Notes: generated by a model from the letters alone, not told the origin. Positions 1 through 64,000 are shown, counted from the first letter of the stretch. The stretch is DNA of 64,000 nt from Geoglobus acetivorans (GCF_000789255.1 NZ_CP009552.1:1674001-1738000), one strand, 5' to 3'. Translations and numbers: made by a program.

Positions 1-1
1 C

Positions 2-118
2 AATCTGGACATTTATCGTGTTCGTCTGGGTGATTACAGAGTGATTTACTCAGTGAATTGGAGAGACAAAGTCATAAAGATTCTAAAGCTCAAACCGAGA
101 GGTAAAGTCTACAAATGA
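2..118 (+). CDS. RelE/ParE-type toxin, C-terminal part (cut by window edge)
   Basis: Only the last 38 codons lie in the window. The reading frame ends at a TGA at 116-118. The residues follow the C-terminal pattern of RelE-family mRNA interferases: YRVRLGDYRVIY, then a basic beta strand, and a final RGKVYK. RelE toxins cleave mRNA in the ribosomal A site and are usually paired with a small antitoxin gene just upstream, which would be outside the window. The next 400 bp hold more toxin-antitoxin remnants, which fits an accessory island. The family assignment rests on a short stretch, so the exact subfamily is open. Confidence 0.65.
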   Translation, partial: NLDIYRVRLGDYRVIYSVNWRDKVIKILKLKPRGKVYK

Positions 119-266
119 TTACGGAGCGATTCTACGGGATATTCGAAATTGTCTCCGCAGCATAACATAACGCTTCCAAATTTTGTAACACACCAGGTTC
201 TTTTTGCCTGAGTGTTCGGGGTTGGCGAATCTTCCAAAACTCCTTAAACTTCCTAATCCAAGATAA

Positions 267-419
267 ATTCGGACGGAAGAAGAGCTGAAAACAATCAGAG
301 AAGTTTTTCTCGAAGTGGCAAGAGAAGCTTTTAAAATGGGATACACGAGACCTTCGAGTTTTCACGCTCATCAGTCAGTGGAGAGGCTTCTAAAGGCGTT
401 TCTGCATTGCACGGGATGA
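267..419 (+). pseudogene. HEPN-domain protein remnant
   Basis: An open frame from 267 to a TGA at 417-419 contains REAFKMGYTRPSSFHAHQSVE followed by RLLKAFL. This matches the family pattern of HEPN proteins, where a helix with FHAHQxxEKxLKA is characteristic. The HEPN partner is normally a ribonuclease toxin paired with a minimal nucleotidyltransferase antitoxin. There is no credible ATG at the right place, the frame is closed by a stop at 264-266, and the second half of a normal HEPN domain is missing, so I read it as a decayed fragment. The rest of 119-514 shows no other coding signal apart from the likely vapB promoter near 480-500. Confidence 0.5.
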
Positions 420-514
420 GAACATGCATTCTGTTCTTTATTCATAGGCGTCATTGGAAATGTGTTTGAATAATAGAAGATAAGGTTAAATACAACTATC
501 GGAAAATTCCAACT

Positions 515-742
515 ATGAGAGTAAAGGTTACGCGAAACTACCAGGTAACCATACCTGCAGAAGTAAGGAGAAAAATAAACCTCAGGCTTGGTGAGGTTGT
601 CGATGTGACCTACGATGAAAAGACTGGTGAGATAAGGATAAAAAAGATTTCAGAAGGGCGAAAAACCCTGAAAATCGGAAGAAAGCTCACTCCAGAAGAG
701 ATTGAGAGGCTGATAAATAGAGGTATGGAAGATTCTCTATGA
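515..742 (+). CDS. vapB: AbrB/SpoVT-type antitoxin (VapB)
   Basis: A 75-residue swapped-hairpin AbrB-fold protein: the N-terminal half, VKVTRNYQVTIPAEVRRKI, has the typical strand-turn pattern of archaeal VapB antitoxins. The C-terminal tail, with many basic residues and a short helix LTPEEIERLINRGM, is the part expected to wrap the toxin. Its stop codon overlaps the start codon of the PIN toxin gene by 4 nt, which indicates translational coupling. Such antitoxins normally bind their own promoter. An AT-rich stretch upstream (about 480-500) could hold the TATA element. Confidence 0.85.
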   Translation: MRVKVTRNYQVTIPAEVRRKINLRLGEVVDVTYDEKTGEIRIKKISEGRKTLKIGRKLTPEEIERLINRGMEDSL

Positions 743-1143
743 AGGCAGTCATAGATACAAATGTCCTCATTTACGACACGTTTGAAGACAGCATTTACCA
801 CTCTCAGGCAAAAGACCTGCTTGACGAGCTTGAACAGTGGTACATCCCAGCAATAGTCGTCCACGAGTATGTATGGGTGCTGAAATCGCTCGGAATCTCT
901 CCAGACGACGTCCTCTACAAGGTGGAGGAGATACTGAACCACCACAAATTCAGATTGCTTGAAAGCACGGAATACGACATTCTCTCTGCATTGAATGTGG
1001 TGGTCAGGGAGAATCTGAGTCTGTCAAGATACAATGACAAGGTGATTCTCTCAGCAGCAATCAGAAACAGAATGGGCATTGCCACGTTTGACGAGAAGCT
1101 GAGAAAACAGGCCCTCTTTTTAGGTGTGGATGTTCTGCCTTGA
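739..1143 (+). CDS. vapC: PIN-domain ribonuclease toxin (VapC)
   Basis: A 134-residue PIN-domain protein. The four acidic residues expected to bind metal are visible: D6 in VIDTN, E43 in VVHEYVW, D100 in SRYNDKVILSAA and D118 in TFDEKL, so the toxin looks catalytically intact. VapC toxins cleave RNA, often tRNA or the sarcin-ricin loop; the target cannot be told from sequence. It starts inside the antitoxin stop codon (ATGA overlap), the usual VapBC arrangement. It is the only complete pair in a 1.6 kb stretch that otherwise holds remnants of toxin genes. Confidence 0.88.
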   Translation: MKAVIDTNVLIYDTFEDSIYHSQAKDLLDELEQWYIPAIVVHEYVWVLKSLGISPDDVLYKVEEILNHHKFRLLESTEYDILSALNVVVRENLSLSRYNDKVILSAAIRNRMGIATFDEKLRKQALFLGVDVLP

Positions 1144-1610
1144 TGATTGACCAGGCCCGGGTCGTCTGATGGATAAAGCACGAAGCGATCAAGGTTATTT
1201 TCATGCCCTTTAATGCCAGCTTACCGTTTTTGGCAGCAATGGTCCTTTAGTAGTCCTTTTTCTCAGGGTTTGATGGACAGGCTGTTCAGAAGGGCTGAGA
1301 GTCCAAAAAAGCTCTTCCATCAGCTCTCTCTTGCTGATTCCTAAATGCTCTGCAACATCCTTGAGAATAGAGTACCGATCAGGTACTGTATGCTATGAGA
1401 ATACATAAATGTTTTGCAAGTGAGAGTTTCAGAGTGGTTTTTCTCTGTGTTTCTTCCAGAACTTCCCAGACAAGCTTTTCACAGCATCCCAAGGTGATAT
1501 TCCAACAGGAAGATTCACCTTCACAACTATTTTTAAACTCTTTAAAGTTCTCAGTCAAGGTGGATTTAATAAATATGGGTTTTTTACCCTTTCTAAGGCC
1601 TTTTGACAAA
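1144..1610. other. Intergenic stretch with a possible helix-turn-helix remnant
   Basis: This 467 bp stretch has no gene I can support. On the minus strand an open frame at 1210-1392 reads RYSILKDVAEHLGISKRELM, which resembles a helix-turn-helix or UPF0175-like antitoxin helix. It is bounded by stops and has no start codon, so it is at most a remnant. The last part (1560-1610) is AT-rich and includes the region downstream of tldE, where its transcript should end. Confidence 0.3.
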
Positions 1611-2792
1611 TTACAGCTTCACCTCTACCCCCTCGAATACGATTTCCGGTGTAAGCGTAACCCCTACCTGTCTCTGGTCTTTACCAAAGTGGCTTATCCT
1701 GCTCAGAAGGTCATAGATGTTGCCGTAAATCATCGCTCCCTTCACGGCCCTGCCCTCGTAATAGGCGTTTCCAAGTTCAAGGCTGAAATCTCCGCTGACG
1801 AAGTTTGCTGTGTGGGCTCCGATAAATGAATGGACGTAAATCCCCTCTGCCTCTCCCCTGTCACCGTATTCCAGAATTATGTTCGACGGGGAGGTTGAGG
1901 GATAGGCGGAGTAATCGTCTCTGAAACCGTTTCCTGTCGGGTTTTCGGGACTGTTTTTCAGATCAGAGATGAATCCTTTCAGCACTCCATTCATCACAAG
2001 TGTCTTGCTTTTCGCAGGAACACCCTCGTCGTCGAATGAGCATGAACCCATGCCGTAAGGTATCAGAGGGTCATCCTTAACTGTAAGTTCTCCAAAAACG
2101 TTCTTGTCTATCTTGTCTGCCAGCAGAGACCTGCCCTTTTTGACGTTCTCGTGATAGAAAGCGGGATAAAGAGCATGGCTCAGGAGCTGGTCGACTGCAA
2201 TTGGTGAGAGGGTGACGGTGTACTTTCCGCTCTCCAGCTTAACTCTCTGGCCATCCATCCTTGCAAGTTCAAGCGCCCGCTCGGCAAAGTCTTCAGGCCT
2301 GAAATCAAGCCTTCTTGAACTGTGGTATTCGTATGCACTTCCACCGTTGAAAACAGCCTCTACAACAATCCCAACAGCGCTCTCCTTTTCTGAATACTCC
2401 ACTCCACTGGAGTTTGTCAGCCTTCTCTCTGTAACTTCAAACTCTATCTGGGCATAAGATATGTTTCCCACAGCTGAAATCGCCTCGCACAGGTCACGGA
2501 TCTCATCGGGAGATATTTTTTCCACCTCTCGGTCATATATCTCTACTTTGGGAAGCTTTTCCTTTTCGGGAAACTCTTTCAGCTCTTCCTGGGAATTTCG
2601 CGCGAGTTTCACTGCAAGCTCTTTCATCCTGTCATCTATTTTGCTTCCCGAAACCATTGCCACCTTTCCATCTACTATGGCTCTGAACGCCTCTCCTTTG
2701 GATGTTTTCTCGCCAATCTCTTTTATTTTGCTGTTCTCAATTACCGCATATTTGCTGATGGTTCTTTCAGTGTAAATCTCCCAGCCATCCAT
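1611..2792 (-). CDS. tldE: TldE/PmbA-like metalloprotease subunit
   Basis: A 393-residue member of the TldD/PmbA (U62) family. It lacks the HExxxH zinc motif found in its neighbour, which identifies it as the TldE-type non-catalytic partner. Family hallmarks near the C-terminus include a segment with SPSNIILEYGD and a following GAHTANFVSGDFSLELG, the latter being highly conserved in PmbA proteins. TldD and TldE form a cytoplasmic heterodimer that degrades unfolded peptides and matures some modified peptides in bacteria. The gene starts 1 nt after tldD ends, so both are on one transcript. The archaeal substrate is unknown. Confidence 0.9.
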   Translation of the reverse strand: MDGWEIYTERTISKYAVIENSKIKEIGEKTSKGEAFRAIVDGKVAMVSGSKIDDRMKELAVKLARNSQEELKEFPEKEKLPKVEIYDREVEKISPDEIRDLCEAISAVGNISYAQIEFEVTERRLTNSSGVEYSEKESAVGIVVEAVFNGGSAYEYHSSRRLDFRPEDFAERALELARMDGQRVKLESGKYTVTLSPIAVDQLLSHALYPAFYHENVKKGRSLLADKIDKNVFGELTVKDDPLIPYGMGSCSFDDEGVPAKSKTLVMNGVLKGFISDLKNSPENPTGNGFRDDYSAYPSTSPSNIILEYGDRGEAEGIYVHSFIGAHTANFVSGDFSLELGNAYYEGRAVKGAMIYGNIYDLLSRISHFGKDQRQVGVTLTPEIVFEGVEVKL

Positions 2793-2793
2793 G

Positions 2794-4074
2794 TTACTCC
2801 CCTCCGACGAACGCTTTTACCAGTGCGTAAGGTCCGCCATCTGATACCGGAACGGCCTGACCGGATTTCCCGCAGAATCCCGGATCGAAGACGATCTCGT
2901 CTCCAAGCCTGATTTCCCTCAGAATTTCAAGCGTGTTTCCGCTCAGGGACACGTCTCTCACCATTCCTGAAACCTCTCCCCTGTGAATCAGAAAGCCGTA
3001 CTGGGCGTTGAAGTGAAAGAAACCGGTCGCCGGGTTCGTCTCTCCACCTCTCGAACCAAAAAGCATCACACCCTCTCTTGCCTCATCAAGAAGCTCTTCG
3101 AGGCTGTAATCTCCTGCCTCAATAAACGTGTTGCTCATCCTCACTATCGGCGGCTCAAGACCGTCTGCCCTTCCGTTTCCCGGCCTACCGCCAAGTCTTT
3201 TTCCGCTCTCTCTTGAGTTGAGGTAGTTCTTCAGAATACCGTTCTCTATAATGGGTGTTCTCTCAGCCCGGTATCCCTCATCATCAAATGGGTAAAACCC
3301 GAATTCTTTCAACGTTGGATCATCGTAAACATTGACGCTATCATCAGCCACCCTCTCTCCGATCATGTTTCTAAGCACTGTGGCGTTCTGGAGAACATGA
3401 TCTCCCTCGACAGCATGTCCGAAGGCTTCATGTATGAAAACACCGGTAAGGGACGGGTCCATTATCACGTTCATTCTTCCTGCAGGGGGCGAGTCAGCGT
3501 TTGAGAGTTTTACAGCAATCTCAGCAACTTTTTCGGCCTTTTCTATTGCTCTTTCGGCAATTTCAAACCCTCCAACCGATAGCTCTCTTTCTGAGTGGTA
3601 CTGCAGCGTTTTACCTTTCGCAAACGCCTGCATCACCACCCCGCATCTCGGCACCCTGTAGTAAACGTCTCCTCCGTTTGAGCTGGTAATCCTGACCTCC
3701 CTCACGCTCTCGATATACACCACCCTCGTGCTTACAATTCCTTCTGCCCTGATCATGCTTTCGAGCTCTCTCAGGAATGCAATCTTGTCCTCCAACGCAA
3801 TCTCTTCAAAATCTCTTTCAGGCTTGAGGACAAACCTGCCCTCAAAAGGCCTGTCATCCACGTCAGCGTCCCCTGTTCCCACTGCGCACCTTTCAGCCCT
3901 GCGGAGACCCTCCTCATCCTCAACGTTTCCGGTGAAGTACCCCCAGAAACCATTTTTAAGGATTCTGAACGCCTTTCCATGCTCCTTAACGGCTCTCGGC
4001 CTCTCTATTTTCCCATCCTCAAGACTGAGCTGAAGAGAATAGGTTTTAATCTCTCTGATCTCATAGTACTTCAT
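2794..4074 (-). CDS. tldD: TldD-like zinc metalloprotease
   Basis: A 426-residue TldD protein with the catalytic HEAFGH at residues 215-220 followed by AVEGD. A conserved cysteine in FCGKSGQAVPVSDGG near the C-terminus corresponds to the third metal ligand described for E. coli TldD. Its start codon overlaps the arcS stop by 4 nt, and it is followed at once by tldE, so the order tgtA-arcS-tldD-tldE looks like one operon. This places a peptide-processing protease beside tRNA modification genes; the link may be only co-transcription. The size is close to the bacterial form (about 480 residues), slightly shorter at the N-terminus. Confidence 0.92.
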   Translation of the reverse strand: MKYYEIREIKTYSLQLSLEDGKIERPRAVKEHGKAFRILKNGFWGYFTGNVEDEEGLRRAERCAVGTGDADVDDRPFEGRFVLKPERDFEEIALEDKIAFLRELESMIRAEGIVSTRVVYIESVREVRITSSNGGDVYYRVPRCGVVMQAFAKGKTLQYHSERELSVGGFEIAERAIEKAEKVAEIAVKLSNADSPPAGRMNVIMDPSLTGVFIHEAFGHAVEGDHVLQNATVLRNMIGERVADDSVNVYDDPTLKEFGFYPFDDEGYRAERTPIIENGILKNYLNSRESGKRLGGRPGNGRADGLEPPIVRMSNTFIEAGDYSLEELLDEAREGVMLFGSRGGETNPATGFFHFNAQYGFLIHRGEVSGMVRDVSLSGNTLEILREIRLGDEIVFDPGFCGKSGQAVPVSDGGPYALVKAFVGGE

Positions 4075-5621
4075 TTTATCTTCCTCCTGCTTGTTATGGC
4101 TCTACCGTCGACCTCACCCATATATTTTCCGGGGATAACTGCCTGGCCAACACCCGTGGTTATGCTGTTGTAATACACCACCACATCGTTTGGCCTGATT
4201 TTTTCGTCAGCATTCAGCACCCCCTGGGAGAAGATGGTTCCCTTTACCTCAAATTCGGCTATTTCCACCGTGTAACTGCCGGCCTCTTTCAGATAGGTCG
4301 CAAGGGGAGCGTAGATGTCCAGATTTCCGTACCTCGGGTCAATTCTCGCTACCCTCTCACCCCGGAGGAACTCGAGTTCGGGATATCTGCCCCTCACCCT
4401 GTCGATTTCGAACTCTACGCCGAACTGGTATCTCGTCATGTGTCTGAAAATCTCCTTGTACAGGTCGAAGTTCTCCTTCTCTTCATTATCGAGCACCCTC
4501 CTGAGGTCCTTCAGGTCTTCAAAGAATTTGATGTCCTTTCCGGCCATATCTCCCGCTTTTTCAGCTACCTTTCTGTATCCGCCGTGGAGATATGCAACAA
4601 CCCTTTCAAAGCGATTTAGCAGCCCTGCCAGCTTTTCGGCAACAAAATCGACCTCCCAGTCGCTCCATACCCCCGTTGTGGGGGTGTCGTAAAATGCTAT
4701 TGGGTATAGGAGCTCGAATTCCCTTGGTGAAATGAAAGGGGATGAGATTATTACCTCATTTACTCCTTTCAGGGCTGAACCGAGAGCGCTTCTGATTCTC
4801 CTGTGGGACTTTGAAAGCATGTACGGCTTTCTTGCAGAGCAGGGTAGAAGCAGGGCTATATGTGACTTCGGATCGTAGGTCTCGTAAAGCCTCTCAAAGT
4901 AATACCTGAAATCAGGCCTGAAAAATGAGTCCTCGGAGTTGGGGTACACGGAGGATTTCCTGAACCTCGCAAATGGGATGTCCGAAACTCTGTCGAAAAT
5001 TCTCAGCATTGACGTGGTTTCGGGACTGGCTTTCACCCTCATCTCAGCGAGCTCTCTCAGCGATTCATTTCTCAACGCAGTTCTGGCGAGCTTGACCTCC
5101 TTCTGGAGGATCAGCGTGTTATGCTCGGAGAGAAACTCAAAATCGTTTCTGTACTGCTCTCTGTTCATGCATGCTTCGCAGCTGCATGGCAGCTCTTTCA
5201 AGCTTTCTATCTTTAATTCTCCCGCTTCTGTTAGATAAATCCCCTCATAAGCTTTTTTCAGGGAAAGTGCGTTATCCAGGATGTCTGCTCCGGCATAGAT
5301 GAGTAATGCAGCATTCCAGGGAAGTGCGATGGCTGGAACATAGAGCGGCTTGGCGCCTTTTCCCGCTTCGAGAATAATTTCAATTTTATCTTTCGGAAGC
5401 TCATTGCCTGTAACGGCCTTTCTGATCATCCCGCTTTTTAGAAATGCTTTGTAAGTTTCTGGAAGAATTCTTCTGACGGCCTCAGGAGGTCTCCTTTCTG
5501 TAAGGGCTTCAAAAAATTCAACTTCATCCTCATCTCTGATGTCTATAAGGTGGGGAGTTGTGTACTCCCCAATTTTCCCGAGCCTTGCAAAGCCGTCCTG
5601 TTTTTCAATCCTGAATCTCAT
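4071..5621 (-). CDS. arcS: Archaeosine synthase subunit (ArcS/TgtA2)
   Basis: A 516-residue protein related to tRNA-guanine transglycosylase but with the ArcS signature PCSARKPYMLSKSH at about residues 260-273. A zinc site is visible as CSCEAC (146-151) followed by an EHN about 17 residues later. The C-terminus (about 440-516) looks like a PUA RNA-binding domain. ArcS acts on preQ0 at position 15 in tRNA to form archaeosine; in many archaea it attaches lysine and a partner enzyme completes the reaction. It overlaps the tgtA 3' end by 17 nt, so the base-exchange and modification enzymes are co-expressed. Confidence 0.92.
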   Translation of the reverse strand: MRFRIEKQDGFARLGKIGEYTTPHLIDIRDEDEVEFFEALTERRPPEAVRRILPETYKAFLKSGMIRKAVTGNELPKDKIEIILEAGKGAKPLYVPAIALPWNAALLIYAGADILDNALSLKKAYEGIYLTEAGELKIESLKELPCSCEACMNREQYRNDFEFLSEHNTLILQKEVKLARTALRNESLRELAEMRVKASPETTSMLRIFDRVSDIPFARFRKSSVYPNSEDSFFRPDFRYYFERLYETYDPKSHIALLLPCSARKPYMLSKSHRRIRSALGSALKGVNEVIISSPFISPREFELLYPIAFYDTPTTGVWSDWEVDFVAEKLAGLLNRFERVVAYLHGGYRKVAEKAGDMAGKDIKFFEDLKDLRRVLDNEEKENFDLYKEIFRHMTRYQFGVEFEIDRVRGRYPELEFLRGERVARIDPRYGNLDIYAPLATYLKEAGSYTVEIAEFEVKGTIFSQGVLNADEKIRPNDVVVYYNSITTGVGQAVIPGKYMGEVDGRAITSRRKIK

Positions 5622-7035
5622 TCAGGTATCTCCTCCATTTATCGTCAACAACAAGCCTGATCTTTTTATCCCTGTTGGCATCCATGAATTTTTTCAATCC
5701 CTCTGCTGCCACGATATATGCTTCATCTTCGAGATCGTCATACGTCTCGGCATGTCCAGCGGGATAGCTCTCCATGAGCTCCGCAGGCACAACTCCAAAT
5801 ACGGGTCTCAGGTAAAAATCTGCCGGAATGCCTGTGTCTGAGGAAATCACGATTTCATCTTTTTCGATTTCAACCTGCAGGACCCGTTCCTGGTGTCTCT
5901 TTACAGCAGGCCTGAAAGCGCTCTCTCTTCCCAGGTAAAAGAACACCTTTTTTGCAGAGGGGTCATGTCTCTCCAGCAACTCGAGATGGTTCCTGATCTC
6001 TCTCCACGCCTGAATCAGATAGGGGTGTGCCCTTATTCTGCGCTCCACAAGTTCGAAAAGTTCATTGCTCTTTATTGCCTGCTTGACCCTTCTTATCTCT
6101 TCAAAGCTTGTGTAAAGGTTGTGTTCCGCTATGAGGTATGCCCTCTCGTTCTTGTTCATTTTCCTGAGTTCTTCAGGAGTGTGGTTGAGGCATACAGGAC
6201 ATGAACAGGGGAAGTACTGAATTTCCTCGAGTTTCAGGGTCCCGTAGGGGGTGAGGTATCGATCGTCCTTTGCAAATAGTGCATAGGCGGCTGAATCGAA
6301 TAGATCAATCCCCATAGCCGTGAACAGCGCAAATATCATCGGATGCCCGGCACCAAATAGGTGGACGGGTTTTGTTGGAGTTAAGATGGACTTGCTGGTG
6401 AGAACGATTCTTGCCACATCTGCGAACCTGTATGAGTCGAGAAGTGGAACGACAGCGCCTATTGCGAAAACGTCTCCGTTTATCCCGTTCGCTTCCATGG
6501 CAGAAAGCTTTCTGAGTTCGATGTGCGTTGAACCCTGTACGGGAATTGAGAGCAGATTTTCGTGTCCGTAGCTCTCATGGATCTCCTCTGCCTCTCTCTC
6601 CCTCCTCAGCGTCTCCTCAAGGTCGCTCATGGCAGTACTGTATTCAGCGTCCGGAGGAGTGGGAATGTCGAGGGGGGTTACAATATCGCTCTTTATCTCA
6701 TTCTGGAATTGCACGATTTCGGAATTGGTTATCTCCACATCGCCGTACACCATTAGCTGGAAGCTTCCACTGTCTGTCATCACGGGGATGTCCACACCGA
6801 GAAGTCCATGCAGCCCTTTTTCCAGAGCGGTTTCCCTGAGCTTTCTGCTTCTGTATATGATGTATGAGTTCGTGATGAGAATCTCGGCACCGTATCTTTT
6901 CATGTCTGCTGGCGGAATGAACCTGATGTTGGGGTTTATAACCGGCATTAAAGCGGGAGTCTCGACAACCCCGTGGGGGGTGTGGAGCTTCCCGACTCTG
7001 CCCATAGCATCCTTTGCGGTTATTTCAAAACGCAT
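5605..7035 (-). CDS. tgtA: Archaeal tRNA-guanine(15) transglycosylase
   Basis: A 476-residue enzyme that exchanges guanine-15 for preQ0 in tRNA. Visible motifs are VMTDSGSFQLM (about residues 85-95) with the conserved Asp, the LFGAGHP loop, LFDSAAYALFAKDDRYLT containing the expected nucleophilic Asp, and a zinc site CSCPVCLN with a downstream EHN. It is shorter than the Pyrococcus enzyme, which carries a C-terminal PUA domain; here the PUA domain appears to be present only on ArcS. A good TATA box lies about 25 nt upstream of the ATG, so the mRNA is probably leaderless. It is the first gene of the minus-strand operon tgtA-arcS-tldD-tldE. Confidence 0.95.
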   Translation of the reverse strand: MRFEITAKDAMGRVGKLHTPHGVVETPALMPVINPNIRFIPPADMKRYGAEILITNSYIIYRSRKLRETALEKGLHGLLGVDIPVMTDSGSFQLMVYGDVEITNSEIVQFQNEIKSDIVTPLDIPTPPDAEYSTAMSDLEETLRREREAEEIHESYGHENLLSIPVQGSTHIELRKLSAMEANGINGDVFAIGAVVPLLDSYRFADVARIVLTSKSILTPTKPVHLFGAGHPMIFALFTAMGIDLFDSAAYALFAKDDRYLTPYGTLKLEEIQYFPCSCPVCLNHTPEELRKMNKNERAYLIAEHNLYTSFEEIRRVKQAIKSNELFELVERRIRAHPYLIQAWREIRNHLELLERHDPSAKKVFFYLGRESAFRPAVKRHQERVLQVEIEKDEIVISSDTGIPADFYLRPVFGVVPAELMESYPAGHAETYDDLEDEAYIVAAEGLKKFMDANRDKKIRLVVDDKWRRYLNEIQD

Positions 7036-7055
7036 AAGACGTAATAACCTCGCAC

Positions 7056-7070
7056 GGTTATAAATATTTC
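7056..7070 (-). promoter_or_regulatory. TATA box for the tgtA operon
   Basis: Read on the minus strand, GAAATATTTATAACC is a strong archaeal TATA element. Its centre is about 28 nt upstream of the tgtA ATG at 7035, so transcription would begin at or just before the start codon. This supports both the chosen start and a leaderless transcript. Confidence 0.6.
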
Positions 7071-7092
7071 ATCAGTTTAAAAATGGAATGTG

Positions 7093-7206
7093 TTATTTCA
7101 GCATCTTCTCGATATCCATTGCCTTTTTGAGGGTCAGCAGAAACATCGCCAGGACCACCAGCATGACTACGGTTGAGGCAAGAAAAACGGCGGTAAAATC
7201 ACTCAT
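7093..7206 (-). CDS. CcmD-like single-span membrane peptide
   Basis: A 37-residue ORF with an excellent ribosome binding site (GGAGGTGATC, 5 nt before ATG). It encodes [20 protein letters not shown], then a cytoplasmic tail of basic and acidic residues ending in EKMLK: one membrane span followed by a short charged tail. It overlaps the 3' end of ccmC by 8 nt. CcmD is a tiny membrane protein that helps release holo-CcmE from CcmABC in system I cytochrome c maturation, and it is normally encoded just after ccmC. Size, topology and position fit, although sequence similarity at this length proves little. Confidence 0.6.
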
Positions 7207-7837
7207 TCAAGATCACCTCCTCAAATCTATCAAGCCTGTAATTTATTGCGGCGTAAGCAACAACAAGAAGTATGAACGAGGTTATTGCAATTCCCAGCGG
7301 CATTCCTATTTCGAGACTGATGCTTTCGACCTTGGGGTGCAGGGAAAAGAAGATCTGCGAGCTGAAGTAGCTGAATGGAATCGTTACGTAGGCGAAGATT
7401 GAGTATATGGCTGAGATTCTTGCCCTGTCGTCGGGCGCATCTATGCTCTGCCTCAGGGCATGATACGCTGCGTAAACGAACCATGTTATCAGGACTGCCG
7501 TCTCCCTTGGATCCCAGTTCCAGAATGATCCCCATGCGACGTTGGCCCAGATACTCCCGCTTATGAGTGCGGCAGTGATGAGATAAAAGCCCGCAACGGC
7601 AAAGTTTTTGGCGATCAAATCGTACCTGTAATCCCGTCTGATGAGATACATGATCGAGGCAGCCATTGTTACCGTGAACGCAAAAAAGGATCCTATGGCC
7701 GATGGCAGGTGGAAGAATATTATCCTGTAGTTATCTTTCAGGATGGGCGAAGGTGAGGGCGGAAGGTTCATTGCTGCGTACACTGCAAAGGTGAACATCA
7801 ACACCGCAACTACTGCGATAGCTGCTATTTTTCGCAT
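7199..7837 (-). CDS. ccmC: Cytochrome c maturation heme-handling protein CcmC
   Basis: A 212-residue membrane protein with about six spans. It has the tryptophan-rich heme-handling motif [11 protein letters not shown] at residues 102-112 and the two flanking histidines expected to ligate heme, H43 in FFHLPSA and H167 in SLHPK. CcmC presents heme on the outer face of the membrane for transfer to the CcmE chaperone. It sits with the small ccmD-like gene but is 33 kb from ccmF/ccmH in this window, and no ccmE or ccmAB is seen here. An archaeal TATA-like AT-rich tract lies just upstream (7838-7870). Confidence 0.93.
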
Positions 7838-7914
7838 GAAGTAAATCTAACTTCTTTTGTTTAAAAATCTAATCCAGCGAACTGAGGGGAATTGATTCGT
7901 GTCTTCCGGAGGGG

Positions 7915-9141
7915 TCACATTTTTTCGAAGCGATATCCCCTGCTTTCCAGTTCAGCAAGGATTTTTTCCACCACCTGAGACGATTCCACCTCGAAAACTA
8001 TTTTCAGTGCTGTGTGCCATGCCGGGGCCCGCAGATCCTCTCTGTGGTGGATCACATCTATGATGTTACCCCTGTGTCTTGCTATTATCCCCGTAACCTC
8101 GCTGAGATTTCCGGGAGAGTCGGGAACGAATCCATATATGACGGCAAGCTTGCCTGAATTGGCAAGCGCTCTGATAATCAGCTTGTAAATTGCGGTGAGG
8201 TCTATGTTTCCTCCTGAGATGACCACTGCCACATTTTTTCCTCTGACATCTACTTTGTTTCCGAGAAGGGCCGCAACTCCAGCAGCGCCGGCACCCTCGG
8301 CAAGAACCTTCTCTTTTTCGAGGAGATAGTGGATGGCTCTCGCAATTTCGTCTTCATTCACCGTTACTATTTCATCTACAAGGGATCTCACGACCATGAA
8401 CGTGTTTTTGCCAGGTCTCTTTGTGGCAAGACCATCGGCTATTGTTGGTTTCACCTCTGTAACCGCAATTCTGCCAAGCTTCAGGGACTCTGCAAATTTG
8501 GGTACGTTTTCAGGTTCCACGCCAATAATCTCCACACTGTCTGTGAGATTCTTCATCACTGTCGAAATGCCAGATATGAGTCCCCCACCTCCCAATGGGA
8601 CGATTACAGTGTCTATTTTACTTATCTGTTCGACCATTTCCCAGGCTATGGTTCCCTGTCCTGAAATCACATCCGGATCATCAAATGGATGGATGAACGC
8701 ATATTCTCTCTCTTCAGCTATCTCGATTGCTTTCTGCTCGGAATCATCGTATATTTTTCCGTGCAGTATCACCTCAGCGCCGAAATTTTTCACTGCTTCG
8801 ATTTTTGTTATGCTTGCAGATTCCGGCATCACCACTATGCACGGAAGACCAAAAACGGAGGATGCGTATGCCACGCCCTGTGCGTGGTTTCCGGCTGATG
8901 CTGTCACAATGCCTGAGACGCTTCCTGCAAGCCTGCTGACCTTGTAAAGGGCACCCCGTATTTTGAAGCTTCCAGTCTTCTGAAGGTTTTCAAGTTTGAG
9001 GTGAATTTTTCCTCCGGTCAGCCTACTGAGTTCATGGCTGTATTCAACCGGAGTGGTGTATGCGTGTTCCGAAACAATTTTTCTCGCTTCCTGCGAGCCT
9101 TCAAAAATTTTTTTAACCAGTAACAGTATGTCTTCTCTCAC
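7915..9141 (-). CDS. ilvA: Threonine dehydratase with ACT domain
   Basis: A 408-residue fold-type II PLP enzyme. The Schiff-base lysine is K60 in TGSFKIRGA, and the phosphate-binding loop reads GGGGLISGIS. A C-terminal ACT domain (about residues 325-405) begins at LAVIYGFVPDSPGNLSEVTG. Threonine dehydratase converts threonine to 2-oxobutyrate and ammonia, feeding isoleucine synthesis or, in the catabolic form, energy metabolism. The ACT domain suggests allosteric control by an amino acid. The gene follows elp3 by 14 nt on the same strand and is probably co-transcribed with it. Confidence 0.9.
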   Translation of the reverse strand: MREDILLLVKKIFEGSQEARKIVSEHAYTTPVEYSHELSRLTGGKIHLKLENLQKTGSFKIRGALYKVSRLAGSVSGIVTASAGNHAQGVAYASSVFGLPCIVVMPESASITKIEAVKNFGAEVILHGKIYDDSEQKAIEIAEEREYAFIHPFDDPDVISGQGTIAWEMVEQISKIDTVIVPLGGGGLISGISTVMKNLTDSVEIIGVEPENVPKFAESLKLGRIAVTEVKPTIADGLATKRPGKNTFMVVRSLVDEIVTVNEDEIARAIHYLLEKEKVLAEGAGAAGVAALLGNKVDVRGKNVAVVISGGNIDLTAIYKLIIRALANSGKLAVIYGFVPDSPGNLSEVTGIIARHRGNIIDVIHHREDLRAPAWHTALKIVFEVESSQVVEKILAELESRGYRFEKM

Positions 9142-9155
9142 AATACCTCCGCTCC

Positions 9156-10727
9156 TTAAAGTTTTTTCACCATGTATTCGAATTCCTTTCTGTATCCATG
9201 TTTTCTGTAATACTCTCTTACACCCACACCACTTATAACTGCTATCCTGTCGTAGTGTTCTCCGGCTATTTCCTCTGCCAGGCTCAGCAACCTCTCTCCA
9301 AAGCCTCTGTGCTGGAAAGCTTTCTCGTCCCTGTCTCCAATCCCAACGGCTTTTCCGTAGACGTGCAGCTCTCTGATCAGGGCAGTATTATAAAGTTCCT
9401 GTATGAATGGTTCGTCCGGGAATCTGAGTCTTATGAACCCGACAAGAATTTCCCGGGACGAATCCTCGAATGAAATTAAGAATTCCTTCCCGTTATTCGC
9501 CTCATACTTTCTCACTACCTCCTCGAAGTCTTTTTCCATGTATTCCTTCAGCCTGTGTCCTGCTTCCCTGCACCTTATGCACCTGCATGAATATCCAAGC
9601 TCCCTCAACCTCTCGTGGATTAGCTGCCTGATGTTTCCCTTGTCCAGCCCGATTGCCCGGTCAACGGGAATATCTCTCTGAATACGCTGAATCCTTACGT
9701 ATTCGGGTATGTACTTCTTTGCCCTTGCTACAAGCTCCACGACCTCTTCGGTGGTGTATGGTGTGTATTCGCCCTTTTCATACATCTCGTAGAGCTGGGT
9801 GCCCCTGACGACAAGGGTTGGATAGATCTTCAGATAGTCTGGCCTGAAATCGGGATTTTCGAAAAGAATTCTGAACATTTTCAGATCTCTCTCAAAGTCG
9901 GAACCCGGCAGACCGGGCATGATGTGATATCCGACCTTGAATGCCGAATCTCTCAATCTCTTCGTCGCTTCTGCAACATCCCGAACAGTATGCCCTCTCT
10001 GAATTTTTTCAAGCACGTCGTCATAAACGCTCTGCACCCCAAGCTCCACCTTTGTCCCGCCAAACCTGAGCATCTCGATAATATGTTCCTCTTTAGCGTA
10101 ATCTGGCCTCGTTTCGAACGTCATGCCGACACATCTCGCCTTTGACCTCTCGTTATCTTTCTTTGCCTGTTCAAGGTCGCTGTAGAGCTTTTTCTCGCCT
10201 TCAAAGCTGTTCAAAGCTGAGAAAATTCCGAGAATGAACTTTCGTTTGTACTCTTCCTCTCTTGCCGGGAACGTGCCGCCCATGACGATAATCTCGACCT
10301 TATCCACGTCGTGGCCGATCTCCTTAAGCTCACTCAGCCTTGATGTTACCTGTCTGAAAGAATCATAGTCATGCTGCCTGCCTCTCTGTGCAGCAGGCTC
10401 AAATCCAATGTAGCTCTGGGGGGTGTTGAATTCCACGCCTCCTGGACAGGGGATGCACTTCCCATGCGGGCAAGGGGCGGGAGAGGTCATCACGCTCACA
10501 ACAGCAACACCGCTTATCGTTCTCACGGGTTTCAGCCTGAGAATCTCCCTCAGCTTTTCGTAAAGCGGCTCACCTCTAATGGCTTTCAGAACATCTGCAT
10601 CAGAAGGAATCGTTGAGAGTGAGTACTTTTTGGCAACCTTCTTCTTGATCCTGGCTATCTCCCTCTTGTCCACTCTCCCGACTTTTGCAATTTCGAGGGC
10701 AATCTCTCTCAGTGCTGCGTCAGTCAT
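9156..10727 (-). CDS. elp3: Elp3-type tRNA uridine-34 acetyltransferase
   Basis: A 523-residue Elp3 homologue. The N-terminal radical SAM domain has the variant cluster motif CPHGKCIPC (C86, C91, C94), and a GNAT acetyltransferase domain occupies roughly residues 385-523, including FGERLLSLAEEIA. A cysteine-rich loop CRCIRC near residue 355 may bind zinc. Single-subunit archaeal Elp3 makes the carboxymethyl precursor of wobble uridine modifications (cm5U). The length is typical for archaeal forms. No other Elongator subunits are encoded nearby, as expected in archaea. Confidence 0.95.
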   Translation of the reverse strand: MTDAALREIALEIAKVGRVDKREIARIKKKVAKKYSLSTIPSDADVLKAIRGEPLYEKLREILRLKPVRTISGVAVVSVMTSPAPCPHGKCIPCPGGVEFNTPQSYIGFEPAAQRGRQHDYDSFRQVTSRLSELKEIGHDVDKVEIIVMGGTFPAREEEYKRKFILGIFSALNSFEGEKKLYSDLEQAKKDNERSKARCVGMTFETRPDYAKEEHIIEMLRFGGTKVELGVQSVYDDVLEKIQRGHTVRDVAEATKRLRDSAFKVGYHIMPGLPGSDFERDLKMFRILFENPDFRPDYLKIYPTLVVRGTQLYEMYEKGEYTPYTTEEVVELVARAKKYIPEYVRIQRIQRDIPVDRAIGLDKGNIRQLIHERLRELGYSCRCIRCREAGHRLKEYMEKDFEEVVRKYEANNGKEFLISFEDSSREILVGFIRLRFPDEPFIQELYNTALIRELHVYGKAVGIGDRDEKAFQHRGFGERLLSLAEEIAGEHYDRIAVISGVGVREYYRKHGYRKEFEYMVKKL

Positions 10728-10798
10728 TCCCTGAAAATACGGAAATGCAGGTTAAAAATTTGACGGAGAAAGTTTCAGTTTTACGCTCATGTATTTCA

Positions 10799-11359
10799 TT
10801 AGATTTTGGTCTCTTCTGCAATTTCAGCGGAAAGCTTCTTAAGAAAGGCCATGAAGCCAAGAATCAGTACTGGTATGGCTCCTAAAGTTACAGGCAAAAA
10901 CCATTCTGGCATTGCACCTGCAACAGTTCCTGCATAGATACCATACTCGATTGCAAAAAAGTAGAATGTCATAACAGCACCAAGGCCCAGCAGAACCTCG
11001 AAATATTTGTTTACCCACCACGCTCTTTTTTCTACAGGAATTCGATCCATAATCATGAAGAATGCTGGTAGATTAATTAGGTACGGATGGTTGTTGATGA
11101 TGGTAAATCTGTATTTCGCGATAAGGAGGAACATTAGAGGGGCAATGCTAAATGCAGCGGGCAAAATCAGCCAGGTACTTTTGTCTCCGTAGCTATCTGG
11201 TTTGCCCCCGAAGTTGAAGTGGGTGGGAATAGTATCGGGCAGAGTTTGATACGCATATATTGCAAGAATCCAGATTCCTGCAAAACCGAGAAGTATCAAC
11301 CCGGCAAAAAACCTTCCTCTCCGGGAGAGCGGTTCTGGATGGATTTTTTTGGATATCAT
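10799..11359 (-). CDS. DUF1648-domain membrane protein
   Basis: About 186 residues with four to five predicted membrane spans. The segment LPDTIPTHFNFGGKPDSYGD is the DUF1648 signature, also seen in SdpI-like immunity proteins. A longer frame runs to 11431, but the ATG at 11359 directly precedes the first conserved segment and has a TATA-like TTTAATATTAA upstream, so I chose it. The function of DUF1648 proteins is not settled; some bacterial members confer immunity to self-made toxins. That is worth noting because a bacteriocin-like island begins 1.2 kb away on the other strand. Confidence 0.7.
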   Translation of the reverse strand: MISKKIHPEPLSRRGRFFAGLILLGFAGIWILAIYAYQTLPDTIPTHFNFGGKPDSYGDKSTWLILPAAFSIAPLMFLLIAKYRFTIINNHPYLINLPAFFMIMDRIPVEKRAWWVNKYFEVLLGLGAVMTFYFFAIEYGIYAGTVAGAMPEWFLPVTLGAIPVLILGFMAFLKKLSAEIAEETKI

Positions 11360-11406
11360 CACTCGATTTATTCTGATAAATTTAATATTAAAGAATTGTG
11401 CTGAGA

Positions 11407-12051
11407 TCACAGCAGTTTTGTAAGGTTCCATATCTGATAAATGCCAAACAACACAGTCGGAATCAAAGCACAGATGAAAGCTTTTCTCAGTTCAACCCCT
11501 CGTGCGTGCTTTACTGCGAACGTCCAGATTACCAGTCCCCAGACGGTTACTGCAAGGTTGATTATCAGGTTTGAGTAAACGACATCTCTGGGTATAAATG
11601 AAAGTATTATGTCCCCCACTGCATCGGGATTTTGAAGCTGAGCAAGGTCTATCTTTGGAATCTCTGCGTTCATCAGGTAATATGCCGACACTGGGACTGT
11701 TATCAACGAACCCACCAGCGAAGGTAAGAATCCGTAGCCGATGAACTCGAAAGTCCTCCTGAATGAACCCTTGCCGCCGAAGAATGCCGATAATCCGTGC
11801 ATAACTATCGCCATAATTACCCAGACTGCAAACATTCCAGTAAACGAACCGATTATCCCTATGTATGCTCCAGCTACGAAAAATGTGGCCAGATCTTCAG
11901 GAATTGCCTGTGCAAGCTTTGACATGAGCAAGTACTGATATGCTGAAACCAGGATTGAGAGGGCAGACACCACTGCCAGAGGTCTTTTCAGGTTGATGTC
12001 CCTGTTCTTCAGGTCTTCAAAGAACCTGTCTGGATCTGTAATCAGCCTCAT
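11407..12051 (-). CDS. Yip1-domain membrane protein
   Basis: About 214 residues with five hydrophobic spans. The pattern DRFFEDLKNRDINLKRPLAV at the N-terminus followed by a conserved multi-span core, including a segment with FEFIGYGFLPSL, is typical of prokaryotic YIP1-family proteins. Their role in archaea is unknown. The frame can be extended to 12090, but a TATA box (12074-12085) lies inside that extension and would place transcription start near 12053, so a leaderless ATG at 12051 is more likely. The gene is divergent from the peptide island. Confidence 0.75.
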   Translation of the reverse strand: MRLITDPDRFFEDLKNRDINLKRPLAVVSALSILVSAYQYLLMSKLAQAIPEDLATFFVAGAYIGIIGSFTGMFAVWVIMAIVMHGLSAFFGGKGSFRRTFEFIGYGFLPSLVGSLITVPVSAYYLMNAEIPKIDLAQLQNPDAVGDIILSFIPRDVVYSNLIINLAVTVWGLVIWTFAVKHARGVELRKAFICALIPTVLFGIYQIWNLTKLL

Positions 12052-12090
12052 ATCGCATGGCCACTGCATCAACATATAAATTTTTCTCAT

Positions 12091-12252
12091 TTTGAAGGTT
12101 TAAAAATTTCGAACTGATTCAAAAGTTTTGAACGCACTCAAAATGATTGAAAAGATTTAAGATTTTTGGAGAGTTATATAAAATTTAGAAAAGATAAATT
12201 TATATAACAGAATGTTACGAAATAAGCATTGCCGGAATGGGGGTGGAGAAGG
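12091..12252 (+). promoter_or_regulatory. Promoter region of the peptide island
   Basis: This 162 bp region is very AT-rich and contains two TATA-like elements on the plus strand; the better one, AAATTTATATAAC, is at 12196-12208. From it transcription would start near 12230, leaving a short leader that holds the ribosome binding site GGGTGGAGAAGG before the ATG at 12253. Upstream (12094-12160) are several scattered TTGAA and TTCAAAA words that could be a repeated operator, but they are short and the base composition makes chance likely. Confidence 0.5.
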
Positions 12253-12546
12253 ATGTATGCTGTGAGAAACTGGAATGAAGAAATAGTCAAGTGGTTGGCG
12301 GTTGGAATAGTGTTGGCGATGGCTGGGTTGGTGATGGTGCCTTTGAATGTTGGGGACGTGGGAGCAGTTATTGGGGGATTACAAGCAGGTGTAAGTTCAA
12401 ATAGCTGGGAGCAAGCTGTAGTAAGTGGAGCTTGGAATGGATTTAATGCAGGAGCTGTTGGTGCCGGGGTGTACTTAGGACTGCTTGGACTTGGTGTTGC
12501 AACTGGTGGAACTGCGTTTGCTGTAGGTCTTGGGATAGCTTTATAA
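12253..12546 (+). CDS. Glycine-rich hydrophobic peptide, bacteriocin-like (copy 1)
   Basis: A 97-residue peptide starting MYAVRNWNEEIVKWLAVG, with a good ribosome binding site directly before the ATG. Residues 1-37 form a hydrophobic leader-like part (VLAMAGLVMVPL). The rest is rich in Gly, Ala and Val with few charges, and has spaced glycines (GAWNGFNAGAVGAG, then a tail ending GLGIAL) like membrane-active class II or circular bacteriocins. I found no family match by eye. A paralogue 2.4 kb downstream (14664-14921) keeps the leader region better than the rest, which is common in secreted peptide toxins. Small membrane proteins follow. Function is inferred only from composition and context. 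Confidence 0.6.
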   Translation: MYAVRNWNEEIVKWLAVGIVLAMAGLVMVPLNVGDVGAVIGGLQAGVSSNSWEQAVVSGAWNGFNAGAVGAGVYLGLLGLGVATGGTAFAVGLGIAL

Positions 12547-12589
12547 ATTAAAAATTTTTTATAGGCAATAGCAGCAGTTGAGGTGTTGC

Positions 12590-12847
12590 ATGATGAAAAA
12601 TTTTATTTTCTTTCCGGAATATATGTTATACAAAATCGCTAAAAATCAGAATAAGCATAACCGAGATATCTTGTTTGCGTTGGCTCTGTTATGGGTAATA
12701 CTTAAATTGGGAATTATTTTGGGAGTTATTGTTAATTTCCTGACACCTTACAAATTAACATCTGCAAATCTGACCGGAATAGCCTCTGCAGTTATCATGG
12801 TGATTATATCAACCAACATCGGTCTTAAAAGAGTCTCACGAATATGA
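12590..12847 (+). CDS. Small two-span membrane protein
   Basis: An 85-residue protein with two hydrophobic spans (ILFALALLWVILKLGIILGV and a second near LTGIASAVIMVIISTNIG) and a basic N-terminus. The ATG at 12590 is preceded by GAGGTG; a TTG 12 nt earlier is less likely. I do not recognise a family. It follows the peptide gene by 43 bp and its stop codon overlaps the start of the SpoIIM-like gene (ATGA), so the three are probably one operon. By position and size it could be an immunity or export accessory protein, but this is a guess. Confidence 0.6.
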   Translation: MMKNFIFFPEYMLYKIAKNQNKHNRDILFALALLWVILKLGIILGVIVNFLTPYKLTSANLTGIASAVIMVIISTNIGLKRVSRI

Positions 12848-13412
12848 ACGGAATAAGAGTGACAGTTATAATTTTAGCGTTAATAATTTATATTTCTGGA
12901 TTTCTTATTTCTACTTGCTTTTTTGAATTTAATGAAGTAAGTTTCCAAAGTTGTCGGAATATTCTTTTTTACCTATAAATAAAATAAATATGTTTTTAAT
13001 TTTGTCAAATAATTTAACTATGATAATGACTTTAATTCTTGGCGGTTTCATCTTCGGGATTCCTACCTTTACTAATATTTTTTCGAATGGATACATGTTT
13101 GGGGTCATTTTTGCAGTTTACATAAAAGCCTTTAGAATTGATCAATTTCTGTTGCTGATCTTACCACACGGCATCTTCGAAATTCCGGCAATAATCATAG
13201 CCGGAGCTGCCGGCTTCAAAATCCCATATGAAATTGTAAGGTATTTGGCTGGCAAGAAAGAAACGATTCTAACAAAAGAAGACATAAAAGAATACCTGAC
13301 CTTTGCGTTAATCTCCATAATATTAATCGTAATCGCAGCGTGGATAGAGGCGAACGTAACGCTGAAAATCGCAGAAGCAATGCTGAATTCGACAAATGGT
13401 TTTAATCGATAA
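12844..13412 (+). pseudogene. SpoIIM/DUF95-like membrane protein, frameshifted
   Basis: The start codon at 12844 overlaps the upstream stop (ATGA). The first frame encodes the initial membrane span (MNGIRVTVIILALIIYISGF) and ends at a TAA after about 45 codons. A second frame, entered near 12936, continues with the DUF95 core: FLILSNNLTMIMTLILGGFI, then NGYMFGV and LLPHGIFEIPAIIIAGAAG. Together they make one normal SpoIIM-like protein of about 190 residues, so a one-base shift splits it. DUF95 proteins are standard companions of circular bacteriocins in bacteria and also occur singly in archaea. A sequencing error, a true pseudogene or recoding are all possible. Confidence 0.65.
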
Positions 13413-13607
13413 TACAGTTCTTTCAAACTTTGTGAAAGCAGGTAGATACGACTCACTAAAAAAGCTTTTGGGATTGTTATGTGATGGAGCAGTTTTTGGA
13501 GGGATTCAGATTTTGGTGCTGGGAATGGAGTCGGAAGTTTTCTTTCTTTTACTGCTTTTCTTGTTTGGACTTATAAAGATTGGTTGAAGGTTTGTGGGAT
13601 GTTCTGA
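13396..13607 (+). pseudogene. PIN-domain protein remnant
   Basis: The frame from the ATG at 13396 begins MVLIDNTVLSNFVKAGRYDS, a typical PIN-domain first strand with the catalytic Asp (D5), and then loses similarity. A piece in another frame (about 13510-13607) reads GAGNGVGSFLSF, then TAFLVWTYKDWLKVCG, which may be the decayed C-terminal part. At least two frameshifts would be needed to join them. It overlaps the end of the SpoIIM-like gene by 17 nt and has no visible antitoxin partner. I treat it as a dead toxin-type gene. Confidence 0.5.
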
Positions 13608-13623
13608 GTCTTCCAAATAAATG

Positions 13624-13674
13624 TTGGTGAAATTTAAATTTTTCTATTTAAAAAGTAGAAAACTTTTTCACCAA
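13624..13674. repeat. Long imperfect inverted repeat
   Basis: The outer arms TTGGTGAAA and TTTCACCAA are complementary over 9 bp, and inner segments TTTTTCTA and TAGAAAA pair as well, giving a 51 nt hairpin-forming element. It lies between the PIN remnant and the regulator gene, about 58 bp before the latter's start. It could be a terminator for the upstream operon, an operator for the FilR1-type regulator, or the trace of a mobile element end. The AT-rich inner arms weaken the terminator reading. Confidence 0.5.
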
Positions 13675-13731
13675 TCCAGCATCTTTGAACAACAATAAAA
13701 TATAAATTCTGCAGACAGTTTTTACCGAAAG

Positions 13732-14493
13732 ATGATGTGTTCAGAGGTCTCCAGGATTCTCGATTTCGCAGCAAATGATAGAGTGTTGGAGATTCTCGAA
13801 GCGATTGAGAGGGAGGAAATTTCGGACCTGAAAAAATGCTACCCGAGATCGACTTTACACTACACAATTCAGAAGCTGAAAAGAGCAAATCTGATTGAAA
13901 GGAGAATACATAGGTACGAACTCACCCAACTGGGCATAACGTACCTGAAAATGATTAGAAAATTTCACAGATGTCTTGACAGATTCCACAACCTTATGGA
14001 CAAATTTCCCGATCACAGAATAGAACTTCCAGAGGACTTCGTTCTCAGGTTGGACGAACTTGGTGAATTTGATGTTGTGGAATCGCAAAATACGGATGTT
14101 CTGAGGCCCCACAGGATTGTATTGGGCCAGATCCTGCGCTCGAAGGAGGTAAGGGGGATAGTCCCCATACTCTATCCAGATTATCCTACTGTCTTCAGGG
14201 AGGTCGTAAGTAAGGTTGACCTTCTTGAGATCATCGTAACGGAAGATGTGTGGAAGCTTGTGGAAAAGTATGACCATGTCGAAGAACATACCGGCAAATT
14301 TCGCGTGTATCTGGCTGATAAACATCCATGTATATCTCTCATAGTCACAGACACTTTCTTTTCGGCCGGATTTTATCGGAGATCGGGAGACTTCGATTTC
14401 TGGAGGCTGTTGATTTCAAATGACAAATCAGCGACCAGATTTGGAAGGGACCTGTTTGAGCATTACAGGCGCATATCCCAGAGGGTGCTTTAA
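13732..14493 (+). CDS. Winged-helix regulator with FilR1/DUF1724 domain
   Basis: A 253-residue protein. The N-terminal winged helix (about residues 15-80) reads LKKCYPRSTLHYTIQKLKRA and continues with a wing and LTQLGITYL. The C-terminal part (about 110-250) has the pattern of the FilR1/DUF1724 sensor domain found in methanogen and Archaeoglobus regulators, ending with a segment that includes DKSATRFGRDLFEHYR. These proteins are transcription regulators of mostly unknown ligand. Its promoter TATA (AAAATATAAATT, about 13695-13706) is clear. Lying between the two peptide loci, it is a natural candidate for their regulator, which is an inference from position. Confidence 0.85.
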   Translation: MMCSEVSRILDFAANDRVLEILEAIEREEISDLKKCYPRSTLHYTIQKLKRANLIERRIHRYELTQLGITYLKMIRKFHRCLDRFHNLMDKFPDHRIELPEDFVLRLDELGEFDVVESQNTDVLRPHRIVLGQILRSKEVRGIVPILYPDYPTVFREVVSKVDLLEIIVTEDVWKLVEKYDHVEEHTGKFRVYLADKHPCISLIVTDTFFSAGFYRRSGDFDFWRLLISNDKSATRFGRDLFEHYRRISQRVL

Positions 14494-14663
14494 CCGGTTC
14501 AATATTTCTGGGCAAGTTCAGAATCATAGAAGAAATCTGAATTAATTTAATAAAAGAAAAAAACACATATATTGCAATTACAGAGCATAGGTAGATTAAA
14601 TTAAGGAAGCAGGCAGGACGTATGCTGTGAAGAACTGGAACGGGAAAGTAATATGGCGGATGG
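14494..14663 (+). promoter_or_regulatory. Promoter and broken leader of peptide copy 2
   Basis: AT-rich sequence with a TATA-like CACATATATTG near 14566-14576 precedes a block at 14621-14640 that matches 18 of 20 bases of the copy-1 leader-coding sequence (12256-12275). In copy 2 the ATG position is ACG (14618-14620), and the frame (YAVKNWNGKVI) is shifted by one base relative to the downstream peptide frame. The leader start is therefore lost or needs an unusual initiation. Confidence 0.5.
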
Positions 14664-14921
14664 ATGTTTGGGGTGGTTCTGGCGATGGTCGGGTTAGCAA
14701 TAACGCCACTGACAACCTCTGATGCGGGGATTGCACTTGCTGTGTATGGATACAGAAATGGCGATCTTCCGTCATTGACAGGTGGGCTTGCAACAGTAGG
14801 ATCTGGTGTTGCTGGACTTGGTGCAGGAATTGTAGCGGTCGCTGGTATGGAATCTCTTTCCACACTTGCACTGGCAGGATGTGCAGTCACCGGTGTAGGT
14901 CTTGGGATTGTAATTGGCTGA
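14664..14921 (+). CDS. Glycine-rich hydrophobic peptide, bacteriocin-like (copy 2, damaged leader)
   Basis: An 85-residue frame beginning MFGVVLAMVGLAITPLTTSD, which aligns with copy 1 from its residue 16 onward (GIVLAMAGLVMVPLNVGD). The remainder is again Gly/Ala/Val-rich with spaced glycines and ends in TGVGLGIVIG, but differs much from copy 1. The upstream YAVxNWN motif is present in another frame (see 14494-14663), so the N-terminus has been disrupted by a one-base change and loss of the ATG. It may be a pseudogene or be made as a shorter product from the ATG at 14664; no convincing ribosome binding site precedes that ATG. It is followed by two small membrane protein genes, echoing copy 1. 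Confidence 0.5.
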   Translation: MFGVVLAMVGLAITPLTTSDAGIALAVYGYRNGDLPSLTGGLATVGSGVAGLGAGIVAVAGMESLSTLALAGCAVTGVGLGIVIG

Positions 14922-14944
14922 AAAGAGGAGGTGACAGATCATCT

Positions 14945-15175
14945 ATGCTATTTTTTATTTATGCCTTAATTGTGCTGACATTCATTCTGGCATTCTGGAA
15001 TCTTTCTGAGATAATTAAAACAAGGTCGAAACAGTCAGTACTGTTGATGGGAACTCTATTGGGATCTTCTGTTGCTTCTATGATGCATCTTGCAGGAGTC
15101 AGTGATTTCCTTCTGGTCACCGTTGCGATTGGTACGGGCATTTTTGGAATTGGGACTGTGTTGATGAGGTTTTGA
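14945..15175 (+). CDS. Small multi-span membrane protein
   Basis: A 76-residue protein, almost entirely hydrophobic: one span near the N-terminus (FFIYALIVLTFILAFW), then LLMGTLLGSSVASMMHLAG and a last span ending in FGIGTVLMRF. The ribosome binding site GAGGAGGTGA lies 10 nt before the ATG, which makes translation likely. It starts 23 nt after peptide copy 2 and is probably co-transcribed with it. No family is recognised. As for the equivalent gene behind copy 1, an immunity or secretion role is a hypothesis only. Confidence 0.6.
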   Translation: MLFFIYALIVLTFILAFWNLSEIIKTRSKQSVLLMGTLLGSSVASMMHLAGVSDFLLVTVAIGTGIFGIGTVLMRF

Positions 15176-15248
15176 GGATGGGGGTAGAGCCTTGGTTAGA
15201 TTATCCAAAAATTTAACATGTTTTCCATATTTTTTGCTTGAGAGGGGT

Positions 15249-15518
15249 ATGAAGCGAAAGATCATGCTCAGACTGGGTGGTCTCAGTTACGCTTGCCGCT
15301 ATTTATGCATAATCGCAAAAGTTAGGGGATATGGAACGCTCAAAGCTTTTGCAAGTGGTACAGCTGCGTTTATTGCCTGTTACGTAATGCTCATGCCAAA
15401 GCCAGTGAAAGAAGCCAGCGGCCAGTACAGGAAGGACTCAATATTCTCCAAACCCGGTATTGTTGAAATCATTCTGTTTGTCGGGTTGATCTCTATGCTA
15501 CTGGGGCTGATAGTTTGA
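15249..15518 (+). CDS. Small membrane protein of unknown function
   Basis: An 89-residue protein with a basic N-terminus (MKRKIMLRLGG) and two to three hydrophobic stretches, the last being IVEIILFVGLISMLLGLIV. The ATG at 15249 follows GAGAGGGG closely; a TTG at 15192 behind GGGGG is an alternative that would add 19 residues. No family is recognised. It closes the accessory island; beyond it, at 15651, ordinary housekeeping genes resume. Confidence 0.5.
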   Translation: MKRKIMLRLGGLSYACRYLCIIAKVRGYGTLKAFASGTAAFIACYVMLMPKPVKEASGQYRKDSIFSKPGIVEIILFVGLISMLLGLIV

Positions 15519-15650
15519 TACGCAGATGATTGTACTCCTGGCAGAATTTTTCGCGGATCGTTGAGTTACTGGTGCCAAACCAAAATCGAAAGTCAGTAGT
15601 GGCTGGGTCTGGAATAAACTTTTAATTTTTCCAGGCTGAAAGGTGAGAGT

Positions 15651-16400
15651 ATGCATGTTGAAAACACAGTGGAGGGGTTGCTGGAACTCATAAAATCCTG
15701 CAATGGTGAGCTTGTGGCCCTAACGGGTGCAGGCATATCTGCGGACAGCGGGATACCGACGTTCAGGGGGAAGGACGGCCTCTGGAATAAATACCGGCCT
15801 GAAGAACTTGCGACTCCAGAGGCGTTCAGAAAAGACCCCGTGCTTGTGTGGAAATGGTACGCATGGAGGATGAATCTCGTGTTCAACGCAGAGCCCAATG
15901 ACGCACATATTGCTCTGGCACTTCTCGAGAGAAAGGGTCTGCTGAAAGCCATCGTAACCCAGAACGTGGACAATCTGCACGAAAGGGCGGGAAGCAGGAA
16001 TGTCATCCATCTTCATGGCAGGATTGATGAGGTAAGGTGTACGGGGTGTGGCAGGGTTGGGAGACTGGAAAAGGCCCCGGAAACGATTCCGCCTCTGTGT
16101 GGCTGCGGAGCATTGATGAGGCCGAACGTCGTGTGGTTTGGAGAGCCTTTACCTGCTGAAGCACTCAATCTCGCAGTCGAGCTGTGCAGTCAGAACAGCG
16201 TCATCGTAATCGGCACCTCAGCAGTGGTTTATCCAGCTGCACAGCTCCCGTATTACGCAAAAAAAGCTGGAAAAACAGTCATTGAGGTGAATCCAGAAAT
16301 AACCCCTCTTTCAGACCTTGCAGATCTGTCCATAAGGCAGCGGGCTGGCGATGCTTTCAGGCAGATCAGAGCTATTTTAGAAGCGGGAGACTCCCCGTGA
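15651..16400 (+). CDS. cobB: Sirtuin, NAD-dependent protein deacylase
   Basis: A 249-residue Sir2 protein. The NAD loop GAGISADSGIPTFRG, TQNVDNLH and the catalytic His in HLHGRIDE are all present, and a zinc site is formed by CTGCG and a later CGCG. The pair Tyr...Arg in WKWYAWRM is the class III signature that selects succinyl or malonyl lysine, as in Sir2Af1 of Archaeoglobus fulgidus, so desuccinylation may be a main activity. The start at 15651 is preceded by GGTGAGAGT. Its 3' end overlaps the convergent pth2 gene by 29 bp. Confidence 0.95.
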   Translation: MHVENTVEGLLELIKSCNGELVALTGAGISADSGIPTFRGKDGLWNKYRPEELATPEAFRKDPVLVWKWYAWRMNLVFNAEPNDAHIALALLERKGLLKAIVTQNVDNLHERAGSRNVIHLHGRIDEVRCTGCGRVGRLEKAPETIPPLCGCGALMRPNVVWFGEPLPAEALNLAVELCSQNSVIVIGTSAVVYPAAQLPYYAKKAGKTVIEVNPEITPLSDLADLSIRQRAGDAFRQIRAILEAGDSP

Positions 16401-16734
16401 TTTTATCGATCCTGTCGCTCCTTTCGGGGCCGACAACAACGGCGGTTATTGTTCCTGGTGGAATTTCGGTGAGACCCGCATCCTTCACGTAAGCAGTCGG
16501 CAAACCATTTTTTCTGGCCATGTCAAATATCCTCATAAGATTCTCGAGATTTTTAACCTTCAGAACAATCTTTTTCTGTCCTTCAAGCTTCCACTTTTCT
16601 CTGGTTGCTCTCTCTGAAATTTCATAACCCAGAATGGCCGCATGGGCTACCTGAACTGCCAGCTTTCCTTTCGATAGCTGCAAATCTTCTCTTACGACGA
16701 TTACCTGCTTGTACTCACTCCTCTCCGAATCCAT
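16372..16734 (-). CDS. pth2: Peptidyl-tRNA hydrolase 2
   Basis: A protein of about 120 residues of the archaeal/eukaryotic Pth2 family. It recycles peptidyl-tRNA released from stalled ribosomes. Conserved segments are QVIVVREDLQLSKGKLAVQ with the adjacent AHAA motif, and GLPTAYVKDAGLTEIPPGT near the C-terminus. I place the start at MDSERSEY; three more codons up to 16743 are possible. Its 5' end overlaps the upstream small gene by 20 nt, so the two are one transcript. Confidence 0.95.
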   Translation of the reverse strand: MDSERSEYKQVIVVREDLQLSKGKLAVQVAHAAILGYEISERATREKWKLEGQKKIVLKVKNLENLMRIFDMARKNGLPTAYVKDAGLTEIPPGTITAVVVGPERSDRIDKITGSLPLLK

Positions 16735-16978
16735 ACTTCTCAAGCTCTTCTAAACTCACTGGTTTGGACTTTTCCACCATCCACTTTTCCCCAATCTCCT
16801 TTGCTCTTTCTTCGTCGAATTCTTCGAGCACCAGGCCATCACCGTCCTCTTTTACAGCAGACAGCGGGACTCCAAAGAACTTATCCGAGCTTTTTATTAT
16901 CAGATGATCGCCATAGACATCGATGCTCTCTCCGATTTCTTTCCCGTCCATGAACACGAATCTGCAGATGAGGTCCAT
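16715..16978 (-). CDS. Conserved small acidic protein (unknown)
   Basis: An 87-residue soluble protein starting MDLICRFVFMDGKEIGESID, predicted to be a small beta-rich barrel with an acidic helical tail. Similar short proteins occur beside pth2 in other euryarchaea (a DUF5749-like family, from memory). The first part resembles a PRC-barrel-like fold, with strand-turn repeats such as DHLIIKSSDKFFGVPL. The function is unknown; overlap with pth2 suggests co-regulation with translation. Confidence 0.7.
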   Translation of the reverse strand: MDLICRFVFMDGKEIGESIDVYGDHLIIKSSDKFFGVPLSAVKEDGDGLVLEEFDEERAKEIGEKWMVEKSKPVSLEELEKYGFGEE

Positions 16979-17016
16979 GCAAAGACTTTATAGAATTTAA
17001 ATAAATTATTTGCGAA

Positions 17017-17505
17017 ATGCACGGCGAAAGACATATCCATTTTCATGGGAAAATTACAGTGATGGATGAATACGCGAGGGTTTGCCCCAGATGTCTCAGC
17101 AGTGATGTTGAGCCAGACCTGTACAATCCCGCAGCTGTTGCTTTTGGGGCACTGAACACATACAGATGCAACTCTTGCGGACATACTGGCGTGTTTTTTC
17201 CTGAATTCAGAAAAGAGGACTTAAAGACTGCTGAAAAACTCCAGATTGAAGAAAAAGGTGCTTTTGAAGGCACTTCGTTTGCAAAGGGGTTTTATTCCGC
17301 TGTGGCCCTTTTTTCGGCACTTGGACTTGTGCTTTCGGTGCTGTTTTACCTTATGTATCATGATCCTGTTTTTATGCTCGCATTTTCAGTGTATCTGGTA
17401 ATTCTGACCTCAAACTTTCGCATGGAAAGAAGGGAATCGTTGCTTTACAAAATATGCCTGATAATCTCCTTGGTCCTTTATTCAGTGTTTTTCAGATTGC
17501 TGTGA
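17017..17505 (+). CDS. Zinc-ribbon membrane protein
   Basis: Up to 162 residues. The N-terminal half carries a zinc ribbon, CPRC with a partner CNSC about 28 residues later, and the C-terminal half has two hydrophobic spans (FYSAVALFSALGLVLSVL, and a long stretch from about residue 120 to the end). The frame starts at 17017 with a His-rich MHGERHIHFHGK; an ATG at 17062 (MDEYARVCPRC) begins directly at the conserved part and may be the real start. No family or function is recognised. It is divergent from the pth2 pair, whose start is 38 bp away. Confidence 0.65.
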   Translation: MHGERHIHFHGKITVMDEYARVCPRCLSSDVEPDLYNPAAVAFGALNTYRCNSCGHTGVFFPEFRKEDLKTAEKLQIEEKGAFEGTSFAKGFYSAVALFSALGLVLSVLFYLMYHDPVFMLAFSVYLVILTSNFRMERRESLLYKICLIISLVLYSVFFRLL

Positions 17506-17547
17506 TAAATCATCAGATTTATTAATCTGTCCAGTTCACTCACCACA

Positions 17548-18150
17548 ATGAGGATTTACATTCCCTTTAAGCCCGAAAATCCAAAATCGAGGCTGTCGGG
17601 TGTGCTTTCACCTGAAGAAAGGAAAAAGCTTGCATATTTAATGCTGCTTGATGTTATTGATGCATGTGGGGATTGCACTGTAGTCTCAAGCTCTGCAAGC
17701 AGGCTTCTTGAAGGAATAAAGCACGAAATTGATAGGAGAAGCCTTGACGAAGCTGTAACGTCCCGGATTAAACAGGGTGATGCTGCTATTGTCATGTCCG
17801 ACCTCGCCCTTTTGACCGAAAAAACGGTTGAACGTTTTATCGAAATGGATGGCGATGTTGTCCTGGCTCCGGGAAGAAAGGGCGGGACAAACATGCTTCT
17901 CGCAAGAAACAGGCGGTTTTACACCTCTTATCATTATGGAAGTTTTTTCAAGCATATCGATATATGCGGAAAATTGAGGCTTGAATGCAGAATTTTTGAC
18001 TCCTTTTTTGCAAGCGTCGATATTGATGAGGAAGATGATCTGCTCGAACTCATCCTCCACGGAAAAGGGAGGAGAAGCTACGAGTATCTGGAGGGTCTTG
18101 GCTTTTACGTCGATCTGTCTGGAAAGGACCCTAAACTCGTGAGGGAATAG
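17548..18150 (+). CDS. cofC: 2-phospho-L-lactate guanylyltransferase
   Basis: A 200-residue nucleotidyltransferase. The N-terminus MRIYIPFKPENPKSRLSGVL followed by LSPEERKKLAYLMLLDV is the CofC signature (substrate and GTP binding). CofC activates phospholactate, or in some lineages phosphoenolpyruvate, with GTP for coenzyme F420 synthesis. cofG and cofH of the same pathway are 14 kb away. A TATA-like run (GATTTATTAATC) lies about 30 nt upstream. A perfect hairpin after the stop separates it from the convergent purP. Confidence 0.92.
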   Translation: MRIYIPFKPENPKSRLSGVLSPEERKKLAYLMLLDVIDACGDCTVVSSSASRLLEGIKHEIDRRSLDEAVTSRIKQGDAAIVMSDLALLTEKTVERFIEMDGDVVLAPGRKGGTNMLLARNRRFYTSYHYGSFFKHIDICGKLRLECRIFDSFFASVDIDEEDDLLELILHGKGRRSYEYLEGLGFYVDLSGKDPKLVRE

Positions 18151-18156
18151 GTTTTC

Positions 18157-18176
18157 CAGCACCAGTTATGGTGCTG
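18157..18176. terminator. Hairpin between convergent cofC and purP
   Basis: CAGCACC and GGTGCTG form a perfect 7 bp stem with a six-base loop, located 7 bp after the cofC stop and followed by AT-rich sequence. The site lies between two convergent genes, so it may end either transcript or act as an RNA-stabilising hairpin; archaeal termination usually relies on T-runs rather than stems. Confidence 0.45.
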
Positions 18177-18194
18177 AATTTAAAAATAGAATCT

Positions 18195-19274
18195 TTAAAA
18201 GATCAATTCTTCAAGCATGTCTTTTTCAACCGCAATTCTTATTTCGCGGGCTATTCTCCTGCCCATATACATGTTCTCTCCGAAGAGGATGTATGAGTAC
18301 GGTGAGGCAGGAATCCCCACGCTGCTTCCTGCAACTATCCTTGCAGATATCTCGAAATAGTAAATGGTTCCGTTCTCATCGATAACGCTTTCAAGGCAGA
18401 ATGGTCCCACCATTCCCGGCTCGGCGATTTTTCTGGAGTACTCGTAAACCTGCTCACCGTCCCGCAAAATTCTGGAAAGCAGGCTTTCCCTTACAATCAG
18501 AGGAATGTTCCCCACAACCGTATATGTCGGGATCAGGTTTGTTTTGAGCTGTTCTTCAGCAGGAATCCTGCCGAAACCATCCACGTTTGACTCATACCTT
18601 CTGTCGATGGCTATAAGCTCAATTCTTGAATTGACTGGAGAGTAAAAGAAGGAGAAGTACACAGGTACGCCAAGGACGCATTCCTGTATGTGTGCCTTGT
18701 TAATGTCGTCCCTGGATATTATTCCCCTCCTGACCAGTTCATCAGCCTTGCTCAGAAAATCTTCCTTTGATGCGGCGATGAAATAACCCTTTCCTCCCCT
18801 TGCACCGGGATACTTCACAATTGCAAGACCGTCAATCTCATCGGGCGAATGATAGGTTTTTGGCACATTAAGTCCAGAATTTACGAGCCAGTCCCTCTGT
18901 TTCTCTCTAACAGTTTCCCATTCCATGAGGACTCTGTTTCCGAAAACCGGAACTTTCAGACTGTAAAGGCTACCGATGTAAGCATTGTAGCTGCCGTGAG
19001 GGATTAAAATTGTATTCATTTCGATTAGCTTCTTCTGAATGCCATCATCAAGAAGCTGCCTGAAGTCATTCACCTCTATGATGTGATCTGCAACTCCAAA
19101 ATTGCGGTAAACGAAGCTCTCCTTTTTCCGGGCTATGCATACAGTTTCGAAACCCTCCTCTTTGGCGCCTTTGAGAATGTTCAGAGCCGAATGGCTCCCT
19201 ATGGTGCCTATTCTTATGTTTTCTCTATCGTAGTTTTTCAGAGTTGAGAGAATCAGCTCTCTGAGTTTTTCCAT
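18195..19274 (-). CDS. purP: FAICAR synthetase PurP (ATP-grasp)
   Basis: A 359-residue archaeal ATP-grasp enzyme that makes 5-formaminoimidazole-4-carboxamide ribotide from AICAR, formate and ATP, replacing the folate-dependent step of purine synthesis. Family segments include IGTIGSHSALNILKGAKEEG near the N-terminus, TILIPHGSYNAYIG, KYPGARGGKGYF (the ATP-grasp loop) and FEISARIVAGSS. The length is as expected for the family. Confidence 0.95.
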   Translation of the reverse strand: MEKLRELILSTLKNYDRENIRIGTIGSHSALNILKGAKEEGFETVCIARKKESFVYRNFGVADHIIEVNDFRQLLDDGIQKKLIEMNTILIPHGSYNAYIGSLYSLKVPVFGNRVLMEWETVREKQRDWLVNSGLNVPKTYHSPDEIDGLAIVKYPGARGGKGYFIAASKEDFLSKADELVRRGIISRDDINKAHIQECVLGVPVYFSFFYSPVNSRIELIAIDRRYESNVDGFGRIPAEEQLKTNLIPTYTVVGNIPLIVRESLLSRILRDGEQVYEYSRKIAEPGMVGPFCLESVIDENGTIYYFEISARIVAGSSVGIPASPYSYILFGENMYMGRRIAREIRIAVEKDMLEELIF

Positions 19275-19304
19275 GTATCTGTTTTGCCAGCACGGTTATA
19301 AGAT

Positions 19305-19619
19305 TTACCGTTCCGGATATTTTTGTTCATTTTTCTTTATTTTGTCCACTATGGCCTTCTCGACATCAATCCTGCACTCGTGTGCGAGAGGGAGTAGATA
19401 GATGAGTACATCACTGATTTCTTCGCCAATTCTACTTCTGTAATCATCGTTTTCAAGCTCTCTGAGAATTTCATCATCTTTTTTCCATTGAAAAAGCTCT
19501 AAAAGCTCTCCAACTTCTATGGCGACAGATAGTGCGAGATTCTTTGGAGTATGGTATTTTTTCCACTCTCTTCTGTCTCTGAAATCAATCAGCATCTCGG
19601 TGAGATCTGAAATGTGCAT
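19305..19619 (-). CDS. MazG-like nucleotide pyrophosphohydrolase
   Basis: A protein of about 104 residues of the all-alpha NTP pyrophosphatase family (RS21-C6/iMazG type). The metal-binding helices show EVGELLELFQWKKD (E-x2-E type) and EEISDVLIYLL (E-x2-D). Such enzymes hydrolyse non-canonical or excess dNTPs such as dCTP. The frame extends upstream to 19706, but the conserved part begins at MHISDLTEMLIDFRDRREW, so I use that ATG. It lies between purP and a THUMP protein on the same strand, with short gaps that allow co-transcription. Confidence 0.85.
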   Translation of the reverse strand: MHISDLTEMLIDFRDRREWKKYHTPKNLALSVAIEVGELLELFQWKKDDEILRELENDDYRSRIGEEISDVLIYLLPLAHECRIDVEKAIVDKIKKNEQKYPER

Positions 19620-19719
19620 GATTGGGTTTTGGATGAAGCCAATATTTGTTTTTTCCAGAGTATGTGCAATAGGCATTTGGGGCGCAGCACTGTTGTATTG
19701 AGGCATGTGTGGACAGATT

Positions 19720-20772
19720 TTACCGTTCTCTTTTCGTCCTATCTGCTTTCATCTCCTCGTAAATGTCGAGAAATGCTGTGAGAGAGACGGGTATGGCAAG
19801 CTCTGTTGGGAATGTTATGTATGGGCTGAGATCAACGACGAAATCTGCGAGTCTCAGGACTCCTTTTGGAAGCCCAGTCCTGCTTCCCGCAAAGATTACA
19901 ATTTCGTTTGCTCTCTCGAATGCTCTTTTAAGCTCGTCTCTCACGTCTGAGATTTGCCTTCCGGTGGGGTCTGTGGCGATGACAACGTATTTTCTCCGTT
20001 TTTTATCTCTGAGAGTCTGGAAGAGGTCGTGGACGAGTATTTTTGTTTCTCTGACCTCTCTGGCATAGCTCTTTCTCTGAATGCTGAGTCTCGACAGTTT
20101 ACCTCTCCTCACACCCCTGAGGAATTCAAACAGCTCTTCAGCATCCACGTATCCGTAAGGAGCTATTATCAGCTCCTTTATTTCAAATGACTGTGCGTTT
20201 CTTCCAATCCTCTCTCCAATCTCTCTCGCTCCCTTCAGGTTTTCAAGATATGGCATCTGGACAAAAGAGACCTTCTCAAAGAATCTGAGACTATCTGCCT
20301 TTTCTGGAGTGTACTTTCTCCTCTCCTCAGCGCCATCAAGGATGCCGATGAATGTTCTCTCATTGACAACCTCCACGTAAATGGCCTTATCTGGTGTGTT
20401 CAGGTCGACATCCCTGCCACTTATCTCCTGAATCCGCCTTCCAAGCTGAATGCTTATGTCCATGCTGCTGAATCTGTGCTTTAATCCCCTTCTCGTAGCT
20501 CTGATGGCGAAGGTATCGAACTCTCCCATTGCCTTTACGACTTCTTCTGCTTTTTCGAGGATTTCATCCAGGTTGCTCTCAATCTCGAAAAGAACAGGTA
20601 TTGCTCTTTCAACCTCTGGAACCTGTCGGACCTGTTCAAGTTCGTCAGAATGGACTACAAGTATACCGAGATATCCGGCTGGCCTTATCTCTATTTTTAC
20701 GTCACCTAAAAGCTCTTTTATGTTCTGTGCGGCAATGTATTCCATTCCCCTCTGGGTTTTCACGAAAATCAT
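19720..20772 (-). CDS. THUMP-domain protein with SPOUT-like methyltransferase domain
   Basis: A 350-residue protein. Residues about 60-165 look like a THUMP RNA-binding domain (FAIRATRRGLKHRFSSMDIS, a C-terminal VYVEVVNERTFIG). The C-terminal half (about 240-345) has the features of a SPOUT knot: VVIATDPTGRQISDVRDEL, IVIFAGSRTGLPKG and DLSPYITFPTELAI. It probably methylates or binds tRNA or rRNA. A functional assignment to one modified position is not possible from sequence alone. It is likely the first gene of a short minus-strand cluster with the MazG-like gene. Confidence 0.8.
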   Translation of the reverse strand: MIFVKTQRGMEYIAAQNIKELLGDVKIEIRPAGYLGILVVHSDELEQVRQVPEVERAIPVLFEIESNLDEILEKAEEVVKAMGEFDTFAIRATRRGLKHRFSSMDISIQLGRRIQEISGRDVDLNTPDKAIYVEVVNERTFIGILDGAEERRKYTPEKADSLRFFEKVSFVQMPYLENLKGAREIGERIGRNAQSFEIKELIIAPYGYVDAEELFEFLRGVRRGKLSRLSIQRKSYAREVRETKILVHDLFQTLRDKKRRKYVVIATDPTGRQISDVRDELKRAFERANEIVIFAGSRTGLPKGVLRLADFVVDLSPYITFPTELAIPVSLTAFLDIYEEMKADRTKRER

Positions 20773-20825
20773 TACTGATTCAGTGCCTGTTAGGGTTTTT
20801 TATATGTTCTCCTGCCTTGAACATC

Positions 20826-21544
20826 TCATACGATTTTTCTGAACTTGAAGATGGCTCTTCTGAAAATTTCGGCAGAGAAAACGAAAAGTATCAGCGAAAA
20901 ACCCTCGAGAATCTCATAAGCATTCTCATCTCCGGCCAGCTTCATCAGCACGGCAAGTGAAAACGTGGCCAGGGACATGGATATCCCTGTAAGCCCATCG
21001 AGTGACGGTATGGGCGAATGTATTATGTCTGACTCGATTTTCTTTTCCTTCAGGGTGTAGTAAATCAGAGTAAGGGCTATCGGGAACGAGAAAATGTATA
21101 TTATCTCAGACAGCATTGCTATAAATTTGATTGACCCTCTGAAGTGGTATGATTCTACGGAGATGAGCCAGAAGACGCCGAGATATATCAACGGAAGACC
21201 AACCCTGTTGAGATTCACGCTTTCCACGTCAAAATTGAGGAATTTGAGCAGTTTAATGCACCCGTAGGTGTGTATTGTTATCGAGACCGGGACGACCAGC
21301 AGGATGTAGACAAGCAGGGTTATCCTGTCTATATCCAAGTGGATCAGGCCAAACTCTTCGACAAGCTCCAGAAATTCCGAGAGGATTATTACCAGAAATA
21401 CTGAGGAAGTGAGGAGAAAGTACGTGGTTACGAATTTCCAGACCTCCGGATTGAGCAGCCTCTCTCTCTCCTGCTGTTAAGTATCAGTACCGTGAAGAAG
21501 TAGGCTGCCAGGATGGAGATTGTGGGTATGGTTGAAATGTTCAT
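20826..21544 (-). pseudogene. Seven-span membrane protein split by a GA-repeat frameshift
   Basis: The first frame starts at 21544 (MNISTIPTISILAAYFFTVL) and hits a stop after about 37 codons. The second, long frame (to 20826) contains six or more hydrophobic spans. The change of frame falls exactly in a GA dinucleotide tract (minus strand AGGAGAGAGAGAGG, plus-strand 21461-21471). Removing one GA unit joins ILNSRRE to RLLNPEVWKFVTTYFLL and gives one continuous protein of about 239 residues. The family is not recognised; the topology resembles archaeal multi-span sensor or 7TM-like proteins. A slippage mutation, phase variation or a sequencing error could explain it. Confidence 0.6.
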
Positions 21545-21654
21545 TGAAAGTTTCTAAACTTTATATTTTAATATGTCTTTCGTTAAACAGAGAATCGGCG
21601 AAAAATTTCAAAAGATTAATATTGTTTTTTGTCAAACGCATTGCGGTGGTTTTA

Positions 21655-22548
21655 ATGAAGGTGAACGGAGTTGAGGTTGAGGAGACTTTTGCAGAGGCTT
21701 TTGATATAAAAATCGCAAGGGTCTTGATAACTGCCTACGACTACGACTGGGCTCACGTGGCTGCAAACGAGGCAACCGGTTTCGGAACTTCCGTAATCAT
21801 GTGTCCTGCTGAGGCGGGAATCGAGAAGAGGGCTCTGCCGTCTGAGACCCCGGACGGGAGACCGGGTTACTACATCCAGATCTGCCACATGAGCAAGAAG
21901 GGCCTCGAGCAGCAGTTGCTTGCAAGACTCGGCCAGTGCGTCCTGACAGCACCAACAACAGCAGTGTTCAATGGCCTGCCTGATGCTGAGGAGAAGTTTG
22001 ACACCGGCAACAAGCTCAGGTTCTTTGCAGATGGCTTCGAAAAGCAGTTGGATGTTGGCGGAAGGAAGATGTGGGCAATCCCGATGATGGAAGGTGACTT
22101 CCTCATTGAAAATGACATAGGTTACGTTAACGGAATTGCAGGGGGAAACTTTTTCATAATGGGTGAGACCCAGCCTTCAGCTCTTGCTGCTGCAAAGGCA
22201 GCTGTTCAGGCCATTGCGGATGTTGAGGGAGTTATCACACCCTTCCCTGGGGGAATAGTGGCTTCAGGTTCCAAGGTTGGGGCAAACAAGTACAAGTTTT
22301 TGAACGCGACCACCAACGAGAGATTTGCACCGAGCATAAGGGATCAGGTTCCGGAAACCCATGTGCCTGAGGGCGTTAAAGCGATTTACGAGATCGTCAT
22401 AAACGGAATCAGCGTGGAGGCAATCAAGGAAGCAACGAGGGTTGGAATTGAAGCTGCAACGAGGATACCCGGAGTCGTGAAGATCACAGCAGGAAACTAT
22501 GGTGGAAAGCTTGGAAAGCATCTCATTCATCTGAACGAGCTGTTCTGA
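21655..22548 (+). CDS. mch: Methenyl-tetrahydromethanopterin cyclohydrolase
   Basis: A 297-residue enzyme that interconverts methenyl- and formyl-H4MPT, a cytoplasmic step of the archaeal C1 (reverse methanogenesis) pathway. The sequence from VNGVEVEETFAEAFDIKIAR through EATGFGTSVIMCPAEAGIE and PGGIVASGSKVGANKYKF to VKITAGNYGGKLGKH is classic Mch. Although the frame is open from 21520, the family begins at MKVNGVEVEE, so the ATG at 21655 is the start. Mch implies H4MPT-linked C1 metabolism, as in Archaeoglobales. Confidence 0.96.
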   Translation: MKVNGVEVEETFAEAFDIKIARVLITAYDYDWAHVAANEATGFGTSVIMCPAEAGIEKRALPSETPDGRPGYYIQICHMSKKGLEQQLLARLGQCVLTAPTTAVFNGLPDAEEKFDTGNKLRFFADGFEKQLDVGGRKMWAIPMMEGDFLIENDIGYVNGIAGGNFFIMGETQPSALAAAKAAVQAIADVEGVITPFPGGIVASGSKVGANKYKFLNATTNERFAPSIRDQVPETHVPEGVKAIYEIVINGISVEAIKEATRVGIEAATRIPGVVKITAGNYGGKLGKHLIHLNELF

Positions 22549-22940
22549 TTCCCGGATTTTTAAATATTTTTATTTGAACAGCTGGCACGGAGAGTGGAAC
22601 CTGATGGTTTTTGAACTCGTTTCTGTTTGATTTCAGATATCCCCGTTGGACGATCCCCGCAATGCTCAAACGCTCTCCACCGAATTTTGTGGATTTTTTG
22701 CTCCGGGTCAGCATCATGGCTGTAAAATCGAAATTATGGTTTGGGTGAACCTCCATTGCGAAAAACAACTCGGAATGCGGTTTCTGGAATCAGTGTGTGG
22801 TCGCAGGACTTTGTGTGAGCGATCCGGGGAATTTCTGTCATCCTGCCGGGACACTGGTTCGAATTTTTTCAGAATTATTTCACTTTTTTCACCGATTCGA
22901 TATCACAAGTATTAAATTTTCATGAGCGGTATCATGTAGG
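22549..22940. other. Intergenic stretch between mch and polC
   Basis: I see no gene here. The first 30 bp are T-rich (TTTTTAAATATTTTTATTT) and probably end the mch transcript. The last 50 bp contain AGTATTAAATTTTC (near 22908-22921), a plausible TATA element for polC. The middle 300 bp have mixed composition, no clear repeats, no box C/D pattern and no coding frame that resembles a protein. Confidence 0.5.
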
Positions 22941-25900
22941 ATGATCATCACTCTTGACAAATTCTTCCCGCTCTTTGATGATGGTTCGCGAGATGAGGCT
23001 GCAGAAATCAACTTTAAGTTGTACGAAGAAATACGCAGGTATCACGAGTTTCTTCTGAGGGAACTCGAGAGGCTGTACAGGCTTGCTGAAAGGGCAAGAA
23101 GCCTCGGCCTCGACCCAAAGCCGTACGTTGAGATTCCTGTTGCAAGAAATATGGCTGAGAGAGTTGAAAAACTCCTCGATATAAATGGGATTGCCAGAAA
23201 AATTGAAGATTATGAAAATGCGGGACTTTCAAGAGTTGAAATATGCTTCAGAGTAGCTAAGGACATTGTCTCCGGAGAATTTGGGGATCTTGACAAGGAG
23301 ACGGCGATAGATAAGGCTGTCAGGGCAGCTGTTGCAATTCAGACTGAGGGTGTTGTTGCGGCACCAATTGAGGGCATAGCCAAAATAAGGCTGGACAGGA
23401 ATCTTGATGGTAGCGAATTTGTTAAGATATACTATGCTGGGCCAATAAGGAGTGCCGGCGGAACAGCACAGGTCATATCTGTTCTCGTTGCTGACTATGT
23501 GAGGCGGTTGCTCGGGCTTAACAGGTACATTCCGACGGAAGAGGAGATATTGAGGTACTGTGAGGAAATCCCACTTTACAAGAAGGTGGCAAACCTTCAG
23601 TATCTTCCGAGCGATGACGAAATAAGGCTGATAGTTGAAAACTGTCCGGTGTGCATTGATGGTGAGCCTACAGAAGATGCTGAGGTGTCCGGTTACAGAA
23701 ATCTTCCGAGAGTGGAGACGAACAGGGTAAGGGGCGGAATGGCTCTGGTCATCGCTGAGGGCATTGCCCTGAAAGCCCCAAAGCTTAAAAAGATCGTCGA
23801 TAAAATCAGGATAGATGGATGGGAATGGCTTGACAAGCTCATAAACAAGGACAGTGGGGGAAGTGAGACAAAGGATGAAAGCAAGGATGCAGTAAAACCG
23901 AAAGACAAGTATCTCGCAGACATTGTTGCCGGAAGACCGGTTTTCAGCCACCCCTCGAGAAAAGGAGGATTCAGGCTGAGATACGGAAGGGCGAGAAATT
24001 CCGGTTTTGCGACAGTGGGTTTGAATCCTGCAACAATGGTCATTGCAGGGGGGTTCATTGCTATTGGCACGCAGCTCAAAGTCGAAAGACCTGGAAAAGC
24101 TGGTAGCGTAATCCCAGTAACGAGCATCGATGGCCCAACAGTCCGGCTTAAGAACGGAGACGTTGTGAGAGTCAATTCATACGATGAGGCGATGAAGCTC
24201 AGAGATTCGGTCGAGAAGATTCTGGATATGGGCGAGATACTCATAAACTTTGGAGACTTTCTGGAAAACAATCACCCTCTGATTCCTGCGGGCTACTGCC
24301 ATGAGTGGTGGATACAGGAAGTCAGGGGGAAGATACCGGAGGGTGATTACACCCGAATTGACGAAGATACTGCGCTATCTCTGTGTGATGATTACGGTGT
24401 CCCGCTGCACCCTGATTACACATACCTCTGGCACGACATCTCTGCCGAGGATGCCCTTTACCTCAGGAATCACATCGTGAATAATGGAAAGGTTGAGGGC
24501 AAGTACGGCAAGAGCGCCCTCATCATAAAGTTTGACAGAAAAGCCAAGGAAATTCTGGAGGACCTGCTCGTTGAGCATAAAATCCGGGAGGGATACATCG
24601 TTCTGGAGCGCTGGAAGGTTCTGGCGAGATGCCTTGGACTGAATGATGACCTGAAAATTCAGAAAGATGTGAAGCCTGATGAACTCGGAGAACATCCGGA
24701 CGGGCTTAAATTTGCAAGAAAAGCTTCATGTATTGATATTCGGGCCAAAGCACCTTCGAGAATTGGGGCGAGAATGGGAAGACCTGAAAAATCGAAGGAG
24801 AGAATGATGTCTCCTGCTCCTCACATGCTCTTTCCGCTTGGGGATGCGGGAGGAAAGACGAGAGACCTGAAAAAGGCGGTGGATTACACCAGAGGCTACA
24901 ATGCGACGAAGGGAGAGATTGAGGTTGAACTCCCGCTGAGAGTATGCCCCGAATGTGGAAGAGAAAGTTTCTATCTCAAATGCAGCTGCGGGGCTTTTAC
25001 CGAGCAGCATTACATCTGCCCCGTCTGCGGGATAAGGACGAAAGATGAAGTCTGTGAAAGGTGCGGGAGAGAGACAACGGGGTACAGGCTATGGAAGGTA
25101 AACGTCAGAGAACTTTACCACAGGGCGCTTGAAAATATTGGTGAGAGAGATGGCAATGGCACAATAAAGGGCGTAATAGGTCTGACATCCAGAAATAAAT
25201 TCCCTGAGAGGATGGAGAAGGGAATACTGAGGGCGAAAAACAGGGTTTACGTGTTTAAGGATGGCACGGTCAGGTACGACATGACTGATCTGCCTGTGAC
25301 TCATTTCAGGCCTAAGGAGATTGGCCTGACCGTTGATAAATTAAAGGAGCTTGGATATGAGTATGACTACCTCGGGAATGAACTCAGGAGTGAAGATCAG
25401 ATTGTTGAACTGAAACCTCAGGATCTGATTCTTTCGAAAAGTGCTGGAGAGTATCTGTTCAGGGTGAGCAAATTCGTTGACGAGCTGCTCGTGAAATTCT
25501 ATGGTCTTGAGCCGTTTTACAATGCTGAAAAGCCTGAGGATTTGATAGGGCATCTTGTGATAGGCCTTGCACCACACACGTCTGCTGGAGTTCTGGGAAG
25601 GATAATTGGCTTTGCTGATGTGAATGCGGGCTACGCACACCCCTATTTCCATGCCGCAAAGAGAAGAAACTGTGATGGGGATGAAGACTGCGTTATGCTT
25701 CTCATGGATGGTCTGCTCAACTTTTCGAGAGAATTCCTTCCTGATAAGAGGGGTGGCCAGATGGATGCCCCTCTCGTTCTGACGGCAATACTCGATCCAA
25801 AGGAGGTCGATGGCGAGGTTCACAACATGGATGTTGCAGACAGGTATCCGCTGGAGTTTTACATTGCGACTTTAAGATGTGCGCATCCTAAGGAATTTTC

Positions 25901-26423
25901 GGGAGTTATTGAGAGGGTTGAGGACAGACTGGGTGATGAGAGAAAGTATTTCGGGCTTAAATTCACCCACGATACCGACGATATTGCTCTTGGAGTCAAA
26001 AGCAGTGCATACAAGACGCTGAAATCTATGCAGGATAAGGTAAGTCATCAAATGGAGCTGGCGAGGAAGATAAGGGCTGTGGATGAACATGATGTTGCTG
26101 AGAGGGTAATAAAAACTCACTTTCTGCCGGACATCATAGGTAACCTCAGGGCATTTTCGAGGCAGGAATTCAGGTGTGTGAACTGCAACCAGAAGTTCAG
26201 GAGAATCCCACTTGCGGGCAAATGTACGAGGTGCGGGGGTTCTCTTACGCTCACAGTCCATGAGGGTTCGATAGTGAAATACCTGGACCTCTCAAAAACT
26301 CTTGCTGAGACCTACAACGTGAGCGACTACACCAGACAGAGGATAAGGTTGATTGAAGTGGAGACACAGTCTCTGTTTGAAAGCGAGCTGAAAAGACAGA
26401 TAAAAATTGACGAGTTCTTTTAA
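22941..26423 (+). CDS. polC: DNA polymerase D large catalytic subunit DP2
   Basis: A 1160-residue PolD large subunit, the replicative polymerase of euryarchaea. The two-barrel catalytic centre includes [20 protein letters not shown] with the paired aspartates that bind metal. Zinc modules are visible at CPECG/CSCG, CPVCG/CERCG (about residues 670-720) and at the C-terminus, CVNCN/CTRCGG. No intein is inserted in the catalytic region, unlike in several thermococcal homologues. The small subunit gene polB is not in the window. panE starts 2 bp after it, so the two may be co-transcribed. Confidence 0.97.
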
Positions 26424-26425
26424 CC

Positions 26426-27298
26426 ATGACTGTAATGGTTTTCGGTGCCGGAGCTCTGGGAAGCCTGATTGGTGCGCTAATGCTGAAATCGGGGCAGGAC
26501 GTGGTTTTTATCGCAAGAGGGGAGCAGTTCAGGGCGCTGAGGGAGGGGGGCCTGAGGGTTAGCGGGTTGATGGACGGAGAATTCGAGGTGGAGGTGTACA
26601 GCAGACCCGTTGATGCCGACCTTGTTTTTCTCACTGTGAAAGCCTATGACACAGAAAAAGCGGCTGAGTTGCTGAGGAATGTTAGTTTTGAGGGAATATG
26701 CAGCCTTCAGAATGGAGTGGGGAACGAGGACATTTTATCAAGCTATTTCAGTGCGGTCGTTGGAGGAGTTACCACCTACGGGGCAAACCTGAAGGAACCG
26801 GGCCATGTGGTTTATGCGGGAGAGGGCATGACTTTCCTGGGGGACTGGAAGGGAGATGCTGCCCGTAACTTTGCAGACGTTCTTAAAAAAGCTGGAATGA
26901 ATGTGGAGGTTGTTGGCGACATTGGAAAAAGAATATGGGAAAAGGCAGCAATAAACGCAGTAATAAATCCGCTCACAGCAATTTGCAGGGTTAGAAACGG
27001 CAAAATAGTGGAAATTCCTCAGATATGGACCATTGCGAAAAAATTAGCTGGAGAATGTGAGGCAATTCTTGATAGGCTGGGTTTTCATGTTGATGTTGAG
27101 AATGTGGCAAGGGACGTGGCGCTGAGGACCTCACTGAACAGGTCTTCAATGCTCCAGGATGTCGAAAAAGGCAAGAGGACTGAGGTAGAATTTATAAATG
27201 GAGCCTTCGTCAGGAAGGGCAGGGAGCTTGGAATTGATGCCATCTACAATGAGATGATGGTCAATCTTATCAGGGGGATGGAACTTGGAATGGATTGA
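26426..27298 (+). CDS. panE: 2-dehydropantoate 2-reductase (ketopantoate reductase)
   Basis: A 290-residue NAD(P)H-dependent reductase. The nucleotide-binding GAGALGSLIG is at the N-terminus, the conserved Lys/Asn region shows LTVKAYDTEKA and LQNGVGNED, and the C-terminal helical domain includes KAAINAVINPLTAICRV with the catalytic Lys. It forms pantoate for archaeal coenzyme A synthesis. It starts 2 bp after polC and its 3' end overlaps the next gene by 14 bp. Confidence 0.93.
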   Translation: MTVMVFGAGALGSLIGALMLKSGQDVVFIARGEQFRALREGGLRVSGLMDGEFEVEVYSRPVDADLVFLTVKAYDTEKAAELLRNVSFEGICSLQNGVGNEDILSSYFSAVVGGVTTYGANLKEPGHVVYAGEGMTFLGDWKGDAARNFADVLKKAGMNVEVVGDIGKRIWEKAAINAVINPLTAICRVRNGKIVEIPQIWTIAKKLAGECEAILDRLGFHVDVENVARDVALRTSLNRSSMLQDVEKGKRTEVEFINGAFVRKGRELGIDAIYNEMMVNLIRGMELGMD

Positions 27299-27746
27299 TG
27301 TGTTTGTGCTGTCGATGCTACCGGTCTCTGAGCTGAGAGGTGCAATACCATATGCGATTGTAAAAGGCTTTTCTCCGGGGGAAGCATACGCCGTGAGCGT
27401 TGTGGGCAATTTCATTCCTGTGCCTTTGATACTCTTTCTTCTTGAGAGGCTCGATAGATTTTTCAGGAAACTGCCTGTTCTTGGCAGAATCTATGTGTTC
27501 GCGCTGGGTTTGGCAGACAAAAGGCGGGAGAAGGTGGAAAAATATGGCTATCTCGGTCTTACACTTTTTGTCGCCATACCGCTCCCTGTTACCGGCGCAT
27601 GGACTGGCAGTCTGATAGCGTTTCTTCTTGGCATGAACAGGATAAAGGCAACGCTGTTCATTCTCGCGGGGATTCTCGTAGCAGGTGTCATTGTCCTCTC
27701 TGCATCCACCGGTGTCTGGGCTGTCTATACCGGGCTGTTGAGGTAG
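27285..27746 (+). CDS. Small multidrug export-like membrane protein (COG2426)
   Basis: A 153-residue membrane protein with four predicted spans. The motif LPVSELRGAIPYAI near residue 12 and the repeat-like segment LFVAIPLPVTGAWTGSLIA near residue 100 are the signature of the Sm_multidrug_ex family; both helices carry a conserved proline-containing re-entrant pattern related to the DedA superfamily. Despite the family name, transport has not been firmly shown for these proteins. It overlaps panE by 14 bp. Confidence 0.85.
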   Translation: MEWIDVFVLSMLPVSELRGAIPYAIVKGFSPGEAYAVSVVGNFIPVPLILFLLERLDRFFRKLPVLGRIYVFALGLADKRREKVEKYGYLGLTLFVAIPLPVTGAWTGSLIAFLLGMNRIKATLFILAGILVAGVIVLSASTGVWAVYTGLLR

Positions 27747-27885
27747 ATACAGACCTCATGAGTATATTTTAAATAATTTATCATTCTAAATTTATAATAG
27801 GTTTTATCTCAAAAAAGCGTTTCAGGCTCTCAATTTGGTTGAAAATCCGTTTCTATTGCTTTTTCAGTGAAACATGAAGAAGGTA

Positions 27886-27898
27886 AAAATATTTAAAA
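27886..27898 (+). promoter_or_regulatory. TATA box of the CBS-protein genes
   Basis: AAAATATTTAAAA is a strong archaeal TATA element. Transcription should begin near 27920, which excludes the upstream ATG at 27874 and supports the start codon at 27931. The 180 bp before the CBS gene contains no other feature I can support. Confidence 0.55.
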
Positions 27899-27930
27899 CC
27901 ACTTGCTCAGAGTTGCCTTTAAGCAGGGTG

Positions 27931-28464
27931 ATGGTGATGACCGCAGACCTTCCAGTAAAGGAAATAATGACCAGGGAAGTATGCACAGTCTCAAAAGATG
28001 AATCTGTGCTTAATGCTTCGAGGAAAATGATTGAATGTGGAGTGGGCAGTGTTGTTGTGGTTGAAGACTCCAAACCCGTTGGGATTGTTACTGAAAGGGA
28101 CATAATCACCAAGGTTGTTGCCCGGAACAGGGTTCCAGCAGACGTGCTGGTTGAGGAAATAATGAGCTATCCTGTCATAACCGTGTCTCCAAACACAAGC
28201 ACAAGAGATGCCGGCACAATCATGCTCAAAAAGGGCATAAGGAGATTGCCCGTTATTAATGGCGATGAACTTGTTGGGATTGTGACCGATACTGATCTGC
28301 TCTCTTACTCAATCGATTTGGGCGAGTACATGGGGTTGATAAGAGAAGAGCAGTATGTTGTTGATGAGCCGGAAATCGGAAAATGTGAGATTTGCGGAAG
28401 AATTGCTGAGCTGAGAGATGCAGATGGAATGAGGGTTTGTGAGGACTGTTATGAAACTCTCTGA
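27931..28464 (+). CDS. Paired CBS-domain protein with C-terminal zinc ribbon
   Basis: A 177-residue soluble protein. Two CBS domains occupy about residues 8-60 and 70-125 (VGIVTERDIITKVVARN, and VGIVTDTDLLSYS). A short zinc ribbon follows, CEICG with CEDC 17 residues later. CBS pairs bind adenine nucleotides or similar ligands and act as energy or metabolite sensors. The start was chosen by the TATA position and the nearby AGGGTG. It lies 12 bp upstream of a four-CBS protein, so the pair probably works in the same response; the regulated target is unknown. Confidence 0.85.
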   Translation: MVMTADLPVKEIMTREVCTVSKDESVLNASRKMIECGVGSVVVVEDSKPVGIVTERDIITKVVARNRVPADVLVEEIMSYPVITVSPNTSTRDAGTIMLKKGIRRLPVINGDELVGIVTDTDLLSYSIDLGEYMGLIREEQYVVDEPEIGKCEICGRIAELRDADGMRVCEDCYETL

Positions 28465-28476
28465 TGAGGGGTTCTG

Positions 28477-29361
28477 ATGCCGAACAACAGGAAGAATTCC
28501 AAATTTGGAAGTGTGATGGAGATCGCATCCATAAACGCAATAACGATCCCCCCCACGTCGACGATAATGACCTCCATGAAGACCATGATTAAATACAGTT
28601 TCAGGAGGGTCCCTATAGCCGACGCGGGAACCAGAAGGCTCGAAGGGATTGTAACGAGCATGGACATCCTCAACTTTCTGGGAGGGGGAGAGAAACACAA
28701 GCTCGTTAAGGAGAGATACCTCGGGAACCTGATCGCAGCCATAAATGAAGAGGTCAGGGAAATTATGGAAAAGAACGTTCTCTCGATCCCGGTGTCAAGT
28801 TCCTGGGAAGATGCTCTGAACACCATGCTTGATAACAACGTTGGTGGCGTACCTGTTGTGGATGACGAGGAGAGTGTTGTGGGTATCATCACCGAAAGAG
28901 ACCTGATGACCTTCCTCGCCTCGCAGACAAAATGTGACGGGCAGGTTTCTGAGTTCATGACAAGGGGCGTCATTACTGCAGAGCCGAAAATGACAATAGA
29001 GGAAGCGATGAAGCTGATGGTACAGAAGAAGTTCAGAAGGCTGCCTGTTGTTAAGGATGGAGTTCTCATAGGCCTCATTACAGCCACATCGCTGGTTCAT
29101 TACTTTTCGGGCGAGGCTTTCAAAAAGCTCATAACCGGAAATGCAAAGGATGTTCTCACCCAGCCATTGACCGCAATCCTGAACAACGAAAATGTGCTCA
29201 AGTACCGCGAACCTCTCGTTGTCAGACCTGATGCGAAGATATCGGATGTTGTGAGAAAAATGATAGACAGCAACCAGTCCTCTGCGCTTGTTGTCGATAA
29301 TGAGCTTGTGGGCATCATAACTGAAAGAGATCTGATGAGAGCGTTATGTTCGTCGAAATAA
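28477..29361 (+). CDS. Four-CBS-domain protein
   Basis: A 294-residue protein built from four CBS modules at roughly residues 15-70, 85-145, 150-205 and 230-290; each ends in a VGIIT/GLIT-type strand and several carry the T-E-R-D ligand motif. Only CBS domains are present, so it is a nucleotide-sensing scaffold rather than an enzyme. It is co-directional with the smaller CBS protein 12 bp upstream and with the RNA ligase gene 4 bp downstream, so co-transcription is likely. Confidence 0.88.
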   Translation: MPNNRKNSKFGSVMEIASINAITIPPTSTIMTSMKTMIKYSFRRVPIADAGTRRLEGIVTSMDILNFLGGGEKHKLVKERYLGNLIAAINEEVREIMEKNVLSIPVSSSWEDALNTMLDNNVGGVPVVDDEESVVGIITERDLMTFLASQTKCDGQVSEFMTRGVITAEPKMTIEEAMKLMVQKKFRRLPVVKDGVLIGLITATSLVHYFSGEAFKKLITGNAKDVLTQPLTAILNNENVLKYREPLVVRPDAKISDVVRKMIDSNQSSALVVDNELVGIITERDLMRALCSSK

Positions 29362-29365
29362 GAAA

Positions 29366-30508
29366 ATGTTTGTCTCTGAGAGTCTTGGCCTTTCAAAGCA
29401 CCTGGGAGAAACTCTTGAGGAAAGGAAAATCCTTAGAGAGGCTTTAATCCCTCATTCTTTCTTTTCTGATGTTATTGAAGCGGTTAGGTTCGATAAGAAA
29501 TTCGGGGAAATCGAGGAAGGCACGGTTGTTGCAAAGACGATTAATGGCGTCCGCATTGTGAGAGGTTTTCCCAAAATAAAAAGGGCCCTTGTTCTGAACC
29601 CCACCCTGAAAAAGCATTTTGAGAATGAAGTTGCTGTCGAGGAAAAAATGAACGGATATAATGTGCGGATAGCGAGATTCGGGAAGAACCTGTATGCCAT
29701 GACGAGGAGAGGCATCATCTGTCCCTACACAACTGAAAAGGCGAGGGAACTGATAAATCCAGAGTTTTTTAAGGACCATGGCAACCTTGTTCTCTGCTGT
29801 GAGGCTGTAGGCGAGGAATCGCCTTACGTCCCGAAGAGCATGTACGGTGTGGAGGGTCTTGACTTTTTTGTATTCGACATAAGGGAAGAGCGGACGAACA
29901 AACCTCTTCCTGTAGAGGAAAAGCTGAGGCTGTGCGATGAATATGGTCTCAAACATGCCACGTATTTTGGAACGTACGATGTTGAGGTTGCACATGATGA
30001 AATAAGGGATGTAATTTCACATCTGGCCAGGGAAGGAAGAGAAGGCGTGGTCATCAAGGATCCGGAAATGAAACTTTCGCCATTGAAGTACACCACTTCT
30101 CAAACCAACGCTGAAGATTTGAAGTATGCCTTCAGGTTTTTCAACGATTACGGCAAGGATTTCATGTTCTCCAGGATAGTTAGGGAAGGTTTCCAGAGCT
30201 TTGAGTTCAGTGAGAGCGACGAGGAATTCCGGGAGAGGTGCCTCAGGCTGGGCATGGCAATTCTGAAGCCCATGGTTGAGAGCATAAGGGAGGTTGCGCA
30301 GGGTGGCAAGGTATCTGAGAAACTAAGACTGAGGTTTGGCAGTCTTGATGTTATGAATCTGTTCTTTGAGCAGTGGAAGAGAAGCAAGGTGGATTTTGAG
30401 ATAACCGACATCAGAAAGGACGGAAAGGATATTGTCGTTTTTGTCAACAAGACAATGAGAAACACCACCGACAAAATCAAAGCACATCTGGAGGGGGTAC
30501 CTTGGTAA
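29366..30508 (+). CDS. ATP-dependent RNA ligase (Rnl3 family)
   Basis: A 380-residue ligase of the archaeal Rnl3 group (MthRnl, PabRnl). The adenylation lysine is K94 in EEKMNGYNVR (motif I); motif III-like FVFDIREE and motif IV-like REGVVIKDP follow, and a C-terminal all-helical dimerisation domain fills residues 260-380. The studied members ligate and circularise RNA with 5' phosphate; their cellular role is unclear. Overlap of 7 bp with the next gene and the close CBS genes upstream suggest one transcript. Confidence 0.92.
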   Translation: MFVSESLGLSKHLGETLEERKILREALIPHSFFSDVIEAVRFDKKFGEIEEGTVVAKTINGVRIVRGFPKIKRALVLNPTLKKHFENEVAVEEKMNGYNVRIARFGKNLYAMTRRGIICPYTTEKARELINPEFFKDHGNLVLCCEAVGEESPYVPKSMYGVEGLDFFVFDIREERTNKPLPVEEKLRLCDEYGLKHATYFGTYDVEVAHDEIRDVISHLAREGREGVVIKDPEMKLSPLKYTTSQTNAEDLKYAFRFFNDYGKDFMFSRIVREGFQSFEFSESDEEFRERCLRLGMAILKPMVESIREVAQGGKVSEKLRLRFGSLDVMNLFFEQWKRSKVDFEITDIRKDGKDIVVFVNKTMRNTTDKIKAHLEGVPW

Positions 30509-31485
30509 ATGCCGGGATCGATGCCGGGACGAAAAGCTATGCAGTGTATGTGTTTGAAGATGGCAGGTATTTTGAGATTGATTCCTCAGCAGTCAAAGCC
30601 AGTCCTGAAGATTTCGTTGAATTTCTCGACTCGCTTGAAATTGAAGCTGGAGCAGGACTTTCAGGCTACGGTTTACCCGTGAAGCGGATTTATGAGGTTG
30701 ACGAACATGATCTTCGAATGATGACCCTCAACTTCGATGAAACCGTAACCATGGGAATGAGAAAGGTCATAGACCTCGTGAGAGAAAAGAAACTTGAGAT
30801 TTACACAGTACCTGCGGTCATACACCTGAACACAGTGCCGGATCACAGGAAAATTAATCGAATTGATATGGGCACATACGACAAGGTCTGTTCCGTGGCG
30901 TTTGTTCTCCACGAGTTTGGGATTGACCAGAGTTTTGTTCTTGCAGAACTTGGATATGGGTTCAATGCGTTTATTGCTGTTGAGAACGGAAAGATCGTTG
31001 ATGGTCTCGGAGGCACGTCCGGTTTTCCGGGTTTCTCAAGCCTCTCTTCTATAGATGCAGAGCTTGCATATCTCCTGAGGGACATAAACAAAGACCTCGT
31101 GTTTTCAGGAGGGCTTAAGAGCTATTTTGAAGACAGAAATATGGGCTTTGACGCCGATATATTCTCCGAATGGGTTATGAAGGGAATTCACTCACTGAAG
31201 GCCATTGTGGATTTCGATACCGTCTATCTATCTGGCAGGTTTGCGGATCATGTCCATAAAAGGGTCTCCGAGGAGTTCAATGCAGTTAATCTTGGCAGAA
31301 TTGGCAAGAAGATTTCTGCGATTGGGGCGTCAATAATAGCGAGCGGGATTTCCGGTAAGGATGGCAGAGAGGTTCTGGAATCTCTCGAAATTTTGAGTGC
31401 GAGAGGCACCGTGCTGGATCACCTCACGTCTGACGTTGCGAGATTCCTGAGAGAAAACATAACCTTTAATATCCATAATAAATGA
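30502..31485 (+). CDS. DUF1464 protein, predicted sugar/butyrate kinase-like
   Basis: A 327-residue ASKHA-fold protein. The N-terminal phosphate loop INAGIDAGTKSYAVYV-type (here VNAGIDAGTKSYAV) and later glycine-rich motifs VDGLGGTSGFPGFSS and VYLSGRFADHV fit the actin-like kinase fold. The group is annotated as DUF1464 or predicted butyrate kinase in archaea without experimental support. A TTG at 30502 serves as start, overlapping the RNA ligase end. It overlaps cofG by 4 bp. Confidence 0.75.
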   Translation: MVNAGIDAGTKSYAVYVFEDGRYFEIDSSAVKASPEDFVEFLDSLEIEAGAGLSGYGLPVKRIYEVDEHDLRMMTLNFDETVTMGMRKVIDLVREKKLEIYTVPAVIHLNTVPDHRKINRIDMGTYDKVCSVAFVLHEFGIDQSFVLAELGYGFNAFIAVENGKIVDGLGGTSGFPGFSSLSSIDAELAYLLRDINKDLVFSGGLKSYFEDRNMGFDADIFSEWVMKGIHSLKAIVDFDTVYLSGRFADHVHKRVSEEFNAVNLGRIGKKISAIGASIIASGISGKDGREVLESLEILSARGTVLDHLTSDVARFLRENITFNIHNK

Positions 31486-32465
31486 CTGGGGATGTGATTG
31501 TAACCTACTCAATGAATGTTTTCATCCCTCTCACAAGGACATGCCGGAATAACTGCCATTACTGCGGTTTCAGGACCAACGATGGAAAGGTAATGGGTGA
31601 GGTTGAGGTAGAGAATTTGCTGAAAAGGACAAGTTCTGCTACTGAAGCTCTTTTCACCTTTGGCGAGAAGGCGGATGAATTCGAAAATGTGAGGGGCTGG
31701 CTACGGGAGAGGGGCTTTGCGGGCATGGTAGAGTATGTGACACATCTGAACAAACTTGCCGTCGAGCATGGACTCCTTCCACACACAAATGCTGGCGTTC
31801 TGAACAGAGAGGAGCTGAAAAAGCTGAAGGAATGGAATGCGAGCATGGGACTGATGCTTGAGCAGGCGGTCGAGCTTGAATGTCATGAGAAAAGTCCGGG
31901 AAAAAAGCCAGAAGTGCGGATTAAAACCATAAAGGAGGCAGGAAAGCTTGAAATTCCTTTTACCACCGGGATACTCATAGGAATTGGAGAGAGCAGAGAG
32001 GACAGGTACTACTCTCTCGAGGTTATAGCTGATCTGGCTGAGAACTACGATCACATTCAGGAGGTGATAATTCAGAACTTTTCACCCAAAAAAGGAACTC
32101 CCATGGAAGACTGGAAAACTCCGGACATTGCTGAGCTGCTGGATGCAATAGAATATGCGAAAAAAGTACTTCCAGATGATGTGGTTATTCAGGTTCCCCC
32201 CAATCTTGTTGAAAATCTGAAAGCCTGTCTTGATGCAGGTGCAAGGGACATAGGCGGAATATCTGAGGTTACTCCCGATTATATCAACCCCGAGCATCCA
32301 TGGCCCAGTCTGAAAAAAATCGAAAAAAGCTTAAATGGTGAATACACCTTCAGAGAAAGATTGCCCATACATCCGAAGTACGTCAGGATGGGGTGGTTTA
32401 GTGAGAGAATTGCACATCTGATAAAGCATTATGCGGATAAAGAGGGATACAGATGCTCGAAATGA
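31482..32465 (+). CDS. cofG: FO synthase subunit CofG (radical SAM)
   Basis: A 327-residue radical SAM enzyme. The cluster motif is CRNNCHYC near residue 20. With CofH it makes the deazaflavin FO, the chromophore of coenzyme F420, from tyrosine and the ribityl-uracil of the flavin pathway. Conserved regions include EALFTFGEKADEF, a GLMLEQAVELECH-type segment and QEVIIQNFSPKKGTPM. The stop codon overlaps the cofH start (ATGA). The order RNA ligase-DUF1464-cofG-cofH-aroK is compact and probably one operon. Confidence 0.96.
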   Translation: MTGDVIVTYSMNVFIPLTRTCRNNCHYCGFRTNDGKVMGEVEVENLLKRTSSATEALFTFGEKADEFENVRGWLRERGFAGMVEYVTHLNKLAVEHGLLPHTNAGVLNREELKKLKEWNASMGLMLEQAVELECHEKSPGKKPEVRIKTIKEAGKLEIPFTTGILIGIGESREDRYYSLEVIADLAENYDHIQEVIIQNFSPKKGTPMEDWKTPDIAELLDAIEYAKKVLPDDVVIQVPPNLVENLKACLDAGARDIGGISEVTPDYINPEHPWPSLKKIEKSLNGEYTFRERLPIHPKYVRMGWFSERIAHLIKHYADKEGYRCSK

Positions 32466-33481
32466 ACGTAAAAGAGCTGATAAAAAACCCGTATCGCTCA
32501 TTTGAGCTGGCCGACAGGCTTAGAGATGAACTTAAAGGAGATGTAGTCACCTTTGTGATAAACCGGAATATAAATTTTACAGACATCTGTGTCAACCGCT
32601 GTCTCTTCTGCTCATACAGGAATAGAAAAAAGTTCGTGCTGAGTGAGGAAGAGATAAAGAAAAAGGTAAAAGAGGCTGTGGATTACGGGTGCACTGAGGT
32701 AACGGTTCAGGGAGGTTTGCTCCCGGATGCCGGGCTGGACTTTTATGTTTCAATTCTGAGGGCGATAAGGGACGTCTCGAGGGACATCCATGTTCATGCC
32801 TTCTCCCCCATGGAGGTCTATCATGCTGCCAGAAATGAGGGTATCGACATTGAGGACGTTCTGCGTGAGCTGAAAAAGGCAGGTCTGAATTCTATACCCG
32901 GCACAGCAGCGGAAATACTCGTTGACAGGGTCAGGAAGGTTATATGTCCGGATAAGCTGACGACAGATGAGTGGAGGGAGGTGATCACCACCGCCCACGA
33001 CCTCGGGATCTCCACGACGGCGACAATGATGTACGGGCACATTGAAACCTGGGAGGACAGGCTTGAGCATCTCAGGCTGATTAGGTCGATTCAGGAGGAG
33101 ACAGGCGGATTTACAGAGTTCATCCCTCTGCCGTTTATGAACAAGAACAACAGGCTCGGGAAAATTGCAAAACCCTCTAATGGTTTTGAAGACCTGCTTG
33201 TGATTGCCATATCGAGGATATATCTGTATCCGCTTGTTGAAAACATTCAGGCCTCATGGGTTAAGCTCGGGAAGAAACTGGCTCAGGCTTCTCTCCATAC
33301 CGGAGCGAACGATTTTGGCGGCACTCTGATGGAGGAAAATATATCCAGGTCAGCAGGCGCAACAAGCGGTGAATTCATGAGTCCTGAAGAGATAAGGGAA
33401 GCAATACAGTCTGCAAACAGAATTCCTGCCCAGAGAGATACTCTATACAGGATTTTGAGGACGTATGAAGGTCAAATCTAA
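32462..33481 (+). CDS. cofH: FO synthase subunit CofH (radical SAM)
   Basis: About 339 residues. The radical SAM motif is CVNRCLFC within NRNINFTDICVNRC. CofH forms the tyrosine-derived intermediate that CofG converts to FO. GGTLMEENISRSAGA and the C-terminal PAQRDTLY are typical of the CofH/MqnC group. I place the start at the ATG that overlaps the cofG stop by 4 nt; a frame start 9 nt earlier is possible. It overlaps the shikimate kinase gene by 17 bp. Confidence 0.96.
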   Translation: MNVKELIKNPYRSFELADRLRDELKGDVVTFVINRNINFTDICVNRCLFCSYRNRKKFVLSEEEIKKKVKEAVDYGCTEVTVQGGLLPDAGLDFYVSILRAIRDVSRDIHVHAFSPMEVYHAARNEGIDIEDVLRELKKAGLNSIPGTAAEILVDRVRKVICPDKLTTDEWREVITTAHDLGISTTATMMYGHIETWEDRLEHLRLIRSIQEETGGFTEFIPLPFMNKNNRLGKIAKPSNGFEDLLVIAISRIYLYPLVENIQASWVKLGKKLAQASLHTGANDFGGTLMEENISRSAGATSGEFMSPEEIREAIQSANRIPAQRDTLYRILRTYEGQI

Positions 33482-34301
33482 AAGTTATGCCGCCGGGACG
33501 GTGATCAACGCCCTTGCCACATTTAAGGGAGTGGCATTTGGAATAGACCTTGAAACGAGAGTTGTCTTTTCCGAAACTGATGATAGGGGGTTTTACATAT
33601 CCAGGAAAGGCAGGCTTGAGAGGAGTGCCATCGCCGAAAAGCTCATGCGCAGTTCGGAATTTGAAGGTGGAGTTTTCAGAGTGGAGAGCGAAATTCCGGA
33701 GCGAAGCGGTCTTGGCAGCAGCAGCGCATTTATGAATGCCCTTTTACTCGCATCTCTCAAAGCTAAGGAAAGGGAGCTTGATGCGGGAAAAATTCTCAGG
33801 CTGAATGCGCGAATGAGTCTTGAGTTCGGGATGAGCTATACCGGAGCCTTCGACGACGCTTCTGCTTCACTGCTTGGAGGTTTTGTTTTCTCGGATAACA
33901 TGAGGATGAAACTTTACCGAAGGGTTGAGCTTGAGGGAGAGGTTCTCGTACTCCTTCCGGAGTGGCAGAGGGGCGATGTGAAACCGGACATGATGAAAGA
34001 AGGCACAGAGAACGTCGAGAGGGCGTTTAACCTTGCGATGGAGGGAAAATACAGGGAGGCGATGCTCCTCAACTCGATGCATTATTGTCCGAAACTGAAT
34101 CTCCCCCTCGAACCGGTTTATGCGCTTCAGAGCCTGAACGTATCTGTCGGTCTTTCGGGCAATGGTCCGAGCTATGTTGCTTTTGGAGAGGATATTGATG
34201 CAGCAGAGGAGATATGGGGCAGTTTTGGGAAGGTGATGCGGAAGAGGATAGTTAATGAGCCTTCAGATAGAGTTGATATTCCTGAAAATCTGTTTTACTG
34301 A
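33465..34301 (+). CDS. aroK: Archaeal shikimate kinase (GHMP family)
   Basis: A 278-residue GHMP kinase, unrelated to bacterial AroK. The N-terminus SYAAGTVINALATFKGVAFG is the family signature, the ATP loop is PERSGLGSSSAFM, and the third motif SVGLSGNGPSYVAF closes the site. It phosphorylates shikimate in aromatic amino acid synthesis. The gene overlaps cofH, an odd functional partner except that FO synthesis consumes tyrosine, a product of this pathway. Confidence 0.93.
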   Translation: MKVKSKSYAAGTVINALATFKGVAFGIDLETRVVFSETDDRGFYISRKGRLERSAIAEKLMRSSEFEGGVFRVESEIPERSGLGSSSAFMNALLLASLKAKERELDAGKILRLNARMSLEFGMSYTGAFDDASASLLGGFVFSDNMRMKLYRRVELEGEVLVLLPEWQRGDVKPDMMKEGTENVERAFNLAMEGKYREAMLLNSMHYCPKLNLPLEPVYALQSLNVSVGLSGNGPSYVAFGEDIDAAEEIWGSFGKVMRKRIVNEPSDRVDIPENLFY

Positions 34302-34336
34302 AAAAATATATCTACCTGAGTGTTTGAACAGATGCT

Positions 34337-34735
34337 ATGGAAAAAAGGCTTTACAGAGTGAAGGAAGACAGGATACTTTTCGGGGTGCTTGCAGGCATTG
34401 CAAGATATCTGGAACTTGATCCAGCCATTGTGAGGATCGCCTTCATCCTTTTATGCCTTGTTCAGCCCGTTTTCGTTCTCGGATACTTTTTAATGGCCAT
34501 TGCGATTCCTGAGAAAAAAGCCGAAAACATTCCCGGAGGTCTGGGTGATGCTGAAACGCCCGCCTCTGACTACACGCCGGATGACCAGAAGAACAGGAAC
34601 TTCATAGGCATCGTGCTTGTTGCCATAGGGGCATACGTCCTCCTTGAGGAGTACGTCTTTTTCCCCTTCGGCATCAGGGAGCTGGCAGGGCTGCTGATGG
34701 TGGCGCTTGGTGTTTACGTTCTCATAAAGAAATAA
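34337..34735 (+). CDS. PspC-domain membrane protein
   Basis: A 132-residue protein. Residues 1-60 form a PspC domain, including RLYRVKEDRILFGVLAGIAR and a membrane span (IAFILLCLVQPVFVLGYFL). Two further hydrophobic stretches fill the C-terminal half (IGIVLVAIGAYVLLEE, LAGLLMVALGVYVLIKK). PspC proteins sense membrane stress in bacteria; archaeal members are uncharacterised. Its stop abuts the convergent ABC permease gene with no gap. Confidence 0.85.
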   Translation: MEKRLYRVKEDRILFGVLAGIARYLELDPAIVRIAFILLCLVQPVFVLGYFLMAIAIPEKKAENIPGGLGDAETPASDYTPDDQKNRNFIGIVLVAIGAYVLLEEYVFFPFGIRELAGLLMVALGVYVLIKK

Positions 34736-35851
34736 TCATTCGTACCTCAGGGCTTCAATCGGTTCAAGGTTGCTGGCCCTCCATGCAGGATACAGTCCGC
34801 TGATCACTGCTGTGAGTATGCCGAAAAAGAATCCTTCGAGAGAAAATATTACTGTTGTGAGGTTGAAGATTGTTGCAACGTCTCCCAGTATGAGCTTTGT
34901 TATCAGGTAGCCTCCGGCAATGCTCAGGACTGCCCCGACGAGACTTCCTGATACTCCCAGAATCGATGCCTCGAGCAGAAAGATTTTCATGATGACCTTT
35001 TTCCTCGCACCTATTGCACGCATTATGCCAATTTCCTTCGTTCTCTCGATGGTTGACATGAGCATGATGTTCAGTATACTAACACCGGCCACGAGCAGGG
35101 ACACTCCAGCTATTGCCATCAGAAACAGGTTCATCTGTGCGAACGCCTCATCTATTCTGTTCAGTATGGACTTCATCTCGAGAAGCTCCACTTTCTCATC
35201 TTTCATGTTGATTGTCCTTGATATGTATTTCTTGAAGGGTTCAATGTCCTCAATGTCCTTGACCTTTACAATCACTGCTGAATACTCTGCGGGATGTTCC
35301 TTCGGAGAAATTATCACAGCATTGTTTGGATTTATGTCGAACCTTGCCCCCTCTTTTTCGAGAATTGCGGAAATTCTGTATATCTTTCCGTTCAGGGTTA
35401 TCTTGTCTCCCAGCCTTATTTTGAGGTCCTCTGCGAGGGACTTCCCTATTATTGCTCTTCCTGCCTTCAGATTTATAACTCCGGATTCCACCTTGAAAAG
35501 GTCAGCCACATTCTGTTCATCAAGACCGTAGACTGTTACGACTCGCCTGTCCCCCCGGAATAAAAGCTCAAAGGCATCAGCTTTAACGGGAATTACCTGA
35601 GAAACAAACGGAGACTTTTGTATGGTTTCTATGTCTCTGTCGTCAATGAATCTGTACCCCTCTTTTGGATTCGGGGAGATGATGATCTCATTGGCTATAT
35701 CTCCAAAACTCTGGAGGACTGCTTTTTTCAGGTTGTCCCCAAAAATCCCTATGGATGTTATTGCAGTAACGCCTATGATAATCCCGATTATTGCCAGAAC
35801 GCTCCTCACTCTCGCTCTGCTCAGATTTCTAATTGCCAGCTGAAGATACAT
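34736..35851 (-). CDS. MacB/FtsX-type ABC transporter permease (module 1)
   Basis: A 371-residue permease. One span near the N-terminus (VRSVLAIIGIIIGVTAITS) is followed by a large extracytoplasmic MacB_PCD domain (about residues 40-240) and three C-terminal spans, ending with PAWRASNLEPIEALRYE, the typical MacB/LolE tail. Such systems use ATP to drive conformational work outside the membrane rather than classical transport. It overlaps the ATPase gene by 23 nt and forms a three-gene operon with a secreted COG1361-type protein. Confidence 0.92.
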   Translation of the reverse strand: MYLQLAIRNLSRARVRSVLAIIGIIIGVTAITSIGIFGDNLKKAVLQSFGDIANEIIISPNPKEGYRFIDDRDIETIQKSPFVSQVIPVKADAFELLFRGDRRVVTVYGLDEQNVADLFKVESGVINLKAGRAIIGKSLAEDLKIRLGDKITLNGKIYRISAILEKEGARFDINPNNAVIISPKEHPAEYSAVIVKVKDIEDIEPFKKYISRTINMKDEKVELLEMKSILNRIDEAFAQMNLFLMAIAGVSLLVAGVSILNIMLMSTIERTKEIGIMRAIGARKKVIMKIFLLEASILGVSGSLVGAVLSIAGGYLITKLILGDVATIFNLTTVIFSLEGFFFGILTAVISGLYPAWRASNLEPIEALRYE

Positions 35852-36515
35852 TTATGATCCTCCCGTCCCTCAGTCTAACCACTCTATCTGCATAACCTTT
35901 CAGCGACTCGTCGTGCGTAACGAGGACGACTGTAACTCCCTCTTCGTTGAGAACCCTGAGGATTTCCATAACCTGTTTCCCGGTTTTTGAGTCGAGGTTG
36001 CCTGTCGGTTCGTCGCAGAGCAGGATTTCGGGATTGTTGGCAAGGGCTCTTGCTATTGCAACCCTCTGCTGCTGCCCTCCACTCATCTCCACCGGTTTCC
36101 TTTCCGCTTCTTTTTCGATTCCCACCAGTTTCAAAAGCTCCATTGCTCTTTCACCCCTTTCCTGCTCGCTTATGCCCCTGAAAATCATGGGTAGCTCGAC
36201 GTTCTCTCTGGCGGTCAGAGTTGGAATCAGATTGAACTGCTGAAATACAAAGCCTATGGTGTCCCTCCTCAGATCTGTAAGCTCATCATCACTGAGCCTG
36301 GATGTGGCGACGCCGTTTATGTAAATCTCCCCTTCAGTTGGCTTATCAAGGCAGCCAATCAGGTTAAGCATTGTGCTTTTTCCACTGCCAGACGGCCCCA
36401 TGATTGTCAGAAACTCTCCCTTCTCGATTTCCAGGTTTATGCCGTCAAGTGCCTTTACCTCGTAAAATTCCGTCCTGTACACTTTTTTGACGTTGTCGAA
36501 TACCACAACCTTCAT
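35829..36515 (-). CDS. ABC transporter ATP-binding protein, LolD/MacB type (module 1)
   Basis: A 228-residue ATPase with Walker A GPSGSGKST, Q-loop VFQQFNLIPTLTA, signature MSGGQQQRVAIARAL, Walker B ILLCDEPTGNLDS and the switch His in VLVTHDE. The MacB/LolD subgroup is recognised by the NLIPTLTARENVELPM segment. It overlaps both neighbours, the permease by 23 nt and the COG1361-like protein by 4 nt. Confidence 0.95.
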   Translation of the reverse strand: MKVVVFDNVKKVYRTEFYEVKALDGINLEIEKGEFLTIMGPSGSGKSTMLNLIGCLDKPTEGEIYINGVATSRLSDDELTDLRRDTIGFVFQQFNLIPTLTARENVELPMIFRGISEQERGERAMELLKLVGIEKEAERKPVEMSGGQQQRVAIARALANNPEILLCDEPTGNLDSKTGKQVMEILRVLNEEGVTVVLVTHDESLKGYADRVVRLRDGRIINVSSAGN

Positions 36516-37765
36516 TTTCTCCTGAATGCCAGAATTGCAAGCAACACTATTGCCACCGACACGATTGCGGAGGCGTAGAGGATTTCTCTTCCTCCTTCAG
36601 CGTTTTTCAGTTCCACTTTTTTCTCCTCAGCAAATGACGAGATCGTCAGCACGTTACCTGCCAGGTTTTTCCAGCTGACCTCGATCGTTCCATTGCCCTC
36701 TGCCTTGAACGAGAACACTTCGTAATCCTCAGGAAGAATCGAACCGACAAAATAGCTTTTACCTCCAAAGCGGACTATGACGTTTTTAACCTCGGTTGAT
36801 CCGAGATTGCACACCTCTCCTGTAAGTGTGCTGTCATCGAATTCATATCCGCATATCTGGACCGCACTTTCGTTAATTGTGTTGAATTCGAGCTTTTTCG
36901 TCATCTCATGTTCCTTTCCAAGTTCATCCCTGTATTTCAGCGTAACATCGGCGCCTTTTTCTGGCTGAACGTAGAAACTCCCTTCCCAGGTCTCGTTTGG
37001 CTTCAGCTCCGGAATGAACCTCTCGTCCCCACCAATGGTTATGCTTAGGGAATTTATCGGCGATTTTTTGAGGTTGGCTACCTTGACAGAAACCTCAACA
37101 GCCTCATTTGCGTATGCGTTACGATTATATGTAACGGAAAGGGTAACCCCAGATGATGTGATCCACACTGGATTCACTTCCTTAATGACACTGTGGATGT
37201 TATTTCCGTTGCTGTATTCTATTTCAAAACGGAGTTTTTCCGGTTTTTCTGGTGTGAAAACAAATTCAAAGTCGTTCCCATAACTTTCTGAAGGGGAAGC
37301 GTTGAATAGTGGTTTAATTCTTACCGCAGAATCCCAGATGGCCGAGACAGAAATCACGTTCTTTTCTCCGAGATATATCTCGCCGGTCTTTAGAACCAGT
37401 TCCGGTTCAGCGCTTTCGACTGTGAAAGGTATGTATGTCCTTATGATCCCGTTGTATGTTTTCACACTCACCTCAACAATATGTGTCCCCTCTTTTTCGG
37501 CTTTGAAGATGAACGGGAGGCGATATTCTGAGTTGGGGGGTATCACTCCCACTTCAGAGAAGATTCTCGGTGAAATGAGGTCTGAAAAGAATACAATGCT
37601 TCGGAGATTCTCCGGGATTGGATTCGGGTTTTTTATTATCAGGAAACATTCCACCTCATCGCCCACGAGTATTCTATCCTGGCTGATCTCGTATGTTACT
37701 GACACCTGGGCGGCTGCAGGGGCAATCAATATGAGGAGACCAATAATGAAAATCAATTTTTTCAT
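36512..37765 (-). CDS. Secreted, membrane-anchored COG1361-like protein (module 1)
   Basis: A 417-residue protein with an N-terminal signal peptide (MKKLIFIIGLLILIAPAAAQ), several Ig-like or NEW3-type beta domains, and a C-terminal membrane anchor (ILYASAIVSVAIVLLAILAF) with a basic tail. COG1361 proteins are cell-envelope proteins that often precede MacB-type ABC genes in archaea and may be the extracellular partner of the permease. The same three-part arrangement recurs at 51455-54744, but the two proteins share little obvious sequence. Confidence 0.8.
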   Translation of the reverse strand: MKKLIFIIGLLILIAPAAAQVSVTYEISQDRILVGDEVECFLIIKNPNPIPENLRSIVFFSDLISPRIFSEVGVIPPNSEYRLPFIFKAEKEGTHIVEVSVKTYNGIIRTYIPFTVESAEPELVLKTGEIYLGEKNVISVSAIWDSAVRIKPLFNASPSESYGNDFEFVFTPEKPEKLRFEIEYSNGNNIHSVIKEVNPVWITSSGVTLSVTYNRNAYANEAVEVSVKVANLKKSPINSLSITIGGDERFIPELKPNETWEGSFYVQPEKGADVTLKYRDELGKEHEMTKKLEFNTINESAVQICGYEFDDSTLTGEVCNLGSTEVKNVIVRFGGKSYFVGSILPEDYEVFSFKAEGNGTIEVSWKNLAGNVLTISSFAEEKKVELKNAEGGREILYASAIVSVAIVLLAILAFRRK

Positions 37766-37833
37766 ATTTGTGTGAAGTGGTGCAGTGAATTTAATCTTTT
37801 CTCCTGAACATCGTCACGGGCCGAGTAAAGGGC

Positions 37834-39117
37834 TTAAGTGGACTCTCTCCACACTAACAGCAGTGTGAGGGCGACCCTGGTGAGTGTCAGAGCGGCCAGC
37901 AATGCGAACAGCTCCAAAACTGCGTTGAACACCAGAAAGACCATTGTCAGGAATATTCTTTCATCTCTCTTTCCGGGAATTTTTCTCAAAACCGGATAAT
38001 CCTGAAAAATACTCCTTCCAAACGCCCCTCTGTATCTTTCAGAGGTGTAGCTCACCATGTAGCTGCCAAACGCTGCAAGGGAGAAAAGAACCCATCCGGA
38101 TGTGTTGAGGCCAGAAGTATATGCGAGGCCAAGCAGAAAAAGGAAATCGACGATTCTGTCCAGATTTGAATCTATCCAGCCGCCAAACGAACTGCCCATC
38201 ATTCTCGCCCGTGCAATTTCCCCATCAATGCCATCCAAAATTGAACTCAGCTGAAAAAATATGCCTGCAACGGGTTTGGAGAAAAATATCAGAAAAAAGG
38301 ACGTTATTCCTGCAAGGAAGCTTATTAAGGATGCCTGGTTTGGTGTAAGGCTATCAATGACCTTTTCTGTAACCCTGATCGATATCTTTCTGTTCAGGTG
38401 CCTTGAAATGAATCCATCCTCTCCAGACTTTATGCTCCTCCTTATAATCTCCCTGTTTGCCCTTTCAAGTTCTTCTTTGGTGTCAACATCCATCCAGAAT
38501 TTGCTCGAAACCAGTGTGACCTCCACTCTTGCTCTTTCCATTATTTCGGAAAGAGACACCTCTTCCTTGTCTTTTACAATTTCTTCAGCGTGCCTGAAAA
38601 TTTCAGGTGTCAGTACAAAAAATCCGGTGTCAATGCAGTCGAAATCTTTCAGGTTCTTTCCTATTCTCTCTACCCTGCCATTTTTCACCCTTACTTTCGT
38701 GGCCTCGCTGATATCCACGAATTCCGGTTCAGGATCTCCAACCAGACCCTTCGCTCTCACTGCCTCTTTTATAAACTCTTCTTCGTAAACGTGGTCGCCC
38801 ATTATCAGGATGAACTCCTCGTCGATGAAGTCTTTTGCCAGGTAGAGGGAATAACCGTTACCTTTTTCCGGATGGGCATTGGTGACGTATCTGAATTTGA
38901 AACCCTCTTTTTCAAGAAACTCCATGATCTGGGGTCCGAATTTAGGATTGATGACGAGAATGAACTCGCGAACCCCGCAATCCTGGAGCATTTTGATGTT
39001 TCTCCAGATTATCTCCCTTCCTCCCACCTTCAGCAATGCTTTCGGGCGACCTCCCATCCGCGTCCCCAGACCGGCTGTGAGTATCACTGCCTTTCTGGGA
39101 ACATTTTCGGGGGTCAT
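37834..39117 (-). CDS. Bifunctional CTP:inositol-1-phosphate cytidylyltransferase / DIPP synthase
   Basis: A 427-residue fusion. The first half (about 1-235) is a nucleotidyltransferase with LTAGLGTRMGGRPKALLKVG. The second half is a CDP-alcohol phosphatidyltransferase with DGIDGEIARARMMGSSFGGW and a following DSNLDR, matching D-G-x2-A-R-x8-G-x3-D-x3-D. In A. fulgidus this fused enzyme makes CDP-inositol and then phosphorylated di-myo-inositol-1,1'-phosphate, a heat-protective solute. Its presence points to a hyperthermophile. Several membrane spans in the second half place it at the cytoplasmic membrane. Confidence 0.92.
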   Translation of the reverse strand: MTPENVPRKAVILTAGLGTRMGGRPKALLKVGGREIIWRNIKMLQDCGVREFILVINPKFGPQIMEFLEKEGFKFRYVTNAHPEKGNGYSLYLAKDFIDEEFILIMGDHVYEEEFIKEAVRAKGLVGDPEPEFVDISEATKVRVKNGRVERIGKNLKDFDCIDTGFFVLTPEIFRHAEEIVKDKEEVSLSEIMERARVEVTLVSSKFWMDVDTKEELERANREIIRRSIKSGEDGFISRHLNRKISIRVTEKVIDSLTPNQASLISFLAGITSFFLIFFSKPVAGIFFQLSSILDGIDGEIARARMMGSSFGGWIDSNLDRIVDFLFLLGLAYTSGLNTSGWVLFSLAAFGSYMVSYTSERYRGAFGRSIFQDYPVLRKIPGKRDERIFLTMVFLVFNAVLELFALLAALTLTRVALTLLLVWREST

Positions 39118-39202
39118 GCGAAAATATTGGGGTTTTATGAATATAAATTAATCCATGGAAATGCTGCTTGCAAGACCTTTTCAGGAAAGTGTTATATAGC
39201 AT

Positions 39203-39222
39203 TTGATGTAAAATTATATCAA
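39203..39222. promoter_or_regulatory. Palindromic operator candidate of the blaI-like gene
   Basis: TTGATGTAA and TTATATCAA, separated by two bases, form a near-perfect inverted repeat (8 of 9 bases pair). Its last base is the first base of the blaI-like start codon. A dimeric BlaI-type regulator bound here would block transcription or translation of its own gene. No TACA-TGTA core identical to the staphylococcal operator is present. Confidence 0.5.
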
Positions 39223-39575
39223 TGGTGAAAAAGGAAAGAATAGAATTTGATGAAAACATATCTCCTCTATCACCACTGGAAGAAAGGATTATGGACTTTC
39301 TCTGGACCAATGGTCCATCTCCCATTGGGGTTATTTCTGAAAGTTTGAACGTTACAATGTCGAGTGTCGCCGCAACTCTCGACAGGCTTGTGAAAAATGG
39401 AATTGTCGAAAGAAGACAGGAAAAAGTAGATGGCAGAAGAAAGTTTGTTTATTATCCTCTGCTATCCAAAGACGATATGGTCAAAATGTTTGTGGAGAAC
39501 ATACTGGACAGGCTTGTTGAGAATTTTGGAGATGTGGTGGTGGAGTACTTCCACAGGAGAGGCATTAGGCAATGA
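39222..39575 (+). CDS. BlaI/MecI-type winged-helix regulator
   Basis: A 117-residue protein. The N-terminal wHTH begins LSPLEERIMDFLWTNGPSPI and has the recognition region MSSVAATLDRLVKNGIVERR, followed by a C-terminal helical part for dimerisation; this fits the BlaI/MecI/CopY family. In bacteria BlaI is cut by the membrane protease BlaR1 when a signal arrives. Here the next gene, overlapping by 4 nt, encodes a membrane-associated HExxH peptidase, so the same logic may apply. Confidence 0.82.
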   Translation: MVKKERIEFDENISPLSPLEERIMDFLWTNGPSPIGVISESLNVTMSSVAATLDRLVKNGIVERRQEKVDGRRKFVYYPLLSKDDMVKMFVENILDRLVENFGDVVVEYFHRRGIRQ

Positions 39576-40219
39576 ACACCCTGGAGTGCACGATTGTCTG
39601 CTTCAAACAGTCAGGAATGATGTTTCCGATTCTGGTGATCACCTCCGGTGTTCTCATTTCTCTGGCAGGCTATTTTGCTGTCAGAGATAATATTGAAAAA
39701 CTCAGATTTTACTGGATGGCGAACGTACTCGCCCTGTTCAACGCTCCGGTTGTTTACTTTTCTATGGCATGTGACATGCTGTTTTTCCTTAAACTGTACA
39801 TCACGTATGCTTTTCTGGTCCTGACCGGAATTTTCATTTCTCCACACCTTTACAGGTATTATCTGAAAAAGAAGTATGGTTACGAGAGAGATGGAGAGCT
39901 TGAGAGGCTTGCAGGCCTTGAGAGGGTGTATCTTCTAAATACTTCATTTCCAAGAGCTTTTACAATGGGGAGAGATGTTTTCATATCTGCGGGGATGCTT
40001 GAAATTCTGGACGAGTCCGAGCTGATGGCTGTGCTGTATCATGAAAAGTTCCATGTAATTGAGAACAAGACTCCTTTCCTCAACAAGCTGAAGTTTCTGA
40101 CGTTTTTGCCGTTTTCACAGGAAAAAATCGAGAAAATGGCAGACGAGTATGCGATCAGGATGGTCGGTAGAGGTCCACTGGAAAGAGCAAAGAAAAAGTT
40201 GGAAGAGTTCTACGGTTAA
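39572..40219 (+). CDS. M56/M48-like membrane metallopeptidase
   Basis: A 215-residue protein with two to three N-terminal spans (residues 18-36, 47-65, 70-92) and a cytoplasmic peptidase domain. The zinc motif HEKFH is at 157-161 and a likely third ligand lies in EKMADEYAIR (about 188-195). The domain is close in size to the BlaR1 protease portion, but the large external sensor domain of BlaR1 is absent. It overlaps the blaI-like gene by 4 nt and is convergent with ccmH, sharing 4 bp at the ends. Confidence 0.8.
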   Translation: MNTLECTIVCFKQSGMMFPILVITSGVLISLAGYFAVRDNIEKLRFYWMANVLALFNAPVVYFSMACDMLFFLKLYITYAFLVLTGIFISPHLYRYYLKKKYGYERDGELERLAGLERVYLLNTSFPRAFTMGRDVFISAGMLEILDESELMAVLYHEKFHVIENKTPFLNKLKFLTFLPFSQEKIEKMADEYAIRMVGRGPLERAKKKLEEFYG

Positions 40220-40635
40220 TGTTCGAGCTCCAGATCCTCGTAATCTTTGTTGATAATCTCGTCAGGATCTGCGTACCACTCTGACCTCCTTCTCTTCAGT
40301 ATGGCGTACAGAACGATCAGACCTGCCGAGATGAGGACTACCGGATAGTACCAGAGTCCCGCAAAAACACCTTCTTTGGGAGGATTGGCCAGAATCTCCT
40401 TACCGTATGTTGACTGAAGTTCAGCTATAATCTCTTCCTTTGTCATACCCGAACCGATCATCTGGTTTATCTCTTCTCTAAGTTTGGCTGCAGTTCCGCA
40501 CTCACAGCTTTTCAGTATCATGCCGCAACCGCATGTACAGAGCACGTCACTCTGAATGTCGTCGAGGGTTACTGCAAGAGCTTTGCCACCTGCGATTAAA
40601 AGTAAAAATAGGACAATCACTGCTTTCAATTTCAT
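40216..40635 (-). CDS. ccmH: CcmH-like cytochrome c maturation protein (downstream copy)
   Basis: A 139-residue protein from the ATG at 40635, which overlaps the ccmF stop by 4 nt; the longer frame to 40743 lies inside ccmF. It has a signal peptide (residues 1-21), a domain with the cysteine motif CTCGCGMILKSCEC (residues 33-46), a helical segment (MIGSGMTKEEIIAELQSTYG) and a C-terminal span (about 95-113). The usual bacterial motif is LRCxxC; this variant has five cysteines. CcmH proteins reduce apocytochrome thiols before heme attachment. Confidence 0.85.
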   Translation of the reverse strand: MKLKAVIVLFLLLIAGGKALAVTLDDIQSDVLCTCGCGMILKSCECGTAAKLREEINQMIGSGMTKEEIIAELQSTYGKEILANPPKEGVFAGLWYYPVVLISAGLIVLYAILKRRRSEWYADPDEIINKDYEDLELEH

Positions 40636-42587
40636 GAAACCACCTCTTCTTTTTTCTTTGTACCTTCGAACAGCCCTCTGACGAATCTCCTCGGTATCAG
40701 AGCAAACACTCCTCCAGCGGTCAAAATCCAGCTTCCAAGCCATATCAGGTTCACAGTAGGTTCGATTTTGACTGTCAGCAGAACCGAATTTTCATCTATT
40801 CCATTCAGGATGAGATAGAGATCTTTCGGGAATTCCGTATGGATGTACACCTTCCTTATCTGTTCTCCGTTGCCCGCTTTATACAGCTCTATTGCGGGTC
40901 TGGCTTCACCGAGCAGTCTTCCGTCTTTCCATATCTCGATCTTTGCCGCCCATGTTGTTTTTAGCGGAGTGTCTTCATAGTCCGGTGCGGAGTATATCAG
41001 GGTGTATTCTCCAAAGTTTGCTGGCTGGTGTATCTGGAGCCTTACGTTCTCGTATTCTTGGGCGTAAATTCCACCCGCAATGCCGATGAAAACCAGGAGC
41101 AGTCCCAGATGGGCAGTATAACCTCCGTATCTTCTTCTCCTCCTGAGGACGATCTTGATCAGACTCAGGTTGCCGTACTGTTCTCTGAAGCTGGTCGTAT
41201 CCCAGATGTATTGCTGAAGGTGAGTGGTTATCGCAAACAGGAATGAGGAAATTGCTATCACCATCTCAAACCTGTGTCCTACTGCGATTGAGTATACAAG
41301 TCCTGCAATGAATGCGGCTGCAGGCAGTCTGAGTCTCTTCAGAAGTTCTTTACCAGAGGTCCGTCTCCACGGGAACGCTATGCACAGTCCAAGCAGGATT
41401 ATGAGGAAGAACGCAAGAGGCGTGATCACCGTGTTGTAGAATGGCGGGCCGATTGTGACCTTGTATCCCGTGATACCCTCGCTTATCAGCGGGAATATTG
41501 TACCCCAGAATACTGTGAGTGCTGAGGTAACGAGTATCAGATTGTTGAACAGAAATGTGGCCTCTTTTGAAGCTGCAGCTTCGATTATGTCCTTGCTTTT
41601 TATGTAATCCTTACGCTCGTAGATTATGTACAGCGTTATTGCGAATACGGCAAAGAGCATGAATGTGAACGGGGGTGTGAGGTTGCTCTGCCCGAATGCG
41701 TGAACGCTGCTTATTACTCCGCTCCTCGTAATGTATGTCCCGAGGATGACGAATTCAAAGGTCATGAATGCCAGAATTATGTTCCAGAGCTTCATGCCTC
41801 GTCTGGCTTCCTGAATCATGACACTGTGCATCAGTGCAGAGAGAGTTAGCCACGGGAGGAGTGAGGAGTTTTCCACAGGATCCCATGCCCAGTAACCGCC
41901 CCAGCCGAGGACGTCATACGCCCAGAGCGCTCCCCAGAATATGCCCTGAGTAAGCCAGATCCACGTGAACACTATCCATTTTCTCCCCCTGTACACCCAG
42001 GTGTCGTTGGCTGTCATCACACCTGCAAGTGCCAAGGCATACACCAAAGCTGAGCCAGCGTATCCCAGGAACAGTGTTGGTGGATGAGCCGCCATTTCGG
42101 GGGTCTGGAGCAGAGGGTTAAGTCCGGCTCCATCTGAAGGCATAAATCCGAGGTCCCGGAACGGATTCTGGATTGAAATCAGCAGTGTGAGGAAGAACAG
42201 GGCAATGATGTTCACTATCATTAGTGTGTATGCAGAGAGAAGGTCTTTTTTCTCCATTCTCACATAAGCAACCGCGTAACCCATTATCAGAACTGTCCAG
42301 AGCAGAAGGGAACCTTCAGAACCGGCCCAGAACGCAGTTATCTTGTAAGCTGCAGGAAGTGCTATGTTTGAATGATATGCCACATACTCTATTCTGAAGT
42401 TATCTGTGAGGAAGTAATAAACCAGCAGTGCTGAGCTGACCAGTGTCGCTGCTGCAGATAGATAGATGGCTTTCTCTCCGTTTTTGAGGTATGATGCTCT
42501 CTTTTCCTTTATACCGAAGTAGTACGCTGCGGTGGAGTAAAGCGTACTGATGAATGCTATAAACAGAAAAATATATCCTATATCCAC
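40632..42587 (-). CDS. ccmF: Cytochrome c heme lyase CcmF
   Basis: A 651-residue protein with about 14 spans. The heme-binding WWD domain reads WGGYWAWDPVENSSLLPWL; conserved histidines flank it, and AFWAGSEGSLLLWTVLI is the typical early motif. CcmF joins heme to CXXCH motifs outside the cell. The operon order is cytochrome c - ccmH - ccmF - ccmH. CcmC is encoded separately (7199-7837). The length is the same as that of bacterial CcmF. Confidence 0.96.
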   Translation of the reverse strand: MDIGYIFLFIAFISTLYSTAAYYFGIKEKRASYLKNGEKAIYLSAAATLVSSALLVYYFLTDNFRIEYVAYHSNIALPAAYKITAFWAGSEGSLLLWTVLIMGYAVAYVRMEKKDLLSAYTLMIVNIIALFFLTLLISIQNPFRDLGFMPSDGAGLNPLLQTPEMAAHPPTLFLGYAGSALVYALALAGVMTANDTWVYRGRKWIVFTWIWLTQGIFWGALWAYDVLGWGGYWAWDPVENSSLLPWLTLSALMHSVMIQEARRGMKLWNIILAFMTFEFVILGTYITRSGVISSVHAFGQSNLTPPFTFMLFAVFAITLYIIYERKDYIKSKDIIEAAASKEATFLFNNLILVTSALTVFWGTIFPLISEGITGYKVTIGPPFYNTVITPLAFFLIILLGLCIAFPWRRTSGKELLKRLRLPAAAFIAGLVYSIAVGHRFEMVIAISSFLFAITTHLQQYIWDTTSFREQYGNLSLIKIVLRRRRRYGGYTAHLGLLLVFIGIAGGIYAQEYENVRLQIHQPANFGEYTLIYSAPDYEDTPLKTTWAAKIEIWKDGRLLGEARPAIELYKAGNGEQIRKVYIHTEFPKDLYLILNGIDENSVLLTVKIEPTVNLIWLGSWILTAGGVFALIPRRFVRGLFEGTKKKEEVVS

Positions 42588-42599
42588 GATTTCACCTCC

Positions 42600-43031
42600 T
42601 CATAATTCCCAGTCGTTATCCTTTCCTGGCTTCTTTCCGCCTTTTCTGCCTTTATTCTTGGATCTGCTTCCGAGCTGATATGCGATTATTCCCGTTATAA
42701 CAATTGCGGCCAGATAGAATGGTAACGGGTTCACATTGTTGTTTCTTGAGGCAGATTTTATCGCCTCCAGTTCAGCGTTTACGAGAATGGCGCTACCGTA
42801 CTGATTTACAAATTTCTGGATGATCTCGTCCGGAGTCTTTCCTGACGTAAGCTCTCTCGAAATCTCTGTTTTTGCTGCGACTGCAGTTTCGCATTCACAG
42901 CTGTACAGAATCTCTCCACAACCGCATGGACAGTATATCTTTGTTTCAACGTCAAGCGGTGAGTATGCTGAACTTGCCACTCCAGAAAATATTATCAGGA
43001 TCGCTACCAGTTTGACCAGTTTTTTCAACAT
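42600..43031 (-). CDS. ccmH: CcmH-like cytochrome c maturation protein (upstream copy)
   Basis: A 143-residue protein with a signal peptide (to about residue 22), the cysteine motif CPCGCGEILYSCEC at 34-47, the helical TSGKTPDEIIQKFVNQYG segment and one C-terminal span (PLPFYLAAIVITGIIAYQLG), then a strongly basic Gly/Lys-rich tail. It is a paralogue of the protein at 40216-40635, with the same five-cysteine spacing. Two copies flanking ccmF suggest division of labour, for example one acting as CcmH and the other as a resolving partner in place of CcmG. Confidence 0.82.
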   Translation of the reverse strand: MLKKLVKLVAILIIFSGVASSAYSPLDVETKIYCPCGCGEILYSCECETAVAAKTEISRELTSGKTPDEIIQKFVNQYGSAILVNAELEAIKSASRNNNVNPLPFYLAAIVITGIIAYQLGSRSKNKGRKGGKKPGKDNDWEL

Positions 43032-43067
43032 CCTATCACCTACTTTACAGTCAGTGAAAAACAGTAT

Positions 43068-43457
43068 TTAAATCTTTCTAACTATCAGCATTGCCAGGTA
43101 TATGGCGAACAGAGCTGCCAGCACCTCCATTCCTGGAGCCTCTTTTCCCGGTTTGGAGTCGGGATCTCCCGGAAATGTGCCTGAACTGAGTTCCTGCTGG
43201 TTTGTGTATCCATCTCCATCACTGTCTTTGGTGAGGAGCCTTTCTCCCTTTCCAAGTTTGGCATAGTCTGCCCCAAAACTGTTCAATCCTCCATATCCAG
43301 AACTCTGGACATGACAGAGGGTGCACTTCTTAATGCTGTCGCTGTATTCTTTGAAATCCTTCATGTACTCTGGCCTTGCATCCACCGGTGCCAGGAGTAG
43401 AAGGGACACCAGCAGAATTACGGCCGTTACATTTCTCCAGCGTTTCCACACACTCAT
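43068..43457 (-). CDS. Monoheme c-type cytochrome with calcium-binding-like repeat
   Basis: A 129-residue exported protein: signal peptide (about 1-27), one heme site CTLCH at 45-49, an acidic segment DSDGDGYTNQQEL (about 78-90) like an EF-hand or thrombospondin type-3 calcium loop, and a C-terminal span. The ATG at 43457 has GGAGGATGAG before it; the longer frame to 43655 is not supported. It heads the ccmH-ccmF-ccmH operon and probably carries electrons at the outer face of the membrane. Its TATA box lies near 43496-43502. Confidence 0.88.
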   Translation of the reverse strand: MSVWKRWRNVTAVILLVSLLLLAPVDARPEYMKDFKEYSDSIKKCTLCHVQSSGYGGLNSFGADYAKLGKGERLLTKDSDGDGYTNQQELSSGTFPGDPDSKPGKEAPGMEVLAALFAIYLAMLIVRKI

Positions 43458-43472
43458 CTGCTCATCCTCCTG

Positions 43473-43489
43473 TTTACAGCAGGTGTAAA
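43473..43489. promoter_or_regulatory. TTTACA-N5-TGTAAA palindrome at the cytochrome operon start
   Basis: The plus strand reads TTTACA, five bases, TGTAAA: a perfect 6 bp inverted repeat. It lies just downstream of the operon's TATA box (minus strand, about 43496-43502), so it overlaps the expected transcription start, a typical repressor position. The TACA/TGTA halves recall BlaI/CopY-type operators, and a BlaI-like gene lies at the other end of the operon, so a regulatory link is possible. Confidence 0.5.
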
Positions 43490-43517
43490 TCGAGAAATAT
43501 AAGTCTTTCCGGTGCCA

Positions 43518-43551
43518 GAATGTTAACAGGCATATTGGATTTTTAACATTC
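43518..43551. promoter_or_regulatory. 9 bp inverted repeat between divergent cytochrome and wHTH genes
   Basis: GAATGTTAA and TTAACATTC are perfect inverted copies separated by 16 bp. They lie between the cytochrome promoter (minus strand) and the start of the membrane winged-helix gene at 43594, so a regulator bound here could control both directions. The spacing, about two and a half helical turns between centres, fits two bound dimers or one large one. Confidence 0.55.
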
Positions 43552-43593
43552 CGAGGAGGATAAGTTTTATTTTCAGCAGGTGGAAGTTGCTTT

Positions 43594-44097
43594 ATGAAAA
43601 ATGAACATCTCATTTCGATCATTGCGGGCCTCGTAATGCTTGTACTCTCATACACTCTCGTTCCGCAGGCGACCCCTCACATGATGATGTACTCCCCATA
43701 CTACAGCACTCTGCCATCCATACTTGCTGTTGCGGGAATATTGCTCGTGGTCATACCTATCATCTTTGCCGTTCAGTCAGAGCGCTGTGAGGATCCGGAA
43801 GGCGGGAAAGATTTGAAGAATCATGAAATAGCACCTGAAAAAGAAACTCCTGAAGCCAAAAACTGCGTTGAAACACTCGCAGTTGCGGAAAAACTCCTCG
43901 AAGAGGACGAAAAGAAGGTGCTGAAAATCATTGCGGAAAATGAGGGCATAACTCAGGACAGTCTGCATTTCAGAACAGGCTTCTCCACATCGAAGGTATC
44001 CATGATTGTTAAAAAGCTCGAGGAAAAGGACTTGATCTACCGTGAGAGGTTTGGAAAGACATACAGGCTCTATCTTAGTGACTGGGTGAAAAGTTAA
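43594..44097 (+). CDS. Membrane-anchored MarR/winged-helix regulator
   Basis: A 167-residue protein with two N-terminal spans (about 7-25 and 42-61), an acidic linker, and a winged-helix domain from about residue 95: VLKIIAENEGITQDSLHFRT and TSKVSMIVKKLEEKDLIYRE. The pattern is found in archaeal membrane regulators that may report on the cell surface state. It is divergent from the cytochrome maturation operon and 29 bp upstream of another cytochrome gene, so it probably regulates one or both. Confidence 0.85.
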   Translation: MKNEHLISIIAGLVMLVLSYTLVPQATPHMMMYSPYYSTLPSILAVAGILLVVIPIIFAVQSERCEDPEGGKDLKNHEIAPEKETPEAKNCVETLAVAEKLLEEDEKKVLKIIAENEGITQDSLHFRTGFSTSKVSMIVKKLEEKDLIYRERFGKTYRLYLSDWVKS

Positions 44098-44125
44098 ATA
44101 TCTATACGTTTGTATTATGTAATGT

Positions 44126-44638
44126 ATGGAGAGAAAAGAAATTGTATTTTTGCTGATGGGGTTTGCCATCGGTCTGGTGGCAGGGGCATTCATTGCCGGT
44201 CTGACATACAGCACCTATCCCGGCTGGATGCCTGGAATGCAGTACATGCCCGGGATGCAGTACACCCCAACGCCATACTCGGCTGAGTACAAGACCAATG
44301 GCGAAAGGATATTCCTTACCGGAGTGAATGAGAATGGTGAGAGGATCCCCTTTGTTGGGGGACCGCAATGGCTATACATGCACGGAGGTGGCTGTGCCAG
44401 CTGTCACGGTGCCGACGGCAGAGGCGGGATCTATCCCATGATGTGCGGGGTGAAAACACCCGACATCAGGTACTCGACCCTGACTGAGAAGCACGGTATG
44501 AGCGAGGAGAATATAATTAAAGCGATAACCCAGGGTGTTGATGACGAAGGAGATGAACTGGACTACTGCATGCCGAGGTGGCAGATGAGCGAGGACGACC
44601 TGAACGACCTGATCGCATATCTCAAAGAACTTGGCTGA
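44126..44638 (+). CDS. Monoheme class I-type c cytochrome, membrane-anchored
   Basis: A 170-residue protein. An uncleaved N-terminal span (about 6-28) is followed by a Met/Pro-rich linker with the tandem units MPGMQY MPGMQY (35-46) and a cytochrome c domain with CASCH at 90-94. A C-terminal MPRWQMSEDDLNDLIAYLK gives the usual distal methionine. It is exposed outside the membrane and likely takes part in electron transfer. The methionine repeats could bind copper, which would fit the copper genes 2 kb downstream. Adjacent to the membrane wHTH gene. Confidence 0.9.
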   Translation: MERKEIVFLLMGFAIGLVAGAFIAGLTYSTYPGWMPGMQYMPGMQYTPTPYSAEYKTNGERIFLTGVNENGERIPFVGGPQWLYMHGGGCASCHGADGRGGIYPMMCGVKTPDIRYSTLTEKHGMSEENIIKAITQGVDDEGDELDYCMPRWQMSEDDLNDLIAYLKELG

Positions 44639-44639
44639 C

Positions 44640-45245
44640 TTACTTTTCAGCAATGATAATTCTGAAAACCGATGTCCTTAGATATTTTTCTTCAAGAATT
44701 TTGAAACCCGTTTTTCTTATATTTTCTGCGGTTTTCCTGTTTATTTCCGGGCCTATCGCCCTGAAAATCGGATTGATGAAATCCATGAATTTGCCTGCAA
44801 AATCGTTTTCGCACCTCATGTGTTCGAGGAAATAGGCCTTTCCGCCTTTTTTAAGGACCCTGTGTAGTTCTCTCAATCCAGCGAGAGGATTTTCAACAGA
44901 GCAGAAAACGAATGTAGATATTATTCCATCAAATGATTCATCTTTAAATGGAAGAGTTTCCACATCTGCCACCACCAGGTCTATTTCTCTCCCAATGCGT
45001 CTTGACTTTATGGCTGCTTTTTCGAGCATTTTCCTGCTGATGTCCACTCCGACGACCCTCCAGTCTCTGTAATGCTGAATGTTTTTGCCGGTCCCGATTC
45101 CCACTTCCAGGATGTTTCTGCCCTCAACGATTTCCATGAGCTCCTCTCTCCATCTGGAAAGGGCAAAAACCTCCATGGGAGATTCCATGAGATCATATAC
45201 TCTCGCTATTCGGTCATACTTCTTTTTATCTGTGCCTTTCTTCAT
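44640..45245 (-). CDS. Class I SAM-dependent methyltransferase
   Basis: A 201-residue UbiE-like enzyme. Motif I is ILEVGIGTGKNI (about 45-56); VVGVDISRKMLEKA and later ADVETLPFKDESFDG and VLKKGGKAYF complete the SAM fold. The substrate is not evident; small methyltransferases of this type modify quinones, lipids or metalloids such as arsenic. It lies between a cytochrome and a DUF411 gene, on the opposite strand, with its end 1 bp from the cytochrome stop. Confidence 0.85.
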   Translation of the reverse strand: MKKGTDKKKYDRIARVYDLMESPMEVFALSRWREELMEIVEGRNILEVGIGTGKNIQHYRDWRVVGVDISRKMLEKAAIKSRRIGREIDLVVADVETLPFKDESFDGIISTFVFCSVENPLAGLRELHRVLKKGGKAYFLEHMRCENDFAGKFMDFINPIFRAIGPEINRKTAENIRKTGFKILEEKYLRTSVFRIIIAEK

Positions 45246-45297
45246 TAGCTTTACATTTGATGCAAAACTTTAAATAGTTTTCACCCTGATACCTGGT

Positions 45298-45771
45298 ATG
45301 AGGAAATCATTCTATTTGATTGCAGGAATTATGGTTCTTTTAGCTGTCATTGCAATTAATGTTTTTAATCAGAACTCTGCCCCTGAAAGCTCAGAGAGTG
45401 ACTGGAACCGTGCTATTACTCTTTACAAGACGCAGTACTGTGGTTGCTGCGAGCAGTACATAGCCTATCTGCGTGAAAATGGCTATAATGTCGAGGTTGT
45501 TAATGTCGATGATCTGCCGGCTCTTTTCGATAAATACCGGGTTCCGGACGATATGCGCAGCTGTCACATCTCTGATCTGGGAGGATACTTTGCGGTGGGG
45601 CACATACCAACAGAGGCAATCGAAAAATTGATGGAAGAGCATCCGGCGGTTGATGGCATATCTCTCCCGGGAATGCCTTCCGGTTCTCCGGGAATGCCTG
45701 GTAGCAAGGAAGAACCCTTTGTGGTCTATGCGCTGAAAGACGGGAATGCTGAGGTCTTCATGACTCTTTGA
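45298..45771 (+). CDS. DUF411 metal-binding protein, membrane-anchored
   Basis: A 157-residue protein: N-terminal membrane span or signal (about 5-24), then the DUF411 domain with YKTQYCGCC (C48, C50, C51), a later cysteine in DMRSCHISDL and the family tail SLPGMPSGSPGMPGS. DUF411 proteins are linked to copper or silver resistance in bacteria. The genes for CopB and CopA start 1 to 3 kb downstream, so a role in metal binding outside the membrane is likely. A TATA-like TTTAAATAG lies about 25 nt upstream of the ATG. Confidence 0.88.
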   Translation: MRKSFYLIAGIMVLLAVIAINVFNQNSAPESSESDWNRAITLYKTQYCGCCEQYIAYLRENGYNVEVVNVDDLPALFDKYRVPDDMRSCHISDLGGYFAVGHIPTEAIEKLMEEHPAVDGISLPGMPSGSPGMPGSKEEPFVVYALKDGNAEVFMTL

Positions 45772-45839
45772 TGTGTAAAAACTGGGAAATATTTACCCAT
45801 TTATTTTTCTGCAGTCTGGTGTATGGCATGGTATCGGTA

Positions 45840-46235
45840 TTATATCCTGTATCCCGCTTGTTTCCAGGCGTTAACTCCTCCATCAAGCTCATATACGTTT
45901 TTATAACCCATTTCTGTTAGCTTGGATGCAGCAATTTTGCTCATAAATCCACTTCTGCAGTATACCAGTATCTTTGTGGACTTGTCTTTCGGTAGCAGGT
46001 CTTCTGAGCTTTCTATTCTGTTGTAGGGTATCCAGGCATCGGTCCCGGGGATGTGCTTCTGCTCAGGCACATGCACATCTATCACAAAAACGTCTTCGTT
46101 CTGCATCATGCGGTGAAACTCTTCGGGTGATACAGAATGATACTCCTTTTCCCCGGTGAAGGGAATGAGAACATTGTAGATTACGAATCCTGATACAATG
46201 GCAATTCCCGCAGCAACCAGAATCTTTGAGTTCAT
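45840..46235 (-). CDS. Exported rhodanese-like protein
   Basis: A 131-residue single rhodanese domain behind a short hydrophobic N-terminus (KILVAAGIAIVSGFVIYNVL), so it faces outside. The active cysteine is C93 in VYCRSGFMSKIA, and the fold ends with the GYKNVYELDGGVNAWKQAGY segment. It may move sulfane sulfur or protect thiols, for example for cytochrome or metal handling. It is convergent with the DUF411 gene. Confidence 0.9.
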   Translation of the reverse strand: MNSKILVAAGIAIVSGFVIYNVLIPFTGEKEYHSVSPEEFHRMMQNEDVFVIDVHVPEQKHIPGTDAWIPYNRIESSEDLLPKDKSTKILVYCRSGFMSKIAASKLTEMGYKNVYELDGGVNAWKQAGYRI

Positions 46236-46486
46236 GGTATCACTTCACGTGAATCTGGCGTTTCGTTGATTTTTTTATATGTCATGAGTTATATTCTATG
46301 CTTCGATGGATAATAATCTTTTGTTGTCGTTCAAATTTTTCCGGCATTCTTGAACTGTTTTTTTTCGGCGGTGAAGATTTGTGGCTGTGGATGGTACAAC
46401 ATTTGAACGATTGTTCATCCGTTTTTTCAAAAAGCTTGGGCGGGCAGATAAAAATATATATGCGACATAATGTAAAAATTAATTTC
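46236..46486 (+). promoter_or_regulatory. Regulatory region before the SHOCT-copB genes
   Basis: A 251 bp region without a gene. A strong TATA-like AAAAATATATATG sits at 46450-46462, about 30 nt before the SHOCT start. Further upstream TGAACGATTGTTCA (46404-46417) is a small palindrome with 5 bp arms that could be a regulator site; proof is lacking. The minus-strand side should hold the rhodanese promoter (TTATATGTC-like sequence near 46275). Confidence 0.45.
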
Positions 46487-46810
46487 ATGAACGGATTTGG
46501 GATGACCCCCTTCGGGTTTGGATTCTTTGGTTTTGGTATGCTCTTCTGGTGGATCCTCTGGGTTGTCATAGCCTACCTTGTCTACCAGGACGCAGAGAAG
46601 AGGGGAATGAACGGACTGCTGTGGTTCATCCTCGTTTTGATACCGATGGTCGGAATAGTTGCACTGATAATCTATCTGATTGTGCGAGAGACTCAGCCCC
46701 AGGTAAAGGAGGAAACGAAGTCCTCCCTCGAAATACTGAAGGAGAGGTATGCGAAGGGTGAGATAAGCCATGAGGAATACGAGAGAATGAAAAAAGAACT
46801 TCAGGAATAG
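46487..46810 (+). CDS. Membrane protein with C-terminal SHOCT domain
   Basis: A 107-residue protein. Two hydrophobic helices ([19 protein letters not shown], and [18 protein letters not shown]) are followed by a SHOCT helix pair [20 protein letters not shown] at the end. SHOCT domains are short oligomerisation modules on many small membrane proteins; no activity is known. The start is at 46487 by TATA position. It precedes copB by 17 bp and is probably transcribed with it; related pairs are common in copper-resistance loci. Confidence 0.82.
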
Positions 46811-46827
46811 AACGAGGGGGGTCATAA

Positions 46828-48873
46828 ATGGAGAAGATGGATCACGGTGGTGAACACAGCCACGGGATGCATGAGGAAAAGCAAGATACGGACACGCATG
46901 GGGAGCACGAGGGTCACGGGGGCAAGGGCAAGCCCCGCGTTCATGACCACCACAAAATGATGATGGAGGACTTCAAGAAGAGATTCTACATCTCCACTGC
47001 CCTCACCATACCCATACTTCTGCTGTCTCCTTTAATACAGCGCCTCCTCGGGATATCCATAGCATTCCCCGGGGACGACCTGGTTTTATTCGCCCTTTCG
47101 TCGTTTGTTTACTTCTACGGCGGTTATCCATTTTTCAAGGGATTCTTCGAAGAGCTGACAAAGACCCGCCCCGGAATGATGACTTTAATCTCGGTTGCCA
47201 TTTCGGCGGCATACATTTACAGCTCGGCGGTGGTGTTCGGGCTTGAAGGCAAGTACTTCTTCTGGGAGCTTGCAACTCTGATAGACATCATGCTGCTCGG
47301 ACACTACATAGAGATGAAGTCTGTTCTCGGAGCCTCAAGGGCACTGGAGGAGCTCGTCAAGATAATGCCCTCCACCGCTCACCGGATCAGGAACGGAGAG
47401 GTCGAGGAGGTTCCGGTTGAGCAGCTCAACCCCGGAGATGTGGTGCTCATAAGGCCGGGTGAGAAGATACCTGTAGACGGCATCGTCGTCGAGGGAGAGA
47501 GCTACGTGGACGAGTCAATGCTTACTGGAGAGAGCAGACCCGTAACGAAAAAACCCGGAGACGAAGTCATTGGTGGATCTGTGAACATGGAAGGTTCTCT
47601 GAAAGTCGAGGTCAAGAAGACCGGGAAGGAAACATACCTCAGCCAGATTATCGAGCTTGTGAGGCAGGCTCAGGAGAGCAAGTCGAGAACTCAGGATCTG
47701 GCGAACAAGGCTGCATTCTACCTGACCATCATCGCCCTCAGCGCCGGAACAATCACGTTTGCGACATGGATCTTCCTGGGCAAGGATCTTGCGTTTGCGG
47801 TTGAGAGGGCGGTTACGGTGATGGTCATTTCATGCCCGCATGCTCTGGGACTTGCGGTTCCACTGGTCGTTGCCGTCTCAACATCTCTCGCAGCCCAGAA
47901 TGGTTTGCTGATAAGAAACAGACAGGCGTTTGAAAGGACAAAGGAGCTGCAGGCAGTCGTGTTTGACAAAACCGGAACGCTGACGGAAGGAAAATTCGGT
48001 GTTACTGACATAATAGCCTTCACAGGCAGTGAGGATGAGGTGCTGAGGATTGCTGCGAGCATGGAAATGCATTCAGAACATCCGATTGCAAGGAGCATCG
48101 TTGAGGAGGCTGAAAGGAGGGGTCTGAAGCTTGAAGAAGTCGAGAGCTTCAGGGCAATCCCCGGAAAGGGCATCGAGGCGCAGATTGGTGGGACGACGTA
48201 CATGGTGGTCAGCCCGGGATATCTCAGGGAGAAGGGCATTGAGGCTGGAGAGGAGGCCGAGAAACTTGCGGCTCAGGGCAAGACTGTGGTTTATCTGCTG
48301 AAAGATTCAGAGCTTGCAGGAGTGATTGCTCTTGCCGACAGAATAAAATCCGAGTCAAGAGAAGCTGTGGAAAAGCTGAAGAAGATGGGTATAAAATGCA
48401 TGATGCTCACTGGAGACAACGAGCTTGTGGCAAAATGGGTGGCTGAAGAACTTGGTCTCGATGAGTACTTTGCTGAAGTTCTGCCCCATGAAAAGGCAGA
48501 GATGGTGGCGAAGGTTCAGGAGAAGTACGTAACTGCCATGGTTGGAGATGGCATAAACGATGCCCCAGCTTTGGCTCAGGCCGATGTTGGTATAGCGATA
48601 GGTGCAGGGACAGATGTGGCCATTGAAACTGCAGACATAATTCTTGTCAGAAGTGATCCGAGGGATGTTGTCAAAATCGTTGAACTTTCGAAGAAAACAT
48701 ACGCCAAGATGATCCAGAATCTGATCTGGGCGACAGGTTACAACAGTGTGGCGATACCTCTCGCGGCTGGTGTAGCCTACGGCATTGGAATTCTTCTGAC
48801 TCCAGCCATAGGTGCTGCTCTGATGTCCCTCAGCACGGTGATAGTTGCAATAAATGCGAGATTGCTGAAATAA
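46828..48873 (+). CDS. copB: Copper-exporting P1B-ATPase CopB (CPH type)
   Basis: A 681-residue P-type ATPase. The His-rich N-terminus (about residues 5-45, many H, E, G) replaces a heavy-metal-associated domain, and the transmembrane metal site is [12 protein letters not shown], with CPH near residue 336. DKTGTLTEG (about 380) carries the phosphorylated Asp, and [16 protein letters not shown] the hinge. In A. fulgidus CopB exports Cu2+. With copA 80 bp downstream, the organism seems prepared for both oxidation states of copper. Confidence 0.96.
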
Positions 48874-48953
48874 CTTTCCGTTATTTTTTCAATCCAATTT
48901 TTTTACGGGGCGTCAGGAGTTAATGCTATATTTTATGTTGACAATGTAAGTAT

Positions 48954-51380
48954 GTGAGCAAAAAAATTAAGCTTAAGGTAGAGGGGATGACCTGTGCATC
49001 CTGTGCAAGGACGGTCGAGACAGCAGCGATGCAGGTAGATGGAGTCAGAAAAGCAAGTGTCAATCTGGCCACGGAATCTCTTCAGCTTGAACTGGACCCT
49101 GAAAAGGCAAAAATAGAGGAGATAAAAAAGGCAATCGAAGAAGTGGGTTACAGAATTCCTGAGGATGAGAAAGCAGTTGTTGTAAAAATAGGTGGGATGA
49201 CCTGTGCTTCATGCGCCAAGACCATTGAAATCGCAGTTGGCAGTCTTGATGGGGTAAAGAGCATTGCCGTCAACCTCGCAACCGAAAGTGCCAGGATAGT
49301 TTACAATCCCTCCGTTACCGGAATTGAGGACATCAGAAAGGCCATAGAGGAAGTTGGTTATCAATTTCTGGGTATTGAAGGTGAGGAGCTGAAAGAAGAG
49401 GCTAAGGGGGATCACGTCAGAGATATGAAGAAAAAGCTCGCGTTTGCGTCGGTATTCGGTGCAGTTCTTCTCGTCATGCAGTATGGAAAGTATGTCGGTC
49501 TTCCCGAAATACCCTACAACAGCGTAATTCAGTTCATTCTCGCAACACCCGTTATGTTCTATTCGGGCAGAGAGATGTTCCTTGCCGCCGTGAGGGCTCT
49601 CAGACACAGAATGCTCAACATGGACGTGATGTACTCAATGGGTGTCGGCTCGGCATACACTGCAAGCGTACTGTCCACAATAGGGCTTCTGCCAGAAGAT
49701 TATCTTTTCTACGAAACCGCAGTTCTGCTTCTCGCCTTCCTGCTCCTCGGCAGGACACTCGAAGCGATAGCCAAAGGAAGGACGAGCGAGGCGATAAAGA
49801 AGCTGATCGGGTTACAGGCAAAAACGGCCACTGTCGTCAGAGATGGTAAGGAGATCGAAGTACCGGTGGAGGAAGTCAGAGTTGGTGACATTGTAATAGT
49901 GAAGCCGGGTGAAAAGATACCGGTTGATGGTGTTGTAATCGAGGGCGAGAGCTACGTGGACGAGTCAATGATTACCGGAGAACCAATCCCGAATCTCAAG
50001 AAAGTTGGGGATGAGGTTGTTGGAGCGACTATAAACAAAAACGGCGTGCTGAAAGTCAAAGCCACGAGGGTTGGCAGTGATACACTGCTTGCCCAGATAA
50101 TAAGGCTCGTTGAGGAGGCAATGGGGAGCAGGCCACCGATTCAGAAGCTGGCTGATAAAATCGTCGCCTACTTCATACCTGTGGTTCTGACCATAGCAGT
50201 AACTTCGTTCATATACTGGTATTTCATAGCAGGGGTGCCTGAAATCTTCGCCTTCACGACTCTCGTTGCTGTGCTTGTGATTGCTTGCCCCTGTGCTTTT
50301 GGACTTGCGACACCAACTGCGCTGACAGTGGGAATGGGCAAGGGTGCGGAGCTTGGAATACTCATTAAAAACGGAGAAGCTCTTGAGATTGCACGGAGAG
50401 TAACAACTGTCGTGTTTGACAAAACAGGAACACTGACGAAGGGTAAACCGGAGGTTACTGACATTGTTGCCTTTGAAGGCGATGAAACTGAAGTGTTGAG
50501 AGTTGCTGCCATAGCAGAAAAGAGGAGCGAACATCCTCTGGCCGAGGCGGTTGTGAGGAAGGCAGAGGAGATAGGAGTGCAGGTTGACGAGCCTGAGAAA
50601 TTTGAAGTCATTACCGGGAAGGGAGTTGTTGCTTCATTCAATGGGGAGAAGATACTGGTTGGAAGCAGGAAGCTGATGACGGAAAATGGAATGGAAGTGA
50701 GCAGCGAGATTGAGAATACTCTTCAGAGACTTGAGAGTGAGGCGAAGACAGCCGTACTCGTGTCCCACAAGGGCAGGATCATAGGTGCGATAGGCATCGC
50801 AGACAACATAAAGCCCTCTGCGAAGGAAGCCATCGAGGAGCTTCACAGGATTGGCAAGAAAGTTGCAATGATTACTGGAGACAACAGAAGAACAGCAGAG
50901 GCGATTGCCAGAAGGCTTGGCATCGACACGGTTCTGGCTGAGGTACTCCCACACCAGAAGGCTGAGGAGGTAAGGAGGCTTCAGGAGAAAGGAGAGGTGG
51001 TGGCGTTCGTAGGAGATGGCATAAACGATGCCCCAGCTTTAGCTCAGGCCGACCTCGGCATTGCCATGGGAAGTGGTACAGATGTTGCACTGGAGAGCGG
51101 AGAGATCGTGCTTATGAGGGATGATTTGCGCGATGTTGTCGCAGCAATACAGCTCAGCGAAAAGACATTGAACAAGATAAAGCAGAACCTGTTCTGGGCC
51201 ATGATCTACAACACCATACTTATTCCGGTGGCTGCAGGGGTTCTTTATCCCTTCTTCGGCATAGTCTTCAGGCCGGAATGGGCTGGACTGGCAATGGCAA
51301 TGAGCAGTGTGAGCGTTGTCACAAACTCGCTGCTGATGAAGAACTACGTTCCGCCGGTTAAGCGGGAGCAGAAAACGTAA
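48954..51380 (+). CDS. copA: Copper-exporting P1B-ATPase CopA (CPC type)
   Basis: An 808-residue P-type ATPase starting at a GTG. Two N-terminal HMA domains carry GMTCASC (residues 10-16 and again near 83-89), the membrane site is [11 protein letters not shown] (about 442-452) and the phosphorylation motif DKTGTLTKG (about 488). It exports Cu+ across the cytoplasmic membrane. A. fulgidus CopA has one HMA domain at each end, whereas here both are at the N-terminus. The short AT-rich gap before the gene (48874-48953) includes GCTATATTTTATG, a possible own TATA box. Confidence 0.96.
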
Positions 51381-51454
51381 TTCAACAACATTCAAATTTT
51401 TTTTGAAATCCACAGATTTATAAATTAGTTCTTCAACATTCTATTGGGGGTGTA
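51381..51454 (+). promoter_or_regulatory. copA terminator and promoter of ABC module 2
   Basis: ATTCAAATTTTTTTTGAAAT just after copA is an inverted repeat with an eight-T run, a good archaeal termination signal. The following GATTTATAAATTAG (51413-51426) is a TATA box about 35 nt before the ATG of the next gene, which also has a GGGGGTG ribosome binding site. Confidence 0.55.
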
Positions 51455-52897
51455 TTGATGATGAAAATGAAAGGTGCCGGACTGATGGGACTGGCTTTAC
51501 TGATGCTATTCACTCTAATAGCGCCCGCAATTGCTTCAAATCCGCTTACGGTGGAATATTCCATAATTCCTTCCGTTGTAAAACCCGGTGTTGAAGGATA
51601 TATTGAAATAATGCTCTCCAATACTGGAATTACGCCCATAAAGGACATATACGTTTTCAGAGTAGATGCTGATGAGCCGTTGGTTATCAAGGACTACCGG
51701 AAGGATGTTGGCGACCTGTCTCCCGGAACGTCGAGAACCCTGATAGTGAGGTTTGCGGTTCCCGAAACTGCGGAAGCAGGATACTATCTTGTTAAAGTGG
51801 ATCTCAGGATGAGAGCTGCAGGCTCATCGGAAAGATACGTGTTTGAAATACCTGTTGAAGTTCGGGAAGAGAGCCTTGTGGGCCTCAGCATATCTCCCGA
51901 AAAGATAGAGGCGAACACGCCCGTCAATCTCACGCTCAGGGTTGAAAATGCTGCTGGGGAGATCAGAAACCTCAGGATATCCTGGTCGGGCGATGGGCTG
52001 ATCCCGCTGTCAGAAAGTTCACCGCTGCTAATTCCTTCAATGACTCAGGGTGATACTGAGGAGTTCAGCCTCAGGGTGAAGGCTCTGAAACAGGGGACTG
52101 CTGTTCTGGTTTTCAACATCACGTACTCTGATGTTACCGGTAACGTTGTCCGTGAGGTCAGAACCTTAGCCCTGGATGTTGCGGCGAAAAAGGAGAGCTT
52201 TCTGAATGTCTCTCTCACGCCCGGCGTACTTGAGGTTGGAAATGGTGGAAAGCTCACATTCAATCTTGCTGCTGAGGGAACTGATGAGCTGAAAAACATA
52301 CTGTTCAGCTGGAGAAGTGATGCGATTATGCCATCGTCTTCAAATTCCCGGTTCATTGATGCACTTCAGCCGGGAGAACGGAAGGTCGTTACATTTGATG
52401 TTTTCGTCAATGAAAACGTTCAGCCCGGCTACTATCCGGTTGAGGTAATGGTGGAATATGATTATTCCGGGATGAACGTTAAGTCGGAAGAGTCATTTTC
52501 GGTCATGGTTACAGGGGATATCTCGCTAACAGCAACGCTCTTCAGGGCTGAGAATGACAAGGTGTTCATCTCGGTTGCCAACACAGGAAATGCCCCTGCC
52601 AAGAATTTAGTCGTCTATGCGAGCTCTAAATACGGAAAGGGCGAGGTGTTCATTGGTGACATGGCGCCGGGTGATGAGGAGATCATTGAGGTGGACCAGA
52701 AAAATGCTGACACATCCAAGCCCTATAACATCACGCTGAAACTTGAGTACAGGGATGTTTTCGGTGAAAGGTATTCAGAGATCAGGGAAGTTAACGTTCA
52801 CCACTTCAGAGAGAGCTTTTCATCGGCTTACCTTCTGGGTGGAGCCTCACTTCTGGTACTTGCCCTTGCAGTTATCTGGTTCATCAGGAAAAAGTAG
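51455..52897 (+). CDS. Secreted, membrane-anchored COG1361/NEW3-domain protein (module 2)
   Basis: A 480-residue envelope protein: signal peptide (MMKMKGAGLMGLALLMLFTL, to about residue 27), three to four Ig-like beta domains with repeated motifs such as VKPGVEGYIEIMLSNTG and VANTGNAPAKNLVVYA, and a C-terminal span (LLGGASLLVLALAVIWFI) with a basic tail. It leads a four-gene operon with an ABC permease, ATPase and a small membrane protein. By family it is probably the external partner of the MacB-type pump. Confidence 0.82.
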   Translation: MMMKMKGAGLMGLALLMLFTLIAPAIASNPLTVEYSIIPSVVKPGVEGYIEIMLSNTGITPIKDIYVFRVDADEPLVIKDYRKDVGDLSPGTSRTLIVRFAVPETAEAGYYLVKVDLRMRAAGSSERYVFEIPVEVREESLVGLSISPEKIEANTPVNLTLRVENAAGEIRNLRISWSGDGLIPLSESSPLLIPSMTQGDTEEFSLRVKALKQGTAVLVFNITYSDVTGNVVREVRTLALDVAAKKESFLNVSLTPGVLEVGNGGKLTFNLAAEGTDELKNILFSWRSDAIMPSSSNSRFIDALQPGERKVVTFDVFVNENVQPGYYPVEVMVEYDYSGMNVKSEESFSVMVTGDISLTATLFRAENDKVFISVANTGNAPAKNLVVYASSKYGKGEVFIGDMAPGDEEIIEVDQKNADTSKPYNITLKLEYRDVFGERYSEIREVNVHHFRESFSSAYLLGGASLLVLALAVIWFIRKK

Positions 52898-52903
52898 CGG
52901 GGA

Positions 52904-54040
52904 GTGAAAATGGTTTCCATAGCCAGAAAAAATCTGTTTCATGAAAAAGGACGGCTGGTGATAAGCATAGGGGGTGTTGCGTTCTCAACTATGCTGATAA
53001 TGGTCCTGATGGGTGTGTATTATGGAATATTCACCGAAAGCACGATGTATCTGAGGAAAACAAACGCAGACCTCTGGGTGGGGCAGGAAGGCATACACGA
53101 TACCTGGCATACGTATTCTCTGCTGCCGAGAGGACTTGACGATGAGATACGAAAGGTTGGGGGAGTGAAGGATGTTCACGAGTTTATAGGAAGGGCTGTG
53201 AGGGCGAAAGTATCAAAGGTGGTGGACAAGGAGGAGACGATATACATCATCGGCTTTGACACAAAAACCGGTGTTGGAGGACCGTGGGAGATTGTCAAGG
53301 GAAAGAAGATTCCCCGGGATGGGCAGGTGATAGTGGACAGGGTTTTCGCCACGAGAAATGGCATCGATATCGGAGACAAGATTGAGGTTGGTGGGGTCGA
53401 GCTTACTGTGGTTGGCATTTCAAAGGATACCTTTGTTCTCGTCTATTCCTATGCTTTCGTCACCAAGGAGGATGCGGAGAAGATATTTGGGGCGGAGGAC
53501 TTCCTGAATTACTACATGGTGGAGGTTGATAACCCGTTCTTTGCCGAAAAGATAGCGGACAACATCAAGAGCAGGCTCGAAAGTCTGGGTGTTAAGGTGG
53601 ACGTTCTCACCAAAAAGAAATTCATAGACAATCACAAGGAGGTGATAGATGAAAGCTTCAGCGCAATACTCCTTCCTCTGGTTTTCATAGGATTCTTCAT
53701 AGGTGTCACGGTTATAGGGTTAACGCTGTACACTGCGACTCTCGAAAAGATGAAGGAATATGCGATTCTGAAGGCTATCGGGGCAGATGAGACCTTCATG
53801 ATGCGGATAGTACTGGAACAGGCTTTCACGATCGCTCTGCTTGGATTTGCTGCGGGTTCAATTCTGTCGTTTCTGGCGGCAAATCTAATCCCAAACGTCG
53901 CTCCCGAATTCTATGTGGAAATAAACCTGCAGAATGTGGCCATGACATTCGGTTCCATCGTGGTCATGAGCTTGGTTGCCGCTCTCATACCAATAAGGAG
54001 GCTTGAGAGGATAGAGCCAGCAACAGTGTTCCAGGCGTGA
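52904..54040 (+). CDS. MacB/DevC-type ABC transporter permease (module 2)
   Basis: A 378-residue permease: N-terminal span (RLVISIGGVAFSTMLIMVLM), external domain (about residues 45-240) and three C-terminal spans. The FtsX domain begins near SAILLPLVFIGFFIGVTVIG and ends with IPIRRLERIEPATVFQA. It resembles the DevC group of glycolipid or protein exporters more than LolE. It overlaps the ATPase gene by 4 nt and starts 6 bp after the COG1361-like gene. Confidence 0.9.
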   Translation: MKMVSIARKNLFHEKGRLVISIGGVAFSTMLIMVLMGVYYGIFTESTMYLRKTNADLWVGQEGIHDTWHTYSLLPRGLDDEIRKVGGVKDVHEFIGRAVRAKVSKVVDKEETIYIIGFDTKTGVGGPWEIVKGKKIPRDGQVIVDRVFATRNGIDIGDKIEVGGVELTVVGISKDTFVLVYSYAFVTKEDAEKIFGAEDFLNYYMVEVDNPFFAEKIADNIKSRLESLGVKVDVLTKKKFIDNHKEVIDESFSAILLPLVFIGFFIGVTVIGLTLYTATLEKMKEYAILKAIGADETFMMRIVLEQAFTIALLGFAAGSILSFLAANLIPNVAPEFYVEINLQNVAMTFGSIVVMSLVAALIPIRRLERIEPATVFQA

Positions 54041-54744
54041 GGGTGATTCACGTGGATGAAGGGATTCTGGAAGTCAGAAACGTGACTAAAATATACGGTT
54101 CTGGAAGAACTGCCGTAAAGGCCGTTGATAATGTCTCCTTTTCTATCAGCAGGGGCGAGCTCGTTCTGCTCATGGGGCCGTCTGGCTCTGGCAAAACCAC
54201 CCTGCTCACGCTAATAAGCGGTCTTCTGAAGCCAACTTCAGGGAGCGTGAAAATTGAGGGGATAGAGATAACCGAGCTGAGCCAGAAGGAACTTGCGAGG
54301 ATAAGGCTCGAAAAGATAGGCTTCATATTCCAGCACTTCAACCTGCTCTCTGCATTGACTGCCCTTGAGAATGTGATGATCCCGCTGATAATCCGGGGTG
54401 TGGGAGAGAGGGAGGCGAGGAAAAGAGCCGAGAAGATACTTTCGGATTTTGGACTGAAGGACAGAATGCACCACAAGCCTGAAGACCTTTCTGGAGGGGA
54501 GCAGCAGAGGGTGGCGATAGCGAGAGCGGTGATAAGCGATCCGGATCTGATCATTGCTGACGAGCCCACGGCCAACCTGGATTCCAGGAAGGGCAGGGAA
54601 GTTATGGAACTCATACACTCGATGGTGAGGAAGGGAAAGGCGGCGATAATTGCGAGCCACGATCCGAGGGTTGAAGATTTTGCAGACCGTGTTTTGAGAA
54701 TGGAAGACGGGAGGTTGAAAAGCGATGAGCGCAAAGATACTTGA
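54037..54744 (+). CDS. ABC transporter ATP-binding protein (module 2)
   Basis: A 235-residue ATPase with Walker A GPSGSGKTT, Q-loop IFQHFNLLSALTALEN, signature LSGGEQQRVAIARAV, Walker B LIIADEPTANLDS and the switch His in IIASHDP. It belongs to the same DevA/LolD/MacB group as the ATPase at 35829-36515. The frame starts with a GTG overlapping the permease stop; a GTG at 54052 is also possible. It overlaps the next gene by 20 nt. Confidence 0.94.
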   Translation: MRVIHVDEGILEVRNVTKIYGSGRTAVKAVDNVSFSISRGELVLLMGPSGSGKTTLLTLISGLLKPTSGSVKIEGIEITELSQKELARIRLEKIGFIFQHFNLLSALTALENVMIPLIIRGVGEREARKRAEKILSDFGLKDRMHHKPEDLSGGEQQRVAIARAVISDPDLIIADEPTANLDSRKGREVMELIHSMVRKGKAAIIASHDPRVEDFADRVLRMEDGRLKSDERKDT

Positions 54745-55177
54745 AAAAAGACGAGTAAGGTCCTGGCACGGTCTTGAGTTTGAAATCGTGGTGTGGAGCA
54801 ACTGGTGGGCAAAAATCGGGTTCATGCTTCACCCTCAGGTGGCCAACTTCATGATGAGGTACAGCCTTCCGGAGGATGTCAGAGGTAAAATGGAAGTCCT
54901 TCACGAATTCGGTCATGTGCAGATGTTTCCTCTTGTCCTGATTTACTATCTGCCATTTTTGTTTCTCGGAATCGCTGGGTGGTGGGAATTCGTCATCATC
55001 ACTGCCGGAATGCTCCTTTTCTGGGAGGTTCTTGCCGAGGCCTATGTGGCTATGAAGTTTGATGGATACTTTGAGGTTTACAGACAGAACCTTCACCCGG
55101 TTACGGCCATCTACTGGGTTTTGATCGTTACTGCAGTTTTGTTACCTGCGTTTGCTGTAATTGGCAGAATGCTGTAA
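54725..55177 (+). CDS. Small membrane protein with HEFGH metalloprotease-like motif
   Basis: A 150-residue protein that I cannot place in a family. It has a zinc-type motif HEFGH at residues 60-64 (EVLHEFGHVQM), a hydrophobic region after it (about 68-100), a second acidic helix FWEVLAEAYVAM (about 99-110) that could supply a third ligand, and a last span (AIYWVLIVTAVLLPAFAVIG). The layout recalls small membrane-embedded gluzincins. It overlaps the ABC ATPase gene by 20 nt, so it is part of module 2; module 1 has no equivalent. Confidence 0.6.
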   Translation: MSAKILEKRRVRSWHGLEFEIVVWSNWWAKIGFMLHPQVANFMMRYSLPEDVRGKMEVLHEFGHVQMFPLVLIYYLPFLFLGIAGWWEFVIITAGMLLFWEVLAEAYVAMKFDGYFEVYRQNLHPVTAIYWVLIVTAVLLPAFAVIGRML

Positions 55178-55189
55178 ATAAGATATCTA

Positions 55190-55266
55190 TGTATGGAGTG
55201 CTGTCTGAGCTTTGAAGCTGAGAGATCGATGAACGGAAACGGAACGAGAACGACCTTTCCTTTCAT
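55190..55266 (-). pseudogene. Truncated MazF/PemK-type toxin
   Basis: From the ATG at 55266 the minus strand reads MKGKVVLVPFPFIDLSASKL, then R: the classic MazF/PemK N-terminus (KGDVVLVPFPF-DLS-SKLRP). The similarity ends after about 21 codons and the frame runs into unrelated sequence over the end of the preceding gene, so the toxin is truncated. Its start overlaps the stop of the upstream antitoxin-like ORF, as in intact MazEF pairs. Confidence 0.6.
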
Positions 55267-55460
55267 CTGTATCTGACCTTCGCATCTTTTATCGAATAAA
55301 TATCCGGCTCATCATCGAGAAAATCCTTTAAGCTAACTTCTGACAGCTTCATCATGGCTGTAATTTCCTTTTCTTCAAGTAACTCATCAAGCTTTCTGGA
55401 CATTTCGCTGAGGATCCTCTTTATATCTGCTAACTCAGCTTCTATGCCTATAATGTTCAG
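55263..55460 (-). CDS. Antitoxin-like small ORF before the MazF remnant
   Basis: About 65 codons, rich in charged residues: EAELADIKRILSEMSRKLDE followed by LLEEKEITAMMKLSEVSLKDF and a tail ending DAKVRYR. It looks like a helical antitoxin. No ATG, GTG or TTG is in the right place; the frame could begin at a CTG (55458-55460) or an ATT (55452-55454) behind GGGAG, or the start may have been lost. A TATA-like TATTTAAAT lies just upstream. The stop overlaps the MazF start. Confidence 0.4.
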   Translation of the reverse strand: MNIIGIEAELADIKRILSEMSRKLDELLEEKEITAMMKLSEVSLKDFLDDEPDIYSIKDAKVRYR

Positions 55461-55672
55461 TACACTCCCTTCATTTAAATACTTTACACGAATGTGCCGT
55501 CACTGATCTAAAGACTGCATCAGAATAATGATTTTTTCCACGTTTAACCCTATTCAGTCCTGCCAAAAACCCATGAATTTAATTAGCAAGCGAAAAACCC
55601 ATATTAACAAATTTTCACCGTGAATTTCCACCAAACCAGACCGTAACAACCTACATTACCGAAATAATGCCA
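55461..55672. other. Intergenic stretch before tRNA-Leu
   Basis: A 212 bp region with no coding frame I can support. It lies downstream of the minus-strand tRNA-Leu gene, and an AT-rich run (TTTAATTAGCAAG and TTAACAAATTTTC, about 55578-55618) may end its transcript. Confidence 0.4.
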
Positions 55673-55755
55673 TGCGGGGGGTGGGATTCGAACCCACGAA
55701 GGCCTGCGCCACTGGACCCTAAATCCAGCGCCTTTGACCGCTCGGCAACCCCCGC
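55673..55755 (-). tRNA. tRNA-Leu(UAG)
   Basis: On the minus strand the sequence folds as a class II tRNA: acceptor GCGGGGG pairs with CCCCCGC, the T-arm is GTGGG-TTCGAAT-CCCAC, the anticodon arm is CTGGA-TTTAGGG-TCCAG with anticodon TAG, and a long variable arm follows. The discriminator is A (complement of 55673), and CCA is not encoded. There is no sign of an intron. The flanks on both sides carry gene remnants, suggesting past insertion and loss at this locus. Confidence 0.95.
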
Positions 55756-55849
55756 AAGCCGTCCTGCGAGATATGGCCAGGAGGATATTAAGTTTTGCGG
55801 TAACGTGAACCTGCGAGCGCTTGAAACACATCACAGGTTTTTTCAGGAA

Positions 55850-56142
55850 TTATGGCAGAGGTTTTCTGAAGAAGTCGAAGAAGTTCCGGTTCTCCTTAAC
55901 CTCGGCAATTAGTCCTCTTTCATAGAAGAAAGAGTGCAGCTCGTTTCTGAGCTCTTCCCATCCCCGAACTTTATTTTCGTTCTCCACGGTGAGTTCTATA
56001 GTCAGGGTGAATCCGTTTTACTTCCTGTCTGAACGGGTCTATTTCAGCGGCACGCCAGCAGTGGCTTAATCCAGGGGTGGTGTTCAACCACGTCCTTTTC
56101 GCTCAGGCTGAATTTGCCTTTCAGCCTTACTGTGTGTTTCAT
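55850..56142 (-). pseudogene. Frameshifted small protein of unknown function
   Basis: Starting at 56142 the minus strand reads MKHTVRLKGKFSLSEKDVVE and stops at a TGA after about 33 codons. A further coherent frame ends at 55850 and includes FTLTIELTVENENKVRGWEE and YERGLIAEVKENRNF. The two pieces look like one interrupted gene of about 95 codons. No family is recognised. The rest of 55756-56288 shows no other gene. Confidence 0.4.
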
Positions 56143-56288
56143 AATGGTTTATGCTGGACAGCTCTGAAAAAATTTACCGTCTGAAGCTGATGACGGGACT
56201 TTTATGGATGGAGGATCAGGCATACATTCATTAAATTTCAGACCTGGATTGGGGCAATTTATTTTACCGTCAGCAAACAAATGTAATT

Positions 56289-57290
56289 GTGGCAGGAGGG
56301 CTTGAAAGATATGCTGAGATAAATGCAGGGAATCTGCCTGCAAAGTTTCAGATAGCAAAGAGGATTCAGGCTGATAAAACTGACAGTCTGTACGATGCCC
56401 ACAGAGATCTGAAAAAAGAATTTCTGAAAGCATGGCATAATGAAGATACGGCAATTCTTGAAGAAAAACCTGCAGATTATTCTTTTCTGCATCTGAAAGT
56501 GGATCTGCTGAAGGAGATACTCAAAGAATGCGTCTTCTGTCAGAGGAAGTGCAGGGTAAACCGGTATGAAAGGAGAGGATACTGCAAAACCGGTGCTGAA
56601 AGTTACTACAGCAGCGAATTCCTTCATTTTGGTGAAGAGCCTGAGCTTGTTCCATCGCACACGATCTTCTTCAACAGATGCACTTTCTCCTGTGTGTTCT
56701 GTCAGAACTGGGATATTGTCTGCAGGGACGATATACCTGTGAACCCAAAAGAGCTTGCATATCTGATCGATATCAGAAGGAGACAGGGTAGCAGAAACGT
56801 GAATTTTGTAGGCGGGAATCCTGATCAGCACGCTCACACGATTCTCGAGATACTCCTTCATGTGGACTCGAGCCTGCCGGTGGTCTGGAACTCGAACATG
56901 TATCACAGTGTCGAGCTGGCCGAGATTATTGAGGACGTCATCGACCTTTGGCTGGGAGATTTCAAATACGGGAACGATGATTGTGCGGCAAAATATTCGA
57001 ATGCCGGAAACTATTTCGAGACCGTAACCGGGAACTTTCTGAGGGCAAAGAAGCACGGCGAGTTGTTAATACGACACCTTGTCATGCCCGGACACGTTGA
57101 ATGCTGTACAGAAAGGATTGTGAAATGGGTTTCGAAGAACCTCGGGAGAGATACGAGATTCAACCTGATGTTCCAGTACTGGCCTGCATACAGGGCGAAC
57201 GAGTATCCCGAGATCTCAAGAAGGCTCGACAGGGGGGAAATTAAAAAAGCGATAAAGGTGACTTCAATCCATCTCGATAACCTGGTGTGA
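56289..57290 (+). CDS. Radical SAM protein, PflA-like (COG1313)
   Basis: A 333-residue protein starting at GTG. The radical SAM cluster motif is CTFSCVFC (131-138). Before it is a cysteine cluster CVFCQRKC with a later GYC (residues 81-99), typical of this COG1313 group and probably binding a second metal. Conserved NFVGGNPDQHAHTILE is the GGEP-like region (here GGNP). These proteins are annotated as pyruvate formate-lyase-activating-like; their substrate in archaea is unknown. No glycyl radical enzyme is encoded nearby. Its end overlaps the MFS gene by 27 bp. Confidence 0.85.
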   Translation: MAGGLERYAEINAGNLPAKFQIAKRIQADKTDSLYDAHRDLKKEFLKAWHNEDTAILEEKPADYSFLHLKVDLLKEILKECVFCQRKCRVNRYERRGYCKTGAESYYSSEFLHFGEEPELVPSHTIFFNRCTFSCVFCQNWDIVCRDDIPVNPKELAYLIDIRRRQGSRNVNFVGGNPDQHAHTILEILLHVDSSLPVVWNSNMYHSVELAEIIEDVIDLWLGDFKYGNDDCAAKYSNAGNYFETVTGNFLRAKKHGELLIRHLVMPGHVECCTERIVKWVSKNLGRDTRFNLMFQYWPAYRANEYPEISRRLDRGEIKKAIKVTSIHLDNLV

Positions 57291-58451
57291 TTCTCTGACC
57301 CCTGCCCAGAAAAGCATGCCTGCAATCACCGTTGCTATTGCTGAGGCGGTGAAAACTGCAGCTATTCCACTGAGTCCCTGGCCGCCGAGATCGTAAAACA
57401 CACCCGCCAGCATGGGCCCTATCGCCCTTCCGAGGCTCTTGGATGCGGAGAAATAACCCATCAACCCTCCAAGATTTCCTGTTTTTTTACCCTCCACTGC
57501 GACAAGTCCGCTAACTGCCGGAAGAGAAAGAGAGCTTGAAATGCCGAGGAATGCAGAAAGAACAAGGAGGATGTGAAATGTGGTGTACCGTATGATTGAG
57601 ACGTAAATTACAGCTGAGAGAATCGTTGACAGCATGACCGGAAAAATGAAACCCCGCCTGTCTGAAAAAGCTCCACCGTACGGTTGTATAATTCCTGAAA
57701 CGAAGAGGTTTGTGAAGACGAGCATGCCGATTTCCGTGTAGCTCAGACCGATGAGATATCCATATATCGGAAGAAAGGACATCATGCTCCCTCTGCCAAT
57801 GGAGTTCAGTATTCTGAAAATCAGGACCGAGATAATCCTTCTGCTGAACTCTTTTCCACCGTTTTCGCTTTTCTGCTGAGGTTTAATCTCAGGAAGAGTC
57901 AGGATTGCAATTATGAGGGTTATCAGGCTCATCAGCGCCATGGCAAAGAACGCCATTTTCTCGCTGTGAAAGTCTGAGAGAACTCCCCCAATGAGTGGGC
58001 CGAAAGACATTCCGAGGAATATTGAGCGATTTGCGAAGCCCATGTATTTTCCTTCCTTCCCTTCCGGGGCTATCTGGGCTATCATGGCGAGAATGACCGG
58101 CATCACCATTGCCGAGGACATGCCGTGAAACAGCCGGATTACTATCAGTTCCTCCGGATTTCTGGCAAGTGCGTAGAGCAGGGCAAGCAGCGTGTACAGA
58201 GACAGACCAGCAGTTATAAGTGGCCTTCTCCCGTATCTGTCAGAAAGTCTCCCGAACATGGGTAGGAATACCAGTCTCGAGATCGAAAATGCTGAGAATA
58301 TGAGACCTATCACCACACCTCCCGCGCCCATGTTTTTCGCGATAATTGGTAGGATTGGGGAGATGATTCCGACGCCTATTGTGAGTGTGAAAAGGACAAG
58401 CGACGAAGTAAAAAGCGTATATTTCGCTTTTTCGCCCATCTCTCTCTCCAT
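57264..58451 (-). CDS. Major facilitator superfamily transporter
   Basis: About 395 residues with twelve predicted spans. The MFS signature [15 protein letters not shown] is between helices 2 and 3, and a second one [11 protein letters not shown] follows mid-protein. The substrate is unclear, with a drug-exporter-like pattern. The frame is open to 58568, but a TATA box (58472-58480) places the transcript start at about 58451, where the ATG of MEREMGEK lies, so this is probably a leaderless start. Confidence 0.88.
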
Positions 58452-58533
58452 CGTTTCTCCCATCAACAAAGTATTTATAAGGTTTCCATACAAAGTAGTT
58501 TGCCAGAAACAGTGGCTACAAGAGGTGATGTCA

Positions 58534-59772
58534 ATGAAAGCACCAAGCGATACAACAAAGTATCTCATTCACGCAGAAATAGTTGCAGAAGGTGTTGTTG
58601 AGCGGCCAGACGTCGTAGGGGCCATCTTTGGGCAGACAGAGGGCCTTCTTGGCGATGACCTCGATCTCAGAGAGCTTCAGAAAACCGGAAGGATAGGCAG
58701 GATCGAGGTCAAAATCGAGAGCAAGAGTGGCAAGAGTTTTGGGGAAATAAGGGTTCCGAGCAGCCTTGACAAGATAGAGACAGCGATACTTGCAGCAGCT
58801 CTTGAGACCATAGAGAGAGTTGGGCCATGTGCTGCAAAAATCAAGGTAATAAAGATTGAGGATGTAAGGGCAAGCAAGAGGAAAAAGATTGTCGAAAGGG
58901 CAAAGGACATTCTGAGGGAGCTGTTTGAGGAACCAGAGATCGAAAGCGAAAAGATTGCGGATCTTGTAAGACAGGCAATCAGGACAGAGGAGATCATAGA
59001 GTATGGAGAGGACAGGCTTCCGGCAGGACCGGCCATAGACGAAAGCGATGCGATAATTGTCGTCGAAGGACGGGCAGATGTGCTTAACCTGCTTAAACAC
59101 GGGATAAAGAATATTATAGCTGTTGAAGGTACGAATATTCCGAAAACGATTGTTGATCTGAGCAAGAGAAAAACAGTTACTGCATTTCTTGATGGAGACA
59201 GGGGCGGGGATCTGATACTCAAAGAACTGCTTCAGGTTGCTGATATTGACTACGTGGCGAGGGCACCGGAAGGCAAGGGAGTTGAGGACCTTACCCAGAA
59301 GGAGATTGTTAAATCTCTGAGAAATAAGATTCCGGTTGAGCAGGTTCACGTGCTGAAACACAAGGATGAGAAAAAGGAGGAGAGGAAGGACGTCAGGGAG
59401 ACCAAGGTTGAACAGAAGGAAGAGTCGGAGGCTGCGGAAAAACCAAAGGAGGAGAAGAAAGAAGATGCAAGGGACAGGGCAAATGTAATCGAAATGCTCA
59501 GGAAGCACAAACAGGAAATTGAAGGAAATCTGAAGGCAAGACTTATTGACAGCAACTTCGAAGTGGTCAGAGAGATCCCGGTCAGAGACCTGGTCAAGCT
59601 TCTGAAGTCAAACAACGTCAAGGCTCATGGAATCGTATTTGATGGAGTTATAACTCAGAGAGTTGTCGATCTGGCCGCGAAGAGGAACATAAACTTGCTG
59701 GTCGGCGTCAAGGTTGGAAGTGTTGTGAAAGTCCCCTCAAATGTCAATATCATGACATTTGACCAGATTTAA
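58534..59772 (+). CDS. dnaG: Archaeal DnaG-like primase / exosome subunit
   Basis: A 412-residue protein. The N-terminus [20 protein letters not shown] and [17 protein letters not shown] is invariant in archaeal DnaG. The TOPRIM domain (about 165-250) has [12 protein letters not shown] and FLDGDRGGD with the metal-binding acids. A charged linker (about 275-320, many E and K) precedes the C-terminal domain. In archaea the protein is part of the RNA exosome and can prime DNA. The ATG at 58534 has GAGGTGATG at the right distance. Confidence 0.96.
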
Positions 59773-60057
59773 TTTTTTGTTATTTTTTAATTTTTAAGCC
59801 TGAGTGCAGCAAAGAATCGCCCTGAATTTTCCCATAAAAGTTATGGGTGTTGCAAAAAAGAGGGCTGAGTTTTCATTTGGTGAATTTTCTTGAAACAGCA
59901 AAAAATGAAAAAGGAGCATGGGGAATATTCAATTGGACAGCGACATGGGGAAAATTAGAGTTTAAAAGCCCTTCGGAGGAGAGAAAAAAGCAGGACTACT
60001 AAAATTATTGCCCTGACCTGTGGAAATTATTTGAGTTAACCGTCTCACGACGGAATT
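59773..60057. other. Intergenic stretch after dnaG
   Basis: A 285 bp region without a gene. T-rich sequence just after dnaG (TTTTTTGTTATTTTTTAATT) should end its transcript. The middle part has no coding frame, repeat or RNA fold that I can support, and its last bases lie downstream of the convergent permease gene. Confidence 0.45.
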
Positions 60058-61110
60058 TCAGAAGAACAGCCACAAGACGAGCACAACGCACATCAGGAGA
60101 TATGCAAACGAAAAAAGATGGTATTCTCGCAGGAACTTGCTATCCCTGACGATTCCGTATGCAATAAGATTGGCAAAAGAGGCAGTGAGGAGGCCATTAC
60201 CACCAATGTTAACTCCGGCTGCGATTGCGGGATAGTTGTTGCTGACTTCTGTCATAATCAGTGCGGCAGGAACGTTGTTGATGATTTGCGATGTGACAAT
60301 GGATGCGAGAAACACATTCGACCCTGTAAAATTTACAGTGTGGATGAAAACGGATGCAATCGTTCGAAAATCGACAAACATCAGAGCAAAAATCGCAACA
60401 AGCTGCCAGTTGGCATTCGTAACCACCCTTCTAAAAAAGATGAGGTAAATTGAAATGACCACAATGACAAACCAGTGTGCCCCGAGGTCGAGTGCAATCA
60501 CAAGGAGCATGAGAAGGGCCAGAGACAGTGTCTTCAGGAATTTATCCACCTCAAAGCTCTTGCTGTCAGCCGATACGACCCTGTTCTCAACAAGGAACAG
60601 CAGAGTGAAAAGGACTGCGAGCTGTACAAGAACAAACTTTGCCATGGCCGCTGCGAATTCTACAAAAGAGATGCCCCAGACGTGCCATATGAGCAGGTTC
60701 TGGGGATTTCCAATCGGTGTGAGGGTGGAGCCAGCATTTGCCGAAATGACTTCAAGCGCTACCACTTTTCTGACATCGATGTGATCCTTAAGGCTCATGG
60801 TGAGCGGAACTACAACCATGACTGCGGCATCGTTTGTTATGATTGCGCCGAGGATTGCTGACAGCATGCAAAGCCTGAACACAAGTGTGCGTTCAGTTTT
60901 TGATGCTCTTGCAATCGAATATGCGAGATTGGAAAGATATCCACTTTCTCTGGCTCCTTCCGACACAAGAAGCAATCCTGCCAGGGAGAGAATGGCTCTC
61001 CAGTCAACGTAATCACTAAAGTTTTCCGCTTCATCAGGGAAGACTGCTGCCAGAACTGCAAGCATGACCAGAAGAATGAGAAGCGTTAGCGTCTCGAATG
61101 TGTATTTCAC
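60058..61110 (-). CDS. ArsB/NhaD-like ion permease
   Basis: A 350-residue protein with about ten spans, related to the ArsB/NhaD (SLC13-like) group: SANAGSTLTPIGNPQNLLIW and SQIINNVPAALIM are the paired motifs. The ion is not clear from sequence; sodium/proton exchange or anion transport are both possible. The frame extends to 61203 into the tRNA fragment, but the real start is the GTG at 61110, which has GGAGG 6 nt before it. The gene is the last host gene before the integrated element. Confidence 0.85.
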   Translation of the reverse strand: MKYTFETLTLLILLVMLAVLAAVFPDEAENFSDYVDWRAILSLAGLLLVSEGARESGYLSNLAYSIARASKTERTLVFRLCMLSAILGAIITNDAAVMVVVPLTMSLKDHIDVRKVVALEVISANAGSTLTPIGNPQNLLIWHVWGISFVEFAAAMAKFVLVQLAVLFTLLFLVENRVVSADSKSFEVDKFLKTLSLALLMLLVIALDLGAHWFVIVVISIYLIFFRRVVTNANWQLVAIFALMFVDFRTIASVFIHTVNFTGSNVFLASIVTSQIINNVPAALIMTEVSNNYPAIAAGVNIGGNGLLTASFANLIAYGIVRDSKFLREYHLFSFAYLLMCVVLVLWLFF

Positions 61111-61139
61111 TCCCAGCCTCCTCCAAAATAAGGGGTTAA

Positions 61140-61181
61140 TGCTCCGGCCGGGATTTGAACCCGGGTCGCCGGCTCGAAAGG
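61140..61181 (-). other. attL site: 3' half of tRNA-Glu(UUC)
   Basis: On the minus strand the 42 bp read CCTTTCGAGCCGG, then the variable loop, the T-arm CCGGG-TTCAAAT-CCCGG, the acceptor strand CCGGAGC and discriminator A: the tRNA-Glu(UUC) sequence from the anticodon loop to the 3' end. The 5' half is missing. The fragment lies inside the reading frame of the integrase, which is the standard arrangement of SSV-type integration, so this is the border between host and element. Confidence 0.85.
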
Positions 61182-62038
61182 CTTGGATATCTGATGATTT
61201 CATCGTAATTGACTATCAGAGGCACAGAAATGAGTTTATTGAGTGGCTGCAAAAGAAGAGCAAAAAGACAACATGGCAGAACTACGTAACACTACTTGAC
61301 AGAAAGCTGTCAGGAGTTAAAATATTCGACAAAGACCAGCTTGCTGAGATTTATGATGAGCTTGAAAGGAATAAGGCGAACTTTGCCAAAGGCGTCAGAA
61401 ACTTCCTGAATTTCCTTGTAGAAAAGAAGGGCTTCCCTATTGCAGTTGCTGAAGAATTTAAATCAGTGCTTAAAATACCACGTTCTGGGACAGATAAACA
61501 GATACCAAGCGACACAGACATAATTGAAGCACATGAATATTTCAGAAGTAAGTTAACTCCAGAGCTGCTCAATGTGTTTTATCTGCTGATTTTCAGTGGC
61601 CTCAGACTTGAACACATTTTGCAGATGCTCAGAAACTTCAACCCTGCAAGACTGGAGATCCTTGACAGTTTTGCACGTTATGATATGTCTGGTATCGGCT
61701 CTGAAAACAAGGATGCTTATGAATGCTACATGCCTGTCTGGCTTGCTAAGCGATTGAGTCAGGTTGATCTTGACTATCGCTTTGCTAAAGACAGTATAAA
61801 CTATAAGGCTAAGAGTGGTAAAACTATTTCGGCAAAATACATCAGAAAATGGACGAACAACTTCTTAAAGAAGCAGGGAGTCCCGAAGGATGAAAGAAAC
61901 TTCATTCTTGGCAGACACTCTGAGATCTCAAAAAGCGTTGAGAACTTCAATTATCTCGATCTGAGAGATGATGCCGACATGTGGTATGCAAGAGTTGTTG
62001 ACAAATTCCCGATCAAGGAGGTGGAACATGCAGATTGA
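61140..62038 (+). pseudogene. SSV-type tyrosine integrase, C-terminal part int(C)
   Basis: The open frame encodes RPGFEPGSPARKA (from the tRNA fragment, like PPGFEPG in SSV1 integrase), then the core-binding and catalytic domains. Catalytic residues are visible: Arg in FSGLRLEHI (codon 61604), Arg in KYIRKWTNN, the GRHSEIS motif and Tyr in NFNYLDL (codon 61952). In this integrase class the attP lies within the gene, so integration splits it; the N-terminal part should be at the other border. The apparent ATG at 61064 is host sequence, so the piece is probably not expressed as a whole enzyme. Confidence 0.85.
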
Positions 62039-62252
62039 ACTGCCTGAAAACCTTTCCTTGACTTTTTACCTCATGGCAAGTGGCAAAAAGAACAGGAAAC
62101 AGACATCAGTCTGGATCGAGAAGATATACCTTGACAAGCTCAAGGAGGATGGCGTTTGCCTCTCTGACCTCGTTAATTTTCTCCTCGAACAATACCTAAG
62201 GCAGAAAGGCAAGTTAGACGTCAAAGAAATAATAGAATCAATAAAGAAGTAA
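62028..62252 (+). CDS. Small element-encoded protein, possible ribbon-helix-helix
   Basis: A 74-residue protein. AAGGAGGTGGAAC sits right before the ATG, so it is well translated. A central segment RKQTSVWIEKIYLDKLKEDG with the following CLSDLVNFLLEQYLRQ has the pattern of a beta strand and two helices, as in MetJ/Arc-type DNA-binding proteins. It overlaps the integrase gene by 11 nt. A role in controlling the element is plausible but not proven. Confidence 0.65.
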   Translation: MQIELPENLSLTFYLMASGKKNRKQTSVWIEKIYLDKLKEDGVCLSDLVNFLLEQYLRQKGKLDVKEIIESIKK

Positions 62253-62422
62253 TAATAATCTACTATTTTTTGATTGTCTGCTTTTTGCGGCGGCTCTGCA
62301 ACTGCACGGGCTTAACGTTGTGGGTAATTACTAACTATGTGGCGTTTCTATGGATACTTTGTCAGTTCTTTTCCAGTTCTGTTTAACAAAATGTTATATT
62401 TTTCCATGCAGACTTTGACAAC
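62253..62422 (+). promoter_or_regulatory. Non-coding gap and promoter before the structural-type genes
   Basis: A 170 bp gap with no gene. AAAATGTTATATTTTTCC (about 62388-62405) is a TATA-like element about 25 nt upstream of the ATG at 62423. The part near 62283-62320 (GCGGCGGCTCTGCAACTG) is GC-rich compared with its surroundings but shows no clear RNA fold. Confidence 0.4.
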
Positions 62423-62722
62423 ATGAGGTTTGGTAGCCGGGAGAAGGGGAGGAAGGGCAGGCCATACAGGAAGGCCTTTGTTGTCTTTATGGTCTTTGGC
62501 CTGCTTTTGATGTGGCCTGCAAGTGCTGCGAATGGCACAGCAACCATCAACTGGACACAGATCTCGGACATAATTACTGGGGTCTCAGGACTGTTCCCAA
62601 GCTTTGTGACTCTCGTGAGCAATGCACTGCCGATACTGATCTTCCTTGGAGTCATCGGCTTCGTGCTGAGGTTCTTTGACAGTATAATCGACATGATCGC
62701 AAGTCTGGCAAGGTTCAGATAA
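62423..62722 (+). CDS. Small exported membrane protein, possible virion coat protein
   Basis: A 99-residue protein. A basic N-terminus and hydrophobic core (KAFVVFMVFGLLLMWPASA) form a signal peptide cut near residue 36. The mature part of about 63 residues has a Thr/Asn-rich start, a hydrophobic helix (FVTLVSNALPILIFLGVIGF) and an amphipathic basic end. Short hydrophobic exported proteins like this are the coat proteins of spindle-shaped and pleomorphic archaeal viruses, but sequence matches were not tested. The next gene is 15 bp away. Confidence 0.6.
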   Translation: MRFGSREKGRKGRPYRKAFVVFMVFGLLLMWPASAANGTATINWTQISDIITGVSGLFPSFVTLVSNALPILIFLGVIGFVLRFFDSIIDMIASLARFR

Positions 62723-62737
62723 AAACGGAGGTGCAGC

Positions 62738-63106
62738 ATGAACTCAAAGCTTGCGAAAGCTTTGATAATTCTATTTTTTGTAATCTCAGCTATCTCAGTT
62801 GCCTCGGCAGTTAATGTTACTGTTACATTCAGCGATCTTAATCTGCAGAAGGGGTTGAAGGTTCTGGTTTACGATTATCAGGGCAAGCTGATCGGAGAGT
62901 TCAACACAACTGACACGCTGATCCTGAACACTCTGAACGCTACAAGCTACATTTTCGTTCTCAAGCCAACTGAACAGAGCTGGTTCAGTGATCCGTTTAA
63001 GGCAGTTGAACTGCTGAAAGTCTCTGCTCCTGTAGTTCTGAGCTATGCCCTGTATGGTGGAGTTGTTGTTGGACTTGCGTATCTCATGAGTCGCTTTTTC
63101 AGGTGA
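62738..63106 (+). CDS. Exported single-span protein of the element
   Basis: A 122-residue protein with signal peptide (MNSKLAKALIILFFVISAIS, cut after about residue 24), a beta-rich external domain of about 65 residues (VTVTFSDLNLQKGLKVLVYD at its start, several N-x-T sites), and a C-terminal span (APVVLSYALYGGVVVGLAYL) with a short basic tail. A virus envelope or pilus-like role is possible; no family is recognised. The ribosome binding site GGAGGTGC precedes the ATG. Confidence 0.6.
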   Translation: MNSKLAKALIILFFVISAISVASAVNVTVTFSDLNLQKGLKVLVYDYQGKLIGEFNTTDTLILNTLNATSYIFVLKPTEQSWFSDPFKAVELLKVSAPVVLSYALYGGVVVGLAYLMSRFFR

Positions 63107-63110
63107 TATT

Positions 63111-63278
63111 ATGGGCAGAAAAATCAAGAGAATGAATTTCAGGAGCAAGAAGGCTTACAGAAGGTGGCTCGCTTATGGTCATGCTACTGGCGTTTTTGAA
63201 AGAACACCCGGCAATGTGAAGGTGTATATTCGTGGCAGGCCTCACAGGGTTAAGCATTCAAGGAGGAGAAGGACATGA
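63111..63278 (+). CDS. Small highly basic protein of the element
   Basis: A 55-residue protein with over a third Arg, Lys and His: MGRKIKRMNFRSKKAYRRWL, then AYGHATGVFERTPGN, and an end with a run of Arg. It could be a nucleic-acid-packaging or virion protein; the short FRSKKAYRRWLAYGH block looks like a conserved motif. The stop codon overlaps the next ATG by 4 nt, so translation is coupled to the following gene. Confidence 0.65.
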   Translation: MGRKIKRMNFRSKKAYRRWLAYGHATGVFERTPGNVKVYIRGRPHRVKHSRRRRT

Positions 63279-64000
63279 AGGGCAAAACAACGATTTTAAG
63301 CATGATTCTCATTTTCATGATTCTGAATGTCCTCGACTTAGCTTTAACTGTTTCAGCAGTTGAAAATGGAAAAGGAGTTGAAGGAAACCCAGTCATGGCT
63401 TATCTGCTCGAAAACAGCTCTGTTGCATTCACAGCAGTTAAAATCGTTGCAGGATTCGCAATCGCATTTTTACTGTTCAAGCTGTCCACAAAGAACAAAA
63501 AAGCTGCGAGAATTACTGCGATGCTGATTGTTGCTGCGTATGTACTTGTTGCTTTAAATAATGCTGTTGTCAACGCAGAAGAGATAACTTACAGCAAAAC
63601 TGTTACGGGGACGATCTACGGCGGAGTTTACAGTTATAACAAAACAGGTTCTTCAAGCGGTTTGGCAAGTTATGATAACTACGAAAAAATAGGTTATTTA
63701 CTATGGAATTATGATAAATTACCAATTATTCAGAACATGTATTTTTACGTTTATGGTGCAGATATACGAATAAACTTCAATAATGGAACAAGGGCAAGCA
63801 TAGGTGTTGGTCAAACTTATCAAGTATCTGCTACGCTCAGTGGAGACCCAAATAAGAGAATTACAATCGCAGTTACGAGGTTTTCTGACAAATACTTGAT
63901 TTATGTTGAAGCCATCGACGAAATAACTGGAAGTGGTAATGTTTTGCATACAATAAGTTATGACAACTGGTATTTTGAGTATAGGTATGGCTCAGGAAGC
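63275..64000 (+). CDS. Membrane protein with DUF5658-like N-terminus (cut by window edge)
   Basis: At least 242 residues; the frame is still open at the window end. Residues 1-95 form three spans with the pattern LNVLDLALTVSAVENGKGVE and NPVMAYLL, as in DUF5658 proteins (N-x-x-D, G-x-E-x-N-P). The rest is an external domain rich in Tyr, Asn, Ser and Gly, for example YGGVYSYNKTGSSSGLASYD, which could be a virion spike or adhesin. It starts inside the stop of the previous gene (ATGA). Confidence 0.65.
   Translation, partial: MKGKTTILSMILIFMILNVLDLALTVSAVENGKGVEGNPVMAYLLENSSVAFTAVKIVAGFAIAFLLFKLSTKNKKAARITAMLIVAAYVLVALNNAVVNAEEITYSKTVTGTIYGGVYSYNKTGSSSGLASYDNYEKIGYLLWNYDKLPIIQNMYFYVYGADIRINFNNGTRASIGVGQTYQVSATLSGDPNKRITIAVTRFSDKYLIYVEAIDEITGSGNVLHTISYDNWYFEYRYGSGS

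What the first reader, a model, noticed from the sequence alone, without database searches (positions are those of the whole stretch)
12091..15518. Candidate archaeal bacteriocin-like peptide island with two paralogous glycine-rich peptides
Two paralogous small hydrophobic peptides (12253-12546 and 14664-14921) each lead a run of small membrane proteins, with a SpoIIM/DUF95-like protein, a PIN remnant and a FilR1-type regulator between them. The peptides share a leader-like part (YAVxNWN..., VLAMxGL...PL...D) and differ more in the glycine-spaced remainder, a pattern common in secreted peptide toxins. DUF95 proteins accompany circular bacteriocins in bacteria. No ABC exporter is seen, and function is inferred from composition and context only.
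Basis: partly seen in the sequence, partly recalled or inferred. Interest (0 to 1): 0.72.

Follow-up and report, generated by a model that had tools for sequence, protein, structure and literature searches.

The report
Swappable archaeal bacteriocin-like peptide cassettes
This is a damaged copy of a widespread gene cassette of heat-loving archaea that most likely makes a secreted membrane-attacking peptide plus a matching protector; the peptide's variable part and its partner gene are traded between species behind a fixed leader, much as bacteria trade bacteriocins.

Summary
Peptide A (12253-12546) is intact. Peptide B is dead: ACG replaces its ATG, and leader and core lie in different frames. 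The window's SpoIIM is also frame-split.

Relatives show a recurrent cassette in Archaeoglobi and Thermococcales: promoter and constant leader, hypervariable 56-77-aa hydrophobic acidic core, small basic membrane protein, SpoIIM with variable N-half and near-invariant C-half; in Archaeoglobi often a divergent Yip1 gene. The leader precedes 29 of 31 near-full-length cassette SpoIIMs.

Same-genome cassettes align only at the two ends. Across genomes, homologous partner proteins always came with homologous cores (10/10; base rate 20/390), independent of leader. Core B and ORF 14945-15175 both match one cassette of another genus.

A top bacterial match to this SpoIIM sits in a genuine circular-bacteriocin cluster with a YknW/Yip1 protein.

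Best explanation: a polymorphic bacteriocin-immunity cassette working like SpoIIM-dependent circular bacteriocins. Membership is unproven: no core matches a bacteriocin family and ABC exporters are generally absent. Toxicity, immunity, export and cyclisation are inferred. SpoIIM/Yip1 cassettes were reported in 2014-2015; leader-core peptide, pairing and chimeric SpoIIM appear new, but one key 2019 paper could not be read.

The parts
11407..12090 (-). Divergent Yip1-family membrane protein; recurrent neighbour of these cassettes in Archaeoglobi, one per locus
   Evidence: Pfam Yip1 E 1e-27; only NCBIfam match is YknW family, E 1.9e-8, 34 bits, below its 110-bit cut-off; recurs divergently upstream of leaders
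12253..12546 (+). Peptide A precursor, 97 aa, intact: leader about residues 1-31, core about 32-97 (boundary set by conservation, not by a known cleavage site)
12253..12345 (+). Constant leader of peptide A (MYAVRNWNEEIVKWLAVGIVLAMAGLVMVPL), signal-anchor-like
   Evidence: Leader profile 62 bits; 78% identical DNA to another cassette of the same genome over 12252-12338
12590..12847 (+). Middle protein A, small basic membrane protein; candidate immunity protein for core A
   Evidence: Homologues in L031 and L038 only, next to homologous cores; computed pI 10.2
12844..13412 (+). SpoIIM/DUF95 protein, split between two frames near a run of six T; variable N-half, near-invariant C-half
   Evidence: Pfam E 8e-30
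13161..13403 (+). Constant right end of the cassette (SpoIIM 3' part)
   Evidence: 78% identical DNA to another cassette of the same genome, no similarity between this block and the leader block
13732..14493 (+). FilR1-type regulator, belongs with cassette B: in G006 the same gene sits upstream of the orthologous cassette
   Evidence: Pfam FilR1_middle E 2e-22; window 13632-14714 is 81.5% identical to L036 17625-18710
14618..14921 (+). Peptide B pseudogene: ATG is ACG, leader and core in different frames; core most like L134
14945..15175 (+). Middle protein B1, small membrane protein; candidate partner of core B
   Evidence: Matches the middle protein of L134 (z 15.2) and no other cassette (next best z 3.2)
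15249..15518 (+). Middle protein B2, relic of the earlier cassette B; no SpoIIM follows
   Evidence: Matches middle protein of L036 cassette b (z 52.5) and no other; ORF

Best explanation
The locus holds two partly decayed copies of a polymorphic bacteriocin-immunity cassette of hyperthermophilic archaea. A constant hydrophobic leader (signal-anchor-like) takes the precursor to the membrane and is removed. The hypervariable, glycine-rich, mostly acidic core of about 60 residues is released and harms membranes of close relatives. The small basic membrane protein encoded next protects the producer from its own core type. SpoIIM, with Yip1/YknW where present, handles maturation or export: its near-invariant C-half works with common machinery, its variable N-half faces the cognate core. 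New specificities arise when core plus partner is exchanged by recombination between the two constant ends. Shown by sequence: constant ends, variable middle, core-partner pairing, selection on the SpoIIM C-half, recent homogenisation of ends within genomes, cassette loss in a sister species. Inferred: toxicity, immunity, leader removal, export role. The SpoIIM N-half following the core is only weakly supported across genera.
For: Leader upstream of 29 of 31 near-full-length cassette SpoIIMs and of none of the stand-alone ones. Mean similarity leader .53, core .15, middle protein .08, SpoIIM N-half .18, C-half .83; stand-alone SpoIIMs .42/.53. Same-genome cassettes align essentially only at promoter+leader and SpoIIM 3' end; third-position identity of the SpoIIM C-half up to 1.00 within a genome.48 between genera. 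Homologous middle protein implies homologous core: 10/10 against 20/390, 11/12 against 21/190 in Thermococcales. Window core B and ORF 14945-15175 both match L134. H. acidiproducens circular-bacteriocin cluster shares SpoIIM subtype and YknW. Cores are acidic and hydrophobic, middle proteins small and basic, as in group ii circular-bacteriocin clusters (PMC6131525). Both peptides are lost in a sister species.
Against: No measured activity. No core matches a bacteriocin family. ABC exporter genes, usual in circular-bacteriocin clusters, are generally absent nearby (an imperfect motif scan). The homologous pairs fall into about six independent types, so the p values overstate the evidence. Ten cross-genus pairs with similar cores have unrelated middle proteins. 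SpoIIM N-half link to the core is weak across genera (.26 against .17, p .07). Yip1 was not detected in the Thermococcales loci with the Archaeoglobi profile. Structure models are of low confidence.
Confidence: 0.68

Rival explanations
1. A peptide signalling (pheromone) system: the core is a strain-specific signal and the small membrane protein its matched receptor or part of one.
For: A variable peptide paired with a matched membrane protein also fits ligand and receptor; a regulator gene sits beside one cassette type.
Against: The middle proteins are short membrane proteins with no signalling domain found; the FilR1 gene is tied to one cassette type only as far as seen; hydrophobic glycine-rich 60-residue cores and SpoIIM/YknW partners resemble bacteriocin clusters more.
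Confidence: 0.1
2. An intracellular membrane toxin with its antitoxin (toxin-antitoxin or suicide defence against viruses), not a secreted weapon.
For: VapBC/HicB-like genes often follow the cassettes; Makarova 2014 proposed membrane-associated defence for SpoIIM cassettes (PMC4158269).
Against: A conserved leader separate from a variable core and a dedicated SpoIIM point to maturation or export; PADLOC finds no defence family in the peptides, middle proteins, SpoIIM or Yip1.
Confidence: 0.1
3. A membrane-remodelling or vesicle-forming complex in which the peptide is an ordinary small subunit (reading of Makarova et al. 2015).
For: SpoIIM and Yip1 families are linked to membrane remodelling or vesicle formation elsewhere (PMC5898192).
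Against: An ordinary subunit would not be constant in one part and hypervariable in another, paired type-by-type with a small protein, and lost from a sister species.
Confidence: 0.08
4. Chance or annotation artefact: unrelated small hydrophobic ORFs near a SpoIIM gene.
For: Low-complexity hydrophobic ORFs are easily over-read; window copies are partly broken.
Against: Same order, leader and spacing in many genomes of two archaeal classes.
Confidence: 0.01

Closest known systems
Circular (head-to-tail cyclised) bacteriocin clusters, especially group ii (gassericin A, acidocin B, plantaricyclin A)
   Same: Leader plus hydrophobic core of about 60 aa, SpoIIM/DUF95 gene, small cationic hydrophobic partner, often a Yip1 gene; acidic core and long leader as in group ii (PMC6131525; PMC8659200)
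   Different: No match to PF09221 or TIGR03651, no ABC exporter nearby as a rule, leader constant across otherwise unrelated cores, SpoIIM half exchanged; cyclisation unknown
arCOG01996 (SpoIIM) + arCOG02054 (Yip1) + small membrane protein cassettes, Makarova et al. 2014 and 2015
   Same: Same gene families, same lineages (Archaeoglobi, Thermococci), described as variable membrane-associated systems (PMC4158269, PMC5898192)
   Different: In the text I could read there is no leader-core peptide, no core-partner pairing and no SpoIIM half-and-half mosaic; function proposed there is defence, secretion or membrane remodelling
Pneumococcal blp bacteriocin immunity region and polymorphic toxin systems
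   Same: Shared leader or trafficking part, variable effector part and matched immunity genes, diversified by recombination (papers located, PMC4860687 and PMC3482391; detail from general knowledge)
   Different: Different leader type (double glycine, ABC peptidase exporter) or large modular proteins; no SpoIIM
VARTIG modules of Thermococcales
   Same: Archaeal hypervariable module diversified by recombination, function unknown (PMC8416519)
   Different: Large Ig-domain proteins, no short precursor peptide; SpoIIM and Yip1 are not mentioned in that paper
YknWXYZ / SDP of Bacillus subtilis
   Same: YknW-family (Yip1) membrane protein linked to protection from a Sec-exported killing peptide (PMC5985334)
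   Different: Needs the YknXYZ ABC transporter; no SpoIIM; the role of YknW itself is unclear

Membership tests
Circular bacteriocin cluster | Precursor with N-terminal leader and hydrophobic core of about 58-70 aa | tested here: met
   31-aa leader, cores 56-77 aa; leader/core boundary inferred from conservation only
Circular bacteriocin cluster | SpoIIM/DUF95 gene in the cluster | tested here: met
   frame-split in the window, intact in most relatives
Circular bacteriocin cluster | Small, cationic, hydrophobic dedicated immunity protein | tested here: inconclusive
   A gene of that character is there (median pI 9.6) and pairs with the core, but immunity was not tested
Circular bacteriocin cluster | ABC transporter or ATPase in the cluster | tested here: not met
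   None near the window cassette; motif scan found ABC ATPases in only 2 of 23 Archaeoglobi-type loci and in none of 18 Thermococcales loci; the motif is not exhaustive
Circular bacteriocin cluster | Sequence match of the precursor to a circular bacteriocin family | tested here: not met
   No PF09221/TIGR03651 match in 20 peptides; positive control L091 matches both
Circular bacteriocin cluster | Head-to-tail peptide bond and antimicrobial activity | not testable with these tools
   Needs mass spectrometry and inhibition assays
SpoIIM/Yip1 cassettes of Makarova 2014/2015 | SpoIIM-family and Yip1-family genes with small divergent membrane proteins | tested here: met
   arCOG numbers themselves were not assigned here
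Polymorphic toxin-immunity system (in the broad sense) | Constant trafficking part, variable effector part, matched neighbouring gene, exchange by recombination | tested here: met
   toxic and immune functions themselves not tested

The most novel reading that the evidence does not exclude
These are the first archaeal SpoIIM-dependent (possibly cyclic) bacteriocins, and core, immunity gene and the N-half of SpoIIM move as one recombination unit between constant ends; the SpoIIM N-half is then the part that recognises the cognate peptide, which would explain what DUF95 does in circular-bacteriocin production.
Probability: 0.25. Interest if true: 0.87.

Novelty: new variant of a known kind. Interest (0 to 1): 0.72.

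Why it matters
Few archaeal peptide antimicrobials are known outside haloarchaea and Sulfolobales (general knowledge). A family with dozens of cores, fixed leaders and matched partners would open competition among hyperthermophiles to study, and the pairing lets each candidate immunity gene be tested directly. What SpoIIM/DUF95 does in circular-bacteriocin production is an open question (PMC6131525); natural SpoIIM mosaics with a variable and a constant half give a handle on it. Core types shared between Archaeoglobi and Thermococcales would also show peptide weapons crossing archaeal classes.

Tried and rejected
Known-family searches of the peptides (Pfam, NCBIfam, PADLOC, PDB sequences) gave no usable match. 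Structure prediction was too poor for a fold search, so none was run. Viral contigs gave no relative and plasmids one partial SpoIIM hit, so the cassette is not obviously virus- or plasmid-borne. A first codon-position script had an off-by-one error on minus-strand loci; one search replaces it. The idea that C-half conservation is ordinary for SpoIIM was rejected by a control; the idea that it reflects only recent transfer was rejected by third-position divergence between genera. The Mantel correlation of core with SpoIIM N-half rests largely on close pairs; across genera it is weak. Surplus of SpoIIM C-end fragments in genomes was not used as evidence because the search favours that end. Rfam and tRNA scans found nothing in the cassette. 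Makarova et al. 2019 (mBio 10:e00715-19), the likeliest place for a prior description, is not held.

Full report
What is in the window. The host genome is one contig of 1,860,815 bp. A same-genus genome has a contig of 1,770,093 bp, the published size of Geoglobus ahangari 234 (PMC4600277), so the window is from a Geoglobus-type archaeon (species not proven here). Peptide A (12253-12546) is an intact 97-codon gene with the leader MYAVRNWNEEIVKWLAVGIVLAMAGL. It is followed by a small basic membrane protein and by SpoIIM (Pfam E 8e-30), which is split between two frames near a run of six T. Peptide B is dead: ACG replaces the leader's ATG, and leader and core are in different frames. No SpoIIM follows it. 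A divergent Yip1-family gene lies upstream of A; its only NCBIfam match, a weak one, is the YknW family.

The recurring unit. Searching relatives gave related peptides in 11 of 60 genomes and SpoIIM matches in most. With a leader profile, 29 of 31 near-full-length cassette-type SpoIIMs have a leader within 1.6 kb upstream on the same strand; the stand-alone SpoIIMs examined have none. The profile was trained on part of this set, so only the remainder is independent. Thermococcus loci show the same order with a different constant leader, MWRKALVLGLVLMAIGMVVGGAVE; about a fifth of the 81 sampled genomes of that family carry cassette-type SpoIIMs (counted by score). An unclassified archaeon (L094) has a third leader.

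Constant ends, variable middle. Mean normalised similarity over 29 cassettes is .53 for leader.15 for core.08 for the middle protein.18 for the SpoIIM N-half and .83 for its C-half. Stand-alone SpoIIMs of the same class give .42 and .53 for the two halves, so the contrast belongs to cassettes. By blastn, cassettes of one genome align essentially only over promoter plus leader and over the 3' part of SpoIIM (about 75-99% identity), with nothing between. Third-position identity in the C-half averages .48 between genera, so it is held by selection on the protein; but within genomes it reaches 1.00 between cassettes with unrelated middles, which points to recent recombination or conversion at the ends. 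The window's own copies (.41-.52 against the other cassettes of the genome) show no such recent event.

Core and partner travel together. Scoring homology against shuffled sequences, ten pairs of cassettes from different genomes have homologous middle proteins, and all ten have homologous cores (base rate 20 of 390); between genera six of six (base 16 of 319). These pairs fall into about six types, so the Fisher values overstate independence. Thermococcales repeat the result, 11 of 12 against 21 of 190, and the single Archaeoglobi-Thermococcales pair with homologous middle proteins, out of 580, is also the pair with the most similar cores. Leaders do not follow cores across genera (.47 against .48). 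The SpoIIM N-half follows the core among close cassettes; across genera the trend is weak (.26 against .17, p .07). The window gave an out-of-sample test: core B, not used to build the rule, has its best match in one cassette, L134 of another genus (z 25.6), and the ORF after it (14945-15175) matches L134's middle protein and no other (z 15.2). The next ORF (15249-15518) matches cassette b of the genome taken as G. ahangari (z 52.5), whose regulator and leader region is also 81% identical to the window's. The simplest reading is that a foreign core-partner pair entered behind a local leader and left the old partner as a relic.

Turnover. Genome G001, about 88% identical around the locus, lacks window 11731-13178 and 13542-15141, that is both peptides, but keeps pieces of Yip1 and SpoIIM. 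That points to loss in G001 rather than gain in the window's genome.

Link to bacteriocins. Circular-bacteriocin clusters hold a precursor, SpoIIM/DUF95, a small cationic hydrophobic immunity protein and an ABC transporter, and often Yip1; group ii peptides are acidic and hydrophobic with long leaders (PMC6131525; PMC8659200; PMC8534725). Loss of the DUF95 gene in leucocyclicin Q left mature cyclic peptide inside cells (PMC6131525), which is why I place SpoIIM in export. Archaeal cores have a median computed pI of 4.1 and middle proteins 9.6. Apart from one MAG locus with ABC transporter genes (L080), the bacterial SpoIIM that scores best against the archaeal profile is that of Heyndrickxia acidiproducens L091, whose cluster holds a TIGR03651/PF09221 precursor and a YknW-family protein. 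That genome has two SpoIIMs by Pfam; the archaeal profile reports the bacteriocin one and, at E 1e-6, not the other, which Pfam scores higher. This is one genome. YknW acts with a transporter that protects Bacillus subtilis from the SDP killing peptide, but its own role is unclear (PMC5985334).

Limits and novelty. No core matches a bacteriocin family, an imperfect motif scan found ABC ATPases in only two of 23 Archaeoglobi-type loci, models of two peptides have low confidence, and no activity is known. So it works like, but is not shown to be, a circular bacteriocin system. SpoIIM/Yip1/small-protein cassettes were already reported as possible defence or membrane-remodelling systems (PMC4158269, PMC5898192). 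What I did not find reported is the leader-core peptide, its pairing with the middle protein, and the mosaic SpoIIM, with the caveat that Makarova et al. 2019 was not available.

Noticed in passing
L007 8241-8810 and L150 near 6137: The last 57 codons of cassette SpoIIM lie at the end of an otherwise unrelated frame of about 190 codons, in the window's genome and in a related one.
   Followed up: no
L007 8835-9484, L031 9860-10496, L033 8525-8994, L034 8140-8786, L139 6142-6369: Antitoxin-like (AF2212/HicB-like) and PIN-like toxin genes often follow the SpoIIM gene directly; link to the cassette or mere hot spot is open.
   Followed up: no
L058, L062, L119: Contigs filed under Arcobacter, Desulfurellaceae and Thermoproteota MAGs carry Archaeoglobi-type leaders and cassette SpoIIMs; probably misbinned contigs.
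   Followed up: no
L080 2757-9543: A MAG filed as Actinomycetes has a SpoIIM with 124 bits to the archaeal profile between ABC transporter genes, with a Yip1-like fragment upstream; no precursor peptide recognised.
   Followed up: partly
L194 3140-12765: A Thermococcales genome carries a tandem array of cassettes (at least four SpoIIMs and five leaders within 10 kb).
   Followed up: partly
L094 4642-7838: An unclassified archaeon has two peptides with the same long N-terminal region (374 nt, 85% identical) and different cores, one before a frame-split SpoIIM, with HicAB-like genes between.
   Followed up: partly
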